Source of the DNA: Synechococcus sp. A10-1-5-1
GTDB taxonomy: Bacteria > Cyanobacteriota > Cyanobacteriia > PCC-6307 > Cyanobiaceae
Reading direction: 5' to 3'
NCBI RefSeq assembly: GCF_023115425.1
Contig: NZ_CP096032.1
Coordinates: forward strand, 186,001-250,000
DNA length: 64,000 nucleotides
Made by a program: the position numbers and the translations under genes. Below the pieces are notes generated by a model that worked only from the letters and a program-made list of their open reading frames with translations, searched no databases and was not told the origin of the DNA. This document shows, piece after piece, positions 1 to 64,000 of the stretch (within the stretch, counting starts at the first letter, position 1; each line of letters starts with the position of its first letter).

Positions 1-752
1 CCCGTCAGATCAAGTTGGTTGGTACCGATGTCGATCGTTGGTCCATGGACTTTGGACCGAGTGTCCGCGGTCTTCGGGCCATCGGCGAAGGAAGTCTCGA
101 ACGCCCCCAAGGCCCCAGTTGGCGCGCCCTTCCGCCCCCTGCCCTGCAGCTGCCCCGCGGACCGATTCCCAAACTTGGGGACCTTCCATCGGTTCCCGCG
201 GGTCGTTACACGGTGGTCCTCGACCCCGGCCATGGCGGCCCGGATCCTGGGGCGATCGGAATCAACAACCTGCGGGAGACGGACGTCGTTCTCGATGTGA
301 GTCTCCAGGTGGCTCAGATCCTTCAGGCCAAGGGTGTTCGCGTCCTCTTAACCCGTTCCTCGGAAGTGGATGTGGACTTGCCTCCTCGGGTGGCGCTGGC
401 CAATAACAACCGTGCGGACTTGTTTGTGAGCATCCACGCCAATGCCCTGAGCATGAATCGCCCAGACGTCAATGGTGTGGAGACCTTCTACTTCCAAGGA
501 GGCCGCTCCTTGAGCTTGGCCCAATCGATTCAGAACCAGCTCTTGGCAGCTTCACCGGGAACGCCTGACCGGGGAGCGCGCTCCGGTCGCTTCTTTGTGA
601 TTCGCCGCACGGTGATGCCGGCGGCTTTGGTGGAGATGGGCTTTGTCACGGGGCAATTGGATGCACCCCGATTGGCCGATCCCGGTTTCCGCCGGCGGCT
701 GGCTGTTGCTATCGCTATGGGCATCCTCAATTACCTGGTGGCTTACCCATGA
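1..752 (+). CDS. N-acetylmuramoyl-L-alanine amidase (Amidase_3), 5' end missing
   Basis: The reading frame is open to the window edge, so the N-terminus lies outside; an internal TTG at 15 is probably not the start. The catalytic domain is clear: the first zinc motif is LDPGHGGPDPGA (about residues 70-80 counted from 15), then TRSSEVDVDLPPRV and SIHANAL with the second zinc histidine, and VEMGFVTG with the catalytic glutamate near the end. The family is a zinc hydrolase that cuts the amide bond between MurNAc and the stem peptide of peptidoglycan, usually in the periplasm during cell separation. Cyanobacterial members often carry AMIN domains upstream, which cannot be checked here. Its stop overlaps the murI start as ATGA, so the two cell wall genes are probably translationally coupled. 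Confidence 0.9.
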   Translation, partial: RQIKLVGTDVDRWSMDFGPSVRGLRAIGEGSLERPQGPSWRALPPPALQLPRGPIPKLGDLPSVPAGRYTVVLDPGHGGPDPGAIGINNLRETDVVLDVSLQVAQILQAKGVRVLLTRSSEVDVDLPPRVALANNNRADLFVSIHANALSMNRPDVNGVETFYFQGGRSLSLAQSIQNQLLAASPGTPDRGARSGRFFVIRRTVMPAALVEMGFVTGQLDAPRLADPGFRRRLAVAIAMGILNYLVAYP

Positions 753-1597
753 GTGGGGCCCCCATCGGTCTGTTTGATTCCGGCGTTGGCGGTTTAAGCA
801 TCTGGCGTCAGGTGGTGCATGCTCTGCCAGCTGAGTCCTTGCTGTACGTGGCGGATCAGGCCCATGTTCCCTATGGCAACCGCTCGGCAACCGAGATTCA
901 GGCCAACAGCTTGGCGATTGCTGACTATCTGGTTGCTGAAGGTTGCAAGGCGATTGTGGTGGCCTGCAACACCGCTTCAGCCGTGGCGTTGGAACCCCTG
1001 CGACAGCGCTTCCCCAAGCTGCCGATCTTGGGCTTAGAGCCGGCGGTGAAGCCTGCGGTTCAGCTGACCCGCTCCGGAGTGGTGGGAGTGATGGCCACGC
1101 CGGCAACTTTTCAAGGGCAGCTGTATCGCGCCACCGTCGGTCGCTATGCCACGGCCGTTCAGGTGGTGGAGCAGGTCTGCGTGGGTCTGGCGGAGCTGGT
1201 AGAGCAGGGCGACCTGGAGGGCTCCGACTGCGATGCCAGGTTGATGAGCTATCTCCAGCCGATGCTGGCTGCTGGTGCCGACACGATTGTTTTGGGCTGC
1301 ACCCACTACCCCTTTGTGATCGAGTCCATCCGCCGTCTTGTGGGCCCGGCGATGGCGGTCCTGGACCCTGCTCCTGCCGTGGCACGTCATCTAGCGGATG
1401 TTTTGGAGAAGGCCGGTCTTTTGGCCTCTGGTCAACAGGGGGCCATGGCGCAGCCCTCCCGGTACCTCTTTGCCACCACCGCTGATCCTTCGGCCTTCAA
1501 TCGAGCCCTCGCGCGGCTGGTGGGCGTGAACAGCTCCTGTCAGGCGTTGATCTGGATGCCGCGTTCTGATGAATCCCGCTGTCTTGGCCCCGCTTAG
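749..1597 (+). CDS. murI: Glutamate racemase
   Basis: This 282-residue protein is a glutamate racemase, which makes D-glutamate for peptidoglycan precursors in the cytoplasm. The N-terminal motif GLFDSGVGGLS (residues 7-17), the first catalytic cysteine in VACNTAS (about residue 75) and the second in GCTHYPF (about residue 184) are all present, so the two-base Cys/Cys mechanism is intact. Length is typical of the family. The ATG overlaps the amidase stop by 4 bases, which fixes the start and suggests an amidase-murI operon for wall synthesis and remodelling. The gene for the prenyl synthase follows on the same strand after about 50 bases. Confidence 0.96.
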   Translation: MSGAPIGLFDSGVGGLSIWRQVVHALPAESLLYVADQAHVPYGNRSATEIQANSLAIADYLVAEGCKAIVVACNTASAVALEPLRQRFPKLPILGLEPAVKPAVQLTRSGVVGVMATPATFQGQLYRATVGRYATAVQVVEQVCVGLAELVEQGDLEGSDCDARLMSYLQPMLAAGADTIVLGCTHYPFVIESIRRLVGPAMAVLDPAPAVARHLADVLEKAGLLASGQQGAMAQPSRYLFATTADPSAFNRALARLVGVNSSCQALIWMPRSDESRCLGPA

Positions 1598-1647
1598 GCA
1601 GCGGTCGGAGGTTGGCGCCTTCTAGGATCAATCCACCGCTGGGGGTC

Positions 1648-2619
1648 ATGGCCACCGTTGCAGAGCTGCTACAGCCCGTCGAGTCCGATCTCGAGGCTCT
1701 GCTGAGTGATCTCCGCAGCCTGATCGGTGCTGGCCATCCGATTCTTCAGGCCGCTGCAGAGCACCTGTTCAGTGCGGGTGGTAAGCGGCTCCGTCCTGGC
1801 ATTGTTCTCCTGATTTCCCGGGCCCTCGCGCCCCAGGGTGAGCTCACCAGTCGCCATCGGCGCCTGGCTGAGATCACTGAGATGATCCATACGGCCTCAC
1901 TCGTCCATGACGACGTCGTGGATGAAGCCTCCACGCGTCGTGGGGTGGACACAGTTCACAGCCGTTTCAACCACCGCGTTGCGGTTCTGGCCGGCGACTT
2001 CCTGTTTGCTCAGGCCAGCTGGCACCTCGCCAACCTCGACAACCTCGAGGTGGTCAAGCTGCTCTCCCGCGTGATCATGGATCTCGCCGATGGAGAAGTG
2101 AAGCAAGGTCTCTACCGCTACGACACGGGCCAGAGCTTCGAGACCTATCTCGAGAAGAGCTACTGCAAGACCGCGTCCTTGATCGCCAACAGCGCTCGGG
2201 CTGCTGGAGTGCTGAGTGATCTGCCCGAAGCCCAGCTCGATGACCTCTATCGCTTTGGCCGTCAACTCGGTCTGGCGTTCCAGGTGGTCGATGACATCCT
2301 CGATTTCACCGGCAGCGATCAACAGCTGGGTAAGCCAGCCGCCAGCGACCTGGCCAGTGGCTATTTGACTGCTCCAGCGTTGTACGCCCTTGAGGAGCGC
2401 CCTGCCTTGGCTGTCCTGATTGAGCGTGAGTTCAACCAAGAAGGTGATCTGGAGCAAGCTCTTGAGTTGGTTCGCGGCAGTAACGCCATTCAGCGCTCCC
2501 GCACCTTGGCTGAAACCTTCGCCAACGAGGCCTATGAAGCCTTGAGCTTCCTGCCACCCTCCGATTGCCGTACGGCACTGTTGGAGTTACCCGAGTTTGT
2601 TCTGAGTCGTCTCTACTGA
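1648..2619 (+). CDS. sds: Trans-prenyl diphosphate synthase, probably solanesyl diphosphate synthase
   Basis: This 323-residue polyprenyl synthetase adds isopentenyl units to an allylic diphosphate. Its likely job in a cyanobacterium is the C45 side chain of plastoquinone-9. The first aspartate-rich motif is HDDVVDEASTRRG (about residues 85-97) and the second is VVDDILDF (about residues 212-219). GGKRLRPG near residue 46 binds IPP. I chose the ATG at 1648 (MATVAELLQP) because it aligns with family N-termini; a TTG 36 bases upstream is open but adds unlikely residues. The last 7 bases overlap the convergent HAD gene. Chain length is inferred from lineage and not readable from the motifs with certainty. 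Confidence 0.93.
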   Translation: MATVAELLQPVESDLEALLSDLRSLIGAGHPILQAAAEHLFSAGGKRLRPGIVLLISRALAPQGELTSRHRRLAEITEMIHTASLVHDDVVDEASTRRGVDTVHSRFNHRVAVLAGDFLFAQASWHLANLDNLEVVKLLSRVIMDLADGEVKQGLYRYDTGQSFETYLEKSYCKTASLIANSARAAGVLSDLPEAQLDDLYRFGRQLGLAFQVVDDILDFTGSDQQLGKPAASDLASGYLTAPALYALEERPALAVLIEREFNQEGDLEQALELVRGSNAIQRSRTLAETFANEAYEALSFLPPSDCRTALLELPEFVLSRLY

Positions 2620-3290
2620 GTTCCTTCGTTCAGTAGAGCTAAAACATCTTGGAGTGAGTCGAGAAAGTCAGTGACCTTGTTCGGGTAGAGATTTCGATCG
2701 GCCCCTGGTGCCGGCACCACAAAGACGCGGCAGCCGGCAGCCAAGGCGGCTTGCGCCCCGGCTGGTGAGTCTTCGAATGCCCAGCTTTCCTCGCAGCTCA
2801 CCCCCAAGCGCTGGGCGGCGAGTTGAAAGACGTCCGGATGGGGCTTGCCGCGTTTGAGCTCCGGGTCGTCTCCATGGACCCGTTCTTGTATCGCTTCAAG
2901 CCAGGGGTGTGGCTTGGCTTTGAGCTTCACCGCATCCCCTGAGCTGCTGGTGGCCAGGGCCATCGGTAGGCCCAGGTCGAGGCAGCGTTGAACAAGGGCC
3001 TGAGCCCCTGCCATCGGTTGGGCCTGGATCAAGAGCGCCTCGGCGATCGGCTGTCGGATGGCCAAGAGTGCCTCAGTGCTGGGGACGTCCAGGCCGCTTG
3101 CGCTGATCCACTGGCGGACCTGATCGGCGCAGTCCAGGCGCCGGCGCCCCCGCAATTGCATGAGCTCTCCCTCGCTTAGGGCTCGACCGAAGTGACGGGC
3201 GGCCTGCTGCCAGGCCTGCGCATGCAGGGGTTCGGTATCGAGCAGCAGCCCATCGAGGTCAAACAGGCAGCCAGCGGGATGAGCCATCAC
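2613..3290 (-). CDS. HAD-superfamily phosphatase / beta-phosphoglucomutase-like
   Basis: The 225-residue protein has all four HAD motifs: FDLDGLLLDTE with nucleophile and acid/base aspartates (residues 10-20), ATSSS (motif II, about residue 113), the lysine in KRGKPHPD (about residue 146) and FEDSPAG (motif IV, about residue 172). The helical cap is inserted after motif I, the subfamily I arrangement of beta-phosphoglucomutase and small phosphatases such as Gph or YcjU. Substrate cannot be told from sequence. It converges on sds with a 7-base overlap. The start could be either of two adjacent ATG codons (MMAHPAG). It has no obvious operon partner. Confidence 0.88.
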   Translation of the reverse strand: MMAHPAGCLFDLDGLLLDTEPLHAQAWQQAARHFGRALSEGELMQLRGRRRLDCADQVRQWISASGLDVPSTEALLAIRQPIAEALLIQAQPMAGAQALVQRCLDLGLPMALATSSSGDAVKLKAKPHPWLEAIQERVHGDDPELKRGKPHPDVFQLAAQRLGVSCEESWAFEDSPAGAQAALAAGCRVFVVPAPGADRNLYPNKVTDFLDSLQDVLALLNEGTQ

Positions 3291-3377
3291 CCCATCCTGA
3301 ACCCTGCAACAGCGTTACAGCGCTTCAGAGAGGGCTTTTTCCTCGCTTGAATGGCTCCATTGCGTTGTCGATGGACC

Positions 3378-5332
<1,955 letters not shown>

Positions 5333-5348
<16 letters not shown>

Positions 5349-6058
5349 TTCGGGCTCTTCCACCACTGCAGCAGTTGATCGGCCAGTTGATCCAGTTCCC
5401 TCTGCCGGGCTGGATCATCGGCCCATCCCCCCAGCAGGTTTTGGCGAAGCCCGGCGCTGGCTGGGGTCAGGTGATCCCCAGCCCGCTCGATCAATTGGGA
5501 GTTGTCTTGGCTCCGGTTTTGAAGCACCTGCAGAAGACGTGCACTCTGATCGAGTTGGTCGCTGCGAAAGCGCACTAGCAGGTTGTTGGCTTGGCTGTAA
5601 TTCCGCGCGATCAGGCGCAGCGTCTCCTCGGGGGACGGACTGAACTCACTGGTTACCCCAAGGGCTGGTCCGAGCTCTGCCAGGAGTGGCACGCTGCGCT
5701 CCGCGGAGAAGTTGTTGAAGCTCATCGCGGCCAATGCGCTGCAGCCTCGACCGTTATCTGGAGCGAGCAGGTGAAGTTTGCAGCCCAGGCTGTGGCCGAG
5801 CCGCAGTGGTGCGGGCTGCTCGGGGTCCCGCCTCTGGCGAAAGGCCTTCCAGGCTTGATTGGCCTGGGCCTGATGGTCAAACCCTGGGACGTAGCTCCAG
5901 GCATGGATCGCGAACCCCTGCCGCGCCAGCGCTTCCAAGAGCCGTCGGTAGCTGATCTGCGGTGTCGCGGCCAGGTAGCTGCCGCCAATGAACTCGACCA
6001 ATCCCTTGGGTTGGGGAGGGGTCCAGCACCAAAGACTTCCCCGCTGCCGCCAGCTCAC
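5333..6058 (-). CDS. DUF1350 family alpha/beta-hydrolase-like protein
   Basis: The protein of 241 residues fits the DUF1350 family found in cyanobacteria and plastids. Features include [20 protein letters not shown] near the N-terminus and a GHSLG nucleophile elbow (about residues 88-92), as in alpha/beta hydrolases. The family function is not established. I chose GTG at 6058 because its GTGA overlaps the stop of the upstream peroxiredoxin gene, a typical coupled start; an ATG 24 bases upstream would overlap that gene further. The 3' end overlaps acs by 16 bases. Coupling to peroxiredoxin Q may hint at a stress role, but this is inference. Confidence 0.8.
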
Positions 6059-6519
6059 GCGGCCTGCAGGCGCTTCAGGCAATCCAGGGCCTCACGGCGA
6101 TGGGCCGGTCCGTCCAGGAGATTGTTGAAGACGTGGCGGACCACCCCCGCAGCGTCGATGACGTAGGTGACACGACCCGGCAGAAGGCCCAGCACACCGG
6201 GCACACCAAAGGCTTTTCTCAGCTGGTTGTTGTGATCCACCAGCAGCGGATAGGGCAGGTTGTGGCGGCTGGCGAAGCGCTGGTGACTGTTGGCGTTGTC
6301 GCCACTGACTCCCCAAACCTCCGCCCCCAGAGCTTGCAGGTCTGCGTAGCTATCGCGGAAGGCGCAGGCTTCCATCGTGCAGCCTGGGGTGTCGTCCTTG
6401 GGATAGAAGAACAGCACGAGGGACTTGCCGGACAGTTGATCGCTGCGGCGCTCAATGCCGTTCTGATCCTGTAGGGCGATCAGGGGAGCGCGATTACCGC
6501 TCTTCAGGGCTTGGGCCAA
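6055..6519 (-). CDS. bcp: Thioredoxin-dependent peroxiredoxin (BCP/PrxQ type)
   Basis: This 154-residue peroxiredoxin reduces hydroperoxides with electrons from thioredoxin. The active site is YPKDDTPGCTMEAC: peroxidatic Cys47 and a second Cys52 five residues later, the spacing of the two-cysteine BCP/PrxQ subgroup. Cyanobacterial PrxQ proteins protect against photosynthetic peroxide. The only convenient start is TTG at 6519; no ATG or GTG lies between it and the upstream in-frame stop. The gene is divergent from the exonuclease gene (77 bases) and shares a GTGA overlap with the DUF1350 gene downstream, so the two probably form an operon. Confidence 0.93.
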   Translation of the reverse strand: MAQALKSGNRAPLIALQDQNGIERRSDQLSGKSLVLFFYPKDDTPGCTMEACAFRDSYADLQALGAEVWGVSGDNANSHQRFASRHNLPYPLLVDHNNQLRKAFGVPGVLGLLPGRVTYVIDAAGVVRHVFNNLLDGPAHRREALDCLKRLQAA

Positions 6520-6596
6520 GGCCGACTCAACAGTTCCTCAAACCCTAGGGAGGGGCTGGCCAAGGCTGAGATCATGGGGCCACTGCAGAGGTGGAG

Positions 6597-7520
6597 ATGG
6601 CCAGGGGTGACGCTGAGATGGGCGATCAACAGACGCTCTCTGCTTGGGAGCAGGTTGATCTGCTCAGTCTGGTCAGTGGATCTGTGTCAGTGGCACGTAC
6701 CGAGCCGGAGCCGGAAGCTGAGCATCAACCGGTTCCGGAATCTTTCTTGGACCCCGTCCCTGATCTGCCTGAGCAACCTGATCCCTCCCCAGTCGCTAGT
6801 GCCTCGCCGCCGGGGCCACCTGAGCGACTCTTGATCCTCGACACGGAGACCACGGGACTCTCCCCAGGTGAGCACCGCTGTATCGAGGTCGGCGCCGTTC
6901 TGTTTTCAGTTCCAGATCGCTCCGTGCTCAGTCAGGTCTCGTTCCTCTTGCCTTGCCAGAGCAATGCGGCTGAGCCAGTGAATGGCATCGCACCAGCCCT
7001 GACCCAACGTCCTCAGCCCTGGCAGGCCGGCTTGGCCTGCTTCGAGGCGATGGTCGACGCCGCTGATCTGTTGCTGGCCCATAACGCTGCCTTCGATCAA
7101 CAGTGGTTCGGCCTTGGTTCGCTCCCTGCCTTGACGAAACCCTGGCTCTGCTCGATGGAGGACATTCGCTGGCCCCAGGAGCGCCAGCTGCGATCCACAC
7201 CTTCGGTCCGTGATCTGGCCTTGGCCTACGGCGTTCCGGTTTGGGCGGCCCATCGCGCCTTGACCGACTGCATTTATTTAGCCCAGGTGTTTGAGCGCTG
7301 TGATGACCTCGAGAGCCTTTTGCTGCAGGCGATGGAGCCGCGCCGCCTCTATAGGGCACGCCTGTCCTATGAGGAGCGCCACAAGGCCCGTGAGGCTGGA
7401 TTCCGCTGGAATCAGCCGGTCAGTGGAGCCTGGAGTCGCCGTTTGTCAGAGCGGGAGGTGGCGCTGCTGAACTTTCCGGTTGCTCCGGTTGATGAGGCAG
7501 GTGACCTGCGCAGCGCCTGA
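6597..7520 (+). CDS. 3'-5' exonuclease of the DnaQ/DEDDh family
   Basis: The protein (307 residues) has a variable, Pro/Glu-rich N-terminus of about 75 residues and then an exonuclease fold. ExoI is LDTETTGLS (Asp82, Glu84), ExoII is HNAAFDQQWF, and ExoIII is AHRALTDC with the H and D of the DEDDh class. These residues bind two metal ions and remove nucleotides from 3' ends. A basic C-terminal extension (KAREAGFRWNQP, about residue 265) follows. It resembles the epsilon subunit of DNA polymerase III but is not clearly the replicative proofreader. GTG 6591, ATG 6597 and ATG 6618 are possible starts; 6597 follows a GAGGTGGAG purine run. Confidence 0.85.
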   Translation: MARGDAEMGDQQTLSAWEQVDLLSLVSGSVSVARTEPEPEAEHQPVPESFLDPVPDLPEQPDPSPVASASPPGPPERLLILDTETTGLSPGEHRCIEVGAVLFSVPDRSVLSQVSFLLPCQSNAAEPVNGIAPALTQRPQPWQAGLACFEAMVDAADLLLAHNAAFDQQWFGLGSLPALTKPWLCSMEDIRWPQERQLRSTPSVRDLALAYGVPVWAAHRALTDCIYLAQVFERCDDLESLLLQAMEPRRLYRARLSYEERHKAREAGFRWNQPVSGAWSRRLSEREVALLNFPVAPVDEAGDLRSA

Positions 7521-7609
7521 TTTGCTTCAGCAACAGGAAGCGGACCCGCTCATTTCACGGACTGTGTGAGCAAGTTCTTCATTTTGGTGGGTGAGTTCTG
7601 GTTGAACGC

Positions 7610-7873
7610 ATGTCTGCTCATGCTCGTGGTCATCCCTCAAGGCCCTGTGCGGTCAGTAAGGTCCAGCGCTGGCAGCGCAGCCGCACGTGGGCACGTCTGA
7701 TCCGTGAAGCGGAAGCCCTTTGGCATGTGGATGTGCGCGAACTTCATCGCCTGGCGGCGCTGGAGTTGTCGCAATTGCTTGAGGAGGTGCCGCCGGGTCT
7801 GCGTCCCAGAGTTAACCGCTGGCTCCAGGGCTATCACGTGATGACACGACTGGAGTCCGATTCAAAGAGTTAA
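7610..7873 (+). CDS. Conserved hypothetical protein, 87 residues
   Basis: I do not recognise the family. The protein is small and basic, with many Arg and Trp residues in the first 40 positions (RWQRSRTWARLIREAEALW) and a predicted helical middle (RELHRLAALELSQLLEEV). It has no membrane segment or signal peptide. ATG at 7610 is the natural start, and codon usage matches its neighbours. It lies between the exonuclease gene and the convergent tRNA-Pro, with no sign of an operon. Its size and composition resemble small unknown proteins of picocyanobacteria, but that is an impression and has not been searched. Confidence 0.6.
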   Translation: MSAHARGHPSRPCAVSKVQRWQRSRTWARLIREAEALWHVDVRELHRLAALELSQLLEEVPPGLRPRVNRWLQGYHVMTRLESDSKS

Positions 7874-7898
7874 CCCGTCCCTGTCGGATTCAGGACAC

Positions 7899-7923
7899 AA
7901 AAAAACCACCCCGGGAGAGGTGG
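7899..7923 (-). terminator. Rho-independent terminator after tRNA-Pro
   Basis: Read on the minus strand, CCACC (7919-7923) pairs with GGTGG (7906-7910), and the hairpin is followed by seven T residues (7905-7899). It lies 27 bases downstream of the tRNA gene, in the right orientation to end its transcript. Confidence 0.8.
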
Positions 7924-7950
7924 CTCTTGGTGAACTTGCCGGTGATCAAA

Positions 7951-8024
7951 TCGGAGCGGCGGGATTTGAACCCACGACCCCCACTACCCCAAAGTGGTGC
8001 GCTACCAAGCTGCGCTACGCCCCG
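7951..8024 (-). tRNA. tRNA-Pro (anticodon GGG)
   Basis: The 74-base gene folds as a tRNA. The acceptor stem pairs CGGGGCG with CGCTCCG (one G-T), followed by discriminator A. The D arm is GCGC-AGCTTGGTA-GCGC, and the anticodon stem CCACT/AGTGG encloses the loop TTGGGGT. With T33 fixed, the anticodon is GGG, which reads proline codons CCC and CCU. The T loop is TTCGAAT. The 3' CCA is not encoded, as is usual in cyanobacteria. Note that the TTTGGGG stretch could be misread as a TGG anticodon if the stem is shifted by one base. Confidence 0.95.
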
Positions 8025-8039
8025 GCGAGAAAGAAGTTA

Positions 8040-8426
8040 TCACAGCGCTTTGCCGCGTTTCGAGCGAATTTTTCTCAGCATCCTGCGGCTCAGTTGTTCG
8101 CGGTTTAAGCCCGCATAGCCCCAGAGGCGGAGGGCCTGGGCCAGCTCCCTCAATTCCCGCAGGTTCATCGAGGCCAGGCGCAGTTCAGGGACCTTCTGCC
8201 AGGCGTTGGCAGCGGGCGGCAAAGCACTGCCAAGACGACCGGGCTTCAGGCTGGAGAGCGCTCCATCGGCCATCCATTCGGGCACCAGGACAAACAGCAC
8301 GGCCAGCAACCCGTAGAGCTCCACCAAGCCACGGGGGAGGGGATGCAACTGCCGAGGGGCGTTGGTCTCAGCCGATTCGGTGATAGGTCTTGGCTCCGCG
8401 TCAGCGCCGGAGCCATTGTTCCGCAA
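8040..8426 (-). CDS. Hypothetical protein with one membrane segment and a SAP/Rho_N-like C-terminal motif
   Basis: The 128-residue protein has a polar N-terminus, one hydrophobic segment (LYGLLAVLFVLVPEW, about residues 37-51), then a linker and a basic C-terminal region. The region around residues 87-115 (NLRELRELAQALRLWGYAGL) resembles the helix-extended-helix motif of SAP or Rho N-terminal domains, which bind nucleic acid; this is a visual match only. The chain ends in a very basic run (RRMLRKIRSKRGKAL). The start used is TTG 8426; no ATG or GTG is available in the frame, which opens at 8474. It follows the msrA cluster on the same strand, so it may be its last member. Confidence 0.6.
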   Translation of the reverse strand: MRNNGSGADAEPRPITESAETNAPRQLHPLPRGLVELYGLLAVLFVLVPEWMADGALSSLKPGRLGSALPPAANAWQKVPELRLASMNLRELRELAQALRLWGYAGLNREQLSRRMLRKIRSKRGKAL

Positions 8427-8469
8427 CCGACGCTCACTCCCAAGGGGGGCAGAGTCAGAGCTGTCCGTT

Positions 8470-8652
8470 TCAGATCACCTCAGCAGGTCGACTCTGGGGG
8501 GAGCTGGGGCTCTCCAGGGCCGGTGGGTCTTTCCAGAGCATCGGTGATTCAGTGCTGGGCGCCAGGCGGACATACCAAAACACCAGGGCAAACACCAAGC
8601 CCAAAGTGGCCAGCATTCCAATGATCACGGTGCGATCGGGCAACGGATTCAT
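8470..8652 (-). CDS. Small single-pass membrane protein, 60 residues
   Basis: The chain begins MNPLPDRTVIIGML and has one clear membrane helix (about residues 8-28, IIGMLATLGLVFALVFWYV), followed by a Ser/Pro-rich tail. I do not recognise a family. ATG at 8652 overlaps the stop of the preceding gene as TGATG, so the start is well supported and translation is probably coupled. It is the third gene after msrA and the secreted protein gene. The function is unknown; a small membrane subunit or anchor is possible. Confidence 0.65.
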   Translation of the reverse strand: MNPLPDRTVIIGMLATLGLVFALVFWYVRLAPSTESPMLWKDPPALESPSSPQSRPAEVI

Positions 8653-8945
8653 CAGACCTGATCCACGCGCAAACACTGCATTCGCATCGGCAGTTGCTCA
8701 AGGGTGAGTTCATCACCGCGAAGGATCATTTCCATGCCGTCGCTGCTGTAGCGGACTCCGGGTTCATTGCTTTGCAGCCGAAAGAAGGTTCTGCGGTGAC
8801 CACCGCTGATCAGTGAGGCTTGGGATTGGTTCCGCTCGATCACGAGCATGCCCTTGTCATGGCAGAGGTAGTGGTCTTTGATCGCGTAGTCCTCCCACCA
8901 CGGGGACTGCATGGCTTGAGCCATGAGTAGGGCGAATCCGAGCAT
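8652..8945 (-). CDS. Possible MliC-like secreted protein, 97 residues
   Basis: The N-terminus (MLGFALLMAQAM) looks like a weak signal sequence. The rest has the pattern of the MliC/YbaY lysozyme-inhibitor beta-barrel: an early YLCHDKG with one cysteine (Cys28), alternating beta strands, PGVRYSSDGMEMILRGDE and a terminal cysteine (MQCLR, about residue 91). In MliC the two cysteines form a disulfide. The assignment is by motif pattern only, and true homology is uncertain. ATG at 8945 overlaps the msrA stop as TGATG and the gene overlaps the next one the same way, so the three are likely one transcript. A role in envelope or oxidative stress is a guess. Confidence 0.6.
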   Translation of the reverse strand: MLGFALLMAQAMQSPWWEDYAIKDHYLCHDKGMLVIERNQSQASLISGGHRRTFFRLQSNEPGVRYSSDGMEMILRGDELTLEQLPMRMQCLRVDQV

Positions 8946-9703
8946 CAGAGGCCGATGGGGGTGTTGTCTCCCCGAAGGACGCAGTGGCTGACGCTCCAGT
9001 CATAGTGCTGCCAAACCGCGGCGGGAAGTTGGTAATGGCAGCCCTCCCACTGCTGGTCGAGCAACACACCTTGCGGTTGGGCTGAGCAGTAGGGGCGGCT
9101 GCCCGGGCGTGCCAAGTACTGCTGGTGGTACCCCTCGGCGAAGAAGAAGGGTTGACCAACAGCGATTTCCGTGGTGATGGCTCCTTTCCCTGCGCCATCT
9201 AGTAGCTGTTGGTAGCGATCACAGGACGCCTTGGCGACCTCCAGGAGCTTCGGGTCGTGGACGTAGATCGAGGAGCGGTACTGGGTGCCGGTGTCATTCC
9301 CCTGGGCCATGCCCTGGGTTGGGTTGTGGCACTCCCAGAAGAGCTTCAGGAGATCGCTGAAATCCACCGCATTCACATCCCAAACCACACGCACCACTTC
9401 CGTGTGGCCCGTCCGGCCCGAGCAAACCTCCTCATAGGTGGGGTTAGGGGTGTAGCCACCGGCATAACCGACCGCTGTGGTGATGACCCCTGGAAGTCGC
9501 CAGAACCCTTTTTCCGCGCCCCAGAAACAACCGCAGCCAAAGAGGGCTTCCTGTTGGCTGGTGCTCAAGGGGGCCTTCAGCGCCGTGCCCAGCACCACGT
9601 GCCTCTCGGCGGTGTTGATGGGATCGGGGCGCCCTGGCAGGGCGGCTTCTGGAGCGATCAGGTTTGCTTTGGATCCACCCATTCCCTGAAACAGTCCGAA
9701 CAC
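8945..9703 (-). CDS. msrA: Peptide-methionine (S)-S-oxide reductase
   Basis: The enzyme reduces the S form of methionine sulfoxide in proteins and free methionine. The active-site motif is FGCGCFWGAEKGFW with the catalytic cysteine, followed by VGYAGG, PTYEEVCSGRTGHTE and GTQYRSSIY, all diagnostic of MsrA. A 45-residue N-terminal extension precedes the catalytic domain, as in other picocyanobacterial MsrA proteins. Start choice is uncertain: GTG 9703 gives a chain beginning FGLFQGMGG, which fits the family; GTG 9706 and TTG 9724 are alternatives. It heads a cluster with the possible MliC-like gene and a small membrane protein, suggesting an envelope stress operon. Confidence 0.93.
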   Translation of the reverse strand: MFGLFQGMGGSKANLIAPEAALPGRPDPINTAERHVVLGTALKAPLSTSQQEALFGCGCFWGAEKGFWRLPGVITTAVGYAGGYTPNPTYEEVCSGRTGHTEVVRVVWDVNAVDFSDLLKLFWECHNPTQGMAQGNDTGTQYRSSIYVHDPKLLEVAKASCDRYQQLLDGAGKGAITTEIAVGQPFFFAEGYHQQYLARPGSRPYCSAQPQGVLLDQQWEGCHYQLPAAVWQHYDWSVSHCVLRGDNTPIGL

Positions 9704-9737
9704 CACAGAAGCCTTTGCTGGCAAGAGCCTAGAGAGT

Positions 9738-9992
9738 TCAACCCTCGGCCGAAGTGGATTCCAGTGCGATGTGATTCAGCAGCGTTGTGGTGAAGGCAAA
9801 GAGCAAAAACGGCAACGACAACACCAGGATCAGTCCGACGCCAACAAGAGCGACCAAGGGTTTACTGGCGCCCATTAGGGCGAGTCCGGCCGCCAGGCTG
9901 ACAAAAATCACCAACATCCAGATCAGGATTTGGCCGTAGATATCGCCAAACGTCAGGGTGCAGCGCAGGCGGTAGGCGGTGCTGGTGAGCAT
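9738..9992 (-). CDS. Small membrane protein with two predicted helices, 84 residues
   Basis: No family is recognised. The sequence has two strongly hydrophobic segments (about residues 22-41 and 45-68, ILIWMLVIFVSLAAGLAL and VALVGVGLILVLSLPFLLF), a short basic N-terminus and a polar C-terminal tail. ATG at 9992 is the first start in the frame. The gene lies between the ABC exporter and msrA on the same strand, with 83 bases before it and 34 after. Its position allows cotranscription with either neighbour, but nothing in the sequence gives a function. Confidence 0.65.
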   Translation of the reverse strand: MLTSTAYRLRCTLTFGDIYGQILIWMLVIFVSLAAGLALMGASKPLVALVGVGLILVLSLPFLLFAFTTTLLNHIALESTSAEG

Positions 9993-10075
9993 GGGACGCT
10001 CAGCGGAGGCATTCCCTCCAGCTAAGCGAGCTCCAGCGCTCTTGTCTGGAGTTGTTGCAAGAACGATGTCGTCTT

Positions 10076-11836
10076 TCAGGCCACTTGGCTGAGTTGCTCT
10101 TCCGCCTGTTCACGTTCCCAGAGGCGCCGGTAGGTGCCAGGTTGCTCCAACAGCGCGCTGTGGTGACCCTGTTGCACCAGGCGTCCTTCGTCCAACACCA
10201 AGATCCGATCACAGGCCGCCGCTGCTGAGAGCTGGTGGCTGATCATCAAGATCGTTCGGTCCTGTTGTGCTCGAATTGAGCTGAGAATCTCTGCGGCGGT
10301 GTTGTTATCGACGCTGGCCAGGGCGTCATCGAGAACCAGCAGCGGAGCCTGAACGAGCAAGGCTCGTCCGAGGGCCGTGCGTTGGCGCTGACCACCACTC
10401 AAGGTGATGCCGCGCTCTCCCACCAGGGTCTTGTAGCGATCCGGGAACCCCCGTACATCAGCGGCAAGCCGGGCCTGCTCGGCGGCTTGCTCCACCCGTG
10501 TTTGATCGGCTTCAGGGTCTCCATAGCGGAGGTTGTCAGCCAGGGTGGCGGTGAACAAATACCCCTCCTGGGGCACCAGGGCGACCTGTTGGCGCAGCCG
10601 CTCGAGCTCCAGCTCTGTGATGTCGGTCCCGTCGAGGTAAAGCTGCCCCTGGGGGACCTCCACCATCCGGCCCAGCGCCCTGGCCAGGGTTGTTTTGCCG
10701 CATCCCACGGGCCCGACGACGGCCACGAGTTCACCGGGGTTCAGGCTGAAGCTGACGTCCTCGAGGGTGTTTCGCTCTGCATCCGGATAGCGCAAGGTCA
10801 GACCTCGCGCTTCGATTCCTGCCGCTTGGCTGCCGGTCCGTCTGGGAATCGGGAGTGGAGCGGCGGGGGATTGGATACGCGGTGTGCGCCGCAACAGCTC
10901 TTCAACCCTCTCCAGGCTCACCTGACCGGTTTGAAAGGTGTTGAGGGTGAAGCCAAGGAGGGCGGTGGGAAAGACCAGGCGCTCGACATAAAGAATCAAG
11001 GCCACAAGGTCGCCGATGGAGAGTCGGCCGCTTTCAAGCTGTCCGCTGCCGAGGGCCAGCAGAAACAGCAGGCTGACCGAGGAAATGCCTTCCAGCAGCG
11101 GGAAAAGTGTGCTTCGGGTCCGGGCTAATTGCAGGGCGTCGTCGCGATAGCGCTTGTTACGCCTCTCGAAGGCGTCCCGCTCCGTGCGTTCCTGGCCATA
11201 GATCTTGATGGCGCTGATGCCCGAGAGGTCCTCTTGGATCAGATCGCTTAATTCCCCTAGGGCTTCCTGCTGCCGGCGTTGCTGGCGCATCATCCGGCCG
11301 CCGAATAGGCGAACAGTGATCAGCATCAAGGGGTAGAGCCCCACCGCGGCCAGACTCAAGAGCGGGTCGATGGCGAGCATCGCCGGCAGGGTCAGGGCAT
11401 AGGCGAGGACTGTGTTCGTCAGGCTCAGGACGGCAAAACCCAGAAGGCGCCGGACGTTCTCAACGTCGCTGGTGGCCCGGCTGATGACTTCGCCACTACC
11501 GGTGCTCTGGACCCAACCGGGCTCCTGGCGGAGCATGTGGTCAAAGATCTTTTGCTTCAGTTGGGCCTCGACCTGCCGGCCCACCCCAAAGACCAGCATC
11601 CGTGAGAGCAGGCGGACGCCACCCATCAGGGTCGCGAGCACCACGATGATCCCGGCCATGCGCAGCACGGTGCCGTAGGTAAAACCGTCCTGGAGGTCGT
11701 CGATGACGGCCCGCACCATCAGCGGAATGGTGACGCTCAGGACGTTGACGACCACGAGCGCGGCGACGCCCAGAAGCACCGTGCGGCGATAGGGCCGCAG
11801 GTAGCGCAGGATCAGTCCGAAGCGGATCGCCGCCAT
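10076..11836 (-). CDS. ABC-type exporter, fused permease and ATPase, MdlA-like
   Basis: The 586-residue half-transporter has six predicted membrane helices (residues 15-300) and one nucleotide-binding domain. Walker A is GPVGCGKTT (375-383), the Q-loop VPQEGYLF, the signature LSGGQRQR (479-486), Walker B LLVLDDALA (499-507) and the switch histidine is His534. The residue after the Walker B aspartate is Asp504 where a catalytic glutamate is usual. That substitution is typical of the degenerate subunit of heterodimeric exporters such as MdlA or TM287, so a partner encoded elsewhere is likely. ATG 11836 is preferred to a TTG 12 bases upstream. The substrate is unknown (drug, lipid or peptide). 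Confidence 0.9.
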   Translation of the reverse strand: MAAIRFGLILRYLRPYRRTVLLGVAALVVVNVLSVTIPLMVRAVIDDLQDGFTYGTVLRMAGIIVVLATLMGGVRLLSRMLVFGVGRQVEAQLKQKIFDHMLRQEPGWVQSTGSGEVISRATSDVENVRRLLGFAVLSLTNTVLAYALTLPAMLAIDPLLSLAAVGLYPLMLITVRLFGGRMMRQQRRQQEALGELSDLIQEDLSGISAIKIYGQERTERDAFERRNKRYRDDALQLARTRSTLFPLLEGISSVSLLFLLALGSGQLESGRLSIGDLVALILYVERLVFPTALLGFTLNTFQTGQVSLERVEELLRRTPRIQSPAAPLPIPRRTGSQAAGIEARGLTLRYPDAERNTLEDVSFSLNPGELVAVVGPVGCGKTTLARALGRMVEVPQGQLYLDGTDITELELERLRQQVALVPQEGYLFTATLADNLRYGDPEADQTRVEQAAEQARLAADVRGFPDRYKTLVGERGITLSGGQRQRTALGRALLVQAPLLVLDDALASVDNNTAAEILSSIRAQQDRTILMISHQLSAAAACDRILVLDEGRLVQQGHHSALLEQPGTYRRLWEREQAEEQLSQVA

Positions 11837-11925
11837 GAATCCAGGCAAGGTCCCGCCAACCTAGGCAGCGACCCCAGAACAGCGTTGTTGAGCGATGCTG
11901 TTCCGGCGCTTCCTCCGTTAGGTCG

Positions 11926-12240
11926 ATGGACGAGAACCAACAGGTACATCCTCTTTATGCAACCGAACGCGACCTGGTGGACCGGTTGCTAGCCACTGAG
12001 GCTCCCGTCGATGCCGATCTGGTGGAGCTCGGCCGCTTGTTGATGCGCTACGAGGGATTTCCCGGCGCCTCTGATCTTCAGGACGATCTGCACAAGACCT
12101 TGCGCCTCTGGGGCTTGAGCCTCGAACAGTTGCATCAGCGCACGCGAGCCATCTGGGCTGCCGGATACCGCCCAGGGGTCGAGGCTGCCCCGCAGGCCGT
12201 GGGCTCTGGTTTTGATACGTCCGATCAGGACAATCCCTGA
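11926..12240 (+). CDS. DUF3288 family protein
   Basis: The soluble protein of 104 residues matches the DUF3288 pattern of cyanobacteria: HPLYATERDLVDRLLA near the start, then LVELGRLLMRYEGFPGA and LRLWGLSLEQLHQRTRAIW. It is mostly helical, without membrane segments. No biochemical role is established for the family. The ATG follows a short intergenic region shared with the divergent ABC exporter gene (89 bases between starts). trpD follows 41 bases downstream on the same strand, so cotranscription is possible but not shown. Confidence 0.75.
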   Translation: MDENQQVHPLYATERDLVDRLLATEAPVDADLVELGRLLMRYEGFPGASDLQDDLHKTLRLWGLSLEQLHQRTRAIWAAGYRPGVEAAPQAVGSGFDTSDQDNP

Positions 12241-12281
12241 ACCTATTTCTTGCTAGAGACCAACCCTGATCACCCTTTTTG

Positions 12282-13310
12282 ATGGCAGCCTCCCAGTCCT
12301 GGTCAGCTCTTCTCGATCAACTTCTGTGCGGTGAGTCCCTGCAGGGATCCCAGGCTCAGTCCCTGATGGAGGGTTGGCTCTCCGAGCAACTGGAGCCCGT
12401 GATGACGGGTGCTCTGCTGGCTGCCCTGCGGGCGAAGGGGGTCACGGGTGAAGAACTGGCGGCCATGGCCGAGGTCTTGCGGGCGGCTGCCCCTCTCCCC
12501 TGTGATCGCCCTGAGCTCCCTCTGGTGGATACCTGCGGCACCGGTGGGGATGGGGCCAACACCTTCAACATCTCCACCGCGGTTGCGTTTGTTGCTGCCG
12601 CCTGCGGCGCCCAGGTGGCCAAGCATGGAAATCGCAGTGCCAGTGGCAAGGTCGGCTCCGCCGATGTTCTCGAAGCGGTAGGGCTGAACCTCAAGGCTCC
12701 GACCCATCAGGTGGTTCAAGCCTTGAACGCCGCTGGAGTGACCTTTTTGTTTGCCCCTGGCTGGCATCCCGCCTTGGTGGGATTGGCGCCGCTTCGTCGG
12801 GCCCTAGGGGTACGGACGGTGTTCAACCTGTTGGGTCCCCTGGTCAACCCACTCCGCCCGGACTATCAAGTGCTGGGCGTCGGCGCTGCTGATCTCCTGG
12901 ATCCCATGGCCGACGCTCTGGCTCGACTGGGATGTCGTCGTGCCGTCGTGGTCTACGGCCATGGCGGCCTGGATGAGGCCTCCCTTTCCGGTCCCAGTGA
13001 GTTGCGCCTGATTCGCGATGCTCGGGTGGAGCGCCAGCTGCTGGATCCCCAGTCTCTTGGGCTGAGCCTTGCTCCGATGGAGGCCCTCCAAGGTGGAGAA
13101 CTCGAGGACAACGCCCGCATCCTTAACGCGGTCCTGCAGGGGCAGGGCACCCAGGCTCAACAGGATGTGGTGGCCCTCAATGCGGCCCTGGTGATTTGGG
13201 CGGCTGGCTTGGCTGAGTCCGTCCAGGCGGCCCTGCCACAAGCCCAGGCTGCGATGGTGAGCGGTAGTGCCTACGCAAGGCTGCGCAGCCTCAATCAGGC
13301 CCTGGCTTAG
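12282..13310 (+). CDS. trpD: Anthranilate phosphoribosyltransferase
   Basis: The 342-residue enzyme transfers the phosphoribosyl group of PRPP to anthranilate, the second step of tryptophan synthesis. The PRPP-binding motif DTCGTGGDG (about residues 84-92) and the [14 protein letters not shown] helix follow the helical N-terminal domain; [15 protein letters not shown] and [13 protein letters not shown] are also conserved. ATG 12282 is preferred over an overlapping TTG 3 bases upstream. No other trp gene lies nearby, as is common in cyanobacteria where the pathway is scattered. carA starts 26 bases downstream, which suggests a joint transcript. Confidence 0.97.
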
Positions 13311-13335
13311 AACCCCCTTACGGGATGATGAAGGG

Positions 13336-14481
13336 ATGAGCAGCTCACCGACTTCTCAACCAGCCCTCCTTGTGTTGGCTGATGGCCTGGTGTTGCGTGG
13401 TGAAGCCTTTGGCGCCAAGGCGACCGCCTTGGGCGAGGTGGTGTTTAACACCGGCATGACGGGCTATCAGGAGGTCATGACCGACCCCAGCTACGCCGGA
13501 CAGTTGGTCACGTTTACCTACCCCGAGCTGGGGAACACCGGGGTGAACAGCAGCGATCAAGAGGCCGATGCCCCCCATGTGCGCGGTGTGATCGCCCGTC
13601 AGTTGGCCCCAAGGGAGAGCAACTGGCGCAGTGAAGGGAGCCTGGACGCCTGGTTGCAGCATCACTCTGTCGTCGGTATTTCCGGCATCGACACCCGTTC
13701 TCTGGTCCGCCATCTGCGCGAGGGTGGGGCCATGAATGGCGCCATCAGCACCGATGGCAGCACGCCACAGCAATTGTTGGAGCAAGTTCGGGCGATGCCG
13801 TCGATGGCGGGCCTGAACCTCGCCAAGGAGGTCTCAACCCCTGAGCCCTACAGCTGGACGTCCCTCTGTCCGGCGAGCTTCGATCAACGTCTGCAGGACA
13901 ACCCGGCCACCCCTTACAGGGTCGTTGCGATCGATTTCGGGATCAAGCGGGCCATTCTCGAGCGACTCGTAGCCCATGGCTGTGATGTCACGGTCTTGCC
14001 AGCTGATGCCACCCCGGAGCAGGTGCTGGAGCGGCAGCCCGAAGGCGTCTTTCTCTCCAACGGTCCTGGTGATCCGTCGGCCGTGTCCAGTGGGATTGCC
14101 CTGGCGAAAGCTCTCGTCGCGCACGAGAATCTCCCCCTGTTTGGGATCTGCCTCGGACACCAGATTCTCGGACTGGCCCTGGGCGGAACCACCTTCAAGC
14201 TCGGGTACGGCCACCGCGGCCTGAACCACCCCTGCGGCACCACGGGCGTGGTGGAGATCACCAGCCAAAACCATGGCTTTGCTTTGGATGCCGACTCCCT
14301 CCCGGCTGATCAGATGGAAGTCACTCACTTGAATTTGAACGACCGTACCGTTGCGGCGTTTGCCCATCGCCAGAAGCCGATCTTCGGGGTTCAGTACCAC
14401 CCAGAGGCCAGTCCGGGGCCCCACGATGCGGACCACCACTTCGGCCGCTTTGCAGCCTTGATGAGCGAGCGACGCGGCTGA
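13336..14481 (+). CDS. carA: Carbamoyl-phosphate synthase, small (glutaminase) subunit
   Basis: CarA hydrolyses glutamine and passes ammonia to CarB to make carbamoyl phosphate for arginine and pyrimidine synthesis. The protein has 381 residues. The N-terminal CPSase domain begins with [17 protein letters not shown] and contains [11 protein letters not shown]. The C-terminal class I amidotransferase has LSNGPGDPS, the nucleophile in FGICLGHQI and the His/Glu pair in [12 protein letters not shown], so the catalytic triad is intact. ATG 13336 has an upstream GATGAAGGG purine tract. It follows trpD by 26 bases. carB is not in this window. Confidence 0.97.
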
Positions 14482-14564
14482 TCGATCGAACTTTGTTTCG
14501 GTCCTGCCCGTTTCGAAAACTCTCATTACACTGCGTTCGCCAGTGACGTCAGAGGTCAGCAGCC

Positions 14565-14930
14565 ATCACTGATCTGCAGCGATTGACCGTCTCTCTACGC
14601 GGTGGTTTTGAACAGCAGGACGGTTGTCTTCTGTTCAGCTTCACCGGGCAGTTGGATGCCTACTCCGAGAAGCAATTTCTCGCCTTCATCAACGACCACC
14701 TCACCAGCACCCCCCAGCCGCTGGTGATTGACCTGAGCAAGATCGACTTCATCGATTCATCTGGTCTCGGTGCTCTCGTGCAGTTCGCCAAGCACTGCAA
14801 CGACCAGAAGATCCAGTTTTTGGTGGTCGGTAACGCGAGGGTCGTCCAGACGGTGAAACTGGTAAGGCTTGAGGAGTTCCTCCATCTCCAGCCCGACCTC
14901 AACACTGCCCTCGGATCAATCGCAGCCTGA
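14565..14930 (+). CDS. STAS-domain anti-sigma factor antagonist (RsbV/SpoIIAA-like)
   Basis: This single STAS domain has the beta strand FSFTGQLDAYS and the conserved phosphorylation loop IDFIDSSGLGALV, where the first serine of DSSGLG matches the serine phosphorylated in SpoIIAA/RsbV. The fold normally binds an anti-sigma kinase in a partner-switching circuit. The start is unclear: TTG at 14583 is the first standard codon, but coding similarity appears to begin earlier (TDLQRLTVSLRG), and an ATC at 14565 sits 9 bases after an AGAGG ribosome site. I give the longer form; an ATC start would be unusual. The RNase III-like gene downstream overlaps or abuts it. Confidence 0.85.
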   Translation: MTDLQRLTVSLRGGFEQQDGCLLFSFTGQLDAYSEKQFLAFINDHLTSTPQPLVIDLSKIDFIDSSGLGALVQFAKHCNDQKIQFLVVGNARVVQTVKLVRLEEFLHLQPDLNTALGSIAA

Positions 14931-15333
14931 TTCGTCCGCCTGGTTGATCCAGCTCCAACCGCCGGGATTGACCGGGGAGTTGGGTCCACTTCAACTCGCC
15001 TGGCTTGGTGATGCCGTCTGGGAGCTGCATCAGCGCATGCGCCGTTGCCGCCAAGCTGGGCGGAGCGCTGATCTGCACCGGGCCGTTGTCGCCGACGTCC
15101 GTGCCGATGCTCAAGCTGAAGCCTTGGATCGCCTGCAGCAGAAGGGGTTTCTCCTGGAGGAAGAACTGGAGTGGGTGCGGCGAGGCCGCAATAAGGCGGG
15201 CCGGGGGCCCCGCAAAGGCGAGGCCGGTGTTTATGGCAAGGCCACGGGATTTGAGACAATGGTGGGCTGGCTCTTTCTGCAGAACCCCAGCCGCCTTGCA
15301 CAGCTGCTGGCAGAACTCGAGGACGCCGACTGA
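14869..15333 (+). CDS. mrnC: Mini-ribonuclease III
   Basis: The protein is a compact RNase III domain without the double-stranded RNA binding domain. LGDAVWELHQRMRR carries the first acidic active-site patch, and the C-terminal KATGFETMVGWLFL carries the second. Bacterial Mini-III trims 23S rRNA precursor ends, and cyanobacterial homologues are thought to act in rRNA maturation. The N-terminus is uncertain: TTG 14869 overlaps the STAS gene by 62 bases, while TTG 14944 gives a shorter chain starting just before the conserved part; no ATG or GTG is available. It is followed after 21 bases by an rRNA methyltransferase gene, so the pair fits an rRNA processing operon. Confidence 0.88.
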   Translation: MRSSSISSPTSTLPSDQSQPDSSAWLIQLQPPGLTGELGPLQLAWLGDAVWELHQRMRRCRQAGRSADLHRAVVADVRADAQAEALDRLQQKGFLLEEELEWVRRGRNKAGRGPRKGEAGVYGKATGFETMVGWLFLQNPSRLAQLLAELEDAD

Positions 15334-15354
15334 TAACCCCTTTGCCTGACAACC

Positions 15355-17040
15355 ATGAGCCCCCGTTTTGATCGTCGTAAAGACCAGCGTTCGGGTTCTG
15401 GCGGTGGAAAACCTCCCCGTGCCGGAGGCCGTTTTGGTGGTGAACGATCGGGTGCAGAGCGCCGCGGCGATCGTTTCGGCGGTGAGCGGTCGAGTGCCGA
15501 CCGGGGTGGCGACCGCTTTGGAGGAGATCGCTTCGGTGGAGACGAGGCTGGTGGAGACCGTCCTGCTTACCGCTCAGGCGGCCGTCCTGGCGGTCGCCCA
15601 GCGGGCAGGCCCGGCGGCGGCCGACCTGGCTTCCGAGGCAGCTCCTCCCGTCCTTTCTCCCCCCGTGGTGAGTGGCGTCCCGATGGCGAAGACCGCGGTT
15701 CTGCCGGTCAGGGGCGTGAGCGGTTCTCCCGTTCAGAGGGACGGCCTGATAGCCGTGGCGATGCCTCCAGTCGCCCTGAGCGGCGTGGGGCTCGTCCCCA
15801 GGGTCGCCCGTTCTTGAAGGGCCGCGGTTCCGACCGCTTCCGTGATGCTGGCTCAGATTCTGGACGCGACGGTGGCCGCGATAGCGGTAGGGGCCGTTTT
15901 GCCGGACGTCGCGAGGATCCGCGCGGCGGTCGCAAACCGTTCTCCCGCGATCGCGATCAGGCCAAGCCGATTGCCGTTGAGGTTCCGGTCGGCGAAGCCG
16001 AACGGTTCAACGCCTATCCCGCCGATGACTTGATCTGGGGCCGCCACGCTGCCCAGGCAGCCCTGGAGAGCGGCCGTCCGGTGCATCGCATCTGGTGTAC
16101 CCCTGAGATGCGCTTCCAGCCCCGCTTCCTTCAGTTGCTGCGCGAGGCCAAGTCTGGCGGGGTGTTGGTGGAGGAAGTCACCTGGTCACGCCTGGGCCAG
16201 CTGACCAATGGAGCGGTTCACCAGGGCATCGTCATGCAGGCCGCTGCGGCCGACACCCTGGACCTGGGCAGCCTGATCGACGGTTGTCGTGATCTGGGCG
16301 AACCGCCCCTGTTGATGGCCCTTGATGGCATCACTGATCCTCACAATCTCGGGGCGATCGTTCGCAGTGCTGAAGCCCTGGGGGCCCACGGCCTTGTCCT
16401 GCCCCAACGGCGTAGTGCGGGGCTGACCGGTTCGGTCGCCAAGGTGGCAGCGGGTGCTTTGGAGCACCTACCCGTGGCCCGTGTGGTCAATTTGAACCGA
16501 GCCCTCGACAGCCTCAAGAACGAGGGTTATCGCGTCATCGGTCTCGCCGGTGAGGGCAGCGTTGCCCTCAGTGAGGCTGATCTCGATGGTCCCTTGGTGG
16601 TGGTGACTGGCTCGGAAGGCGATGGCCTCTCGATGTTGACCCGCAAGCACTGCGATCAGCTGGTGCGGATCCCGATCCGGGGTGCAACCCCCAGCCTGAA
16701 CGCCTCGGTGGCCACCGCGATGGTGCTCTACGAGGTCGCTCGCCGCAGTTGGATGCAGAAGATCTCCGGAGCCGCTCCTGCTCCTCGCATTGTGCGTCCG
16801 CAGATGCCCACGCCTCCTCCGCTGGAACTCCCCGAAGAGGACAGCACGGCCGTAGCCGAAGTGGCGATCAGCCCTGCCGAGGAGGTCCGGGCTGAACAGC
16901 TCGTGAACGATGTCATGGCTGAGTTCCAGGCTGATGCCCAACCCATGCCGGATCAGGGGGATGGGGCCGTTGAGCTTTCGGATGACTCCGCTGATGGGGC
17001 CGATCCCTCCGCGACGTTCTCCTCCGACATCAAGCTCTAA
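15355..17040 (+). CDS. rlmB: 23S rRNA (guanosine-2'-O-)-methyltransferase RlmB-like, with long RG-rich N-terminal tail
   Basis: Residues 1 to about 210 are a low-complexity region rich in Gly, Arg, Asp and Ser with repeated RFGGE/RFGGD units (residues 26-30, 40-44, 54-58, 59-63). The TrmH/SPOUT enzyme follows: a substrate-binding domain from about residue 220 (DDLIWGRHAAQAAL), then motif 1 ITDPHNLGAIVRSAEA (about 325), motif 2 VVTGSEGDGLS and motif 3 IPIRGATPSLNASVA. These bind AdoMet in a knot and methylate a 23S rRNA guanosine (Gm2251 in E. coli RlmB). An acidic tail of about 90 residues ends the 561-residue protein, against roughly 250 for E. coli RlmB. It follows the mini-RNase III gene. 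Confidence 0.93.
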   Translation: MSPRFDRRKDQRSGSGGGKPPRAGGRFGGERSGAERRGDRFGGERSSADRGGDRFGGDRFGGDEAGGDRPAYRSGGRPGGRPAGRPGGGRPGFRGSSSRPFSPRGEWRPDGEDRGSAGQGRERFSRSEGRPDSRGDASSRPERRGARPQGRPFLKGRGSDRFRDAGSDSGRDGGRDSGRGRFAGRREDPRGGRKPFSRDRDQAKPIAVEVPVGEAERFNAYPADDLIWGRHAAQAALESGRPVHRIWCTPEMRFQPRFLQLLREAKSGGVLVEEVTWSRLGQLTNGAVHQGIVMQAAAADTLDLGSLIDGCRDLGEPPLLMALDGITDPHNLGAIVRSAEALGAHGLVLPQRRSAGLTGSVAKVAAGALEHLPVARVVNLNRALDSLKNEGYRVIGLAGEGSVALSEADLDGPLVVVTGSEGDGLSMLTRKHCDQLVRIPIRGATPSLNASVATAMVLYEVARRSWMQKISGAAPAPRIVRPQMPTPPPLELPEEDSTAVAEVAISPAEEVRAEQLVNDVMAEFQADAQPMPDQGDGAVELSDDSADGADPSATFSSDIKL

Positions 17041-17092
17041 TGCTGCGCTCTGCCGATCCGGAGCCACAATGGGTTGATCGCCATACGCCTGG

Positions 17093-17338
17093 ATGACCCC
17101 CCTTCTTCGGCCTCTGCGCAGCATTGCCAACGGGTTTGGCATGGCTTGGTGGGCCCGGGTCGAAACCAGGCAGCCGGATGTGACCTACTGGTTTGGCCCC
17201 TACATCCGGCGCAGCAGCCTGGAGGCCGCCCTTCCTCCTTTCTTGGCTGATCTGCGCAGTGAAGGGGCAGCTGAGATCAACCATGCCCTGCTCAAGACCC
17301 GGCGGGCTGAACCCCTGACCATAGAGGCAGGGGGCTGA
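17093..17338 (+). CDS. DUF1816 family protein, 81 residues
   Basis: The small protein fits the cyanobacterial DUF1816 pattern: WWARVETRQPDVTYWFGPY followed by an amphipathic helix (EAALPPFLADLRSEGA) and a short tail. It is soluble. Members occur near phycobilisome or photosynthesis genes in some genomes, and some relate to CpcD-like linker domains, but the function of this one is unknown. ATG 17093 lies 52 bases after the methyltransferase stop; gatA follows at 17398. A short inverted repeat (GGTCC/GGACC, 17339-17352) directly after the stop has no T-run. Confidence 0.72.
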   Translation: MTPLLRPLRSIANGFGMAWWARVETRQPDVTYWFGPYIRRSSLEAALPPFLADLRSEGAAEINHALLKTRRAEPLTIEAGG

Positions 17339-17397
17339 GGTCCTGAGGGACCCCGGGTTGGCTGATAGCGTCAACCCTTGGTTTGGACCTGGGTTTG

Positions 17398-18858
17398 ATG
17401 GGTATCGCCGAGTGGCGCGACCAGCTCAAGAGTGGCGATGTCTCCGCGCGCGAGCTCACCGACCATCACCTCAGCCGGATTGAGGCGGTCGAACCCAGCG
17501 TCAACGCTTACACCGAGGTCACCGCAGAGCGGGCGCGGGCCGATGCCGACCGCATTGACGCCCTGAGGACCTCCGGAGCCGAGCTGCCCCCGTTGGCCGG
17601 TGTCCCGCTTGCAATCAAGGACAACCTCTGCACCCGGGGGATCCGTACGACCTGCTCCAGTCGGATGCTGGAGAACTTTGTTCCCCCCTACGAATCCACG
17701 GTGACCGAGCGCCTGTGGGGCGCGGGCGCGGTCTTGCTTGGCAAGACCAATCTCGATGAGTTCGCCATGGGCAGCTCCACCGAGACCTCGGTGTTCGGCC
17801 CTAGCCGTAACCCCTGGAACTCCGAGAAGGTTCCAGGGGGAAGCTCCGGTGGCAGTGCCGCTGCTGTTGCGGCCGGCGAGTGCGTGGGTGCTCTGGGTTC
17901 GGATACCGGTGGCTCCATTCGCCAGCCCGCCTCGTTCTGCGGCGTCGTCGGCTTGAAGCCCACCTATGGGCGCGTCAGCCGCTACGGCTTGGTTGCTTTC
18001 GCAAGCTCCCTGGATCAGGTGGGCCCCTTCGCCAACAGCGTCTCTGATGCGGCTGAGCTGCTTCAGGTCATTGCTGGTGAGGATCCTCGGGATTCCACCT
18101 GCTTGAAGGCACCTGTGCCCGACTATCGGGCTGCCTTGACCCAGCCCGTAGCCGGGTTGCGGGTCGGGATCGTGCGGGAGTGCTTTGAAGCGGAAGGTCT
18201 GCATCCTGAGGTCAAGGCCTCGGTGATGGCCGCCGCCGCCCAGCTGGAAGCCCTGGGCTGTGACCTCGTCGATGTCAGTTGCCCTCGCTTCAACGACGGC
18301 ATTGCGACCTATTACGTGATTGCTCCGTCGGAGGCCTCAGCCAACCTGGCCCGCTACGACGGCGTGAAGTACGGCTATCGCGCAGAAGAGGCCGGCAGCC
18401 TGGCGGAAATGACGTCCCGCAGCCGGGCGGAAGGCTTTGGCGATGAGGTGAAGCGTCGAATTTTGATCGGCACCTACGCCCTCTCCGCCGGTTATGTCGA
18501 TGCCTATTACAAGAAGGCCCAGCAGGTCCGCACCTTGATCCGCCGCGACTTTGACGCGGCCTTTGGCCAGGTCGATGTGCTTCTGACCCCCACCTCTCCA
18601 ACCACTGCCTTTGGCTTTGGCGCCCATGCTGAAGACCCCCTGGCGATGTACCTGGCTGATCTGCTGACGATCCCCGCGAACATGGCTGGCTTGCCTGCAA
18701 TCAGCCTTCCCTGTGGCTTCGATGGTTCGGGCCTGCCGATTGGTGTTCAGCTGATCACCGGCGTGCTCCAAGAGGAGCGCCTCCTGCAGGTGGCTTACCA
18801 CTACGAGCAGGCCGCTCGCGTCATGGAGAAGCGTCCCCAGGCGTCCCTGGTTCCTTGA
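17398..18858 (+). CDS. gatA: Glutamyl-tRNA(Gln) amidotransferase subunit A
   Basis: GatA releases ammonia from glutamine for conversion of Glu-tRNA(Gln) to Gln-tRNA(Gln) with GatB and GatC, in organisms lacking glutaminyl-tRNA synthetase. The amidase signature is complete: the lysine in [12 protein letters not shown] (about residue 75), [16 protein letters not shown] with the cis-serine (about 147-162) and [13 protein letters not shown] with the nucleophilic serine (about 168-180). The length of 486 residues is typical. ATG 17398 ([10 protein letters not shown]) is preferred; a TTG 15 bases upstream is also open. gatB and gatC are not in this window. Confidence 0.97.
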
Positions 18859-18949
18859 TCGCTAGGGATGGGGTGTTGAGCTGAAGAACTGGCGAGCAAA
18901 GCCCTGAATCTGGTGTTGCCGGCTTAGCCTGGGCCCAGCCCTGGCCCCA

Positions 18950-21900
18950 TTGTCTTCTTCCCGCTTGGCCTTCGTCCCCCTCCATAACCACAGCGATTAC
19001 AGCCTTTTGGATGGGGCGAGTCAGCTGCCGGCCATGGTCAAGCGGGCGGAGGAGTTGGGCATGCCGGCGATTGCCCTGACGGACCACGGCGTCATGTATG
19101 GCGCCATTGAGCTGCTCAAGCTCTGCCGCGGCAGCTCGGTCAAGCCGATCATTGGCAACGAGATGTATGTCATCAATGGCTCCATTGATGACCCCAACCC
19201 ACCGAAGAAAGAGCGCCGCTATCACCTGGTTGTTCTGGCCAAGAACGCCGTCGGCTATCGCAATCTGGTCAAGTTGACCAGCATCAGCCACCTGCGCGGC
19301 ATGCGAGGTCGGGGCATCTTTTCAAGGGCCTGCATCGATAAACCAACCCTCGAGCGCTACAGCGAGGGTTTGATCATTGCCACCGCTTGTCTCGGCGGAG
19401 AGATTCCCCAGGCGATCTTGCGGGACCGACCAGACGTTGCTCGGGATGTGGCCCGCTGGTATCAGGGGGTCTTCGGTGACGATTTTTACCTCGAGATCCA
19501 AGACCATGGGTCCCCGGAAGATCGGATCGTCAATGTGGAGATGGCCAAGATCTCCAAAGAATTGGGGATCCCGTTGGTGGCGACCAACGACGCCCACTAC
19601 CTCACCAGCAACGACGCCGAAGCCCATGACGCCCTGCTCTGCGTCCTGACCGGCAAGCTGGTCACCGACGAGAAGCGTCTTCGCTACACAGGCACCGAAT
19701 TCATCAAAGGCGAGCAGGAAATGCTCGGGCTCTTCGCCGACCATCTCGAGCCTGAGGTCGTGGCCGAGGCTGTCGCCAACACGGCACTGGTCGCCGAAAA
19801 GGTTGAGGACTACGACATTCTTGGGCGCTACCAAATGCCCCGTTTCCCCATTCCTGAGGGACACACGCCGGTGAGTTACCTGCGTGAGGTCACCGAGCAG
19901 GGCCTGCGGGTGCGATTGGGTCTGCCCGAGGACAGCGGTTTCGAACCCACCTACGGGGAACGGCTTGACTTCGAGCTTCAGGTGATGGAGCAAATGGGCT
20001 TCCCGACCTACTTCCTGGTGGTCTGGGACTACATCCGATTTGCCCGTGACAACGGCATCCCCGTCGGCCCTGGTCGAGGCTCCGCCGCCGGTTCACTGGT
20101 GGCCTACGCCCTGGGCATCACCAACATTGATCCGGTCACGAACGGTCTGCTGTTCGAGCGCTTCTTGAATCCAGAGCGGAAGTCGATGCCTGATATCGAC
20201 ACGGACTTCTGCATCGAGCGACGTGGAGAGGTGATCGACTACGTCACCGAGCGCTACGGCGAAGACAAGGTCGCTCAGATCATCACCTTCAACAGGATGA
20301 CCTCGAAGGCCGTCCTCAAGGATGTGGCCCGCGTGCTGGACATCCCCTACGGCGATGCCGATCGTCTCGCCAAGTTGATCCCGGTGGTGCGCGGAAAGCC
20401 CGCCAAGCTCAAGGAGATGATTGGCGAGGAATCACCAGCTCCTGAGTTCCGAGAGAAGTATCTCGGCGACCCCGCGGTGAAGCGTTGGGTCGACATGGCC
20501 ATGCGCATCGAGGGCACCAACAAAACCTTTGGCGTCCATGCCGCCGGCGTTGTGATTGCCGCGGATCCCCTCGATGAAGTTGTGCCGTTGCAACGCAACA
20601 ACGACGGTCAGGTGATCACCCAGTACTTCATGGAAGACGTGGAGTCGATGGGCCTTCTGAAGATGGACTTTCTGGGGTTGAAAAACCTCACGATGATCGA
20701 CAAGACCGTCGATTTGGTTCACCAGAGTTCTGGAGTGAGCATCGATCCTGATGCCCTTCCGCTGGACGATCCAGGCACCTTTGGTCTCTTGGCCCGCGGA
20801 GATCTCGAAGGCATTTTCCAGTTGGAATCCAGTGGGATGCGACAGATCGTGCGCGACCTCAAACCCTCATCCCTTGAGGACATCTCATCGATCCTTGCCC
20901 TTTATCGACCCGGCCCGCTGGATGCTGGTTTGATCCCGAAATTCATCAACCGTAAGCACGGCCGTGAGGCGATTGATTTCGCACACGCCAAGTTGGAACC
21001 GATCCTGCAGGAGACCTACGGGATCATGGTGTACCAAGAGCAGATCATGAAGATCGCTCAGGATCTGGCTGGCTATTCGCTTGGAGAAGCAGATCTGCTG
21101 CGCCGGGCCATGGGCAAAAAGAAGGTGTCGGAGATGCAGAAGCACCGAGGCATCTTTGTGAAGGGGGCCAGTGACCGCGGCGTCGACGCCAAGATCGCCG
21201 ATGAGCTATTCGATCAGATGGTGCTCTTCGCGGAGTACTGCTTCAACAAGAGCCATTCCACCGCCTACGGCGCGGTGACCTATCAGACCGCCTACCTCAA
21301 GGCTCACTATCCCGTGGCCTACATGGCGGCGCTGCTCACGGTGAATGCCGGCAGCACCGACAAAGTGCAGCGCTACATCTCCAATTGCAATGCGATGGGG
21401 ATCGAGGTGATGCCCCCCGATGTGAATGCCTCTGGCATTGACTTCACCCCCGTCGGTGATCGCATCTTGTTCGGTCTCTCGGCTGTTCGAAACCTTGGGG
21501 ATGGGGCGATTCGCGTCCTGTTAGAGGCCCGCACGAATGATGGTCCCTTCCAGTCTCTGGCTGATCTTTGCGACCGGATTCCAGGGACCACCTTGAACCG
21601 TCGCTCCCTTGAAGCGCTGATCCACTGCGGCGCCATGGATGCCCTCGAACCTGAGGCCAACCGGGCTCAGCTAATGGCAGACCTGGACTTGATCGTTGAT
21701 TGGGCGGCCTCCAGGGCCCGTGATCGAGCCAGTGGTCAAGGCAACCTCTTTGATCTGTTTGCGGCTCCTGAAGCCAACGAAGCCGATGGATCCCAGGGGG
21801 GCGGCAACGATGTGAGCACCGCTCCAAAGGCGGCACCAGTGAAGGATTACCCCCCCACTGAGAAGCTGAGGCTTGAGAAGGAGTTGGTCGGTTTTTACCT

Positions 21901-22504
21901 CTCCGATCACCCCCTCAAGCAGCTCACCCGTCCTGTCCAGCTGCTTTCACCGGTGGGCCTCGGTGGTCTCGAGGAGCAAGCCGACAAGGCGAGGGTCAGT
22001 GTTGTGGGCATGGTTTCGGGACTGCGGCCAGTGACCACCAGAAAGGGTGACCGCATGGCCGTCCTTCAACTCGAGGATCTCAGCGGCAGTTGCGAAGCAG
22101 TCGTCTTTCCGAAGACCTATGCCCGCCTCTCGGATCACCTCATGGTCGATGCCCGCCTGTTGGTCTGGGCGTCCGTCGACCGGCGAGACGAGCAGGTTCA
22201 GCTGATCGTGGACGACTGTCGCGTGATCGATGAGCTGCAGTTTTTGGTGGTGGAACTGGATGGTCACCAGGCCAGTGACATTGCCATTCAGCACAAGCTG
22301 CGGGAATGCCTGAACCAGCACCGCACCGAAAAAGATGAGGGCGGCGTGCGGGTCCCCGTCGTGGCCATGGTCAAGGACCAAAGCCAAGTTCGTTATGTGC
22401 GCCTGGGCCACCAGTTCTGCGTGCGCGATAGCCGCGCCGCACTCAGCAGTCTGGAGGCGCAGGCCTTCCGAGCACGTCTCAGCTCGAAGCTGGTGGCCGC
22501 TTAA
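18950..22504 (+). CDS. dnaE: DNA polymerase III alpha subunit, uninterrupted
   Basis: The 1184-residue C-family replicative polymerase starts with a PHP domain ([15 protein letters not shown]), then the palm with catalytic aspartates in [15 protein letters not shown] (about residues 412-426), the fingers ([12 protein letters not shown]), helix-hairpin-helix and OB-fold regions near the C-terminus ([14 protein letters not shown]). It synthesises DNA at the fork with DnaQ, DnaN and the clamp loader. In many cyanobacteria this gene is split by an intein; here the usual insertion point AEY/CFN is continuous at 21238/21239. The start may be TTG 18950 or TTG 18965. The 3' end overlaps the convergent PAM68-like gene by 26 bases. 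Confidence 0.97.
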
Positions 22505-22910
22505 CAGAGTTGCGCAGGCGGTTGATGTTGACGCCGACCTGCTCAAATCCCAGCAGGCTTCCTGCTGAGGTTTCCCAACTCGCTGACAAGACCCCGTAGC
22601 TCAATCCAACCAGTCCCAACAGGAAAAACCCCCCAGACGTCACCAGGGTGGCGACGGGGGGAATGTCCAACAGACCACGGCTCACCACCACATAACTGCC
22701 GATGAAGCTGCCCATACCCATCAAGGTGGGGAGCCCGGTGGCGATGGCCACACGTCGTGCCATGCGATTGGCGACGGCGGGTGGGATGGCCTGTGGGTTG
22801 GTCGGTGTGGAACGACCTTTGGTTGCTTTGGATTGGCTCGAGGGGACGCTTGGAGCAAGTCCGCCGCCACCTGTTTGTGGGCGGGAGCGGTTTTTCCCCT
22901 CCTTTGCCAT
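22479..22910 (-). CDS. PAM68-like photosystem II assembly protein (DUF3464)
   Basis: The chain has 143 residues: a basic Gly/Pro/Ser-rich N-terminus of about 45 residues, then two membrane helices (about 57-77 and 86-106) with the conserved stretch [16 protein letters not shown] and [17 protein letters not shown], followed by [10 protein letters not shown]. This is the DUF3464/PAM68 pattern. PAM68 proteins in plants and cyanobacteria help early photosystem II assembly and chlorophyll insertion. ATG 22910 lies one base after the rpsO stop, so it is probably the second gene of an rpsO transcript. Its last 26 bases overlap dnaE in antisense. Confidence 0.88.
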
Positions 22911-22911
22911 C

Positions 22912-23181
22912 TCAGCCGCGGATGCCCAGCTTTTGGATCAGGTCGGTGTAGCGCTTCTCGCTGTTGCTGCGCAGGTAGCTGAGGAGGCGCTTGCGGCGAC
23001 CGATCATCTTCAGCAGACCCTGGCGGGACGAGAAGTCATGGATGTTGCCTTGCAGGTGACCACTCAGCTTGCTGATGCGCTCGCTCAGCATCGCCACCTG
23101 AACTTCCACGGAACCGGTGTCGGTGCCATGGGTCTGGTGAGCGTTGATTAGTTCCTGCTTCTTGGTTGTGTCGAGCGACAT
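22912..23181 (-). CDS. rpsO: 30S ribosomal protein S15
   Basis: The 89-residue chain starting [13 protein letters not shown] has the S15 features [36 protein letters not shown] and [12 protein letters not shown], which form the four-helix rRNA-binding protein. S15 binds 16S rRNA helices 20-22 early in 30S assembly. ATG 23181 gives the standard length; the frame is open to 23208 but the extra residues do not fit. ruvA lies upstream on the same strand (63 bases) and the PAM68-like gene follows after one base. Confidence 0.98.
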
Positions 23182-23244
23182 GCGCGGCGTCTGGCCCTGA
23201 CGGTGCAAACAACCAACTTACTGCCCCGTGGGGCAGACCACGCC

Positions 23245-23898
23245 TCAGGCTGCATCGCGGGAGAGGTAACGCAGGCTTTCACGTAGCCAGGCGTCACCGT
23301 CCTCACCCAACTCCTGGCTTTGCTGGCTGACGGCCCGCAGGGCCCGGTTGATCTCCAGTGCTTCGTAGCCCAGGGCCGCAAGGGTCAGCTGAACTTCCTC
23401 CCTGACGCCCTCCGCTGGACCCCCTACGCCGTCGCCGGCCTGAAGATCATCGGCTTGGCTCAACTGCAGGCTCTCGCCGTAGCGCTCCTGCAGCCGCGTT
23501 CGCAACTCCACTGAGAGCCGCTCTGCGGTGCGCTTGCCCACCCCGGGCGCCTGGCAGAGCTGACGCAGGTCGGCCTGCACAATCGCTCGCACCAGCTCTT
23601 CGCAACTCAGAAGACCGAGTAGCCCCAGGGCCATCTGCGGCCCAACGCCGCTGACGGCCACAAGCTCGCGGAATAGATCCCGCTCATGCCGCGCAGAGAA
23701 GCCGTAGAGCGTCCAGCTGTCCTCACGGATGACCTGGTGGATATGAAGGGTGGCTTCTGTGCCGTTCCCCCCGAGCTGATCCCAGTGCCTGCGGGGCATG
23801 TGGACTTCGTAGCCCACGCCTGAACAGACCAGCAGAACGGCGAATCGGTTGTTCAGATGCCAGCGATCGGCGAGTTGCCCTTGCAGCCAGCCGATCAT
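23245..23898 (-). CDS. ruvA: Holliday junction branch migration protein RuvA
   Basis: RuvA binds Holliday junctions and loads the RuvB motor for branch migration. The 217-residue protein has the N-terminal OB-fold (MIGWLQGQLADR), two helix-hairpin-helix motifs (VSGVGPQMALGLL and CQAPGVGKRTAERL) and a C-terminal three-helix domain (EEVQLTLAALGYEALEINRALRAV) that contacts RuvB. ATG 23898 agrees with the universal MIGxLxG start; the frame stays open upstream without homology. It is divergent from a lipoprotein gene with only about 22 bases between starts. rpsO follows on the same strand. ruvB is not here. Confidence 0.96.
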   Translation of the reverse strand: MIGWLQGQLADRWHLNNRFAVLLVCSGVGYEVHMPRRHWDQLGGNGTEATLHIHQVIREDSWTLYGFSARHERDLFRELVAVSGVGPQMALGLLGLLSCEELVRAIVQADLRQLCQAPGVGKRTAERLSVELRTRLQERYGESLQLSQADDLQAGDGVGGPAEGVREEVQLTLAALGYEALEINRALRAVSQQSQELGEDGDAWLRESLRYLSRDAA

Positions 23899-23920
23899 GG
23901 GGAGACGCTTACTGCTGCCC

Positions 23921-24400
23921 ATGCTGCCCGGTCTGACCACCCAGGCTGATCGCCTTGCACCACTTTCCCGCCTGTTGAGTTGGGGTTTCGCCCTGCTGTT
24001 GACGGCCGTACTGGGCCTGGGGCTCGGGGGATGTGTCGGTTCCGGGCAGCCGCCCCAAAAGGTGTTGCTCTCGGCTCTGGCACTCCAGATCGACCTGACC
24101 CAACGCTCGATCGCCGATGCCCTGACCTTGGATGCTGCTGGTCCGCCGCAGGTCAGTCGCGTTCGCGTGGAGTCCCAGGAGAGCCTTCCTATCGGTGGCG
24201 GCAAGGGCATCCATCTCAGTGGCCGTTTTGATTGGCGCCTCGCAGGGGACCCCATCCGTGTTGACAGCGCCTTTGACCTCTATCTGCAGCGGGGCGAGCG
24301 AGGCCAGAGTTGGCGCTTGGCTCGCCCCAGCGGCAGCGAAGACGGAGCAACCCAGGACTGGTTGACCTACCCCCTGCCCTTGAAGGGAGAACAGACCTAA
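23921..24400 (+). CDS. Putative lipoprotein, unknown function
   Basis: The 159-residue product has a signal sequence with a hydrophobic core (LSWGFALLLTAVLGLGLGG) ending in a lipobox-like LGLGLGGC, so it is probably exported and lipidated. The mature part contains beta-rich segments (VSRVRVESQESLPIGGGKG, LSGRFDWRLAGDPIRVDSAFDLYLQ). I do not recognise a family. The start could be ATG 23921 or ATG 23897; the latter would abut the divergent ruvA start. Its last 4 bases overlap the convergent DMT transporter gene. Confidence 0.7.
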   Translation: MLPGLTTQADRLAPLSRLLSWGFALLLTAVLGLGLGGCVGSGQPPQKVLLSALALQIDLTQRSIADALTLDAAGPPQVSRVRVESQESLPIGGGKGIHLSGRFDWRLAGDPIRVDSAFDLYLQRGERGQSWRLARPSGSEDGATQDWLTYPLPLKGEQT

Positions 24401-25305
24401 GCGGACTTGCGTCGCTCGGGCTTCAGGCTCAAGAGCGTCGCGGTCAGCACCAGGATCGCTGCTGTGGTGGTGTCAGGGTCCAAGGGCTCCTGGAACAGGA
24501 GCCAGCCCCAAAGGGCCGCCAGCGGGACCTGTCCATAGCTCATGGCCGTCGCCCGTGCGGCCGGCATCCCAAGAAGTCCCTTCGTGATTCCGATCTGTCC
24601 CAGCTGCGTGAACAGACCCACACCAACCAGGGCTAAGAGTTCCCAGCTGCTTGGCCAAACCGGCTGCAGCAGGACCATGGGAGCGGTGAGCACCAATCCC
24701 ACCAAGGGGAAATAAAAGACGATCACCAGCGGGTGCTCGGTGCGGCCGAGGGCGCGGACACTGACATAGGCGCAGGCGGATAGCAGCGCCCCCGCTAGTG
24801 CCAGCAAAACTCCCCCCAAGGGCAATGGCGAGGCCTGGACCCCGAGCCATGTGCTGCCGAATGGGCCAAGCATGCCCGTGAGCTCCATTGGGTTGCTGAG
24901 GATCACCACAGCCATCCAGCCCAGAAGAGCAGCGATCCAGACCTTGGCTCCCAGCCGTTCCTTCAAGAACAGCCAGGCCAGCAGTGCCGTGAAGGTGGGC
25001 TGCAGGTACTGAAGGACCGTGGCCGGTGCCAAGGGCAGTGTTGCCAGAGCCGCGAAGACGCAAAAGAGGGCTCCTGTGCCAATGGCTCCCCGCAGGATCA
25101 GCAGTCCTTTGCGCTGTCCCCAGGGATCCAGCCCCGCCTGCCGCAGCATCACCACACTGAGCAACAGGCTGATGGCGGAGCGGGCCATGACGACCTCGGC
25201 CACAGGAATCCGTCCGCCCAGTGCTTTGACGCAAACGCCCATCAGGCTGAAGCTCAGCGTGCTGGACAGCATCCACAGGCTGGCCCTGCCATCCTGGAGC
25301 GTCAC
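24397..25305 (-). CDS. EamA/DMT family transporter
   Basis: About ten hydrophobic segments are arranged as two EamA repeats across 302 residues. The first repeat runs from SLMGVCVKALGGRIPVAEV to LAWLFLKERLGAKVWIAALLG, the second ends with LAALWGWLLFQEPLDPDT; the motif of a glutamate near the end of each repeat (KERL, QEPL) is typical. Such proteins export amino acids, nucleosides or other small metabolites; the substrate is unknown. The start is uncertain: GTG 25305 keeps the first helix whole, ATG 25272 would cut into it. It is divergent from dnaG with 13 bases between starts. Confidence 0.87.
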   Translation of the reverse strand: MTLQDGRASLWMLSSTLSFSLMGVCVKALGGRIPVAEVVMARSAISLLLSVVMLRQAGLDPWGQRKGLLILRGAIGTGALFCVFAALATLPLAPATVLQYLQPTFTALLAWLFLKERLGAKVWIAALLGWMAVVILSNPMELTGMLGPFGSTWLGVQASPLPLGGVLLALAGALLSACAYVSVRALGRTEHPLVIVFYFPLVGLVLTAPMVLLQPVWPSSWELLALVGVGLFTQLGQIGITKGLLGMPAARATAMSYGQVPLAALWGWLLFQEPLDPDTTTAAILVLTATLLSLKPERRKSA

Positions 25306-25318
25306 TTGCGCCCGGAGC

Positions 25319-27421
25319 GTGTCAGTCCCTCGCCTCCATCCCCGCACGATCGAGGCCGTTAAAGAGCGCGCTGACATCGTCGATGTGGTGGGTGAGCACG
25401 TCGTGCTCAAAAAGAAGGGCAGGGAATTCGTCGGGGTTTGCCCCTTCCACGACGACAAATCACCGTCGATGACGGTGTCACCGGCCAAGCAGTTCTACTA
25501 CTGCTTCTCCTGCGGTGCTGGTGGCAACTCGATCAAGTTTTTGATGGAGTTGCAGCGCCAGAGCTTCAGTGACGTGGTCCTGGAGTTGGCGCGTAAGTAC
25601 CAGCTTCCCGTCGAAACCCTCGAGGGCCCCCAGCAGGAGCGCCTTCGTCAGCAGCTCTCTCGCCGCGATCAGCTCCACAAGGCCCTCTCTTTGGCTGCTG
25701 GTTGGTTTCGCTCGCAACTGCGTGCTCCTGAGGGAGCCGCTGCGCTGGATTATTTGAAGACCAGTCGTGGTCTCAATGAGGCCACCCTCGAGAGTTTTGG
25801 CCTGGGCTATGCCCCAGAGCGTTGGGATGGTCTCTTAAGCCATCTCCAGCAGGTGGAGGGACTGAGTCCGGAGCTCTTGGAGGCTGCAGGCCTTGTGGTG
25901 CCACGCCGCGGGGGGGATGGCTTTTACGACCGCTTTCGCCATCGGGTGATGGTCCCGATTGCGGATCGCCAGGGCCGAATCATTGGCTTTGGTGGCCGCA
26001 GCCTCGATGGTGGTGAGCCCAAGTACCTCAACTCTCCGGAGACCGAGGTCTTCGAGAAAGGCAAACATTTGTTTGGCCTCGACAAGTCGGTCAATGCGAT
26101 TCGCAAGGCGGATCGCGCCGTTGTGGTCGAGGGCTACTTCGACGTGATTGCCCTCCATGCCGCTGGGATCACCAATGCGGTGGCGGCCCTTGGCACGGCC
26201 CTGAGCAATCAGCAGATCACCCAGCTCTGCCGTTGCTGTGATGGCAAGCGGCTGATCCTGAATTTTGACGCCGATGGTGCTGGGGTCCGTGCCGCCCAGC
26301 GCGCCATCGGCGAAGTCGAGCAACTGGCTCTCCAGGGCCAGTTGGAGCTGCGGGTTCTGCACCTGCCCAGCGGCAAGGACCCCGACGAATTCCTGAAGGT
26401 GCACGGAGCAGCGGATTACCGTTCTCTGCTCGATCAATCTCCCCTTTGGCTCGATTGGCAGATCGACCAGGTTCTGCACGGCTGCGATCTCAGCAAGGCC
26501 GATCAGTTTCAAAAGGCGGTAACCGACCTGGTAGCCCTGCTGGGCAAGCTGCCTGCCAGCGCCGTTCGATCCCGCTACCTGCAGCAGGTGGCCGAGCGTC
26601 TCAGTGGCGGACAGGCCCGGCTCGCGCTGCAGTTGGAGGACGATCTGCGTCAGCAGGTCAAAGGTCAGCGCTGGCATGGCCGCTCCCGCCGTTGGGAGCA
26701 GCCCGGTGAGGCGGGTCTGCGGGAGCGGGCCGAAGCGGAGGTCCTGCGGCTCTATCTCCATTGCCCGACCTATCGCGGTCCGATTCGCGCCGAGTTGCGG
26801 CGCCGTGAGCTTGATGATTTCGCCATTGCCCATCACCGCCAGCTCTGGGCTGTGATCAGCTCCTTGGAGGAGGACAACCTCGGTGTCGGACGACTGGAGG
26901 CGATCAACCGGGGCAGCGATCCCGGCATGGAGTTGACCGATCTGGATCTGCCGCGCCTGCTGAGCGATCAGCTTCTGCTTGCGGACGATCCCGACTCAGG
27001 ACTGTCTACGGAATTGCTCGCTCGTCTCACACCACTGCTGGAGCCCAGTGACGTTCAGCGCTTATCCCTAAGCAACCCTCCCCTGCAACTGCGGGGTGCC
27101 ACCGCGGCGTTGGAACGCCAGCGGAGCATGAAGCGTGCCCGTCACCTCCTGGATGCCTGGAGCAGTCAGCGGTTGGAGACCTTGGAGCGCTGCATTGCCC
27201 GGTTGCTGGATGACTCCCAGGCTCCGCCCGCTGAGGCGGAGGCCGAGAGCTCCGATATGGAAACCCGCATCGAAGCGATGTTTGCCGAGCTCAACAGCGA
27301 TGCCCTGCGTTTCCAGGACCTCTATTACAACGAGCGAAAACATATTGACCACCTCGATTCTCAGCGGCGGGCCAGTTTTGAAGACGTCGTTGCCGAGTCC
27401 CAGGACGCTCAGCCGGCTTAG
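25319..27421 (+). CDS. dnaG: DNA primase
   Basis: DnaG makes the RNA primers for replication. The 700-residue protein has the CHC2 zinc ribbon (CPFHDDKSPSM, then YYCFSCGAGGN, residues about 41-70), the RNA polymerase core (FGGRSLDGGEPKYLNSPET) and the TOPRIM fold with VVVEGYFDVIALH (about 268-280) and LNFDADGAG carrying the metal-binding acids. A C-terminal helicase-binding region follows from about residue 440. GTG 25319 (SVPRLHPRTIEAVKERADIV) fits homologues. Its start lies 13 bases from that of the divergent transporter gene, so promoters must overlap coding sequence. Confidence 0.96.
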   Translation: MSVPRLHPRTIEAVKERADIVDVVGEHVVLKKKGREFVGVCPFHDDKSPSMTVSPAKQFYYCFSCGAGGNSIKFLMELQRQSFSDVVLELARKYQLPVETLEGPQQERLRQQLSRRDQLHKALSLAAGWFRSQLRAPEGAAALDYLKTSRGLNEATLESFGLGYAPERWDGLLSHLQQVEGLSPELLEAAGLVVPRRGGDGFYDRFRHRVMVPIADRQGRIIGFGGRSLDGGEPKYLNSPETEVFEKGKHLFGLDKSVNAIRKADRAVVVEGYFDVIALHAAGITNAVAALGTALSNQQITQLCRCCDGKRLILNFDADGAGVRAAQRAIGEVEQLALQGQLELRVLHLPSGKDPDEFLKVHGAADYRSLLDQSPLWLDWQIDQVLHGCDLSKADQFQKAVTDLVALLGKLPASAVRSRYLQQVAERLSGGQARLALQLEDDLRQQVKGQRWHGRSRRWEQPGEAGLRERAEAEVLRLYLHCPTYRGPIRAELRRRELDDFAIAHHRQLWAVISSLEEDNLGVGRLEAINRGSDPGMELTDLDLPRLLSDQLLLADDPDSGLSTELLARLTPLLEPSDVQRLSLSNPPLQLRGATAALERQRSMKRARHLLDAWSSQRLETLERCIARLLDDSQAPPAEAEAESSDMETRIEAMFAELNSDALRFQDLYYNERKHIDHLDSQRRASFEDVVAESQDAQPA

Positions 27422-27502
27422 GGCGGAATGTCCTTTCCCTACAGCTCTGTTCTTTCCTGCCCACCGTCGCTATCACAAGGTTGAAGCTCTCCGGTCTCTC
27501 CC

Positions 27503-27805
27503 CTGACTGACGTCCGTTCACTCGCGACTCGCGCCGCCGGTGTGGCTGTTCTTAGCGGCAGCAGCCTGTTTGTTGCCGTGCCGGTCTCGGCGCAGAACAT
27601 GGTCGTTCAGATCATTCAGAACCAGTGCTCCAGGGCGATGAATGCGGACTTCAAGGCCGCGGGTAAAACTCCGCCGCCTGGCATGGTTCAAGACACCTGC
27701 AACTGCGTTGCCGAGCGCATCGAGAAGCTCGACTCCATCGAGGAGGCAAAAACCTTCTGCGTGAAACAGAGCACCGCGAAATACGGCGCTGTTAAGTCTC
27801 CTTAG
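27503..27805 (+). CDS. Small secreted protein, unknown function
   Basis: The mature part (about 68 residues) has four cysteines (NQCSRAM, DTCNCVAERI, FCVKQS) and a mixed-charge helix (ERIEKLDSIEEAKTF). It is preceded by a signal-like sequence ending AVPVSAQN. The first standard start is GTG 27542, which would leave a signal peptide without a basic n-region. The frame stays open upstream to 27485, and starting at CTG 27503 gives TDVRSLATRAAGVAVLSGSS, a more normal signal sequence. I give the longer form with that caution. The stop overlaps the convergent umuC gene by 4 bases. No family is recognised. Confidence 0.65.
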   Translation: MTDVRSLATRAAGVAVLSGSSLFVAVPVSAQNMVVQIIQNQCSRAMNADFKAAGKTPPPGMVQDTCNCVAERIEKLDSIEEAKTFCVKQSTAKYGAVKSP

Positions 27806-29079
27806 CGCGCCCAGACTGTGGGGAGGTCGCTGAGTCGGGTGGTGGCGGCCCGGGAGAGTTGCTCCCGTCGCATTAACCAAGCGGGCTGTAGGCCGCAGGC
27901 GGCCCACTGCACTGTTCCACGGCCATGGCGGCGGTTCAGATCGTCAATGCTGGCCATCAGGGCCTCCCGCCGCTGCTGCTCGGTGCCACTGAGCGGTTGC
28001 AGCAGGTGGTGTTGCAACTGACTTTCGGGTTGCAGCTCCTGCAGCAGGATTCCGGCCTTCGCAAAGCGTTTGTAGGGCCGATAAAGACTGGGGACCATCT
28101 GGCAGGCTGCCTGCAGCAGGACGCCGGTGTCGTTGCTGGCGAGGGGCAGGCTGACGCTGGCGGCCTGGCTGTAGAAGCCAGAGGCAAAGGGACTGGTGCG
28201 GGCAAAGACCGTGAGCCGTCCGGCCCGTTGCCGTTGCCGCCTCAACTTCTCCGCTCCGCGGCTGACGTAGTTGGCGATGGCTTGGCGCAGTTCCTCTTCG
28301 GTTGTGACGGGCCGGCTGAAGCTGCGGCTGACGCAGGTTTCCTGCTTGTCCCCGGCTTGCTGCTCCAGCGGTAGGCAGCTGATGCCCTGCAGTTCCAGTT
28401 GCAGGCGCAGACCCACCACCCCGGCTTTGGCCCGCAGTTCTCCGCTGGGCATGTCCCGTAGTTGTTGCGCCGTGCTGACACCCCGCAGCCGGCACCAGCG
28501 ACTCAAGCGCCGGCCGACACCCCAGATCTCCTCCACCGGTGTTTGTTTCAGCCAGGTTGTGGTCTCTTCGGGTGGGCTGAGATCAAAAACCCCCGCGTGT
28601 TGCCGATCCCCCTTGGCGATGTGGTTCGCCACTTTGGCCAGCACCTTGCTGGTGGAGAGACCGATGGCAATGGGCAACCCCAGGTTGTGGCGAATCCGGC
28701 TACGCAGGGCACTGGCCCAGGGAATCAGGTCACCGTTTTGGGGCCTCGGCAGACGAATGAAGGCTTCGTCGATCGAATAGACCTCCAGGTCGGCGACGAA
28801 GGGCTCCAGGCTGCTCATCAGCCGTTGGCTCATGTCGCCGTAGAGGGCGTAGTTGGAACTGCGCACGATCACACCGTGCTGCTGGAGCTGTTCGGCGATC
28901 TGGAAGTAGGGCTTGCCCATGCCAATGCCGAGTTGCCGGGCCTCACTGCTGCGGGAGACCACACAGCCATCGTTGTTGGAGAGCACCACGACGGGACGGC
29001 CCAGGAGCGCTGGATCGAAGGCCTGCTCACAGCTGGCGTAGAAGTTGTTGGCATCGATCAGCCCGAGGGCATCAGCCAT
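27802..29079 (-). CDS. umuC: DNA polymerase V catalytic subunit (Y family)
   Basis: UmuC is the translesion polymerase subunit that, with UmuD', copies past damaged bases. The 425-residue protein has the first acidic motif LIDANNFYASCEQ (residues 7-19), the palm motif VYSIDEAFIRL (about 100-110), GIGLSTSKVLAKVAN with the fingers lysines and the helix-hairpin-helix region VEEIWGVGRRLSRW. The C-terminal UmuC-specific part (residues 350-425) is complete. ATG 29079 overlaps the end of umuD by 8 bases, so translation is coupled. The 3' end overlaps a small secreted protein gene. Confidence 0.97.
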   Translation of the reverse strand: MADALGLIDANNFYASCEQAFDPALLGRPVVVLSNNDGCVVSRSSEARQLGIGMGKPYFQIAEQLQQHGVIVRSSNYALYGDMSQRLMSSLEPFVADLEVYSIDEAFIRLPRPQNGDLIPWASALRSRIRHNLGLPIAIGLSTSKVLAKVANHIAKGDRQHAGVFDLSPPEETTTWLKQTPVEEIWGVGRRLSRWCRLRGVSTAQQLRDMPSGELRAKAGVVGLRLQLELQGISCLPLEQQAGDKQETCVSRSFSRPVTTEEELRQAIANYVSRGAEKLRRQRQRAGRLTVFARTSPFASGFYSQAASVSLPLASNDTGVLLQAACQMVPSLYRPYKRFAKAGILLQELQPESQLQHHLLQPLSGTEQQRREALMASIDDLNRRHGRGTVQWAACGLQPAWLMRREQLSRAATTRLSDLPTVWAR

Positions 29080-29542
29080 GGGTGGAGAGGCTGTGAATGG
29101 CGTGGATCGCCACGCCCCAGATCTGCACGTCGCCGCAGTGGTGCAGTTCCAAGGGGGGATAGGCGCTGTTGGCTGCCTCGAGCCGCAGCCGGCCTTGGTG
29201 GCGGACCAGACGCTTCAAGGTGAAGGCGCCATCGAGCACGGCCACGACGATGTGGCCCGGCCTGGCCTCGAGGCTGCGGTCCACCACCAAGAGATCACCG
29301 TGCTGGATTCCGGCATCGACCATTGAATCGCCGCTCACCCGCAGAAAGAAGGTGCTGCTGGGGTGCCGGATCAGGGTTTCATTCAGGTCGATGCCGACAT
29401 CGATGTAGTCATCGGCCGGGCTGGGGAAGCCAGCGGCCACGGTGCTGGCGGCGAGGGGCAGCCTTAGCCCCAGGGGCTCATCCCGCAGTGGGCCCAACAG
29501 CTGCAGCGGGCCGTCGGATGACAGGGAAGCTGGCAAGGCCAC
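29072..29542 (-). CDS. umuD: Translesion polymerase V autoproteolytic subunit UmuD
   Basis: The 156-residue LexA/S24-type protein cleaves itself after RecA activation to yield UmuD'. The cleavage site is Ala37-Gly38 (TVAAGFPSPADDY), where E. coli UmuD has Cys-Gly. The catalytic Ser73 lies in SGDSMVDAG and Lys110 in GAFTLKRL. The start is GTG 29542. A LexA-like box lies at 29569-29582, 27-40 bases upstream of the start, so the operon is probably part of the SOS response. It overlaps umuC by 8 bases. Confidence 0.96.
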   Translation of the reverse strand: MALPASLSSDGPLQLLGPLRDEPLGLRLPLAASTVAAGFPSPADDYIDVGIDLNETLIRHPSSTFFLRVSGDSMVDAGIQHGDLLVVDRSLEARPGHIVVAVLDGAFTLKRLVRHQGRLRLEAANSAYPPLELHHCGDVQIWGVAIHAIHSLSTHG

Positions 29543-29568
29543 GGGCGCCGCAGGAACCCCTGCAGGAT

Positions 29569-29582
29569 AGTTTGCCTGTACT
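29569..29582 (-). promoter_or_regulatory. Candidate LexA (SOS) box upstream of umuDC
   Basis: The plus strand reads AGTTTGCCTGTACT. Against the published cyanobacterial LexA consensus RGTACNNNDGTWCB it differs at two positions (the A and C of the left half-site). The site lies just upstream of umuD, 27 bases before its GTG start, in the 42-base gap after the neighbouring gene's stop. Position and gene context support SOS control. Confidence 0.6.
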
Positions 29583-29584
29583 AC

Positions 29585-30034
29585 TTATGGGGTGGCTTGG
29601 TCTTCCTCGTCCCCTTCCAAGAGAAGTTGTTGAAAGGCCACGTAGAGATCCTGTTCTTCGCTCGTGGCGGGGCGGCGGCGCTGTTGGTTCGGCCGGAGTT
29701 CCTGGGGTTTGCCTTGTGCTTGTAAGCCGGTTGGGTTGCGGTTGGTCCGGTTTTGCAGGGCCTGAAGTTGCTCCCGTTGGGCGGCTTGGCGCTTCCGTTC
29801 TTGATCGGTTTCGCTCTGGCGCAGGCGATCCATCAGATGGGGCGGAACGGTGCCGTCCTCGCTGGCCTTCATCAACTCGCCAAAGAGAGCTTGGGGATTC
29901 GTCTCGGTTTCAACGCGATGGCGTTTGCCGGATGAGCCCTTCGGCTCGCTGCTGCTCTCTGGTTTGGGTAGGGGCTTGGGGAGCGATCGCCCCAGTTCTT
30001 GGAGGCGCTCCAGGCTGCGGGCGTCGAAGCTCAT
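29585..30034 (-). CDS. Conserved hypothetical protein, 149 residues, Gln/Arg-rich
   Basis: The chain is hydrophilic, with a helical N-terminus (SFDARSLERLQELGRSL), a Pro/Ser/Lys linker, a middle helix (NPQALFGELMKASEDG) and a Gln/Arg-rich probable coiled coil (QERKRQAAQREQLQALQNR, about 77-95), ending with an acidic tail. No membrane segment or known catalytic motif is visible. It probably corresponds to a picocyanobacterial family of unknown role. ATG 30034 is the natural start. umuDC begins 42 bases after its stop with its own LexA-like site, so it is likely a separate unit. Confidence 0.62.
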   Translation of the reverse strand: MSFDARSLERLQELGRSLPKPLPKPESSSEPKGSSGKRHRVETETNPQALFGELMKASEDGTVPPHLMDRLRQSETDQERKRQAAQREQLQALQNRTNRNPTGLQAQGKPQELRPNQQRRRPATSEEQDLYVAFQQLLLEGDEEDQATP

Positions 30035-30046
30035 GGCGGGCCGGCC

Positions 30047-30541
30047 TCAGCTGCACTCAAGGGTGTCTTTGGTGGCGCGACCGGTGATGGGGTTCGTGCC
30101 ACTGGCGCTGGCGCAGAGGGTTTTCAGCACGTCGCCGCGGAAGGGAACGTTGGTGAAGTCCGCCCCTTCAATCAGGACATCTTTAAACCGTGTGTTGAAG
30201 GCAAAAGCGTTTTCCAGCACCGCGTTGCGTAGGTCCGTTCCATCGAGGACGGCCGAATCGAGGGTGGCGTCACTGAGGTCGGCGCCGGCGAGGTTGGCGT
30301 CCTGCAGCTTGGCGCCATAGAGGCTGGCGCCGCGCAGGTCGGCCCCTTGGAAATCAGCTTCCCGCAGGTTCGTCAGATTGAAGGTGGCGCCGTGCAGGTC
30401 AACTCCGGCGAAGTCATGGCCGATCAGCACTTGCTTGGCGTAGTCCATGGCCGCCTGCACCGGTTGGGCAGGCAGAACTGCAGCACTGATCAGCAGAGCC
30501 AACAGCGCGGGGCAGAGCAGTGACCGGAAGAAGCGACGCAT
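30047..30541 (-). CDS. Exported pentapeptide-repeat protein
   Basis: The 164-residue protein has a signal peptide with a basic start (MRRFFRSLL), a hydrophobic core and an AQPVQAA cleavage region near residue 30. The mature chain has about 13 tandem A(D/N)LXX-type pentapeptides (ADFQG, ADLRG, ASLYG, ANLAG, ADLSD), which form a right-handed quadrilateral beta helix. Two cysteines near the C-terminus may form a disulfide. Cyanobacteria have many such lumenal or periplasmic proteins of unknown function. ATG 30541 suits the signal peptide; the longer open frame upstream does not. It is divergent from yraN. Confidence 0.85.
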   Translation of the reverse strand: MRRFFRSLLCPALLALLISAAVLPAQPVQAAMDYAKQVLIGHDFAGVDLHGATFNLTNLREADFQGADLRGASLYGAKLQDANLAGADLSDATLDSAVLDGTDLRNAVLENAFAFNTRFKDVLIEGADFTNVPFRGDVLKTLCASASGTNPITGRATKDTLECS

Positions 30542-30697
30542 GGTGGAGAGCCGGTATCGAGCAACCCTAGGCAGGGTGCCTTGATGCAGACGGTTTGGGG
30601 TTGCGGTGAACGGCCCAGTCCGTCGCTGGGCAGTGATGGAGCGCAAGGGCCGGAGGTCGGGGAAGCCTCAAGAGCAGTGCAGACTGCGGCCGATGCC

Positions 30698-31060
30698 ATG
30701 GGACGCTCCGCTTCTCAAAGGCGAGGGGATTGGGCTGAACAGCGGGCCCTGCGTCTGCTGCAGGCTGCGGGTTGGACTCTGCTGGAGCAGCGCTGGAGCT
30801 GCCGTTGGGGTGAATTGGACTTACTCCTCCACAAACCTCAGCGCCTGCTGTTGGTGGAGGTCAAGGGGCGAGCCTGTCGAGGGCGGGATGGCTGGGGGGT
30901 GGCTGCCCTGAAGGGCGCCAAGCGGCGGCGGCTTGAAACGACCTTGAACCTGTGGTTGCAGCTGCATCCCGCGTATCAGGACTGCCGCTGGGAATGGATC
31001 TGTGCATTGGTTCCGCTTCCCCCCAGTCGTGTGCCCGTTCGTTGGATGCCTTGGCTTTGA
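30698..31060 (+). CDS. YraN family endonuclease-like protein (UPF0102)
   Basis: The 120-residue protein has the restriction-endonuclease-like core of YraN: RRGDWAEQRALRLL, then WGELDLLL and LLLVEVKGR, giving the acidic and lysine residues of a PD-(D/E)XK metal site. YraN has an uncertain role, probably in DNA processing. ATG 30698 is selected because the conserved region begins soon after; the frame is open upstream to 30581. rsmA follows on the same strand after 47 bases. The C-terminus ends PVRWMPWL. Confidence 0.85.
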   Translation: MGRSASQRRGDWAEQRALRLLQAAGWTLLEQRWSCRWGELDLLLHKPQRLLLVEVKGRACRGRDGWGVAALKGAKRRRLETTLNLWLQLHPAYQDCRWEWICALVPLPPSRVPVRWMPWL

Positions 31061-31107
31061 TCGGGCCGGGCTTGGAGCAATGTGGAGGGAGGCCTGCACC
31101 CCAACTG

Positions 31108-31920
31108 ATGTCCTTCGCGGCCCATCGCGCCCGCAAACGCTTTGGCCAGCACTGGTTGAAGGACCAGTCCGTGCTCGATCAGATCCTCAATGCCTCTGAG
31201 TTGACCTCCGCTGACACGGTGCTTGAGGTCGGACCCGGCCGTGGAGCACTGACTGAGCGGCTGTTGGAGTCCTCCGCCAGCGGGGTTCGTGCCGTTGAGC
31301 TGGATCGTGATTTGGTGGCTGGGCTGCAGGAGCGCTTTGGAGCCAACCCCCGCTTTGCTCTGACCGAAGGGGATGTGCTGGCCGTCGAATTACCCGAGGC
31401 CACAGCCGTGGTCGCCAACATCCCGTACAACATCACAGGCCCCCTGTTGGAGCGCCTGGTTGGTCGCCTCGATAACCCGGTGGCCCGGCCCTATCGCCGC
31501 TTGGTTCTGTTGGTGCAGCAGGAGGTGGGTGAGCGCATCCGGGCGCGTCCCGGTAGCAGTGCCTTCTCGGCGCTGAGTGTGCGCATGCAGTTGTTGGCGC
31601 ACTGCAACACGGTCTGCCCGGTGCCCCCCCGCTGCTTTCAACCGCCGCCGAAGGTGATGAGTGAGGTGGTGGCGCTCGACCCCCTGCCGGTGGAGCAACG
31701 GTTGGATCCTGCTCTGGCCAAAACGGTGGAGATGCTCCTGCGGCGCTGCTTTGCCGCCCGTCGCAAGATGCTCCGCAACACCCTCTCCGGACTGGTGGAA
31801 GCCGAGCAGTTGCAGGGTCTGACGGATGAAGCCGAGATTGAATTGCAGCAGCGTCCTCAGGAGGTGTCGCCAGAGCGTTGGGTGCGCCTGGCGGCGGGCT
31901 TGAATCGGCTGATCTCCTAA
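31108..31920 (+). CDS. rsmA: 16S rRNA dimethyladenosine transferase
   Basis: RsmA (KsgA) dimethylates two adjacent adenosines in the 3' end of 16S rRNA during late 30S assembly. The 270-residue protein begins HRARKRFGQHWLKD, with the AdoMet-binding motif LEVGPGRGALTERLL (about residues 38-52), the catalytic NIPYNITGPLLERL (about 107-120, motif IV) and VMSEVVALDPLP. The C-terminal helical domain is complete. ATG 31108 matches other RsmA starts. yraN is 47 bases upstream and ispE starts 16 bases downstream, so the three genes probably share a transcript. Confidence 0.97.
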   Translation: MSFAAHRARKRFGQHWLKDQSVLDQILNASELTSADTVLEVGPGRGALTERLLESSASGVRAVELDRDLVAGLQERFGANPRFALTEGDVLAVELPEATAVVANIPYNITGPLLERLVGRLDNPVARPYRRLVLLVQQEVGERIRARPGSSAFSALSVRMQLLAHCNTVCPVPPRCFQPPPKVMSEVVALDPLPVEQRLDPALAKTVEMLLRRCFAARRKMLRNTLSGLVEAEQLQGLTDEAEIELQQRPQEVSPERWVRLAAGLNRLIS

Positions 31921-31936
31921 CTCACGCAACCTCGCC

Positions 31937-32869
31937 ATGGCAGAGCTGCAGGTCAGCACCCCCGCCAAGATCAACCTGCATCTCGAGGTGCTGGGCCTGC
32001 GCCCCGACGGCTTTCACGAGCTGGCGATGGTGATGCAGACCTTGGATTTGGCGGACAACCTCAGCCTTCGTCCCACGGCTGATGGGGCGGTGACCCTGCG
32101 CTGCGACCGAGCGGACCTTCCGACCGACGGCAACAACCTCATTGTCAAGGCGGCGGAGCTGATCAAACAGCGGGTTGGCTTACCGGAGCTGGGCGTCGCC
32201 ATGGAGCTGACCAAGCGCATTCCGATTGGTGCTGGTCTGGCCGGAGGCTCGAGCAACGGTGCGGCGGCCCTGGTGGGGCTGAACACCCTTTGGGGCTGTG
32301 GCTTCAGCAGCGCGCAGCTCTCAGCCATGGCCGCTGAGCTCGGTTCGGACATGCCGTTCTGTATCGATGGTGGAACCCAGCTCTGCTTTGGACGGGGAGA
32401 GGTCCTGGAATCCGCTGGCCTGGCCAAGCCCCCCTCCCTGGGGGTGCTCTTGATCAAGCATCCCGACTCGAGCGTCTCAACCCCCTGGGCCTACAAGCAG
32501 TGCCGCGAGCAATTCGGGGCGAGCTATCTCTCAGGTGAGGCGGAGTTTGAGCAGCGCCGCCGGGCCCTGCGTCAGGCACCCCTGCTGACGGGATTGAGCG
32601 GCGAAGGTCCGCTTCAAGAGATTCGCAACGATCTTCAGAAGGTGGTGGAGCCTGAGGTGGCCAGCGTGCGTGAGGGTCTCTCGATCCTTCGGCGCGCTGA
32701 TGCTGCTCTGGCGGTGTCGATGAGTGGCTCTGGTCCGAGCATGTTCGCGTTGTTCGCAGATCATGAGGCCGCTACCCGGGCTCAGCAGCAGCTGGCCGCT
32801 GCCCTGGAGGCTGCTGGCTTTGCGTTCTGGGTGTGCCGTTGCACGGGCTCTGGTGCCACGCTGGTCTGA
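31937..32869 (+). CDS. ispE: 4-diphosphocytidyl-2-C-methyl-D-erythritol kinase
   Basis: This GHMP kinase phosphorylates CDP-methylerythritol in the MEP pathway, which supplies isoprenoids for carotenoids, phytol and quinones. The 310-residue protein has KINLHLEVLGLRPDGFHEL at the N-terminus, the GHMP ATP-binding motif IPIGAGLAGGSSNGAAAL (about residues 95-112) and the C-terminal MSGSGPSMFALF glycine-rich loop. ATG 31937 lies 16 bases after the rsmA stop, a common cyanobacterial gene order. The DUF3082 gene follows. Confidence 0.97.
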   Translation: MAELQVSTPAKINLHLEVLGLRPDGFHELAMVMQTLDLADNLSLRPTADGAVTLRCDRADLPTDGNNLIVKAAELIKQRVGLPELGVAMELTKRIPIGAGLAGGSSNGAAALVGLNTLWGCGFSSAQLSAMAAELGSDMPFCIDGGTQLCFGRGEVLESAGLAKPPSLGVLLIKHPDSSVSTPWAYKQCREQFGASYLSGEAEFEQRRRALRQAPLLTGLSGEGPLQEIRNDLQKVVEPEVASVREGLSILRRADAALAVSMSGSGPSMFALFADHEAATRAQQQLAAALEAAGFAFWVCRCTGSGATLV

Positions 32870-32890
32870 ACGCATCCCCATGCACCCCGC

Positions 32891-33247
32891 GTGAGTGAGA
32901 CCCAAAGCGACAGCCAAGACCTCGCCAGTGCTCAGCAGACGAGCGAAGGTCAGATCTCCCAGAGGCCGCGCAAGGGTCCGATCAGCTTCTTGAGCGGTTC
33001 GTTGACGAGCTTTGGTTTGGGCTGGCTTGCTCTGCAGTTGGCCGGCAAGGTCGTCGGCTACTACGCCGAGCATCCTCCCCATTACGAAGCCGGCTTTGCT
33101 CAGAGCATCGCGGTGTTCCTGAAGACCTTGGCGGTCGGCATGAGCTTTCTGGCGACGTTCACCTTTGCCTTTGTTGGCTTGGGGTTGTTTCTGACATTTA
33201 TCCGCAGCCTCTTACCGGGTTGGAAACAAGCCGAAGAAACCCCCTAG
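32891..33247 (+). CDS. DUF3082 family membrane protein
   Basis: The 118-residue protein has a polar N-terminus of about 30 residues and a hydrophobic body with two or three membrane segments (LTSFGLGWLALQLAGKVVG, FLKTLAVGMSFLATFTFAF, VGLGLFLTFIRSLL), with HPPHYEAGFAQSIA between. This is the DUF3082 pattern seen in cyanobacteria and some plastids. No function is established. It starts with GTG 32891, 21 bases after ispE, and may be its last operon partner or lead into the microprotein gene at 33277. Confidence 0.78.
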   Translation: MSETQSDSQDLASAQQTSEGQISQRPRKGPISFLSGSLTSFGLGWLALQLAGKVVGYYAEHPPHYEAGFAQSIAVFLKTLAVGMSFLATFTFAFVGLGLFLTFIRSLLPGWKQAEETP

Positions 33248-33276
33248 CCTCTGGTCACGGGCTGCCCCTCCTCGTC

Positions 33277-33372
33277 ATGACCGGCCACGACCTGCAGCTG
33301 CTGGTGCTGCTCCTTTCACCAGGAATGCTGTTGTCGGTGTTGTTATTGCTGACCTTCGCCGCAGGCGGTTGA
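33277..33372 (+). CDS. Possible 31-residue membrane microprotein
   Basis: An ATG at 33277 opens a short frame: MTGHDLQLLVLLLSPGMLL, then a Leu-rich hydrophobic run and a TGA at 33370-33372. Almost the whole chain is one membrane helix with a Gly/Pro kink. It sits in the otherwise empty 172-base gap between the DUF3082 and pdhB genes. Size and composition resemble small photosystem or membrane subunits, but no family is recognised and the ribosome site is weak. Confidence 0.45.
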   Translation: MTGHDLQLLVLLLSPGMLLSVLLLLTFAAGG

Positions 33373-33419
33373 GATAGGTTGGCCCCACCCCGGTCCAGTG
33401 CCGGACCCGCTTTTCAACC

Positions 33420-34403
33420 GTGGCAGAGACCCTTCTCTTCAACGCCCTGCGTGAGGCCATCGACGAAGAGATGGCCCGTGATCCCCATGTCTGCGTGATG
33501 GGGGAAGACGTCGGCCAATACGGCGGTTCCTACAAGGTCACAAAGGATCTCTACGACAAGTACGGCGAACTGCGGGTCCTGGATACCCCGATTGCTGAGA
33601 ACGCCTTCACCGGCATGGCGGTTGGTGCTGCCATGACGGGCCTTCGCCCCATCGTCGAAGGCATGAACATGGGCTTCCTGCTGCTCGCGTTCAACCAGAT
33701 CTCCAACAACATGGGGATGCTGCGCTACACCAGCGGCGGCAACTTCACGATCCCGTCTGTGGTCCGTGGCCCTGGCGGTGTGGGCCGTCAACTTGGTGCT
33801 GAGCACAGCCAGCGGCTTGAGGCTTATTTCCACGCGGTGCCTGGCATCAAGATCGTGGCGGTCAGCACCCCGACGAACGCCAAGGGCCTAATGAAGGCGG
33901 CGATCCGAGACAACAACCCCGTTCTCTTCTTCGAGCACGTTCTGCTCTACAACCTCTCTGAAGAGATCCCTGAGGGCGACTACACCTGTGCCTTGGATCA
34001 GGCCGACTTGGTCAAGGAAGGCAGCGACGTCACGATCCTCACCTACTCCCGCATGCGCCACCACTGCCTCAAGGCCGTGGAGCAGCTGGAAAAGGAGGGT
34101 GTGAGCGTTGAGCTGATCGACCTGATCAGCCTGAAGCCCTTTGACATGGAGACCATCTCCCGCTCGATTCGCAAGACCCACAAGGTCTTGGTGGTCGAGG
34201 AATGCATGAAGACTGGTGGCATTGGCGCCGAGTTGCTCGCTCTGATCACCGAGCACTGCTTCGACGATCTCGATGCACGCCCCATCCGCCTGTCCTCCCA
34301 GGACATCCCGACTCCTTACAACGGCACCCTCGAAAATCTGACGATCATTCAGCCGCATCAGATCGTGGAAGCGGCCAAAGCGCTTAAGGCTGGCCAGGTC
34401 TGA
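33420..34403 (+). CDS. pdhB: Pyruvate dehydrogenase E1 component beta subunit
   Basis: PdhB pairs with PdhA to form the thiamine-dependent E1 of pyruvate dehydrogenase, making acetyl-CoA. The 327-residue protein has [50 protein letters not shown], and the transketolase C-terminal domain ([14 protein letters not shown] onward, with [11 protein letters not shown]). The start is GTG 33420. secD begins 1 base after the stop, so pdhB and secDF are probably one transcript. The alpha subunit gene is not in the window. It may share acetyl-CoA supply with acs at the left end. Confidence 0.95.
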
Positions 34404-34404
34404 G

Positions 34405-35886
34405 ATGGCACGTCAACAGGGGTGGTTTGCCCTGATCCTGGCCCTGGCTTTTGCCGCCGGAGCCGTTCTGACCTCTTTCCCACTGCAATTGGGCCTTGAC
34501 CTGCGTGGTGGCAGTCAGCTGACCCTGCAGGTCATGCCAGCTGGCGCGATTAAGCGCGTCCAGAGCGAGCAATTGGAGGCTGTCAAGGACGTGCTGGACC
34601 GCCGCATCAATGGCCTCGGGGTGAGTGAATCCACCCTCCAGACCATCGGTGACGATCAGCTGCTGCTGCAACTACCTGGCGAGCAGGATCCCAGCCGTGC
34701 CGCCAAGGTTCTGGGTACCACGGCCCTTCTTGAATTTCGCGCTCAGAAGCCGGGCACTGAACAGCAGATGAGCGGTCTGCTGAAGCTCAAGCGCCAGGCC
34801 CAAGCCGTACTGAATTTGCGTCGCTCCAAGGATCAGGATCAAGCGAAGGCGGCTGACCTGGATGCGGACGGTCTGGCACAGCTTCTGAGTGAAGCTGGGG
34901 TCAGCGCCCCGGCGGGTAGCAGTGAGATCGATCAGTTGGAGCTCCTTCTGGCCGCGGTCAACACCAAAATCGTTGACCTCTTCGAGCCCGCTGCTCTCAC
35001 CGGTAAGGACCTCACCGGAGCTGGTCGGCAGCAGAACCAGGCCGGCAGCGCCTGGGATGTGACGTTGAGCTTCAACACCGAGGGTGGCCGCAAATTCGCC
35101 CAACTCACCCAAAGCATTGCTGGCAGCGGTCGTCTGCTGGGCATCGTTCTCGACGGCCGCTCCATCAGCGAAGCCAGTGTTGGTCCTGAGTTCAAGCCCG
35201 CCGGCATCAGCGGAGGTGCTGCAAGCATCACGGGCAACTTCAGCGCTGAAGAGGCCCGGGACCTTGAGGTTCAGCTCCGAGGCGGCTCACTGCCGTTGCC
35301 GGTCGAAGTGATCGAGCAGCGCACCATTGGTGCCACGCTCGGTAGTGAGAACGTCCAACGCAGCCTGCAGGCGGCTCTCCTCGGTCTGGCCCTGGTGGCC
35401 GTCTTCATGGTGGTTGTTTACCGCTTGCCTGGCGCGGTCGCCGTCGTGGCCTTGGCGCTCTACGCCCTGTTCAACCTGGCGATGTATGCCCTGATTCCGG
35501 TCACCCTCACGTTGCCTGGGATCGCCGGTTTCATCCTCTCGGTTGGTATCGCTGTTGATGCCAACGTGCTGATCTTTGAGCGGGTCAAAGAGGAATTGCG
35601 GCGCGGGAATACCCTGATTCGCTCGATTGATGCGGGCTTCTCGCTGGCCTTCTCCTCAATCCTGGATGGCCATATCACCGGCCTGATCAGTTGCGTGGCC
35701 TTGTTTGCTCTGGGAACGGGTCTGGTTAAGGGCTTTGCGGTGACATTGGGCATTGGTTTGGTGCTCAGCCTCTTCACTGCGCTGACCTGCACCCGCACCC
35801 TGTTGCGGCTGTTGATGGGCTATCCCGCCCTCCGCCGTTCCACCAACTTCCTGCCCCAGTCTCAGCTTCCCGCCCAGGCCTCCTGA
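34405..35886 (+). CDS. secD: Protein translocase subunit SecD
   Basis: SecD works with SecF to complete Sec export using the proton gradient. The 493-residue protein has an N-terminal membrane helix, the GLDLRGGSQLTLQV motif (about residues 31-44), a large periplasmic region (about 45-315) with the P1 head and the sequence RGGSLPLPVEV, and five C-terminal helices containing GIAVDANVLIFERVKEELR and FSSILDGHITGLI. ATG 34405 is supported by its position next to pdhB. The last base overlaps secF as TGATG. The acidic and basic residues used for proton flow are in the conserved helices. Confidence 0.97.
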   Translation: MARQQGWFALILALAFAAGAVLTSFPLQLGLDLRGGSQLTLQVMPAGAIKRVQSEQLEAVKDVLDRRINGLGVSESTLQTIGDDQLLLQLPGEQDPSRAAKVLGTTALLEFRAQKPGTEQQMSGLLKLKRQAQAVLNLRRSKDQDQAKAADLDADGLAQLLSEAGVSAPAGSSEIDQLELLLAAVNTKIVDLFEPAALTGKDLTGAGRQQNQAGSAWDVTLSFNTEGGRKFAQLTQSIAGSGRLLGIVLDGRSISEASVGPEFKPAGISGGAASITGNFSAEEARDLEVQLRGGSLPLPVEVIEQRTIGATLGSENVQRSLQAALLGLALVAVFMVVVYRLPGAVAVVALALYALFNLAMYALIPVTLTLPGIAGFILSVGIAVDANVLIFERVKEELRRGNTLIRSIDAGFSLAFSSILDGHITGLISCVALFALGTGLVKGFAVTLGIGLVLSLFTALTCTRTLLRLLMGYPALRRSTNFLPQSQLPAQAS

Positions 35887-36863
35887 TGTCCGACCCCTCG
35901 ACCGCCGTGGCCGCCCCCGCTCCCCGCTTTCGCATCAGCCGCATCCGCCGTCAGGGCTGGCTGGCCTCCGCTTTGGCGGTTCTGCTGAGCCTGGTCGGCA
36001 TGGCTCTGTGTTGGAGCAACCCTCGCATCGCAGCTCCCCTGAAGCCCGGTTTGGACTTCACCGGTGGTACTCAAGTGGAGATCCAGCGCACTTGCGGCGG
36101 TGCTGACTGCTCTGGTCTCAAGGCCGCCGACGTTCGTCAACAGTTGCGTTCGCTCACGCTGCCGGAGGTGGCAGGACAAGCCGCTCCTCAGCTGTCGAAT
36201 GCAGGTGTTCAGGTCTTGGATCGCGGTCGTTCTGTCGATCTGCGTTTGCCGGATCTTGAGCCTGAACAGACCCGCGCCCTGATCCAGGGCCTGGTTCCAG
36301 TGATCGGCACGGTCGATCCGCAGCAGGTCTCGATTAACACCATCGGCCCCACCCTTGGTTCTCAGCTGCTCAAGGGCAGCTTGATTTCCCTGTTGGTCAG
36401 TTTTGCGGCGATCGCGGCTTACATCAGCTTCCGCTACGACGGGGTGTTTGCGGGCCTGGCCCTGCTTTGCCTCGCCCACGACATCGTGATCACCTGTGGG
36501 GTCTTTGCTTGGCTTGGTTTGATCAGTGGCATCGAAGTGAATTCCCTCTTTGCCGTGGCTCTGATCACCGTGGCGGGCTACTCGGTGAATGACACGGTGG
36601 TCGTCTTTGACAGGATCCGAGAGCAAAAACGCGCGCTGCAGGGTCTGACACTGCTTGAGCAGGTCGATGCAGCTGTTGATGCCACCTTGACCCGCTCTCT
36701 GTACACCTCCTTCACCACCCTTTTGCCTCTGGTGTCGTTGCTCCTCTTTGGCGGCAGCAGCTTGTTCTGGTTTGCCGTGGCCCTGACCATCGGCATCGGG
36801 GTCGGCAGCTGGTCGAGTATTGGGATTGCTCCGACCCTGCTGCCCGTGCTCTCCCGACGATGA
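35886..36863 (+). CDS. secF: Protein translocase subunit SecF
   Basis: SecF completes the SecDF export complex. The 325-residue protein has one N-terminal helix, the short periplasmic part beginning PGLDFTGGTQVEIQ (about residues 55-68), then five helices with SLISLLVSFAAIAAYISF, AHDIVITCGVFAWLG and the conserved SVNDTVVVFDRIREQ. ATG 35886 overlaps the secD stop by one base. Its own stop overlaps the next small gene as ATGA. The arrangement pdhB-secD-secF-small membrane protein is collinear on the plus strand. Confidence 0.97.
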   Translation: MSDPSTAVAAPAPRFRISRIRRQGWLASALAVLLSLVGMALCWSNPRIAAPLKPGLDFTGGTQVEIQRTCGGADCSGLKAADVRQQLRSLTLPEVAGQAAPQLSNAGVQVLDRGRSVDLRLPDLEPEQTRALIQGLVPVIGTVDPQQVSINTIGPTLGSQLLKGSLISLLVSFAAIAAYISFRYDGVFAGLALLCLAHDIVITCGVFAWLGLISGIEVNSLFAVALITVAGYSVNDTVVVFDRIREQKRALQGLTLLEQVDAAVDATLTRSLYTSFTTLLPLVSLLLFGGSSLFWFAVALTIGIGVGSWSSIGIAPTLLPVLSRR

Positions 36864-37057
36864 CGCGTCGCATTCCCTGGGCCCCACTCCTTCTCGCCGC
36901 CATTGCCCTTTGGGATCTGCGCTCTGAACTGAAGCTCCTCGCTGAGCATTTCACCTGGATCAGCTTGCTAGCGATACCCCGCTTTCACTTTTTGGCGGTG
37001 ACCGTGCTCTTGCTGACCCCGACCCTCATGCGTCAATCCCGTCAGCCGCAGCGCTGA
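36860..37057 (+). CDS. Small membrane protein after secF, 65 residues
   Basis: The chain has two hydrophobic stretches (PWAPLLLAAIALWDL and FHFLAVTVLLLTPTLM) separated by a polar loop (RSELKLLAEHFTWIS), so it is probably a two-helix membrane protein. No family is recognised. ATG 36860 overlaps the secF stop as ATGA, which supports translation with SecDF and perhaps a link to protein export. Its stop ends at base 37057, directly abutting the stop of the convergent AI-2E family gene. Confidence 0.65.
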   Translation: MTRRIPWAPLLLAAIALWDLRSELKLLAEHFTWISLLAIPRFHFLAVTVLLLTPTLMRQSRQPQR

Positions 37058-38059
37058 TCAGGTCCAACGGTCCATGACCTGCTCCACCAGCACCCGTTGG
37101 GAGAAGACCTGGAGCACGACCACAAGTGGCAGGGCAAGCAGCACCCCGGGCAAGCCCAGCAATGCCCCCAGGCTGAGTTGGGCCATGAGGGCCACGGTGG
37201 GCAAGAGGTTGACCGTTCTGCTGAGCAACAGCGGGGTGAGTAGGAAGGCCTCCCCGTTTTGCAGCACCAAGCGCAGCACGATGACTTGAACGGCCAGGGT
37301 TGGCGAGATCAACAGGGAGACCGCCACAGGCAACAGGCTTGCCAGGGTCGGTCCGATGGTGGGGACAAAGGTGAGCAGGCCGCAGAGCAGCCCGCTCAAG
37401 AGGGCCAATGGCACCTTGAGGGCGGCCAGTCCAGCCCAGGTCAGCAGGAAGACCGCCGATGCCGAGAGGGTCATCCCCGCCAGCCAGCCCCCCAAGGCCT
37501 GGCGGCTCTCGGTGAGGAGGTTCTGGACCAAAGCGCGGCTGTGGGCGGGCGTCAGGGCCAGGACCAGACGCTGATGACTGCGTGGATCGAGCACCAAGAG
37601 AATCGCCAGCAGACCCATCAACAGCAACAGAACCGTTCCACTGGCGGCGCCACCGGCGAAGCCAAGCAGTTGGGCGCCAATCGGCTGCAGCTTGTCGATG
37701 GTGATCAGCTCGGAGAGTCGACCACCTAGTCCTTCCAAAACGCTGACACCGCCGAGCAGTTCGGCCAGCCGCGCAATTAAGGCCGGAACCAGTTGGGTCA
37801 ACTGGTTGAGCTGCTCCAGCAGTTCAGGCAGCAGCAGCTCTGCGAGTTGCCAGCTCAGCAGGCCCAGAACCATCAAGACCAGTAGCAGGGCCAGCGGACG
37901 GCTCAAGCGGACCACCCTGCGCAGCCAGCTCACCGGCACATCCAGGGCCACGGCCAGCACCACTGCGCCAAACAGCACCATCAGCACCCAACGCAGTTGC
38001 CAGGCGAGGAGCCCAAGGACCACCAGGGAGAGCAGCAGCAGCAAACTGCGTGGTGTCAT
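37058..38059 (-). CDS. AI-2E family transporter, first of a tandem pair
   Basis: The 333-residue protein has about seven membrane helices with the family pattern: N-terminal helices (SLLLLLSLVVLGLLAWQL), an amphipathic middle region (LLPELLEQLNQLTQLVPALIARL), then LTFVPTIGPTLASLLPVAV and NGEAFLLTPLLLSRTVNLLP, which is the conserved loop of AI-2E/PerM proteins. Family members have been linked to autoinducer-2 export or sodium/proton antiport, so substrate is uncertain. ATG 38059 overlaps the stop of the upstream paralogue as ATGA, so the two are coupled. Confidence 0.88.
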   Translation of the reverse strand: MTPRSLLLLLSLVVLGLLAWQLRWVLMVLFGAVVLAVALDVPVSWLRRVVRLSRPLALLLVLMVLGLLSWQLAELLLPELLEQLNQLTQLVPALIARLAELLGGVSVLEGLGGRLSELITIDKLQPIGAQLLGFAGGAASGTVLLLLMGLLAILLVLDPRSHQRLVLALTPAHSRALVQNLLTESRQALGGWLAGMTLSASAVFLLTWAGLAALKVPLALLSGLLCGLLTFVPTIGPTLASLLPVAVSLLISPTLAVQVIVLRLVLQNGEAFLLTPLLLSRTVNLLPTVALMAQLSLGALLGLPGVLLALPLVVVLQVFSQRVLVEQVMDRWT

Positions 38060-39114
38060 GGCCGCCCACCCACAGGGAGCTCCCAGCCGTTGAGGACGTC
38101 CTGGATCAGTACCTCTCGCACGACAACCTGCAGGCAGACCGCCATGGGCAGCGCCAAGAGCAGACCGAGAGGACCAAAGATGACCGTGAAGAGGAACTGA
38201 GCGATCAAGGTCAGCCCAGGCAACAACTTCACCTGGTGGTGCATCACCGAAGGGGTGATCAGGTAGCTCTCGATGTGTTGGATCACCACATAGAGCAGCA
38301 AGACCAGTAGTGCTTTGACGGGTGAATCGAGCAGCGCGACCGACATCGGAAAGACCGTGCTCAGGGTTGGTCCGACGTTGGGAATGATGTTCAACAGACC
38401 TGCCAAAAGAGCATTGGCCGCCACCAATTTCACCCCCAATAGCGAGAGGCCAATGGCGGCCAACACACCGACGCAGAGCGAGCTGATTAGTACTCCGGCC
38501 ATCCAGCTGCTCAGGGCCTCGCCACAAAGCGAGAGCACGTCTCGGAATCGCCGCCGGTAAAAAGACGGGACCATCAGGACCGCAATCTCCCGATAGGCAG
38601 TGGGTTGGATTGCCACCATCAAGCTGACGGCGATCACAAAGAACAACTCCAACAAGCCACTTCCGAGGTTCCCGGCAATCCCCAGCAGTTTCAGCAGTCC
38701 TTCCGTTGGATCAAGGCTTCCGGAGCCCTGGTTTTGCCAGCTCTGCTGTAACCATTGCAGCGCCTCACGTCCATAGAGCATCTGACTGCTCTGATCGAGG
38801 CTCCTGCGCAGGAGCTGCACGGCCAACTGCAGAGCCGCCGGCAGCTGGATCAGCAGTTCTTGGAACTGCGCGATGAAGGGGGGAATGACGACGGCAATGG
38901 TGACCACAGCCACCAGCAGCAAGCCGCTGAGGCTGACCAGAAGCGCCAGCGGACGGCTACATCGCAGACGTTCTTGGGCTACACCCACCAGGGTGCAGAC
39001 CGCCATGGCGAGCACCACAGCGGCAAAGACAAGGACGAGGACCTCTCGCAGGCTCCACAGCAGTAGCAGCGCCACTGCCGTGGCCATTACTCCGAGCCAC
39101 TGGCCGAATCTCAA
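38056..39114 (-). CDS. AI-2E family transporter, second of a tandem pair
   Basis: The 352-residue paralogue of the adjacent gene has the same layout: N-terminal helices (LVLVFAAVVLAMAVC), a central soluble helical region (FQELLIQLPAALQLAVQLL) and LLNIIPNVGPTLSTVFPMSV with IQHIESYLITPSVMHHQVKL, the conserved family loop. About eight hydrophobic segments are visible. The start seems to be TTG 39114; no ATG or GTG fits upstream. The two products may form a mixed complex, which would explain the tight coupling, but this is inference. psb28 lies upstream on the same strand. Confidence 0.88.
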   Translation of the reverse strand: MRFGQWLGVMATAVALLLLWSLREVLVLVFAAVVLAMAVCTLVGVAQERLRCSRPLALLVSLSGLLLVAVVTIAVVIPPFIAQFQELLIQLPAALQLAVQLLRRSLDQSSQMLYGREALQWLQQSWQNQGSGSLDPTEGLLKLLGIAGNLGSGLLELFFVIAVSLMVAIQPTAYREIAVLMVPSFYRRRFRDVLSLCGEALSSWMAGVLISSLCVGVLAAIGLSLLGVKLVAANALLAGLLNIIPNVGPTLSTVFPMSVALLDSPVKALLVLLLYVVIQHIESYLITPSVMHHQVKLLPGLTLIAQFLFTVIFGPLGLLLALPMAVCLQVVVREVLIQDVLNGWELPVGGRP

Positions 39115-39163
39115 AAGGGGAGGCCAACTCGTGTTGTTTTAGCGCCGATTACGGCGATTGAAT

Positions 39164-39532
39164 TCAGTTGGCGTCCCCTTCGCCAGCCTCATCCTTGTTC
39201 TTCTGGGCAAAGCCAAGGTCATTGGCCTGGGCATAGCGCTCGGCGAAGCGCATGAACCGCTCGAAATCTTCGGTGGTTTTCCAGGTGTAAGTCGCTTCCA
39301 GAGCCGCGGGCTTGCCGTTCACGAACTTCGCGTTCACATCACGGGTCACCATCTGACCTTCTTCGTCGATCAGGTACATGCCACCAATGTCAGCCATGCT
39401 CTCGGGCGAGAGGGCCTGGGGCTGATCGAAGACAAAAATCGCCTGGCCAGTGCGGCCATCGCGAGAACGAGTCATACGGATATCGGGCACGACCGGCTCG
39501 TCCACACCGGGGAAAAACTGGATCGCGGCCAT
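39164..39532 (-). CDS. psb28: Photosystem II reaction center Psb28 protein
   Basis: The 122-residue protein matches Psb28: [20 protein letters not shown], then [37 protein letters not shown] and [20 protein letters not shown]. Psb28 binds assembly intermediates of photosystem II on the cytoplasmic side near CP47 and protects them during assembly and repair. ATG 39532 gives the usual start. The C-terminus is extended by an acidic tail. It lies between mnmH (24 bases upstream) and the AI-2E pair, all on the minus strand. Confidence 0.96.
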
Positions 39533-39556
39533 CGCCCGTCTTCGCAAAGGCTGATC

Positions 39557-40618
39557 CTAGTGATGATGCTCAGGCGATCTGGCTGCGGCTCCGCTGTTGA
39601 TGAGTCGTTCGGCGGCTTCCGCCGCGGTCAACCCTGCCAAATCCATCCGTTCGCGTTGGCTGGCTTGCTCAGCCTGGCCATGCCCCTCGAGCTCATGGTC
39701 GTAGCAGCGGTCGTAGTAATCGAGCATCTGGGCACAGGCCCCATGCCAGTCACGCTCTGCGATTGCATCGAGGGCTGTCTTCGTGCGTTGGGGACCGAGG
39801 CGCCGAGCGATCCGCTGGGTTGCATCGGCTAAGGCCTCAGGATCTTGGACGCCATAGACGGCCACGAGCTGATCCAGGCGCTCTTCAACGGGTCTGGTGA
39901 TCTCCAGAAGCGGTGCTTTTTGCATCTGTCGCCAAAGCCCGGCTGGAATTCGGCAGCGTCCAACTTGAATGCTCTCCGCTTCGAGCCAAATCTGCGCTGC
40001 CGATCGCTGCTGCTTGAGGACCGCGGCGATCCGATTCTCAAAATGCTCTGTGCTCGGTTGGGGAGGAAGGCCCAAGCCTCCGAAGCTGCTGCCGCGGTGA
40101 TGGGCTAGCCCCTCGAGATCCACGACGGCGACCCCTTTCTTCGCCAGCTCAACCAACACATCAGTCTTTCCCGTACCCGTTCTCCCGCCCAGAAGCTGAA
40201 TGGGCCATGGCTGCTCCATCAGCTCGAGAACCCAGCGTCGATAGCTCTTGTAGCCGCCTTCGAGCACCACAGCGTGCAGATCGAGGGTTTCAGCGAGCCA
40301 GGCCATGCTCCCCGAGCGCATTCCGCCTCGCCAGCAGTGGATCCTGAGGGGCTGGCCTGGGCAACGGCTACCCAACTGCTGCAACGTCTTCCCCAAGGGC
40401 GCCAGCTTTGGCCCCACCAGGGAAAGCCCCAATTGAACAGCAGCCGTTCGCCCCTGTTGCTTGTAGGTCGTTCCGACCTCGGCTCGCTCGAGGTCGCTGA
40501 ACAGTGGCAGGTTCTGGGCACCAGGGATGTGGCCCTTTTCAAATTCCGCTGGAGCGCGGACATCCACCACAGGTCCTTGGCTTTGCAAGAAGGCCTCGAT
40601 GGATTGCCGTTCGGCCAT
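39557..40618 (-). CDS. mnmH: tRNA 2-selenouridine synthase (MnmH/SelU)
   Basis: The enzyme replaces sulfur by selenium (and can geranylate) at the wobble 2-thiouridine of certain tRNAs. The 353-residue protein has a rhodanese domain with catalytic Cys95 in HCWRGGMRSGSMAW and a P-loop domain with LGGRTGTGKTD (about residues 143-153). Both parts of the family signature are intact. ATG 40618 (MAERQSIEAF) is preferred; the frame is open upstream to 40660. selD is not in the window, so active selenation here is not shown. It is followed by psb28 and is divergent from the GUN4 gene. Confidence 0.92.
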   Translation of the reverse strand: MAERQSIEAFLQSQGPVVDVRAPAEFEKGHIPGAQNLPLFSDLERAEVGTTYKQQGRTAAVQLGLSLVGPKLAPLGKTLQQLGSRCPGQPLRIHCWRGGMRSGSMAWLAETLDLHAVVLEGGYKSYRRWVLELMEQPWPIQLLGGRTGTGKTDVLVELAKKGVAVVDLEGLAHHRGSSFGGLGLPPQPSTEHFENRIAAVLKQQRSAAQIWLEAESIQVGRCRIPAGLWRQMQKAPLLEITRPVEERLDQLVAVYGVQDPEALADATQRIARRLGPQRTKTALDAIAERDWHGACAQMLDYYDRCYDHELEGHGQAEQASQRERMDLAGLTAAEAAERLINSGAAARSPEHHH

Positions 40619-40714
40619 GGCGTTGATCCTGGTTGGGCTCTTGCCGCTATGCGACTGCAATGCCTGACATAGTGGGCCAACGCTGTCAGGCCAGCGTCAG
40701 GTCAGCCCTTTTCC

Positions 40715-41437
40715 ATGCTCTCCGGACCACCCGTCACCACCACGCTCAGCGCTGACCAGTTGATTGAGCGCTTTCTCAGCAGCGCTCCTCGTCAGCGCCG
40801 CACCTTGCTGCCGCAAGTCCTCAAGCGCAGCAGCGAGTGTCGTCCCTTGATTGCCGATCAGATCGATCGCTGGGATGCCACGGGCGATGACTGGGCCTGC
40901 GGTTGCTTGATTCAGCTGTTGGTCTCGCAAGACGATGCTCTGGCCCAGGCCTTCTGGGCCCGCTATCCAGACGGTTGGCTAGCGGTGACCAGCGGTCAGG
41001 GGCTGGATTACGTCCCTTTGCAGCTGGCGTTAATCCGCCAGGACTTTGAAGAAGCGGATCGGCTGACAAGCGAGCACCTTCGTCAGTTGGCCGGACCCGC
41101 CGCCGAAAAGCGGGGGTACGTCTACTACTCCGAGGTGCCGCCGATGGCCGCCGTTGATCTCGAAGGCCTCGACCGTCTGTGGGTGACCTACTCCCAAGCC
41201 CGCTTTGGTTTCTCCGTCCAACTGCGCCTTCTGCGCAGCCTGGGTAACCGCTGGGAGCAGCTCTGGCCGCGGATTGGCTGGAAGCAAGCGGGAATTTGGA
41301 CCCGATACCCCAAAGCCTTTACCTGGACCCTGGAAGCCCCTGAGGGGCATATGCCCCTGGTGAACCAGCTGAGGGGAGTTCGCCTGATGGACGCCTTGCT
41401 ATCCCATCCAGGGGTGCAACAACGCGTTCCTTCCTGA
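40715..41437 (+). CDS. gun4: GUN4 domain protein (Mg-chelatase porphyrin carrier)
   Basis: The 240-residue protein has an N-terminal helical domain (about residues 1-90) and a C-terminal GUN4 core: LQLALIRQDFEEADRLTSEHL, DLEGLDRLWVTYSQARFGFSVQ, and TLEAPEGHMPL. GUN4 binds protoporphyrin IX and Mg-protoporphyrin and stimulates Mg-chelatase in chlorophyll synthesis. The N-terminal domain is of the type seen in Synechocystis GUN4. ATG 40715 is the natural start. The gene is divergent from mnmH and is followed by the RsbW-like ATPase gene 61 bases later. Confidence 0.93.
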   Translation: MLSGPPVTTTLSADQLIERFLSSAPRQRRTLLPQVLKRSSECRPLIADQIDRWDATGDDWACGCLIQLLVSQDDALAQAFWARYPDGWLAVTSGQGLDYVPLQLALIRQDFEEADRLTSEHLRQLAGPAAEKRGYVYYSEVPPMAAVDLEGLDRLWVTYSQARFGFSVQLRLLRSLGNRWEQLWPRIGWKQAGIWTRYPKAFTWTLEAPEGHMPLVNQLRGVRLMDALLSHPGVQQRVPS

Positions 41438-41444
41438 GGCACAG

Positions 41445-41459
41445 CCCCTCACTCAGGGG
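41445..41459 (+). other. Small inverted repeat after GUN4
   Basis: CCCCT (41445-41449) and AGGGG (41455-41459) can form a 5-base hairpin with a 5-base loop, 8 bases after the GUN4 stop. No T-run follows, so it is at best a weak terminator. Confidence 0.3.
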
Positions 41460-41498
41460 TAGTGTCAATTCATTCGCTGTTCCCCTCTCTGGGGCTCC

Positions 41499-41888
41499 AT
41501 GGCGCTGCGTTGGGCTGACTACATCACCCCATCGACTCTGCACCTCGCTCCGCTCCTGGAGCTGTTGCTAGAGCCGATTCAGAGTGCAGAGCAACTGGCA
41601 AGCCTGCAGCTGGGCCTCCAAGAGGTGTTGGTCAACGCCGTGCGCCATGGCAACGGCAATGACCCGCTCAAGTGCGTGCGTGTCCGCCGAATCTTGACTC
41701 CGCGCTGGTGTGTTTTTCAAGTTCAAGACGAAGGCCCTGGCGTGCCTCCTGCCGCTCGGCAGTCCATGCTTCCCGATCAACTCGATGCCGTCACCGGTCG
41801 GGGCTTCTTTTTGATCCACCAGTGCTTTGAAGATGTGCGCTGGAGCCATAGAGGTAATCGCGTGCAGGTGGCGATCCGCCGGGCCTAG
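41499..41888 (+). CDS. RsbW/SpoIIAB-like ATP-binding regulator
   Basis: The 129-residue protein has a GHKL ATPase fold of the HATPase_c_2 type: N box LQEVLVNAVRHGNG (Glu42, Asn46, His50), G1 box QDEGPGVPP (about residues 76-84) and G2 box TGRGFFLIHQ (about 99-108). In partner switching, such kinases phosphorylate STAS proteins and bind sigma factors. No sigma factor or phosphatase gene is adjacent, but a STAS gene lies at 14.6 kb. ATG 41499 is the obvious start. The gene stops 9 bases before the convergent DUF6439-like gene. Confidence 0.85.
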   Translation: MALRWADYITPSTLHLAPLLELLLEPIQSAEQLASLQLGLQEVLVNAVRHGNGNDPLKCVRVRRILTPRWCVFQVQDEGPGVPPAARQSMLPDQLDAVTGRGFFLIHQCFEDVRWSHRGNRVQVAIRRA

Positions 41889-41897
41889 GGCGCCGCT

Positions 41898-42230
41898 CTA
41901 GTGACCGTGGCTGGGGCACCCGGGGTCTTTGAGGTCACCCTTCAGCCATCCGAGGGCACTCTCCACCAGGGCCGTCGCCTCTCGTCGCTGGGGACTGACA
42001 CTGGCTGCAGCTGGACTGTTCTCGCGGTCAAGCAGCAGCACGAGCGCCGCGGTGAGCTGTTCTGCTGCCCGCCGCTGCGGCTGTCCCTTCAGGGCATGCC
42101 AGTCCTGGTTTCCGATTGCCAGTTTGTGGTGCAGAGCTTGTGCCAGCTGCTGACTCTCCAGGGGCCATTCCCGGGGATTTTGCTTTGCCTGTTGAGCCTG
42201 CACTGGACGGATCCGTTCGGACCAGGTCAT
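41898..42230 (-). CDS. Conserved hypothetical protein (DUF6439-like), 110 residues
   Basis: The chain begins MTWSERIRPVQAQQAKQ and is mostly helical and soluble, with SQQLAQALHHKLAIG, then LTAALVLLLDRENSPAAAS and an amphipathic C-terminal helix (ATALVESALGWLKGDL). It ends DPGCPSHGH with Cys and His residues that could bind a metal. The DUF6439 label is from memory of small picocyanobacterial families and is tentative. ATG 42230 leaves just 9 bases to the divergent next gene; a longer start at 42287 would overlap it. Confidence 0.65.
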   Translation of the reverse strand: MTWSERIRPVQAQQAKQNPREWPLESQQLAQALHHKLAIGNQDWHALKGQPQRRAAEQLTAALVLLLDRENSPAAASVSPQRREATALVESALGWLKGDLKDPGCPSHGH

Positions 42231-42239
42231 CCTGACGCC

Positions 42240-42512
42240 ATGCAACAGCGACCGCGTTCCCCGTATCAGCCAATTCGCTGGCTGCATCAGCTGGCCAACG
42301 TGCTGGCGACAGTTTCAGCGGCTGAACGACTTGATGCTGCTGACGAAAGCCTCCAGGCCCGCCGCCTCCGTCAACGTCTAGCGGCGGCTCAGCGACTCCT
42401 GGATCCACTGCCAAGTCCCCTGCAATCCACCGTCTGGGGAGAGCGTGCCCTCTGGCAGTTTTTGCGTTGGGGTGGTGTTGGCGCGCTTCTGGCAGTCCTC
42501 CTGAAGCGCTGA
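42240..42512 (+). CDS. Hypothetical protein with C-terminal membrane anchor, 90 residues
   Basis: The N-terminal half is helical and basic (LHQLANVLATVSAAERL, then LQARRLRQRLAAAQRLL), with a hydrophobic C-terminal segment (WGGVGALLAVLLK, about residues 76-88) that could anchor it to a membrane. No family is recognised. ATG 42240 is 9 bases from the divergent neighbour's ATG. The stop at 42512 lies 9 bases from the next convergent gene. The layout suggests a compact pair of small genes. Confidence 0.6.
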   Translation: MQQRPRSPYQPIRWLHQLANVLATVSAAERLDAADESLQARRLRQRLAAAQRLLDPLPSPLQSTVWGERALWQFLRWGGVGALLAVLLKR

Positions 42513-42521
42513 ACACCCGGC

Positions 42522-42839
42522 TCAAGCCGTGACCTGGATCAGAGAACGCGCCGCTGGTCTTGAGCTGGGATCCAGTTCAGCGCTATCACCCATGGGTTGG
42601 TTCTGATCGGTGGCCTGACTGAGCTTTTCTCCCCGCAGCCAGGCGGCATGGAGAGCACGGCGCCGGCGATCTTCTGCCAGGACGAGGCGATCGGCTGCAA
42701 CGGTCGGGCTTTCGTTGTGGCGCAGGGGAGTGCGCAGGCAAATCCCGAACCCTCGTGCTTCCACTTGAACAGCCCCTTCCATGAAGACGGTTTGGAAGGT
42801 CCAGCCCATTAGCCATCGCACCTTGAAAGGATTGCTCAT
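42522..42839 (-). CDS. Hypothetical protein, 105 residues
   Basis: I do not recognise the family. The sequence opens MSNPFKVRWLMGWTFQTVF, contains VEARGFGICLRTPLRHNES and an Arg-rich region (LAEDRRRRALHAAWLRGEK), and ends in a Ser/Pro-rich tail. It is basic and soluble. ATG 42839 is the natural start. It lies between a convergent small gene and the methyltransferase gene upstream on the same strand (56 bases). The codon bias is like that of its neighbours, which supports coding. Confidence 0.58.
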   Translation of the reverse strand: MSNPFKVRWLMGWTFQTVFMEGAVQVEARGFGICLRTPLRHNESPTVAADRLVLAEDRRRRALHAAWLRGEKLSQATDQNQPMGDSAELDPSSRPAARSLIQVTA

Positions 42840-42895
42840 CCGGGGCTTCGGTTTTGAAGACCCTATGGACTTTGCAGGCGATGGCTAGCCCTGTG

Positions 42896-43951
42896 TCAGG
42901 GCTTGGTGGCAGTCCAGACCCGTGTCATCAGATGGGACTGGGCACGGATGCCGCTGAAACCAGCAGCGCTCAGGCGTGCATCGATGTCATCGCTGATGTA
43001 GTCGCGGTAGTAGGGCTCGTGGAAGACGCGACGGAAGTTGTCCATCGCTACCTCAAATTGCGGCGAGTCGGCCAGTTGAACCGAATCGGCGAGCACCAGA
43101 ACTCCACCGGGCTCGAGCACTCGGAAGCAGTCCTCGATCACGGCCTGCCTTGCTTCAGCCGGCAGTTCGTGCATCAAGAAGACGCAGGTCACCCCCTGCA
43201 TGCTCGACTCTGCGAAGGGCATCGACTCAGCATTGCCCTGGACCAGTTGTGGCAATTCCGATGGTCGCTGGGAGAGCCAGCGGTTGGCTTGGCGCAGGTA
43301 GGCCGAGGAAAGGTCCAGACCAACCAGTTGGGCTTGGGGCAGAGCAGCTCGCAGCTGGTAGAGGGTGCGTCCCGTGCCCGTGGCGACGTCCAGGACCCGC
43401 ATGGAGCTGCTGGAGCGTCCCTCAAAGGCCCGTAGCCCCTGCAGGAGAGGCTTGATCACTCGCCGCCGCATGGGATCAGCGGTGCCGTTAAACAGGATTT
43501 CGACCTGCAGGTCATAGAGCGATGCTGAGTGATCGCTCAGGTACCCATCGGTTTGATGGTGAAAGTTCTGAAGGTAGTAATCGGGGTAGTTCTCCTTTTC
43601 AACCGTGGTCGGTAGATCGCGAACGTTCCGCTCCGAACGCCTGGCCCAGGTGCTTGGCATATCCAGCCAAACCAAGGGGTAGCGGGTGGCCCAATCGCCC
43701 CAGGGTGCATCGAAGAGCAACGCAGTGGGGTAGAGACCTGCCTCGGCTTCCTGCCAGTCCACATCGAGCAAGGCTTTGTGGGAGGCCTGCAGGTCCCGCA
43801 ACATTTCAGGCGGTATGGGCAGGGTCTTGGGCGCCCCATCGGGCGCCACCAGTTCCATCAGACGTGTGCTGATCTCCTTGTGGGCGACCCCAACCAGGCT
43901 CTTGCCCTGCTGCAGGGCCTCATAGGCGAGCTTGGTGACGGCATCAGCCAT
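42896..43951 (-). CDS. Class I SAM-dependent methyltransferase with long N-terminal domain
   Basis: The 351-residue protein has a C-terminal methyltransferase fold: motif I MRVLDVATGTGRTLYQL (about residues 185-200), motif II LVGLDLSSAYLRQAN, and LEPGGVLVLADSVQL. The N-terminal 180 residues are conserved-looking, with NYPDYYLQNFHHQTDGYLSD, and may define the substrate. The substrate is unknown; quinone, sterol-like and small-molecule methyltransferases have similar folds. ATG 43951 is well placed. It is divergent from a small protein gene (163 bases) whose control region may be shared. Confidence 0.85.
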   Translation of the reverse strand: MADAVTKLAYEALQQGKSLVGVAHKEISTRLMELVAPDGAPKTLPIPPEMLRDLQASHKALLDVDWQEAEAGLYPTALLFDAPWGDWATRYPLVWLDMPSTWARRSERNVRDLPTTVEKENYPDYYLQNFHHQTDGYLSDHSASLYDLQVEILFNGTADPMRRRVIKPLLQGLRAFEGRSSSSMRVLDVATGTGRTLYQLRAALPQAQLVGLDLSSAYLRQANRWLSQRPSELPQLVQGNAESMPFAESSMQGVTCVFLMHELPAEARQAVIEDCFRVLEPGGVLVLADSVQLADSPQFEVAMDNFRRVFHEPYYRDYISDDIDARLSAAGFSGIRAQSHLMTRVWTATKP

Positions 43952-44114
43952 GGGCGAGGTCGTAGCGAAAAGAAGGGGTGTCTATTTCAGCTGATCAGGC
44001 GGTGTCGTCGTGGGCCTGTATCCGACTGAACCCTGATCAAGATTGATTGAGAAACCTTCAATTCGGTAGCAACGGCTACAGAATTGAGTTGTGAAAAGGA
44101 AAGGAGAGGAGCCG

Positions 44115-44345
44115 ATGATTGATTCCAGCCCCAGTGCTCGCTTAAACGAGCCCCACTACGTCGCTTGGGTGCGGGAGCGTCAAAAGTCCGCTCGACGTCT
44201 TTCGGGTTGGTTGTCTCAACGTCGTGCCAAGCCAGATCTCGAGCATGGGGAGCGTGTGGACTCCCAGACCTTGGTCTGGGCTGAGCGCCACGCCCACGAG
44301 CAACGTCTGCACGACAGCGCCCTTGAGCAACTGCACCACGTTTGA
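44115..44345 (+). CDS. Small charged protein, 76 residues
   Basis: The chain (MIDSSPSARLNEPHYVAWV) is rich in Arg, Glu, His and Gln, with a helical centre (RERQKSARRLSGWLSQRR) and a second helix (WAERHAHEQRLHDSALEQL). No domain is recognised. ATG 44115 has a strong AAGGAGAGGAG ribosome site directly upstream; a GTG at 44091 in the same frame lies in that region and is less likely. It converges on glnA, with the glnA terminator between them. The function is unknown. Confidence 0.65.
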   Translation: MIDSSPSARLNEPHYVAWVRERQKSARRLSGWLSQRRAKPDLEHGERVDSQTLVWAERHAHEQRLHDSALEQLHHV

Positions 44346-44350
44346 GGTTC

Positions 44351-44377
44351 AAAAAAAGCCCCGGCCTTGGCCGGGGC
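44351..44377 (-). terminator. Rho-independent terminator of glnA
   Basis: On the minus strand, GCCCCGGCC (44377-44369) pairs perfectly with GGCCGGGGC (44366-44358), with a two-base AA loop, then seven T residues (44357-44351). It lies 20 bases after the glnA stop. Confidence 0.9.
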
Positions 44378-44397
44378 ATCCATGAGTGCAACGCGGA

Positions 44398-45816
44398 TCA
44401 GGCGTCGTAGTACATGGTGAATTCGTGGGGGTGGGGCCGCTGGCGCAGCTGCTGCACCTCCTCGTACTTCAGGGCAATCCAGTTGTCGATGAAGTCCTCG
44501 GTGAAGACCCCGCCGGCCAGGAGGTACTCATGGTCGGCCTTGAGGGCTTCCAGTGAGCCGTTGAGCGAAGCGGGAACAGTGGCAATCTTCGCCAGTTCCT
44601 CAGCGGGCAACTCGAATAGGTCGACGTCGGTGCCGTTGCCTGGGTCGATCTGGTTTTTGATGCCGTCGATGCCGGCCATGAGCATGGCGGCAAAGCCCAG
44701 GTAGGGGTTGGCCAGGGCGTCGCCGGAGCGGAATTCCAGGCGCTTGGCCTTGGGGTTCATGCCGGTGAGCGGAATGCGAACGGCGGCAGAGCGGTTGCCC
44801 TGGGAGTACACCAGGTTCACCGGGGCCTCAAAGCCGGGTACCAAACGCTTGTAGCTGTTGGTGGTCGGGTTGGTGAAGGCCAGGAAGCTCGGTGCGTGCT
44901 TCAGAAGGCCACCGATGTACCAACGGGCGGTCTGGGAGAGATTGGCGTAGGTGCCGTCGCCCCACATCAGCGTGTCGCCGTTCTTCCAGATGCTCTGGTG
45001 GACGTGCATGCCGCTGCCGTTGTCGGCGAAGATCGGCTTGGGCATGAACGTGGCTGTTTTGCCGTACTTCTTGGCAACGTTGCGCACCACGTACTTGTAA
45101 ATCATCACGTTGTCCGCCGCGGTGATGAGTTCGGCGAACTTCATTCCCAATTCGTGTTGGGACGTTGCCACCTCGTGGTGATGCTTCTCAATCGGTACAC
45201 CCAAGGAACCCATGGTGAGGAGCATTTCGGTCCTCATGTCCTGAAGGGTGTCGTTCGGGGCGCAGGGGAAATAGCCCTCCTTCAGTTGGATCTTGTTGGC
45301 GAGGTTGCCGCCCTCTTCAACGCGATCGGTATTCCAGGGGTTCTCGATCGAGTCGACGCTGTAGGAGCTGGAGCCGTTGCCGCTCTTGTAACGGACGTCG
45401 TCGAAGACGAAAAATTCGGGCTCGGGGCCGAAGTAGGCCGTGTCGGCTAGGCCGGTGGAGCTCAGGTAATCCAGGGCCTTCTGGGCCAGTGCCCGGGGGC
45501 AACGGGAGTAGGGCTTGCCGCTGCGGGGCTCCTGAATCGAGCAGATCAGGCTGAGGGTTTTGTGGCCATAAAACGGATCGATCCAGGCGGTGTTCGGATC
45601 GGGCACCATCGCCATGTCCGACTCATTAATGGCTTTCCAGCCGCGGATCGACGAACCATCAAACGCCACGCCCTCGGTGAAGGCTTCTTCCTCAACCAGG
45701 TCAGGGGTGACGGTGAGGTGCTGCCACTTGCCGTGGAGATCAATGAACTTGAGGTCGATCAGTTCAATGCCTTCGTCCTTGATCTGACGGAGGACGTCCT
45801 GGGCGGTCTTGGCCAT
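44398..45816 (-). CDS. glnA: Glutamine synthetase type I
   Basis: GlnA makes glutamine from glutamate, ammonia and ATP, the entry step of nitrogen. The 472-residue protein has the beta-grasp domain ([19 protein letters not shown]), the metal-binding catalytic domain ([52 protein letters not shown]) and [14 protein letters not shown]. The position of the adenylylation tyrosine of E. coli (NLYDLP) is Phe here (DLFELPAEE), so adenylylation is unlikely, as known for cyanobacteria. ATG 45816 is preferred to longer starts. An NtcA-like promoter lies upstream (45867-45909) and a terminator follows. Confidence 0.97.
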
Positions 45817-45866
45817 GACGCGTTGCAAGTGGCTTGGTGGGTGCCCGCCTATGCCGGGCGGATCAG

Positions 45867-45872
45867 ACGGTA
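45867..45872 (-). promoter_or_regulatory. Candidate -10 box for glnA (TACCGT)
   Basis: On the minus strand TACCGT fits the TAN3T form of cyanobacterial -10 boxes and lies 23 bases downstream of the NtcA-like site, the spacing of NtcA-activated promoters. Transcription would begin near 45860. Confidence 0.55.
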
Positions 45873-45895
45873 CGGAGCGAGGTGGAACCCTCTTT

Positions 45896-45909
45896 GTATC
45901 ACCGGTAAC
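45896..45909 (-). promoter_or_regulatory. Candidate NtcA binding site upstream of glnA
   Basis: The minus strand reads GTTACCGGTGATAC, a one-base variant of GTAN8TAC, the NtcA consensus (GTT for GTA). It lies 80-93 bases before the glnA ATG and has a -10 box at the expected distance. NtcA is the known nitrogen activator of cyanobacterial glnA. Confidence 0.6.
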
Positions 45910-46020
45910 CAAATGGCGGACTGATGGGCCTGGTTTGGACTGGGCATCCGGTTTGAGTAACCGTTTCTGTCAACTTCCTCAAAGGCTCGATCTGGCAAGG
46001 GATCTGGACGTTTGCCGGTG

Positions 46021-46036
46021 CTACGGTCCGCCGTAG
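46021..46036 (+). promoter_or_regulatory. Perfect inverted repeat in the apcF leader
   Basis: CTACGG (46021-46026) and CCGTAG (46031-46036) are separated by TCCG, 21 bases before the apcF ATG. It could be an RNA hairpin near the ribosome site or an operator. No T-run follows, so it is not a simple terminator. Confidence 0.45.
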
Positions 46037-46057
46037 GTGCGTCGATCTCCCACCCCC

Positions 46058-46588
46058 ATGCGTGATGCCATCACCGGTCTGATCGGCCGTTACGACCAAC
46101 TAGGTCGTTATTTGGATGGGTCGGCCATCGACCGGATCTCCACCTATTACTCCGAAGCTGCCCTGCGGCTGTCCGCAGTTGAACTGATCAATTGCGAAGC
46201 CGCTGAGATCGTTCGCGAGGCCAGTCAGCGCCTTTGGCAAGCCGATCCAGAGCTGTTGCTGCCTGGCGGTAATGCTTACACCACGCGACGCTGGGCCGCC
46301 TGTCTGCGGGACATGGATTACTTCCTCCGCTACGCCAGCTACGCCCTTGTGGCCGACGACAGCACGATCCTCAACGAGCGTGTTCTCAATGGTCTTGATG
46401 ACACCTATAAAAGTCTGGGCGTCCCCACCGGTCCCACCGTTCGCAGCATCGCCCTAATGGCCGATGTGGTCTGCGAAAAGCTCCTTGATTCCGGCGCGGC
46501 CAGTGCTGATGCGATCAATGCGGTCGTTCGAGCCCCCTTCGAGCATCTCTGCCGCGGCTTGGGCGTCACCAACGTCCGCAACCGCTGA
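46058..46588 (+). CDS. apcF: Allophycocyanin-like beta-18 subunit (ApcF)
   Basis: ApcF is the beta-type subunit of the phycobilisome core that, with ApcE, passes energy to photosystem II. The 176-residue chain starts RDAITGLIGRYDQLGRYLD and has GGNAYTTRRWAACLRDMDYF with the phycocyanobilin-binding Cys82 and the Asn72 methylation position, then LNGLDDTYKSLGVP. It differs from ApcB in the N-terminal half and has a longer C-terminus. ATG 46058 is well placed. A perfect 6-base inverted repeat lies just upstream. No other phycobilisome subunit gene is adjacent, but pcyA for its bilin is at 55.5 kb. Confidence 0.9.
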   Translation: MRDAITGLIGRYDQLGRYLDGSAIDRISTYYSEAALRLSAVELINCEAAEIVREASQRLWQADPELLLPGGNAYTTRRWAACLRDMDYFLRYASYALVADDSTILNERVLNGLDDTYKSLGVPTGPTVRSIALMADVVCEKLLDSGAASADAINAVVRAPFEHLCRGLGVTNVRNR

Positions 46589-46642
46589 TTCGGTCGCACC
46601 TGCGACTGCGTAGTCTCAACCCATCCAGCCCCCTCCCAGGCC

Positions 46643-47833
46643 TTGGCTTCCACCACATCAACCGTGTCAGATCGACATCGGCTGTCGCTTGCTCCGATTG
46701 ACACCCCGGAGCGTCTGTTGTTGGGACCTGGCCCCTCCAATGCGCACCCCACAGTTCTTGAGGCTCTGAGTCGATCGCCGATCGGACACTTGGATCCCCT
46801 CTACGTCGCCTTGATGGGTGAGGTCCAGGAGCTTCTTCGCTACACCTGGCAGACCGATAACCGTTTGACCCTGCCCATGAGCGGTACTGGGTCGGCGGCC
46901 ATGGAAGCCACGATCGCCAACATCGTTGAGCCCGGCGACACCGTCCTGGTGGCAGTCAAGGGCTATTTCGGTCTGCGTCTTCAAGACATGGCAGGCCGCT
47001 ATCGCGCGACTGTTCAGACCATCGAGAAGCCTTGGGGCGAAGCCTTCAGTCTCGACGAGATCGAAGCTGGCCTCAAGCAGCACAAGCCCAAAGTCCTGGC
47101 GATGGTTCACGCCGAGACCTCCACTGGGGTCTGCCAGCCGATGGAGGGCATCGGTGACCTTTGCCGTCAGCACGACTGCTTGCTGCTGCTCGACACCGTG
47201 ACCTCCCTTGGCGCGGTTCCTCTCTACCTCGATGACTGGAAGGTCGACCTTGCCTACAGCTGCAGCCAGAAAGGACTGAGCTGCCCCCCTGGTCTGGGTC
47301 CTTTCTCCATGGGACCCCGAGCTGAGGAGAAGCTCGCGGCCCGCACTGGCAAAGTCCCCAACTGGTATCTCGACGTCAGCCTGCTCAACCAGTACTGGGG
47401 TAGCGACCGTGTGTATCACCACACCGCCCCAGTGAACATGAACTTCGGCATGCGTGAGGCTTTGCGCCTTATCGCTGAAGAAGGTTTGGAGAACGTCTGG
47501 ACACGCCATCGCCGCAATGCCGAGCGCCTTTGGGCTGGTCTTGAGCGTCTCGGCCTTGAGCCCCACGTTCCTCTGGAGCTGCGGCTCCCCACCTTGACCA
47601 CCGTTCGAATCCCTGAGGGTGTGGACGGCAAGGCCTTTACGACCCATCTGCTCAACACCCACGGCATCGAAGTGGGTGGTGGCCTCGGCGCTCTTGCTGG
47701 CAAGGTCTGGCGCATTGGCCTCATGGGCTACAACAGCCGCGAAGAGAACGTCGACCTGCTCCTCAACCTGCTGGAGCAGGAACTACCGGCATTCCGTTCT
47801 TCTGCGCCTGCCGTTGCTGCCGCCGTTGCCTGA
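46643..47833 (+). CDS. PLP-dependent aminotransferase, alanine/serine-glyoxylate type
   Basis: The class V aminotransferase of 396 residues is similar to alanine-glyoxylate and serine-glyoxylate aminotransferases. TPERLLLGPGPSNAHP is the family N-terminal signature, MSGTGSAAMEATIANI follows, LLLDTVTSLGAVPLYLDDW contains the PLP-binding aspartate and SCSQKGLSCPPG holds the PLP lysine (Lys210). In cyanobacteria such enzymes remove photorespiratory glyoxylate as glycine. The start may be TTG 46643 or GTG 46664. The last 71 bases overlap the convergent tadA gene, an unusually long overlap. apcF lies 54 bases upstream. Confidence 0.92.
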   Translation: MASTTSTVSDRHRLSLAPIDTPERLLLGPGPSNAHPTVLEALSRSPIGHLDPLYVALMGEVQELLRYTWQTDNRLTLPMSGTGSAAMEATIANIVEPGDTVLVAVKGYFGLRLQDMAGRYRATVQTIEKPWGEAFSLDEIEAGLKQHKPKVLAMVHAETSTGVCQPMEGIGDLCRQHDCLLLLDTVTSLGAVPLYLDDWKVDLAYSCSQKGLSCPPGLGPFSMGPRAEEKLAARTGKVPNWYLDVSLLNQYWGSDRVYHHTAPVNMNFGMREALRLIAEEGLENVWTRHRRNAERLWAGLERLGLEPHVPLELRLPTLTTVRIPEGVDGKAFTTHLLNTHGIEVGGGLGALAGKVWRIGLMGYNSREENVDLLLNLLEQELPAFRSSAPAVAAAVA

Positions 47834-48311
47834 ACCAGGCCTCGAGGCCGCTTCGGCATTCCGGCTCCATCACCCCGCCGATCACCTCCATCCGGTGATG
47901 GGCACTCGGATCGGTCGCCAAGTTCAGGCAGCCCCCAAGGGCCCCTCGTTTGCGATCGTGGGCGCCGAAAATCACTCGGCCCATCCGCGCCTGCACCAGG
48001 GCGCCTGCGCACATGGGGCAGGGCTCCAGAGTCACGATCAAGCTGCAGTCGTTAAACCGCCAGTCCCCCCTCAGCCGCGCCGCCTGCTCAAGGGCCATCA
48101 GTTCCGCATGGCCTAGGGGGCGTTGTTCCCGTTGCCGCCGGTTCACACCCCATCCGACGGCACGTCCAAGGCTGTCAAGAACAACTGCAGCCACAGGGAT
48201 TTCGCCGATCTCCCCGATCGCCGCCGCTCGGCGCAGCAGCAGCTCCATCCAACGCTCGTGCTTTTGAACCTCGTCCAAACCAGACGCCCATCTGCAGGCT
48301 TCTTGAACCAT
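47763..48311 (-). CDS. tadA: tRNA-specific adenosine deaminase
   Basis: TadA converts the wobble adenosine of tRNA-Arg(ACG) to inosine. The zinc and catalytic residues are complete: GHAELMALEQ (His68, Glu70) and LEPCPMCAGAL (Cys98, Cys101), followed by RVIFGAHDRKRGALGG. The 182-residue chain has a short N-terminal extension and a basic C-terminal tail (RQRRQQRQAQKN). ATG 48311 is the natural first start. The last part overlaps the aminotransferase gene by 71 bases in antisense. It is divergent from the PLP decarboxylase gene (31 bases). Confidence 0.95.
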   Translation of the reverse strand: MVQEACRWASGLDEVQKHERWMELLLRRAAAIGEIGEIPVAAVVLDSLGRAVGWGVNRRQREQRPLGHAELMALEQAARLRGDWRFNDCSLIVTLEPCPMCAGALVQARMGRVIFGAHDRKRGALGGCLNLATDPSAHHRMEVIGGVMEPECRSGLEAWFRQRRQQRQAQKNGMPVVPAPAG

Positions 48312-48342
48312 GCCAGCACGGCGGGTCCGATGACACGGGACA

Positions 48343-49776
48343 ATGGCCGCTGAACGCTCAGGGTCTTTGGCTCACGCCCATCCGAGCCAGCCGCAGCGCA
48401 GCCTTGCCTGCTTCCCGGATCCCCTGCGGGAGGATCCGGCCTTGGAATCCTTTCTGCGTGAGGCCAGCGCTCGCCTCTGCCAGTGGTGGGCTGGATCCGC
48501 CCAGCGCTCGCCTCTCCCCCTGCTGAGCGTCCTGCCTGAACCGGGTCCCCTGCAACAGGGGCTCTCCCCAGAGGCCCTTCTCGAGGATTTGCAGTTGGTG
48601 ATGGATGGGGCCTACAACCCCATTCACCCGGGTGCGATGGCTCACCTGGATCCCCCGCCACTGACCGCTTCGGTGGCGGCTGATCTGGTCTGTGCTGGGC
48701 TCAATAACAACCTGCTGGCTGAGGAGCTGTCCCCGAGCCTCTCGCGCTTGGAGCGCAGCTTGACGACCTGGATGGCGGAGCAGCTCGGCTTGGGTGAATC
48801 GGCCGGCGGTGTCGCCGCCAGCGGCGGCAGCTTGAGCAATTTGATGGCCTTGGTTGTGGCTCGTCACCAGGCCGGCCTCGCTGAGGCTCAAGGCCTGACT
48901 GTGTTTTGCAGCGCCGATGCCCACGTGTCAATCGCCAAGGCCTTGATGGTGATGGGCCTGCCCAAGCAGAGCCTGCAGACCATCGAGACCGACGCAGAAG
49001 GGCGTCTTTCTCCAGATGCGCTCGCCCAGGCCCTGAAGGATGCTGAGCGGGATGGTCGCCGTGTCTTGGCTGTCGTCGCCACGGCTGGGACCACGGTGCG
49101 TGGAGCCGTCGATCCGCTGGCGTCGATTTCCGACCTGTGCCGCCTCCATGGTGTTTGGCTCCATGTCGATGGTGCGATTGGCGCGGTCTTTGGCCTGAGC
49201 CAGAGCCACAAGCAGTTGGTCCCCGATCTCGATCGAGCGGATTCTTTAACAGTGAATCCGCAAAAGCTGCTGGGCATCACCAAGACCTCATCCCTGCTCC
49301 TCCTTAAACGTCCGGAGCTGTTGGCCTCTTGTTTTGGAACTGGTTTGCCTTACATGGAGCCCAGTTGGGCGGACGCCCATGGCGGCGAATGCGGGCTGCA
49401 GGGCACAAGGCCTGCCGAGATTCTCAAACTCTGGCTTGGACTTCGTCAGCTCGGGCTTGATGGCATTGAGAGCCTGCTGCATGGCGCCCTTCAGCGCCGC
49501 GCAGAGCTTCAGCAGCACCTCTCAGCCTTGCCCTTGATGCTGCGCAGTGGTCCACTGCACTTGCTTGCATTTACGCCATCGGCGCTGGAGGCCCACGAGG
49601 CTGAGCGTTGGTCCATCCAGACCAGGCAGCAGTTGCTGGAGCAGCAGCTCATGCTGTCTCGACCGCTCTACGCCGGTCGGCATCACCTCAAAGCTGTCCT
49701 CGGTAATCCCCACACCCGTTCCAGTGACCTTGCCGCTGTGGCATCGGTCATTCAGCAATCCTTGGCCCCCGCCTGA
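48343..49776 (+). CDS. Group II PLP-dependent decarboxylase, substrate unknown
   Basis: The 477-residue protein has the group II decarboxylase fold of glutamate, tyrosine and diaminobutyrate decarboxylases. Visible features are GVAASGGSLSNLMALVVARH, ATAGTTVRGAVDPLASISD, WLHVDGAIGAVFGLS with the PLP-binding aspartate, and TVNPQKLLGITKTSS with the internal-aldimine lysine (Lys308). The second half (ECGLQGTRPAEILKLWLGLR) is also typical. The substrate could be an aromatic amino acid, diaminobutyrate, aspartate or glutamate; motifs do not settle it. ATG 48343 is natural. The gene is 31 bases from divergent tadA and is followed after 1 base by a small membrane protein gene. Confidence 0.88.
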   Translation: MAAERSGSLAHAHPSQPQRSLACFPDPLREDPALESFLREASARLCQWWAGSAQRSPLPLLSVLPEPGPLQQGLSPEALLEDLQLVMDGAYNPIHPGAMAHLDPPPLTASVAADLVCAGLNNNLLAEELSPSLSRLERSLTTWMAEQLGLGESAGGVAASGGSLSNLMALVVARHQAGLAEAQGLTVFCSADAHVSIAKALMVMGLPKQSLQTIETDAEGRLSPDALAQALKDAERDGRRVLAVVATAGTTVRGAVDPLASISDLCRLHGVWLHVDGAIGAVFGLSQSHKQLVPDLDRADSLTVNPQKLLGITKTSSLLLLKRPELLASCFGTGLPYMEPSWADAHGGECGLQGTRPAEILKLWLGLRQLGLDGIESLLHGALQRRAELQQHLSALPLMLRSGPLHLLAFTPSALEAHEAERWSIQTRQQLLEQQLMLSRPLYAGRHHLKAVLGNPHTRSSDLAAVASVIQQSLAPA

Positions 49777-49777
49777 G

Positions 49778-50014
49778 ATGAATCAACCCAATCCCCAAGG
49801 TCGCTGGGTCGCAATCGTGACTGGTGCGATTTCGATCCTCATTGCCGTTGCTTACCTGGCGTTCATCACCGTCTTGGATGCCCGCGGTCCCATGCAACCG
49901 CCGCCGCCGGAGGCCTTCAACGATGCGGGGGGCGTGGCGGCAATTGCCCCTGCTTTCCCTGACGCTGAAGCGGTTCGACCACTCGGTTCATCGCTGCCGT
50001 CAGGAAAGCATTGA
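49778..50014 (+). CDS. Small single-pass membrane protein, 78 residues
   Basis: The N-terminal part has one membrane helix (WVAIVTGAISILIAVAYLAFI, about residues 10-30), then DARGPMQPPPPEAF and a Gly/Ala/Pro-rich tail. No family is recognised. ATG 49778 follows the decarboxylase stop by one base, so translation is probably coupled. The C-terminal 32 codons overlap, in antisense, the end of the GTPase gene (98 bases), so the real end could be in doubt if one of the two frames is misread. The helix and GPMQPPPPEA stretch lie outside most of the overlap. Confidence 0.65.
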   Translation: MNQPNPQGRWVAIVTGAISILIAVAYLAFITVLDARGPMQPPPPEAFNDAGGVAAIAPAFPDAEAVRPLGSSLPSGKH

Positions 50015-51491
50015 GGGCAGATTCGCGCTTGTTGAGGTCGTACTGCCGTTGCACGACTTCCTGGATTCCGCCGTCCCCCCAATCCTGATCCTGTTGGAAG
50101 TAGGTCATGAAGCTGCGGCCCGCGATTCGTGTGAGCCAGCCCGCTCCTACCGCCTGAATCGCACGACTCACCAGGAGGGCCGGCAGATTCAGGCTGAGGG
50201 CAGCACTGATCAGGCTGATTCCCCCTTTAATCAGCCCCAGGCTCGCCAAGGTCCGTCCGACGGAGACCGCCAATTCCTGTGCGGAAGCTTTGGAGAGGCT
50301 CACGCCATAGACGCGGCCGATTTCCATGACCATTTGGGCATTGACTGCAGCGGCCCCGAGTAAGTCGATGCCAGGTAGAGGTGTTGCTGCTAGAACCCCG
50401 GCGCTGATCCAGCTGTAGCGATCCACCACGGCTTCAGCATCGAGCTGACGCTGCTGGCCAAGCAGCCGACGTCCCGCATCGCTCAGCCTGCTGCTTTGCA
50501 TGAGGATGTTGTCGGCAATTAGCTCCTCACCGTCGCTATGGAGGACTTGAGCGATCCTTCGCAGGAGACGATCAATTTCCGGGGGCGGCTGGAGGGGTTG
50601 ACCTCCCGGCATCGGAACCGACTGCGGAGAGGCACTCGCGGTCAAGACGTCCTCTGCTGCGATGCGCCCTTGCGTTCTGCGCTGCAGGAGTTCGAGCAAG
50701 CGTTTCTCCTCGTCCTCACCACGTAGGTCGCACTTGTTCAGCACCAGTAACAGCCGCTTGCCAAGGCTGGAAAGGGCCGCAAAGACCTCCAACTCAGCGG
50801 CCCGTAGGTCCCCATCGACCACCAGCAGGAGCAGGTCGGCATTGGCGGCTTGATCACGGGCCATTTGCTCTCGCTTTTGCCCCTCGATGCCGGCTTCCAA
50901 AATCCCTGGTGTATCCACCAGACGAATTCCTCGCTCCAGGTTGCGCAGGCGCAGGCGATAGCTCGTTGTGGTGCTGGTCGATCCCATCGCGGCCCCGACC
51001 TCACCCACGACATCGCGGAGGAGGGCGCGAATGAGTGATGTTTTGCCGGCTGATCCGGTGCCAAAGACCACAATCACCAGATCACCGCGTTCCAGCTCAG
51101 CGGCAACCCGTTCCCTCTCTTGTTGCAGGGCCTCACGCTGCACTTCATTGCGGATGCGCTGCAGGAGTGAATCGATCCCGGCGAGATTTTTTTGGACGGC
51201 CTCCTGGCGATTGACCGGTGCTTCGATCCGTTGGCTGGACACTGGGTTGGGCTCTTTGAAGACCTGCCAACCCGAGCGCCTGAGGTTGTTGAACCAAGGC
51301 CAGGCAAAGCGAGCGATCAGCAGAGCCGCTCCGCCGAAGAGCAGCAAACTGAACGGACCGACGAGCCAACTGGGCAGCAAATAGCTCAGCTGCCAGAGCA
51401 GATTGTTGACCGCCTGGAGAACGGCGGTCACCACGACCAAGACCCCTAGGGCTAGGCCGAGCCACAGCCAGATTCGACCAGGGGGTTTCAT
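49917..51491 (-). CDS. DUF697-type GTPase with N-terminal membrane region
   Basis: The 524-residue protein has an N-terminal membrane region (about residues 8-65) and an Era/TrmE-like GTPase: G1 FGTGSAGKTSL (about 143-153), G3 VDTPGI, G4 LNKCD, and a C-terminal domain with DUF697 character (SAGVLAATPLPGIDLLGAAAVNAQMVMEIGRVYG). A leucine/glutamate-rich coiled coil (ALQQERERVAAELERG) precedes the G domain. Such proteins occur in cyanobacteria and act at the membrane, but the role is unknown. ATG 51491 is natural. It overlaps the small membrane protein gene by 98 bases. Confidence 0.88.
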   Translation of the reverse strand: MKPPGRIWLWLGLALGVLVVVTAVLQAVNNLLWQLSYLLPSWLVGPFSLLLFGGAALLIARFAWPWFNNLRRSGWQVFKEPNPVSSQRIEAPVNRQEAVQKNLAGIDSLLQRIRNEVQREALQQERERVAAELERGDLVIVVFGTGSAGKTSLIRALLRDVVGEVGAAMGSTSTTTSYRLRLRNLERGIRLVDTPGILEAGIEGQKREQMARDQAANADLLLLVVDGDLRAAELEVFAALSSLGKRLLLVLNKCDLRGEDEEKRLLELLQRRTQGRIAAEDVLTASASPQSVPMPGGQPLQPPPEIDRLLRRIAQVLHSDGEELIADNILMQSSRLSDAGRRLLGQQRQLDAEAVVDRYSWISAGVLAATPLPGIDLLGAAAVNAQMVMEIGRVYGVSLSKASAQELAVSVGRTLASLGLIKGGISLISAALSLNLPALLVSRAIQAVGAGWLTRIAGRSFMTYFQQDQDWGDGGIQEVVQRQYDLNKRESALNAFLTAAMNRVVEPLQRQGKQGQLPPRPPHR

Positions 51492-51552
51492 GGCAGCACC
51501 TGTTGGTGGAGGTCAAGGGTGCCTCGACCACACGGACTGATCATCTCTGTGA

Positions 51553-52002
51553 TTAACGCCTTCGCCAAGCAGGCAACACTGATAACGCCAGGCAAAGAAT
51601 CGCGAGGTTGATGGCGACATCGGCCACGTTGAAGATCGGGAAGCTGATCGGAACAAACTCCAGGAAATCCACGACCCGACCCAAGCGCCAGCGGTCGATC
51701 CCATTGCCGATGGCGCCACCCAGCAGGAAGCCGAGGCCCATGGCTTGCCAGCGACCGAGTGGTCCGCTGGTTTTGATCCAGACCACCAAACCCACCGCAA
51801 CAGCCAGGCTCACGAGCCCTAGCAGTTGCGCGTTGCCTTCGAGCATGCTGAAGGCGGCTCCAGAGTTAAAAATCAGCTGCAGTTGGAGCAGACCGGGGAT
51901 CAGTGGGCGGATGCCAACTCCGGCCAGATGATCCATGGCCCAGGCCTTGCTGAGCTGGTCGATCAGCACGACGGCGATGGCGATCCAGTAGCTCGGTGCC
52001 AT
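51553..52002 (-). CDS. lspA: Lipoprotein signal peptidase
   Basis: LspA is the membrane aspartyl protease that removes signal peptides from prolipoproteins. The 149-residue protein has four membrane helices. IFNSGAAFSML, LLGGAIGNGIDRW, GRVVDFLEF with Asp112 and FPIFNVADVAI with Asp128 carry the two catalytic aspartates. ATG 52002 shares its last base with the upstream gene's stop (TGATG). The gene is coupled to bioY. Its product may process the putative lipoprotein encoded at 23.9 kb. Confidence 0.96.
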   Translation of the reverse strand: MAPSYWIAIAVVLIDQLSKAWAMDHLAGVGIRPLIPGLLQLQLIFNSGAAFSMLEGNAQLLGLVSLAVAVGLVVWIKTSGPLGRWQAMGLGFLLGGAIGNGIDRWRLGRVVDFLEFVPISFPIFNVADVAINLAILCLALSVLPAWRRR

Positions 52003-52574
52003 CAACGCTCCAGCAACAACAGGCGTCGAGTCGGCCAAGCCAGCACGGCAACCGCGCAGCACAGCAGCAGTTGAGGGAGCAGAGGACCAAGGCTGTAGGT
52101 CAAGACAAGCTGCGGCAGTTGTCCACCCCAACGTTGAAAAATGCCCCCCAGCAGCAGGTTGGCGAGGCCACAGCCCTGCAGGATGAGTAGTCCCAAAACT
52201 GCTGCGCCCAGAAGATTCAGCAGATCATCCATGTCCTGCTGTTGTGCGAGGCGTCCGGTCAGCCAGGCCGCAGGTAGGAACCCCGCCAGGTAGCCAAAAG
52301 CTGGGTCGCTGAGATAACTCAGTCCCCCTCCTCCTTGAAAGACGGGTAGTTGGAACAGCCCCAAGCTGATGTAGGCCATGCCGGCCAACATGGCCGGTCG
52401 GTGCCCGCAGACCAGGGCCGTGAAGAGGAGCGCCGGCACCTGCAAGGTCATCGGCAACGGCAGCAGCGACACGCCTTGCTCCCCGGGCCATGGGATTGCG
52501 GCTTGAATTAACCCGCCACAGAGGATGAGTAGCAATCCGGCGAGGGCACCACTCCAGTTGGCAAGGGCGCGCAC
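52002..52574 (-). CDS. bioY: BioY-type biotin transporter component
   Basis: BioY is the S-component of an energy-coupling biotin uptake system. The 190-residue protein has six hydrophobic segments, with GGLIQAAIPWPG, LPLPMTLQVPALLFTALVCG and LGLFQLPVFQGGGGLSYLSDPAFGY, a BioY hallmark, followed by FLPAAWLTGRLA. The start is GTG 52574. lspA follows through a TGATG overlap. No EcfA/EcfT genes are adjacent, so energy coupling would come from elsewhere or BioY acts alone. The gene is divergent from sipA (55 bases). Confidence 0.9.
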   Translation of the reverse strand: MRALANWSGALAGLLLILCGGLIQAAIPWPGEQGVSLLPLPMTLQVPALLFTALVCGHRPAMLAGMAYISLGLFQLPVFQGGGGLSYLSDPAFGYLAGFLPAAWLTGRLAQQQDMDDLLNLLGAAVLGLLILQGCGLANLLLGGIFQRWGGQLPQLVLTYSLGPLLPQLLLCCAVAVLAWPTRRLLLLER

Positions 52575-52629
52575 AGTTGGCCTCTCAGTGCGACCATCCT
52601 GCAGGAGAGTGGTGGTCTTGCAAGGACCG

Positions 52630-52848
52630 ATGTCTCAGGAATCCATCAGCGTTGGCACCCAGGTGCGGCTTCTGCAGCAACCCAGCTACCTCAAAACCGC
52701 CGATGCCATGTCGATGCTGCGTCCCCCAGACCTCATCGATGCCGGTGAGATCGGCCAGGTTGTGGCCCTGAAGGCGATGGATCAAGTCGCCGTTCGCTTT
52801 CGTCGCGGCACCTTCTTGCTGGAGCTGACGCAGCTGGAGTCGGTTTAA
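52630..52848 (+). CDS. sipA: SipA-like regulator (DUF3148)
   Basis: The 72-residue protein matches the Ssl3451/SipA pattern: SVGTQVRLLQQPSYLKTADAM, then MSMLRPPDLIDAGEIGQV and VRFRRGTFLLELTQLESV, which form a small SH3-like barrel. SipA binds the histidine kinase NblS (Hik33) and activates its autophosphorylation in light and stress signalling. ATG 52630 has an AAGGA ribosome site 4 bases before it. The stop overlaps the convergent M16 gene by 4 bases. nblS itself is not in this window. Confidence 0.78.
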   Translation: MSQESISVGTQVRLLQQPSYLKTADAMSMLRPPDLIDAGEIGQVVALKAMDQVAVRFRRGTFLLELTQLESV

Positions 52849-54128
52849 GAGCGGTTCAGCGGGTGCTGATTCCAAACTGCCGCGGCTGATGCCAGAGCTT
52901 CCTTGGGGCCGCAAAGGCTTAAGCAAGGATTCTGCAGGAGATCCACTGCGGCTTGATGCAGGTCAGTTGGGCTGAGCTCTTCGGCTTCGATCAGGCAGCG
53001 ATCCGCAAAATCGAAGGGAAGACCATGTCCCAGGACCAGGGCATGGCGATCGGCGATTTGACTGCAGGTTTGGCGGCCTAGGGCTTCCTGGCCTCTGAAC
53101 TTGGCCTTGGCCAAGTTGAGTTGTTCTTCGCTGATGGGCTCCTGAAGCAGGCGCCACCATTCATTGAGGAGTTCTTGGGTGGCCTCCTTGGCCCGATCAC
53201 TGGAGCTGGAGAGATGAAAAACAAAGGGTGCATCCCCCAGACGGGCCGGGTAGTGCACGCCCACGTCGTAGGCCAAGCCGTTTTCTTCCCGCAGCGCCAC
53301 AAACAGTCGACTGGACATGCCGATGCCCAAGTGGCAGTGGAGGAGCCGTAGCGCGAGCGCCTGGTCACTGCCGAGCGGACCGGTGGTGGTCCCCAGCATC
53401 AGCACCAATTGCTCAGTGTCATCCAGGTTGCTGGCCAGTGAGCCCCGCTTGAGCCCGCTGGCTCCGGCTTTGCGCACAGGTGACTGTGTGCTCCAGGCCT
53501 GACCGTCAAGTTCCTGAAGCAGCAGTTGCTCAGGCTGTGATGGGATCTGTCCAGCCAACACGAGCACGGCCCCCTCGAGACCCAGCTGGCGAGTCATCTG
53601 CTCGAGCTGCGGCCGTCCCAGTTGGGCGAGTTCGGCTTCAACCCCGAGGGGGTCATGGCCGTAGGGCCCTGAGCCATAGAGCTGCTGACGCAACTGGTCA
53701 TGGGCGACTTGGAATGGGTCTTCCTTCTGCCGTTGCAGCGTTTGCAGATTGAGTTGGCGCTCGAGGGTGATTTGATCCTCGACCAACCACGGGGCTGTCA
53801 CCATCTGCAAGATCAGTGGCAGCAGCAAAGCGGCGTCATCACTGGCGCATTTGAGGCTGATCAAGGTGCCGTCCTCGGCTGCTTCGCAGCGCAGTCCCGC
53901 CCCCCGTCCCTCCACGAGATCAGCCAGAGCGTCACCACTGAGACGGCCGCAGCCACGGCTGAGCACCCCAGCCAGCAATTGAGAAACACCACGCTGGCCA
54001 ACGGGGTCGGCGCTACTTCCGCCTCGGATCCAGAGCTTGGCCGAGAGGATCGCCGGCCCAGGCCGCTCGATCAGCCACAGCGGACAACCTCCGCTCAGGG
54101 AAAGCTGTTGTGTACCGCCTGTGCTCAC
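52845..54128 (-). CDS. M16 family peptidase-like protein, catalytic motif lost
   Basis: The 427-residue protein is an M16 (pitrilysin/processing peptidase) homologue. The place of the zinc motif HxxEH is occupied by QLLAG (residues 50-54, in RGVSQLLAGVLSRG), so metal binding and catalysis are lost. The C-terminal half keeps the M16 substrate-binding motif GMSSRLFVALREENGLAYDVG. Such inactive subunits pair with an active one, as in mitochondrial processing peptidase. Its start overlaps the end of the active paralogue by 4 bases, so a heterodimer is likely. Confidence 0.88.
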   Translation of the reverse strand: MSTGGTQQLSLSGGCPLWLIERPGPAILSAKLWIRGGSSADPVGQRGVSQLLAGVLSRGCGRLSGDALADLVEGRGAGLRCEAAEDGTLISLKCASDDAALLLPLILQMVTAPWLVEDQITLERQLNLQTLQRQKEDPFQVAHDQLRQQLYGSGPYGHDPLGVEAELAQLGRPQLEQMTRQLGLEGAVLVLAGQIPSQPEQLLLQELDGQAWSTQSPVRKAGASGLKRGSLASNLDDTEQLVLMLGTTTGPLGSDQALALRLLHCHLGIGMSSRLFVALREENGLAYDVGVHYPARLGDAPFVFHLSSSSDRAKEATQELLNEWWRLLQEPISEEQLNLAKAKFRGQEALGRQTCSQIADRHALVLGHGLPFDFADRCLIEAEELSPTDLHQAAVDLLQNPCLSLCGPKEALASAAAVWNQHPLNRS

Positions 54129-55474
54129 GCTGGGACGGCCTCCAAAACGAAGGCATGCTGCGGTTGAAGTTGGGGAATGACGTCCTTCACCAGGCGCTGG
54201 CTATCCCATTCATTCAGCCAGTCCAGGGGTGCTTGCAGATTGTGTTTGCGATCCCACAGAGCGCTGTTGCCCACCATGGCCGCGACGGCGCTGGGGGCCT
54301 CCAGGCTGAAGCGGTAGCCGTTCCCCACTAGCCGACGGGCACGATCCATCTCCGCATCGCTGGGGATCTCCTGTTGCAGTTCCAGCAGGACGGCATTGAT
54401 CTCAGCGCGGACGGCGCTGAGGTGTTCGGGCTCGCAGACCGCCTCCAGCAAGACAAGGCATCCCGACTCCAACACATTCAGGTCCAGATCAATGCTCTCC
54501 ACGAGGCGTAGCTGTTCCCGTAGACGCTCCACCAGTCGACTGCGCCGTCCCTCCGCCAACAGCGTGGTCAGCAGATCTCCGCCAACCACGCTCATCTGAT
54601 CCGCAGCACCCGGCAAGGGCCAGGCCATCAATAGACGTGCGGCCTCGAGGCGAGGGAGCTCTAGACGGTCTTCACCGGGAGCGAACTGAAGGGGAGTCGG
54701 GCGGGCATCGCCCTTGGATGCTTGCAATCCCGCCAGGGCTGAGCGCGACAGTTGCTCATCAAGTTGCAGTGCCGCTAGGGGGCCGGCAACGGAGAGACAG
54801 CAACGGTCGGCCCGGTAATGACGCCCGTGGAAAGCCGCCATGGCTTCCGGTGTGTGGCTCAGGAGTGCATCCCGTTCGCCAAGGATTGGTTTGCCATAGG
54901 CGTGATTCAGGCAGCTTTGCCGGAGGAGCTGCTGAAAGGCCACTTCTTCAGGCTGATCTTCGCTCTGGGCGAGTTCCTCGAGCACCACCTGGCGCTCCAT
55001 GTCGAAATCGGCATGGTCCAGCCTGGGTTGAAGGACCAAATCCGTTAACAGCCCCAGCGCTTCTGCACAGGCTTCCGGTGGAATCAGCACGTGGTAGTGC
55101 ACGTCATCGAATCCCGTTGCGGCGTTGCTGTTCCCGCCAAGCGCCTCGATGCGCTGGTCAAACTCCCCCGCCTGAAGCGCCCGACTGCCCTTAAACACCA
55201 TGTGCTCGAGGAAGTGGGCGATACCCGACTCCTCTGGAGCCTCAACCCCACTGCCAGCCCGGCACCAGAAGTCGAGGCAGACCACTGGCGCATTGGGTAG
55301 ATCGAGTTGCACCAGAGCCGTTCCGTTGGCGAGCTGACCACGCTGCGGTTCAGGCAGCGGAGCGGTGTTCAGACCTGACAACGGATCGCGAACCTGTGGT
55401 TTGCCCCATTCTGCTGGCAGGATCGCCAGGACGGTCGCCTTCTCAGCCCCGATGAGTTCTGCAGCCCTCGGCAT
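54125..55474 (-). CDS. M16 family zinc metallopeptidase, active subunit
   Basis: The 449-residue protein has the inverted zinc motif in [14 protein letters not shown] (His87, Glu90, His91) and a third ligand about 76 residues on (VVLEEL, about Glu166-Glu167). [19 protein letters not shown] follows the motif as usual. The C-terminal half also has the M16 fold. M16 proteases degrade or process peptides; the pair with the inactive paralogue suggests a cytoplasmic or periplasmic processing complex. The only start is ATG 55474, which overlaps the divergent pcyA start by 23 bases. The first 45 residues are not typical and may be wrong. Confidence 0.9.
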
Positions 55475-56183
55475 TCATCCGCTTGTTGATGGGCTGGCCG
55501 ATCGAATTCGTCAGCAGTGGGCGTCATTGCCGGAGGTGCAGCCCCTGGCGGTTGATCCCCAACTGGAGGCCATCAGCGGCAGCCTCGATGGGGAAGATCT
55601 GTTTATCCGCAATGAGCTGCGCTCCAGCCGCGGCTTACGCAAATTGCATCTGGAAACCGCTCGACTTGGGGCTGGTCTCCAGATTCTCCATTGCGTGTTC
55701 TTCCCCGACCCTCGCTTCGACCTGCCTGTTTTTGGCGCAGATATCGTTGCGGGCCGTGGCGTGGTCTCTGCCGCCATTGTTGATCTTTCGCCCGTCGATG
55801 GAACCCTTCCGCGGGCGATCTTGCAGCGGCTCGAGGCCCTTCCCAAGCGCAGATTTAGCCAAGAGCGTGAGCTGCCGGAATGGGGCACGATCTTCTCTCC
55901 CTATGTCTGCTTTGTTCGTCCCGCCGATGACGAGGAGGAACAACGCTTCATTGAAGTGGTGAGTGATTTCCTTCAGGTCTTGGGCGAGGCCAGCAGGGAA
56001 GCAACCGCTCAGCCCATCGATCACCCAGATACCGTGAGGAGGTATAGCGGCCAGCTCTCCTATTGCCAGCAACAGAAGCGCAACGACAAAACCCGCCGCG
56101 TTCTGGAGAAGGCGTTCAATCCGGAGTGGGCCGATCGCTACATCGAAGAATTGCTTTTCGACGATCCATTGCCCCTGCAGTGA
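55452..56183 (+). CDS. pcyA: Phycocyanobilin:ferredoxin oxidoreductase
   Basis: PcyA reduces biliverdin IXalpha with four electrons from ferredoxin to phycocyanobilin, the pigment of the phycobilisome. The 243-residue protein has [16 protein letters not shown] with Glu68 (Glu76 in Synechocystis), [16 protein letters not shown] with His80 (His88) and FGADIVAG with Asp97 (Asp105). All three active-site residues are in register. ATG 55452 lies close to the divergent M16 gene and overlaps its 5' end by 23 bases. The stop overlaps devB as GTGA, so it is probably cotranscribed with the exporter. Confidence 0.95.
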
Positions 56184-57091
56184 TTTTGCGGTGGGTTCAG
56201 CGGCACCCCTGGCGCAGCGCCGGAGGCGCCGCGGCCTTGGTGCTGGCTTTTGTCGCGATTGGTCGCGTCTTTGACCGCCCTGCGGCGCCCCCTCCGCCCC
56301 CGGTTGTTCAGCCCAGGATTGAATCCGTTTCGGCCTTAGGCCGCTTAGAGCCGGCCGGGGACGTCCGCCAACTGGCCGCGCCCATGGGCTCCATGGGCGG
56401 GAGTCCGCGCCTCAGCAGCCTCTCTGTACAAGAGGGGGACCGTGTGAAACGCGGTCAAGTTTTGGCGACGTTCGATAACCGTCCGGGCCTATTGGCTGAC
56501 CTGGCGGCGATCAATGCTCGGATCAGCACCCTGGATCGCGAGATTGCGATGCAGCAGAGAGAGGTCGGTCGCTACCAGCAGGCTGCTCGCGAAGGCGCGG
56601 CTTCCATGGTGGTGCTGGAGGAGAAGCAAGACGAGCTCGTCAAGCTCGAAGGTCAACGCCGCCAAGCCCTGGCGGAGCGAAGTGGTGTGGAGGTGGACCT
56701 CAAGGACAGCCAACTCCGTTCACCGATCGACGGCACCATCTTGCGGATCTACGCCAGGCCCGGCGAGCGTCCAGATTCCGAGGGGATCCTGGCGGTTGGT
56801 GCCAGCGATCGTATGGAGGCGATTGCTGAGGTTTACGAAAGTGACATCGGTCGAATTCGCTTGGGCCAGAGCGCTTCGTTGATCAGCGAAAACGGAGGTT
56901 TCAGCGGCAAGTTGAAGGCCGAGGTCGTGCGCATCTCCCCGCAAATCAGGCAGCGGGATGTGCTCTCAACGGACCCCACAGGGGATGCGGATGCCCGCAT
57001 TGTCGAAGTTCGACTGGCCTTGGACCCGGCTGATGCCAAGCGGGTTCAACAGCTTTCAGGCCTCAAGATCATCGCTCGCTTTGATCCGTGA
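56180..57091 (+). CDS. devB: DevB-type membrane fusion protein (ABC exporter)
   Basis: DevB proteins bridge an ABC exporter and the outer membrane. The 303-residue chain has an N-terminal helix ([17 protein letters not shown]), a HlyD-like biotinyl-lipoyl region ([32 protein letters not shown], about residues 55-100), a helical hairpin ([20 protein letters not shown] to [19 protein letters not shown]) and a barrel region ([17 protein letters not shown]). GTG 56180 overlaps the pcyA stop as GTGA; the frame is open upstream but overlaps pcyA. The devC start likewise overlaps its stop. Confidence 0.9.
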
Positions 57092-58275
57092 GTGTCCAGC
57101 GTTGGTTTGAGGGAGCCTGGCAACGCCGGCGTATCCCACTGGCCCTCTTGCTGCTGACCCGGCAGCCCGTGCGATTGGCCGTTGCTCTTGCAGGCATCAG
57201 CTTCGCAGGAATTCTGATGTTCATGCAGTTGGGTTTTCGAGACGGCCTGTTTGATGCGAGCGTCACGATTCACCGGCTGTTTGATGCCGATCTGGTCTTG
57301 ATCAGTCCCCGCTCCACCAGTTCGGTGAGCATGGCGGGCTTTCCAAAACGCCGATTGGTTCAGACCATGGCGGCGGCTGAGGTTGAGGGCATCACGCCTG
57401 TGCACTGGAACCTCCTGCTGTGGCGCAACCCGCAGACACGGGGCACACGCTCGATCCTCACCTTGGGCTTCGAGCCCAACGATCCCCTATTCACGGATCC
57501 CTCGCTGGCCCCAAAGGCCCGTGCTCTGACCCAAAAAGGACGTGTTCTGTTTGACGAGCAGTCCCGCCCTGAATTCGGTCCGGTGGCGGAGTGGTTTCGC
57601 GAAGGCCGCACCGTGGAGAGTGAAATCGCTGGCAAGCGCGTCCGAGTGGCCGGTCTGGTGGGCCTGGGCACCTCCTTTGGGGCTGATGGGAATCTGCTCA
57701 CGAGTTCGGAGACCTTTATTGATCTCCTCCCCAATACCCCCCCCGGCAGTATTGAGGTCGGACTGGTTCGACTGAAGCCCGGCAGTGATCCCGAGGCCGT
57801 GGCGCAACGTTTACAGGCTCAGCTCCCCAGCGATGTGAAGGTGTTGACCAAGCAGGGCTTCATTGATTTCGAGCAGAACTACTGGCGCACCAGTACCTCC
57901 ATCGGTTTCATCTTCACCCTGGGTGCTGCCATGGGTTTTGTGGTCGGCTGCGTGATCGTTTATCAGGTCCTCTATTCCGATGTGAGTGACCACCTTCCGG
58001 AATACGCGACCTTGATGGCCATGGGCTACAAGTTGCCCAGCCTGCTCGGGGTGGTTGCCCGCGAAGGTCTACTGCTGGCTGCCTTCGGTTACCTCCCGGC
58101 CTATGCCGCAGGCCAGGGCCTCTATTGGCTTGTGCGCTCCGCGACGCAACTCCCGGTGTTCATGAACTCCACACGAGCGATCACCGTCTTCACCATGATT
58201 TTGGTGATGTGTATGGCTTCGGCCGGGCTCGCCATGCGGCGTCTGGCTGACGCAGATCCTGCAGAGATTTTCTGA
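57088..58275 (+). CDS. devC: DevC-type ABC transporter permease
   Basis: The 395-residue permease has an N-terminal helix (LAVALAGISFAGILMFMQLGF), a large extracytoplasmic domain (about residues 50-265), then three membrane segments (FIFTLGAAMGFVVGCVIVY, VAREGLLLAAFGYLPAY, VFTMILVMCMASAGLA). This is the DevC/FtsX-like topology of MacB-type exporters. DevBCA in heterocystous cyanobacteria exports glycolipids; in unicellular forms the cargo is unknown. GTG 57088 overlaps the devB stop by 4 bases. The gene is followed by devA after 4 bases. Confidence 0.92.
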   Translation: MSVQRWFEGAWQRRRIPLALLLLTRQPVRLAVALAGISFAGILMFMQLGFRDGLFDASVTIHRLFDADLVLISPRSTSSVSMAGFPKRRLVQTMAAAEVEGITPVHWNLLLWRNPQTRGTRSILTLGFEPNDPLFTDPSLAPKARALTQKGRVLFDEQSRPEFGPVAEWFREGRTVESEIAGKRVRVAGLVGLGTSFGADGNLLTSSETFIDLLPNTPPGSIEVGLVRLKPGSDPEAVAQRLQAQLPSDVKVLTKQGFIDFEQNYWRTSTSIGFIFTLGAAMGFVVGCVIVYQVLYSDVSDHLPEYATLMAMGYKLPSLLGVVAREGLLLAAFGYLPAYAAGQGLYWLVRSATQLPVFMNSTRAITVFTMILVMCMASAGLAMRRLADADPAEIF

Positions 58276-58279
58276 ACTG

Positions 58280-58990
58280 ATGGCTCCCTCTGCTGCAGTC
58301 GATCTCCGCGAGCTTTCCCACTTTTATGGAGCGGGAACCATGCGCCGTCAGGTGCTCCAGGGCGTCAATTTGACCGTCGCAGCAGGAGAGGTCGTCCTCC
58401 TGACTGGACCCTCGGGTTGTGGCAAGACCACGCTATTGACCCTGGTTGGCGCCCTTCGCTCCGTTCAGGAGGGATCTGTGGAGGTGCTGGGCCAGCAACT
58501 GGCTGGAGCCAGTCGCCGCGAGCGCCAGCGCCTCCGCCGCTCCATCGGCATGATTTTTCAGGGTCACAATCTTTTGCGCTGCCTCACAGCAGAACAGAAC
58601 GTGCAGATGGGGTCCGATTTGTTGCCCGGCCTGAGCTATCGCGTCCGGCGCGATCAATCCAGGGAATGGTTGCGGGCCGTGGGTCTCGGTGACGAGCTCA
58701 ATAAGTTGCCCCATGACCTCTCCGGTGGTCAGAAGCAGCGGGTCGCGATTGCCCGTGCGCTTGCGGCTCATCCGCGCCTGCTCCTGGCCGATGAACCAAC
58801 CGCAGCGTTGGATTCGCAAACGGGCCGAGAAGTCGTAGAGCTGCTCAGGCGTCTGGCCCGGGATCAGGGTTGTGCCGTCTTGATGGTTACCCATGACCCG
58901 CGGATTTTGGATATCGCGGATCGCCTGGTGCGCATGGAAGACGGCCGTCTGTTTGAGGATGCAAAACCGGCCCTCTCTGCCCACCGTTGA
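58280..58990 (+). CDS. devA: DevA-type ABC transporter ATPase
   Basis: The 236-residue ATPase energises the DevBC exporter. Walker A is LTGPSGCGKTT (residues 41-51), the Q-loop MIFQGHNLL, the signature DLSGGQKQRVAIARAL, Walker B LLLADEPTAALD and the switch region MVTHDPRILDIAD, all intact with the catalytic glutamate. MacB/LolD-type sequence features are evident. ATG 58280 lies 4 bases after devC. This ends the likely pcyA-devBCA transcript; a small basic protein gene follows after 47 bases and a terminator comes later. Confidence 0.96.
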   Translation: MAPSAAVDLRELSHFYGAGTMRRQVLQGVNLTVAAGEVVLLTGPSGCGKTTLLTLVGALRSVQEGSVEVLGQQLAGASRRERQRLRRSIGMIFQGHNLLRCLTAEQNVQMGSDLLPGLSYRVRRDQSREWLRAVGLGDELNKLPHDLSGGQKQRVAIARALAAHPRLLLADEPTAALDSQTGREVVELLRRLARDQGCAVLMVTHDPRILDIADRLVRMEDGRLFEDAKPALSAHR

Positions 58991-59037
58991 GGGCGATTCA
59001 GTAGGGTGGTGACTAATCCGAACTGTCTGCCGTTTCG

Positions 59038-59193
59038 ATGGCCAAACGCCGCAACCTCAAGAAGGAAAAGCAAGAGCGCAACCGCGCCTATGCCCGCAAG
59101 TTCAAAAAGCGGAAAATGCGGAACGATGGCCGTGGCGAAGGTGCTGGTAACGGTGTGACCGGTACGGCCAACAACGGCGGCGCTGCCGACTGA
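59038..59193 (+). CDS. Very small basic protein, 51 residues
   Basis: ATG 59038 opens a frame of 51 codons: MAKRRNLKKEKQERNRAYAR then KFKKRKMRNDGRGEG and a Gly/Asn-rich end, closing with TGA at 59191-59193. The first 32 residues are nearly all charged and probably helical, suitable for nucleic acid binding. It is too short for most automatic gene finders. A good terminator follows at 59219-59244. No family is assigned; the composition resembles ribosome-associated or RNA-binding peptides. Confidence 0.65.
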   Translation: MAKRRNLKKEKQERNRAYARKFKKRKMRNDGRGEGAGNGVTGTANNGGAAD

Positions 59194-59218
59194 CCTTCCG
59201 TCTGAACTTGACCGCTCT

Positions 59219-59244
59219 GGGATCCCGTGGGATCCCTTTTTTTT
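59219..59244 (+). terminator. Rho-independent terminator after the small basic gene
   Basis: Two copies of the self-complementary octamer GGGATCCC (59219-59226 and 59229-59236) are separated by GT and followed by eight T residues (59237-59244). The copies form an 8-base hairpin. It ends the transcript of the small basic gene and possibly the pcyA-devBCA unit. Confidence 0.88.
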
Positions 59245-59265
59245 GCTCTATCCGTCGACCTGGCC

Positions 59266-60198
59266 ATGTTTCTCAGCGTCGTCATCCCCACCTACAACCG
59301 TTTGCCGATTCTCGAGAAGTGCCTTCGGGCCCTCGAACGGCAGCGACTGGCGTCACCGATCACCGACTACGAAGTGGTCGTTGTCGATGACGGTTCCACC
59401 GACGAGACGGTGGTTTGGTTAGGCCAGCATCAGGCTGAACTCCCGCATGTCCGCCTGGTTGAACAGGATCATGGTGGGCCTGCTGCAGGGCGCAACCGGG
59501 GAGTCGACCACGCTCGCGGGGACGTGATTGTCTTCATTGACAGCGACCTGGTGGTGACCGAGGAGTTCCTCTTAAGCCACGCCAGCCAACTCCAGCAGAG
59601 CTGGGAGGAGCGGGGTGATCGCCTCTGCTTCACCTACGGAGCGGTCATTAATACAGCCAATTTTGAGGATCCAACGAGCGAACCCCATAAGATCCGCGAC
59701 CTCTCCTGGGCTTACTTCGCCACCGGCAATGTCGCGATTGACCGTGAGGTCCTGGAACGGAGTGGTCTCTTTGACACTCGCTTCCGCCTCTATGGCTGGG
59801 AAGATCTGGAGTTGGGGGAGCGCCTGCGCCAAATGGGGGTCGCGCTGGTGCGTTGTCCAGCCGCTGTTGGCTATCACTGGCACCCACCCCTGAGTTTGGA
59901 GCAGGTTCCTCGCCTGATTGCCGTTGAAGGGGAACGGGCCAAGATGGGATTGGTGTTCTACAAGAAACACCCCACCCGCCGAGTGCGGTTCATCATTCAA
60001 TTCACTGTCCTCCACCGGATCCTTTGGGAGCTGTTAACCCTGGGTGGGGCACTGAACGAGCGCAGTCTCCGGCCTGTGCTCGCCTGGTTGATCCGCAAGG
60101 GCCAGGCGGCTTGGGCAATGGAACTGCTCAGGCTTCCTTTGAATCGGATCGGAGTTCGAGCCCTCTATGCCGAGGCACGGGCCGCTGGCTTGCGCTGA
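59266..60198 (+). CDS. Family 2 glycosyltransferase
   Basis: The 310-residue protein has the GT-A fold of family 2: SVVIPTYNRLPILEKCL (residues 3-19), VVVDDGSTDETV and the metal-binding region VIVFIDSDLVV, followed by GNVAIDREVLERSGLFDTRF and YGWEDLELGERLRQMG with the catalytic ED. A hydrophobic region near residue 245 (FIIQFTVLHRILWELLTL) may associate with the membrane. The acceptor and sugar are unknown; surface polysaccharide or glycolipid synthesis is likely. ATG 59266 is chosen because earlier GTG codons lie inside the terminator. Confidence 0.85.
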   Translation: MFLSVVIPTYNRLPILEKCLRALERQRLASPITDYEVVVVDDGSTDETVVWLGQHQAELPHVRLVEQDHGGPAAGRNRGVDHARGDVIVFIDSDLVVTEEFLLSHASQLQQSWEERGDRLCFTYGAVINTANFEDPTSEPHKIRDLSWAYFATGNVAIDREVLERSGLFDTRFRLYGWEDLELGERLRQMGVALVRCPAAVGYHWHPPLSLEQVPRLIAVEGERAKMGLVFYKKHPTRRVRFIIQFTVLHRILWELLTLGGALNERSLRPVLAWLIRKGQAAWAMELLRLPLNRIGVRALYAEARAAGLR

Positions 60199-60338
60199 CT
60201 AGAAGTCCTGTTTGGTAGTGTTCACAGGCACTTTCAAACCGCACACCTGCGCGTTTCGGGTGATCAACCGTTCATTCAGGTTCGCCCTGTTCGGTCGGTC
60301 CCTGGCAGGTGGAGGCAAACCCGAAACCTCAACACAAC

Positions 60339-61058
60339 ATGGCTGTCGTCACTCTCTCCGAAATGATGGAGGCGGGTGCCCACTTCGGGCACCAAACTCG
60401 CCGCTGGAACCCCAAGATGTCGCGCTACATCTATTGCGCGCGCAACGGTGTCCACATCATCGATCTTGTGCAAACCGCGGTTTGCATGAACAACGCGTAC
60501 AAGTGGGTGCGTAGTGCTGCACGCAGCGGCAAGCGTTTCCTGTTTGTGGGCACCAAGAAGCAGGCCTCGGAGGTCATCGCCATCGAAGCCAGCCGTTGCG
60601 GTGCGGCTTACGTCAACCAGCGTTGGTTGGGCGGCATGCTCACCAACTGGACCACGATGCGCGCCCGTATCGATCGTCTGAAAGACCTCGAGCGGATGGA
60701 GTCCTCCGGCGCCATTGCCATGCGTCCGAAGAAAGAAGCCGCTGTTCTGCGCCGCGAGCTCGACCGTCTGCAGAAGTACCTGGGCGGTCTGAAGAACATG
60801 CGCCGTCTCCCCGACGTGGTGGTTCTGGTGGACCAGCGCCGCGAGACCAACGCTGTGCTCGAGGCCCGCAAGCTGGACATCCCCCTGGTGTCGATGCTTG
60901 ATACCAATTGCGACCCCGATCTCTGCGACGTGCCCATTCCCTGCAACGACGACGCAGTGCGTTCGGTGCAGCTGGTGCTCGGACGTCTTGCAGATGCCAT
61001 CAACGAAGGCCGCCACGGCTCCGCTGAGCAAGGCGCCTACGAAGAAGCCCTGGCCTGA
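60339..61058 (+). CDS. rpsB: 30S ribosomal protein S2
   Basis: The 239-residue protein starts [20 protein letters not shown] and has [39 protein letters not shown] and [17 protein letters not shown], all S2 features. S2 joins the small subunit late near protein S1. ATG 60339 is standard for the family; the 140-base leader upstream may hold the promoter and perhaps an S2 autoregulatory site. tsf follows after 105 bases with a hairpin between them, the conserved rpsB-tsf operon. Confidence 0.98.
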
Positions 61059-61088
61059 TTCGTTTCTGCCCCCAGTGGTTGATGCCAG

Positions 61089-61110
61089 GAGCTTCCCCTC
61101 GGGGAAGCTC
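61089..61110 (+). other. Perfect hairpin between rpsB and tsf
   Basis: GAGCTTCCCC (61089-61098) and GGGGAAGCTC (61101-61110) are exact complements with a two-base gap, a strong 10-base hairpin. Only a weak T-rich tail (TTCGGTGTTT) follows. It could be an attenuator, a partial terminator or an RNA processing site that lets rpsB and tsf be expressed at different levels. Confidence 0.7.
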
Positions 61111-61163
61111 TTCGGTGTTTAGCCCCTGTCTTGATTTTCCCCCTTTCATCACCGCTACTCCCC

Positions 61164-61820
61164 ATGGCTGAGATTTCCGCCAAGCTCGTCAAAGAACTGC
61201 GCGACATGACCGGCGCAGGCATGATGGATTGCAAGAAGGCACTCAACGAGACCAACGGCGACAAGGACAAAGCCGTGGAATGGCTGCGTCAGAAGGGCAT
61301 TGCCTCCGCTGAGAAAAAGTCTGGTCGTGCTGCTGCTGAGGGCGCCATCGGCAGCTACATCCACACCGGTGCTCGCGTCGGCGTTCTGGTTGAAGTGAAC
61401 TGCGAAACCGACTTCGTCGCCCGTGGCGAAATCTTCCAGGAGCTGGTTCGCAACGTGGCCATGCAAGTCGCCGCATGCCCCAACGTTGACTTCGTCAAGG
61501 TGGACGAGATCCCCGCTGAAGTCGCCGAGCGTGAGAAGCAGATCGAGATGGGCCGCGATGACCTCGCCGGCAAGAAAGAAGAGATGAAGGAGAAGATCGT
61601 TGCGGGCCGCATTGGCAAGCGCCTCAAAGAGATGTCTCTGCTCGATCAGGCCTACATCAAGGACAGCGGCATGACCGTGGACGAGCTGGTCAAGCAGGTC
61701 TCCGGCAAGGTTGGCGAGAACATTCAGGTTCGCCGCTTCGTTCGCTTCAACCTTGGCGAAGGCATCGAAATCGAGAAGATGGACTTCGCAGCCGAAGTGG
61801 CCGCCATGCAGGCTGCTTGA
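61164..61820 (+). CDS. tsf: Translation elongation factor Ts
   Basis: EF-Ts exchanges GDP for GTP on EF-Tu. The 218-residue protein is the short cyanobacterial form: [20 protein letters not shown] with DCKKALNE (N-terminal UBA-like domain and the [12 protein letters not shown] signature), then [17 protein letters not shown], and a C-terminal [21 protein letters not shown] 61164 fits homologues. It follows rpsB with an intervening hairpin, and the unknown acidic protein gene starts 31 bases later. Confidence 0.98.
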
Positions 61821-61851
61821 TCGGGAGCCGCCCTCTCAGCTCACTGTTGTT

Positions 61852-63075
61852 GTGAGTCCTGTGGACCCCAACGCACGATCCCTAGACGAGGCCAAAGCAC
61901 AACTCCTCTCGCTGCTTCAGCAGCAGGAGGAGTTCACCCCGGCCCTGTATCGCGATTTGGCCCTGTACCTCCAGGTGCTGCGCGATGGCCTGTTGCACAG
62001 CGTGCAGCAGGCCTGTTTTCATTTGGCCACTCAGGTGGTTCCTGAGCGTTACAACCAACTGCCGCCTGAGCGCCGACAGACCTTTCAACGGCGCCTCCAG
62101 AGCTTGGTCAAGCGTTCCTGCTCTCTGTTGACGGTGGAGCAGGTCATGGTCCTGGCAGCCCAGCAGACCCGCAAGCAGCAGCGTCGTCAGCTGCAGGAGC
62201 AGCAGAAGCTCTTGCAATCGATGCTGGAAGGGCGAGATCCAGCTCACTCATCGCCCACTGAAGCTTTATCCCCTTCTGAGCCTGCACCAGCGGAACAGGC
62301 CCCTCAGTCGGTGAACTTGAGTCTGGATCTCCCCCTGACGGCTGATCTGTTTGACAGCGGCGTCCCCGGCTTGCCCCCATTGACACCGCCCCGTCACGCA
62401 AGCGAGGAGGAGGAGGCTTCACCAGAGCCGGCTCCCCCTGAAGGCGACTTGGCACTGCTCCAGTCGCTCTTCGCGATGGCCTCAGAGACCCTCAACACCG
62501 CCTCTTCGGTGCCCGAGAACTCAGAAGCCGAAGAGGAGGAAGAGGAGCAGGGAGATAGCGGCTCACCCTTGGAGCTGCTCTCTTTGGAGGTCACCAGTTC
62601 GCATTTGCCCAAAGACCCTCTGCTCCAGGTTCGCTGGTGGGCCCACTTCGATCGGGCCTTGCGCAGGCGTCTTCGCAATCTTTCCCATGCGATCAATGTC
62701 GAAATGATGCGCGTGGGTCTGGCGCAAGGTCTGCTGCCCTTGAACCTCCTGGATGCCGTTTTGGATGGGCAAGTGGAAGCGCTGCCAGCGCCCGCCAATG
62801 TCCTGCGGATAGCCCTGCCGTTGTCGTTGAATCCAGCGGCGCCTGCCAGTGCCCCGAGCGAGGTTCTGACCTTGCTATTGCGCAGTGCTGATCTGGAGTT
62901 TGAACAACCCCGTTTGCGCACCTGCCGTCAGCGCCTCGAACAGCGGCGCCGCACATTGCGCACAATGGCCAAGCGGTATCGCACCTGGCAGCGCCGGGTC
63001 AGCGCCCTCGAGGCAGAGCAGCAGTGGTTCCAGGACAGTGCCCCACCCCAGGATCCAGCAAGGGATCGCATCTAG
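61852..63075 (+). CDS. Hypothetical protein with acidic linker, between tsf and recG, 407 residues
   Basis: I do not recognise a family. The N-terminal domain (about residues 1-95) is helical (LYRDLALYLQVLRDGLLHSV). A Gln/Arg-rich likely coiled coil (about 96-125), a Pro/Ser/Glu-rich disordered linker (about 126-250, including a nine-residue mostly-Glu acidic run) and a basic helical C-terminal domain (RWWAHFDRALRRRLRNLSHA, then FEQPRLRTCRQRLEQRRRTL) follow. The start is GTG 61852 or GTG 61861. It lies between tsf and recG on the same strand and may be cotranscribed with both. The function is unknown. Confidence 0.7.
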   Translation: MSPVDPNARSLDEAKAQLLSLLQQQEEFTPALYRDLALYLQVLRDGLLHSVQQACFHLATQVVPERYNQLPPERRQTFQRRLQSLVKRSCSLLTVEQVMVLAAQQTRKQQRRQLQEQQKLLQSMLEGRDPAHSSPTEALSPSEPAPAEQAPQSVNLSLDLPLTADLFDSGVPGLPPLTPPRHASEEEEASPEPAPPEGDLALLQSLFAMASETLNTASSVPENSEAEEEEEEQGDSGSPLELLSLEVTSSHLPKDPLLQVRWWAHFDRALRRRLRNLSHAINVEMMRVGLAQGLLPLNLLDAVLDGQVEALPAPANVLRIALPLSLNPAAPASAPSEVLTLLLRSADLEFEQPRLRTCRQRLEQRRRTLRTMAKRYRTWQRRVSALEAEQQWFQDSAPPQDPARDRI

Positions 63076-64000
63076 CGATCCAGGCCTGGCTGCGTCCGTT
63101 GCAACAGGCGCTCCAGCTGGAGGCTGATCGCGGTTTTGAAGATCTGCTGGGCCGCAAGGAGCGCTTCAGCAGCTTTCTTGAGCGGGCCCTGGGGACACCA
63201 CCGGAGGACCTCGATGGGCAGCGGTTCTCAGGCCTCAGTGCGCTGGCTCATGACTTCTCCCGCTATGGGGAGATGAGCCAGTCCCGTCGTCAGAGCCTGG
63301 TTCGCCGCTGCCGGCAGTACCTCTTTGAACTGCAACGGGCGGTCCAGCCGGTGCAACCGGTTGCACCACCCAGGCTGCGCGTGGTGTCCACAGGCCCCTC
63401 GGTCCCCTCGGCCCCTGGGCAGGCCATCCGGCCGGAGACCCCTTTGAGTGAGGTCCGTGGTGTGGGCCCCAAAAGTGCAACGCGGCTGGCTGCCCTCGAT
63501 CTTTGGGTCGCTCGGGACCTCGTTCGCTACTACCCGCGCGATTACCTCGATTACGCCAATTTGGTTCGAATTGCTGGCCTAGAGCCAGGCAAGACGGCCA
63601 CCATCGTGGCCACGGTCCGCCGGAGCCACAGCTTTACCAGTCCCCGCAATCCGAACCTCTCGATTCTTGAACTGCATTTGGCCGATATCACCGGCCGGAT
63701 CCGGGTCTCGAAGTTCTTCGCAGGAAAGCGCTTTAGTTCGCCCGCTTGGCTGAAGGCCCAGCAACGGAACTATCCAGTCGGGTCCTCCGTGGCGATTAGT
63801 GGCTTGGTGAAGGAAACCCCCTACGGTCCTGCCTTTCAAGACCCCTTAATGGAGGTCCTGGAGAGCCCCAATGCCACGGTGCGCAGTGAGCAGATTGGAC
63901 GTCTGCTGCCTGTCTATGGGCTGACGGAGGGGTTGACGGCCGATCGTCTACGCAATCTGATCCGTCCTGTGGTGGCTGCGGCGTGCCACTGGGGTGATCC
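63024..64000 (+). CDS. recG: ATP-dependent DNA helicase RecG, 3' end missing
   Basis: RecG remodels stalled forks and Holliday junctions. The visible part covers the N-terminal wedge: a helical lead (AWLRPLQQALQLEADRGFED), then LSEVRGVGPKSATRLAALDL, DLVRYYPRDYLDY and the OB-fold segment LADITGRIRVSKFFAGKRF; the helicase motifs lie past the edge. The start is not determined: there is no ATG near the conserved beginning; GTG 63024 overlaps the previous gene by 52 bases, and an ATC at 63078 would start exactly at the conserved part. The frame is open to the end of the window. Confidence 0.88.
   Translation, partial: MVPGQCPTPGSSKGSHLAIQAWLRPLQQALQLEADRGFEDLLGRKERFSSFLERALGTPPEDLDGQRFSGLSALAHDFSRYGEMSQSRRQSLVRRCRQYLFELQRAVQPVQPVAPPRLRVVSTGPSVPSAPGQAIRPETPLSEVRGVGPKSATRLAALDLWVARDLVRYYPRDYLDYANLVRIAGLEPGKTATIVATVRRSHSFTSPRNPNLSILELHLADITGRIRVSKFFAGKRFSSPAWLKAQQRNYPVGSSVAISGLVKETPYGPAFQDPLMEVLESPNATVRSEQIGRLLPVYGLTEGLTADRLRNLIRPVVAAACHWGD

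Follow-up and report, generated by a model that had tools for sequence, protein, structure and literature searches.

The RlmB homologue of Synechococcus sp. A10-1-5-1 carries a long N-terminal tail, translated on the evidence of its codons and predicted to be disordered, ahead of an otherwise ordinary methyltransferase core. A tail of this kind is near-universal in the cyanobacterial class sampled here and sporadic elsewhere in the phylum. On balance, we think that these first 220 residues of a probable 23S rRNA 2'-O-methyltransferase probably serve as a loose electrostatic tether, weakly positive and of mixed charge. The gene lies in a 64,000 nt stretch of contig NZ_CP096032.1 (positions 186,001 to 250,000), referred to below as the window. 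Coordinates of the features discussed are collected in Table 1. The original prediction of a long disordered tail on an RlmB-type SPOUT core held up, in that the tail is predicted to be disordered, is net positive and translated, and probably binds RNA, whilst its interpretation of that tail as RGG-like did not.

Table 1. Features of the rlmB gene and its upstream neighbour; coordinates are those of the window
Feature	Coordinates	Strand	Evidence
Mini-III-like ribonuclease gene (RNase III domain)	14869..15333	+	PF00636, 81 bits
RlmB-type SpoU methyltransferase gene, 561 aa, ATG start	15355..17040	+	TIGR00186 score; best PDB match 1gz0 by sequence and fold
N-terminal mixed-charge tail, predicted disordered, residues 1-220	15355..16014	+	pLDDT, dN/dS, composition
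Four copies of RFGG[DE] (residues 26-63), with a 15-nt tandem repeat (15505-15543)	15430..15543	+	
Conserved tail box RPFSPRGEWRPDGE, residues 99-112	15649..15690	+	Matched in same-genus tails
RlmB core: substrate-binding domain and SPOUT domain, residues 225-464	16027..16746	+	Domain/profile matches, AlphaFold, 1gz0 alignment
Acidic C-terminal tail, residues 467-561 (95 residues, net -14)	16753..17037	+	Composition, AlphaFold
Predicted helix in acidic C-terminal tail, residues 507-526	16873..16932	+	AlphaFold secondary structure
C-terminal motif FSSDIKL (FxxDIxL)	17017..17037	+	C-end conservation in relatives

RlmB identity and gene neighbourhood

The window protein scored 214.1 bits against the RlmB equivalog model TIGR00186, above its cut-off of 160.15. 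Its closest solved relative in both sequence and fold searches was E. coli RlmB (1gz0), to which residues 224-464 aligned with 177.6 bits and, as the top fold match, with 40 % identity. A normal SPOUT enzyme followed by an acidic C-terminal tail had been predicted, and this arrangement was recovered, with the SpoU substrate-binding domain (PF08032, 64.8 bits) at residues 226-299, the SpoU methylase domain (PF00588, 135.7 bits) after it at residues 319-459 and the acidic segment beyond. Residues N331, R337, E421 and N449 of the three SPOUT motifs, which we take to be catalytic, were invariant across 45 chosen cyanobacterial sequences and aligned with identical residues in 1gz0. The protein fell below the strict cut-off of the narrower E. 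coli-type RlmB model NF008386 (203 versus 366 bits). Identity as YfiF was rejected (NF008117, 88 bits versus a cut-off of 267). Taken from these matches, the gene appears to encode an RlmB-type enzyme that probably marks ribosomal RNA, presumably 23S rRNA. The remark that core RlmB proteins are half the size of this one was accurate: the usual size is about 240 aa (TIGR00186 has a length of 240 and the E. coli 1gz0 chain has 253 residues). E. coli RlmB, which methylates 23S rRNA at Gm2251, shares the core but has neither the N-terminal tail nor the acidic C-terminal tail of the window protein.

The stop codon of the Mini-III-like gene lies 21 nt before the rlmB ATG. Across the 230 loci whose upstream sequence ran to 450 nt or more, a Mini-III-like homologue was present upstream on the same strand in 201, at a median gap of 23 nt (up to about 630), and was not found in the fetched upstream flank of the remaining 29. 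The presence of this neighbour in most loci fits a role in 23S maturation. Directly 3' of rlmB is a DUF1816 gene (17093-17338). DUF1816 homologues occurred within the locus in all 83 loci with core identity of at least 66 %, as well as in 139 of 163 other loci (at least 450 nt downstream), which suggests that Mini-III, RlmB and DUF1816 form a conserved trio. An ORF with a STAS domain (14583-14930) shares its last 62 nt with the longest Mini-III frame, and the true Mini-III start may sit further in.

Extent, predicted disorder and translation of the tail

Residues 1-220 comprise 22 % Arg, 23 % Gly, 15 % Asp+Glu and 3 % Ile+Leu+Val+Met, with a net charge per residue of +0.10. AlphaFold, supplied with an alignment of 45 sequences picked from the 252 loci described below, returned pLDDT values below 50 almost throughout residues 1-221 and of at least 85 for most of the core, from which residues 1-220 are predicted to be disordered. 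The tail had been placed at 15355-15990 with a length of 210 residues; the tail itself is real, but the core starts at residue 224-226 and the tail therefore ends near 16014. Amongst 398 crude ORFs of at least 100 aa in a 464 kb sample of the same genome (the window plus 20 stretches), the rlmB tail contained both the 150-residue segment richest in Arg and Gly (0.50, next 0.38) and the least hydrophobic one (0.07, next 0.08); the ORF caller was crude, and part of the remaining high-ranking entries seem spurious. Used as a query against the same genome at E values up to 10, a search in which low-complexity queries may be missed, the tail matched itself alone, and a search for plasmid copies gave no match.

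Comparison of the tail with three near relatives over 210-215 codons revealed 16-19 changes at first, 16-20 at second and 106-113 at third codon positions; one such pair differed by 18, 20 and 113 changes over 210 tail codons. Tail dN/dS was 0.07-0.08 against these three relatives and 0.07-0.11 across the six pairs of four proteins; dS was at least 1.0 in five of these pairs, and the pair with an unsaturated dS (0.28) gave a dN/dS of 0.10. The dominance of third-position changes and the low dN/dS indicate, at the level of codons, that the tail is translated. An overlapping ORF of 149 aa (15368-15817) was rejected as the real product, as it is in the rlmB frame that changes between relatives fall mainly at third positions.

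That the tail is instead untranslated, with an internal start giving rise to a core-only protein, we consider extremely improbable. Such a start could in principle use TTG 154 or TTG 226, which together with the ATG at residue 1 are the only in-frame ATG, GTG, TTG or CTG codons in residues 1-235. There is thus no start codon around residue 205, the position at which, according to the original prediction, use of an internal start would have refuted it. The TTG at residue 154 is not conserved, being CTG in two of the three near relatives, whilst that at residue 226 sits at the start of the core, where initiation would cut into the first core strand, predicted at residues 226-228. The strong codon-level constraint on the tail also speaks against this alternative.

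Distribution of tails across the cyanobacteria

The core query matched at E of 0.001 or less in 59/60 relatives and 145/145 class genomes; in three genomes (G010, G035 and G128) a paralogue-like weak match stood alone among the matches listed. We collected 252 loci with a core match of at least 150 bits, a few of which represent the same genome under two names. A readable tail was obtained from 234 of these, 229 of them distinct. The 18 loci left out of the tail counts were either open at the 5' end (14) or closed with no usable start found (4). In 13 of them the visible stretch carried a net positive charge; the other five, at zero or below, comprise two that were refetched at full length (L040 and L047) and three short cut stretches (L076, L112 and L122).

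A comparison of tail length and composition across cyanobacteria had been proposed along with the original prediction, and it identified the tail as a class-wide trait. Almost all of the distinct tails (225/229) begin at ATG. Their lengths range from 23 to 431 residues with a median of 148, as measured from the farthest ATG, which may make them too long in places (at least in L021 and L028). Net charge was positive in all 229, from +4 to +36. Two genomes of family f24, set aside at first as their loci were truncated and read later at full length (L327 and L328; G134 and G153), carry tails of 496 and 531 residues. In these, basic tandem repeats come first, with a charge of about +30 and +27 as obtained by subtraction, and are followed by acidic blocks of -32 and -61 between the basic part and the core, for an overall net charge of -2 and -34. 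Net-positive tails were found in all 32 families listed, these two f24 members being the exception.

Outside the class but within the same phylum, 57/68 genomes had frames of at most 287 codons at the best match, leaving no room for a long tail; ten of these 57 were read, one of which (G196) ends at a contig edge. The 11 longer frames comprised four that were cut at a contig end, four with 5-62 residues ahead of the core and a net charge of -1 to +4, and three with basic tails of 106-143 residues (L307, L308 and L310). Since most out-of-class genomes have no room for a tail, RlmB evidently works without one. Actinobacterial RlmB also has a basic extension, although a shorter one. We take slr0955 to be the RlmB orthologue of Synechocystis. 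One paper names the Synechocystis orthologue in its protein list. A search of open-licence papers by title and start of abstract found none on the cyanobacterial RlmB tail, and the available portions of PMC11132505 and PMC10989914 hold nothing on it.

Conserved and variable properties of the tails

Among the 160 tails of at least 100 aa, the basic fraction (R+K) was steady at 0.245 (SD 0.028) and acidic residues co-varied with basic ones (r 0.78). Because of this covariation, net charge per residue is about half as variable (SD 0.024 versus 0.047 if independent), a result that stands on related tails with a shared history and without a phylogenetic null; the growth of repeats would by itself make acidic and basic content vary together. 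R/(R+K) tracked GC (rho 0.79), with Arg giving way to Lys as GC falls. Charge dropped towards the core (per residue, +0.13, +0.10 and +0.05 in the successive thirds of 112 tails), and the last 15 residues of the tail had a mean net charge of -1.5.

Dipeptide statistics were calculated against shuffles for 45 tails of at least 150 residues, one per genus. [RK]P and [DE][RK] occurred at 2.2 and 1.6 times the shuffled expectation, and acid-base-Pro, in reduced letters, at 4.9 times, DRP being the commonest tripeptide. [RK]G (0.72 times) and [RK][RK] (0.69 times) were depleted, and neither G[RK] (1.08 times) nor RGG (1.18 times) differed significantly from expectation. Charges were better mixed than in shuffles in 40/45 tails; in the window tail they were also mixed (charge segregation z -2.25). 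The common grammar of the tails is acid-base-Pro with mixed charges.

The original prediction had likened the tail to RGG-like tails, which in other systems bind RNA and can drive condensation. In such a reading, Arg-Gly repeats together with Phe would bind RNA and drive condensation as in the GAR domain of fibrillarin, a parallel that draws on the available part of PMC9957100. The window tail has the Arg- and Gly-rich composition expected of such a domain, and the RFGGE and RFGGD repeats that had been pointed out are genuine: RFGGE and RFGGD each occur twice (residues 26-30, 40-44, 54-58 and 59-63), giving four RFGG units versus 0.15 in shuffles (p 1e-4), and RFGG, RF and RP all exceed chance. 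The abundance of RG and GR dipeptides was correct as a count (25) but not as an enrichment, as composition-matched shuffles give 22.7 (p 0.32) simply because so much of the tail is Arg and Gly; RGG occurs twice versus 2.6 times in shuffles. GAR/RGG domains are defined by a continuous chain of at least ten RG/RGG units, above composition, whereas the window tail has ten RG units with a longest chain of three, versus 11.4 and 3.3 in shuffles, under our own reading of the published GAR pattern and not its authors' program. Across the class, the depletion of [RK]G in the long tails, the absence of RG from 71/229 tails, the exchange of Arg for Lys with GC and the well-mixed charges all run counter to an RGG-like reading. 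In favour of the original prediction are the enrichment of [RK]-aromatic pairs (1.40 times expected, p 0.02, seen in 26/45 tails), an aromatic content that is higher in longer tails (rho 0.71 across 90 genera and 0.36 across the 229 tails) and the finding, in the accessible part of PMC9324279, that net positive charge raised the condensation of mixed-charge domains in cells. The same part of that eukaryotic study also reports that alternating R-D peptides did not phase separate and blocky ones did. With RG at chance level and no long RG chain, RGG/GAR membership was rejected, and we regard an RGG/GAR-like function as unlikely; condensation is possible, but is not the best fit to the class-wide pattern.

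The window tail has the mix of basic and acidic residues and the Arg richness (Arg 22 %, D+E 15 %) that characterize Arg-enriched mixed-charge domains, a class that requires Arg rather than Lys and drives condensation; Lys replaces Arg in low-GC relatives. The domains of SNRNP70 and NELFE, as described in the accessible part of PMC9324279, share with RlmB tails well-mixed R and D/E and a slight positive charge; in contrast, RlmB tails exchange Arg for Lys in low-GC genomes and often have Pro or an aromatic residue after a basic one. The features of basic disordered N-terminal SpoU extensions are also present in the window tail (net charge per residue as above; pLDDT below 50).

Internal repeats were detected at p of 0.005 or less in 95/160 tails of at least 100 aa (117 at p <0.05), with units that differ between lineages. 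On a tree built with FastTree for 90 genera, with 45 on each side of a 150-residue boundary, the long/short state switched at least 26 times, as counted with no shuffled control. Repetitiveness and frequent length change of this kind would suit slack sequence, that is, a repeat-prone tail of slippage-driven length that must only avoid folding or aggregating, and that maybe aids solubility with no specific job. A tail dN/dS of about 0.1, the presence of a conserved box in every same-genus tail (see below), the steady basic fraction and the positive charge kept in all families listed, bar the two f24 members, weigh against this explanation, to which we assign a minor share of the probability.

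Short motifs and the acidic C-terminal tail

Within the otherwise fast-changing tail stands a short conserved box. The form [RK]P[FY]x[PA]RGEWxP was present in 22/22 same-genus tails, the pattern having been drawn from these same 22 (the cut L012 was left out), and its position varied from 27 to 103. A close match, RPFSPRGDW, was identified in L057 and L058, whose tails belong to a distant family. Beyond the genus, the box was matched at p of 0.005 or less in 2/57 tails with core identity of at least 66 % and in 4/152 others (9/57 and 21/152 at p <0.05); as a family-wide feature the PRGEW box was rejected, being weak and rare outside the genus. All 22 same-genus proteins also have MSPRF[DE] at or near their start, one of them with a longer frame upstream, and all 22 tails end in a conserved junction.

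At the other end of the protein, FxxDIxL or a near variant follows a variable acidic linker in 54/75 distinct relatives with core identity of at least 66 %; a different C-terminal pattern gave 60/81. The strict FxxDIxL pattern plus a stop codon had a single match in the genome, rlmB itself. Of the 21 proteins without FxxDIxL, 16 are encoded at loci whose GC content is at most 45 %, and the net charge of the C-terminal tail follows GC across the 75 relatives (rho -0.86). Low-identity members of family f1 (L041, L042, L044 and L053) have no C-terminal tail.

In sequence terms the FSSDIKL end looks like a docking hook. On a broader version of this idea, MSPRF, the PRGEW box and the C-terminal FxxDIxL would recruit partners, for example Mini-III or ribosomal proteins, with the repeats acting as spacers. 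Such a docking platform would account for the uniform presence of the box within the genus and its near match in a distant family, and for the C-terminal motif in most relatives beside a neighbouring Mini-III-like gene. Given the rarity of the box outside the genus, the 21/75 relatives that have no FxxDIxL and the f1 members that have no C-terminal tail at all, however, it strikes us as quite improbable.

Discussion

Under the electrostatic tether that we favour, we infer that the basic outer part of the tail would bind RNA and hold RlmB on rRNA or early 50S particles with no sequence specificity, and that acidic stretches, whether alternating within the tail, beside the core or in the C-terminal tail, would limit sticking to other RNA. 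The fall of charge towards the core and the occurrence of acidic blocks in two layouts, C-terminal or, in f24, between tail and core, support such an arrangement. The lability of tail length, which also fits slack sequence, the two tails that are net negative overall and the working of the enzyme without a tail in most of the phylum outside the class count against it. The available part of PMC8348266 reports on Nop15, likewise an RNA-acting protein with an acidic disordered segment, in which disordered clusters of acidic residues curb non-specific binding to RNA; unlike in Nop15, the acidic segment of RlmB is paired with a long basic tail.

A more speculative extension, unlikely in our estimation, is that cyanobacterial RlmB is a two-ended polyampholyte assembly factor of the large subunit. 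The basic tail would grip pre-23S rRNA near its site of synthesis and Mini-III cleavage and the acidic FxxDIxL tail would recruit or release a partner, a design that would have arisen at least twice, in C-terminal form in relatives of the window protein and between tail and core in f24. The acidic tips of SSB and Hfq recruit or release partners.

The enzyme fold of fibrillarin is unrelated to that of RlmB, and the parallel between the two is one of design, not descent. Fibrillarin is a eukaryotic rRNA 2'-O-methyltransferase with an N-terminal GAR domain that is lacking in archaea, as set out in the available part of PMC9957100; the window protein is likewise a probable rRNA 2'-O-methyltransferase with an N-terminal tail containing R, G and F. 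The two differ in that RG repeats in the window tail do not exceed chance and the grammar shared across the class is of DRP type.

A 2007 survey of the SpoU superfamily described basic disordered N-terminal extensions for YfiF and eukaryotic relatives only. Those extensions are, like the window tail, N-terminal, positive and presumably disordered, and belong to the same superfamily. According to the survey other members have no extension, whereas cyanobacterial RlmB has one and the window protein is not YfiF. The class-wide cyanobacterial tails thus correct the survey's claim, placing extensions in RlmB orthologues beyond the eukaryotic members and YfiF. They also amount to a natural collection of some 230 tails, spanning lengths of 23 to 431 residues and basic residues from Arg to Lys, in which it can be asked which properties (charge, mixing, aromatics) a disordered tail needs and which it can do without. 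Given the parallel with fibrillarin, finally, the idea that rRNA methylation convergently calls for such tails can be put to the test in a bacterium.
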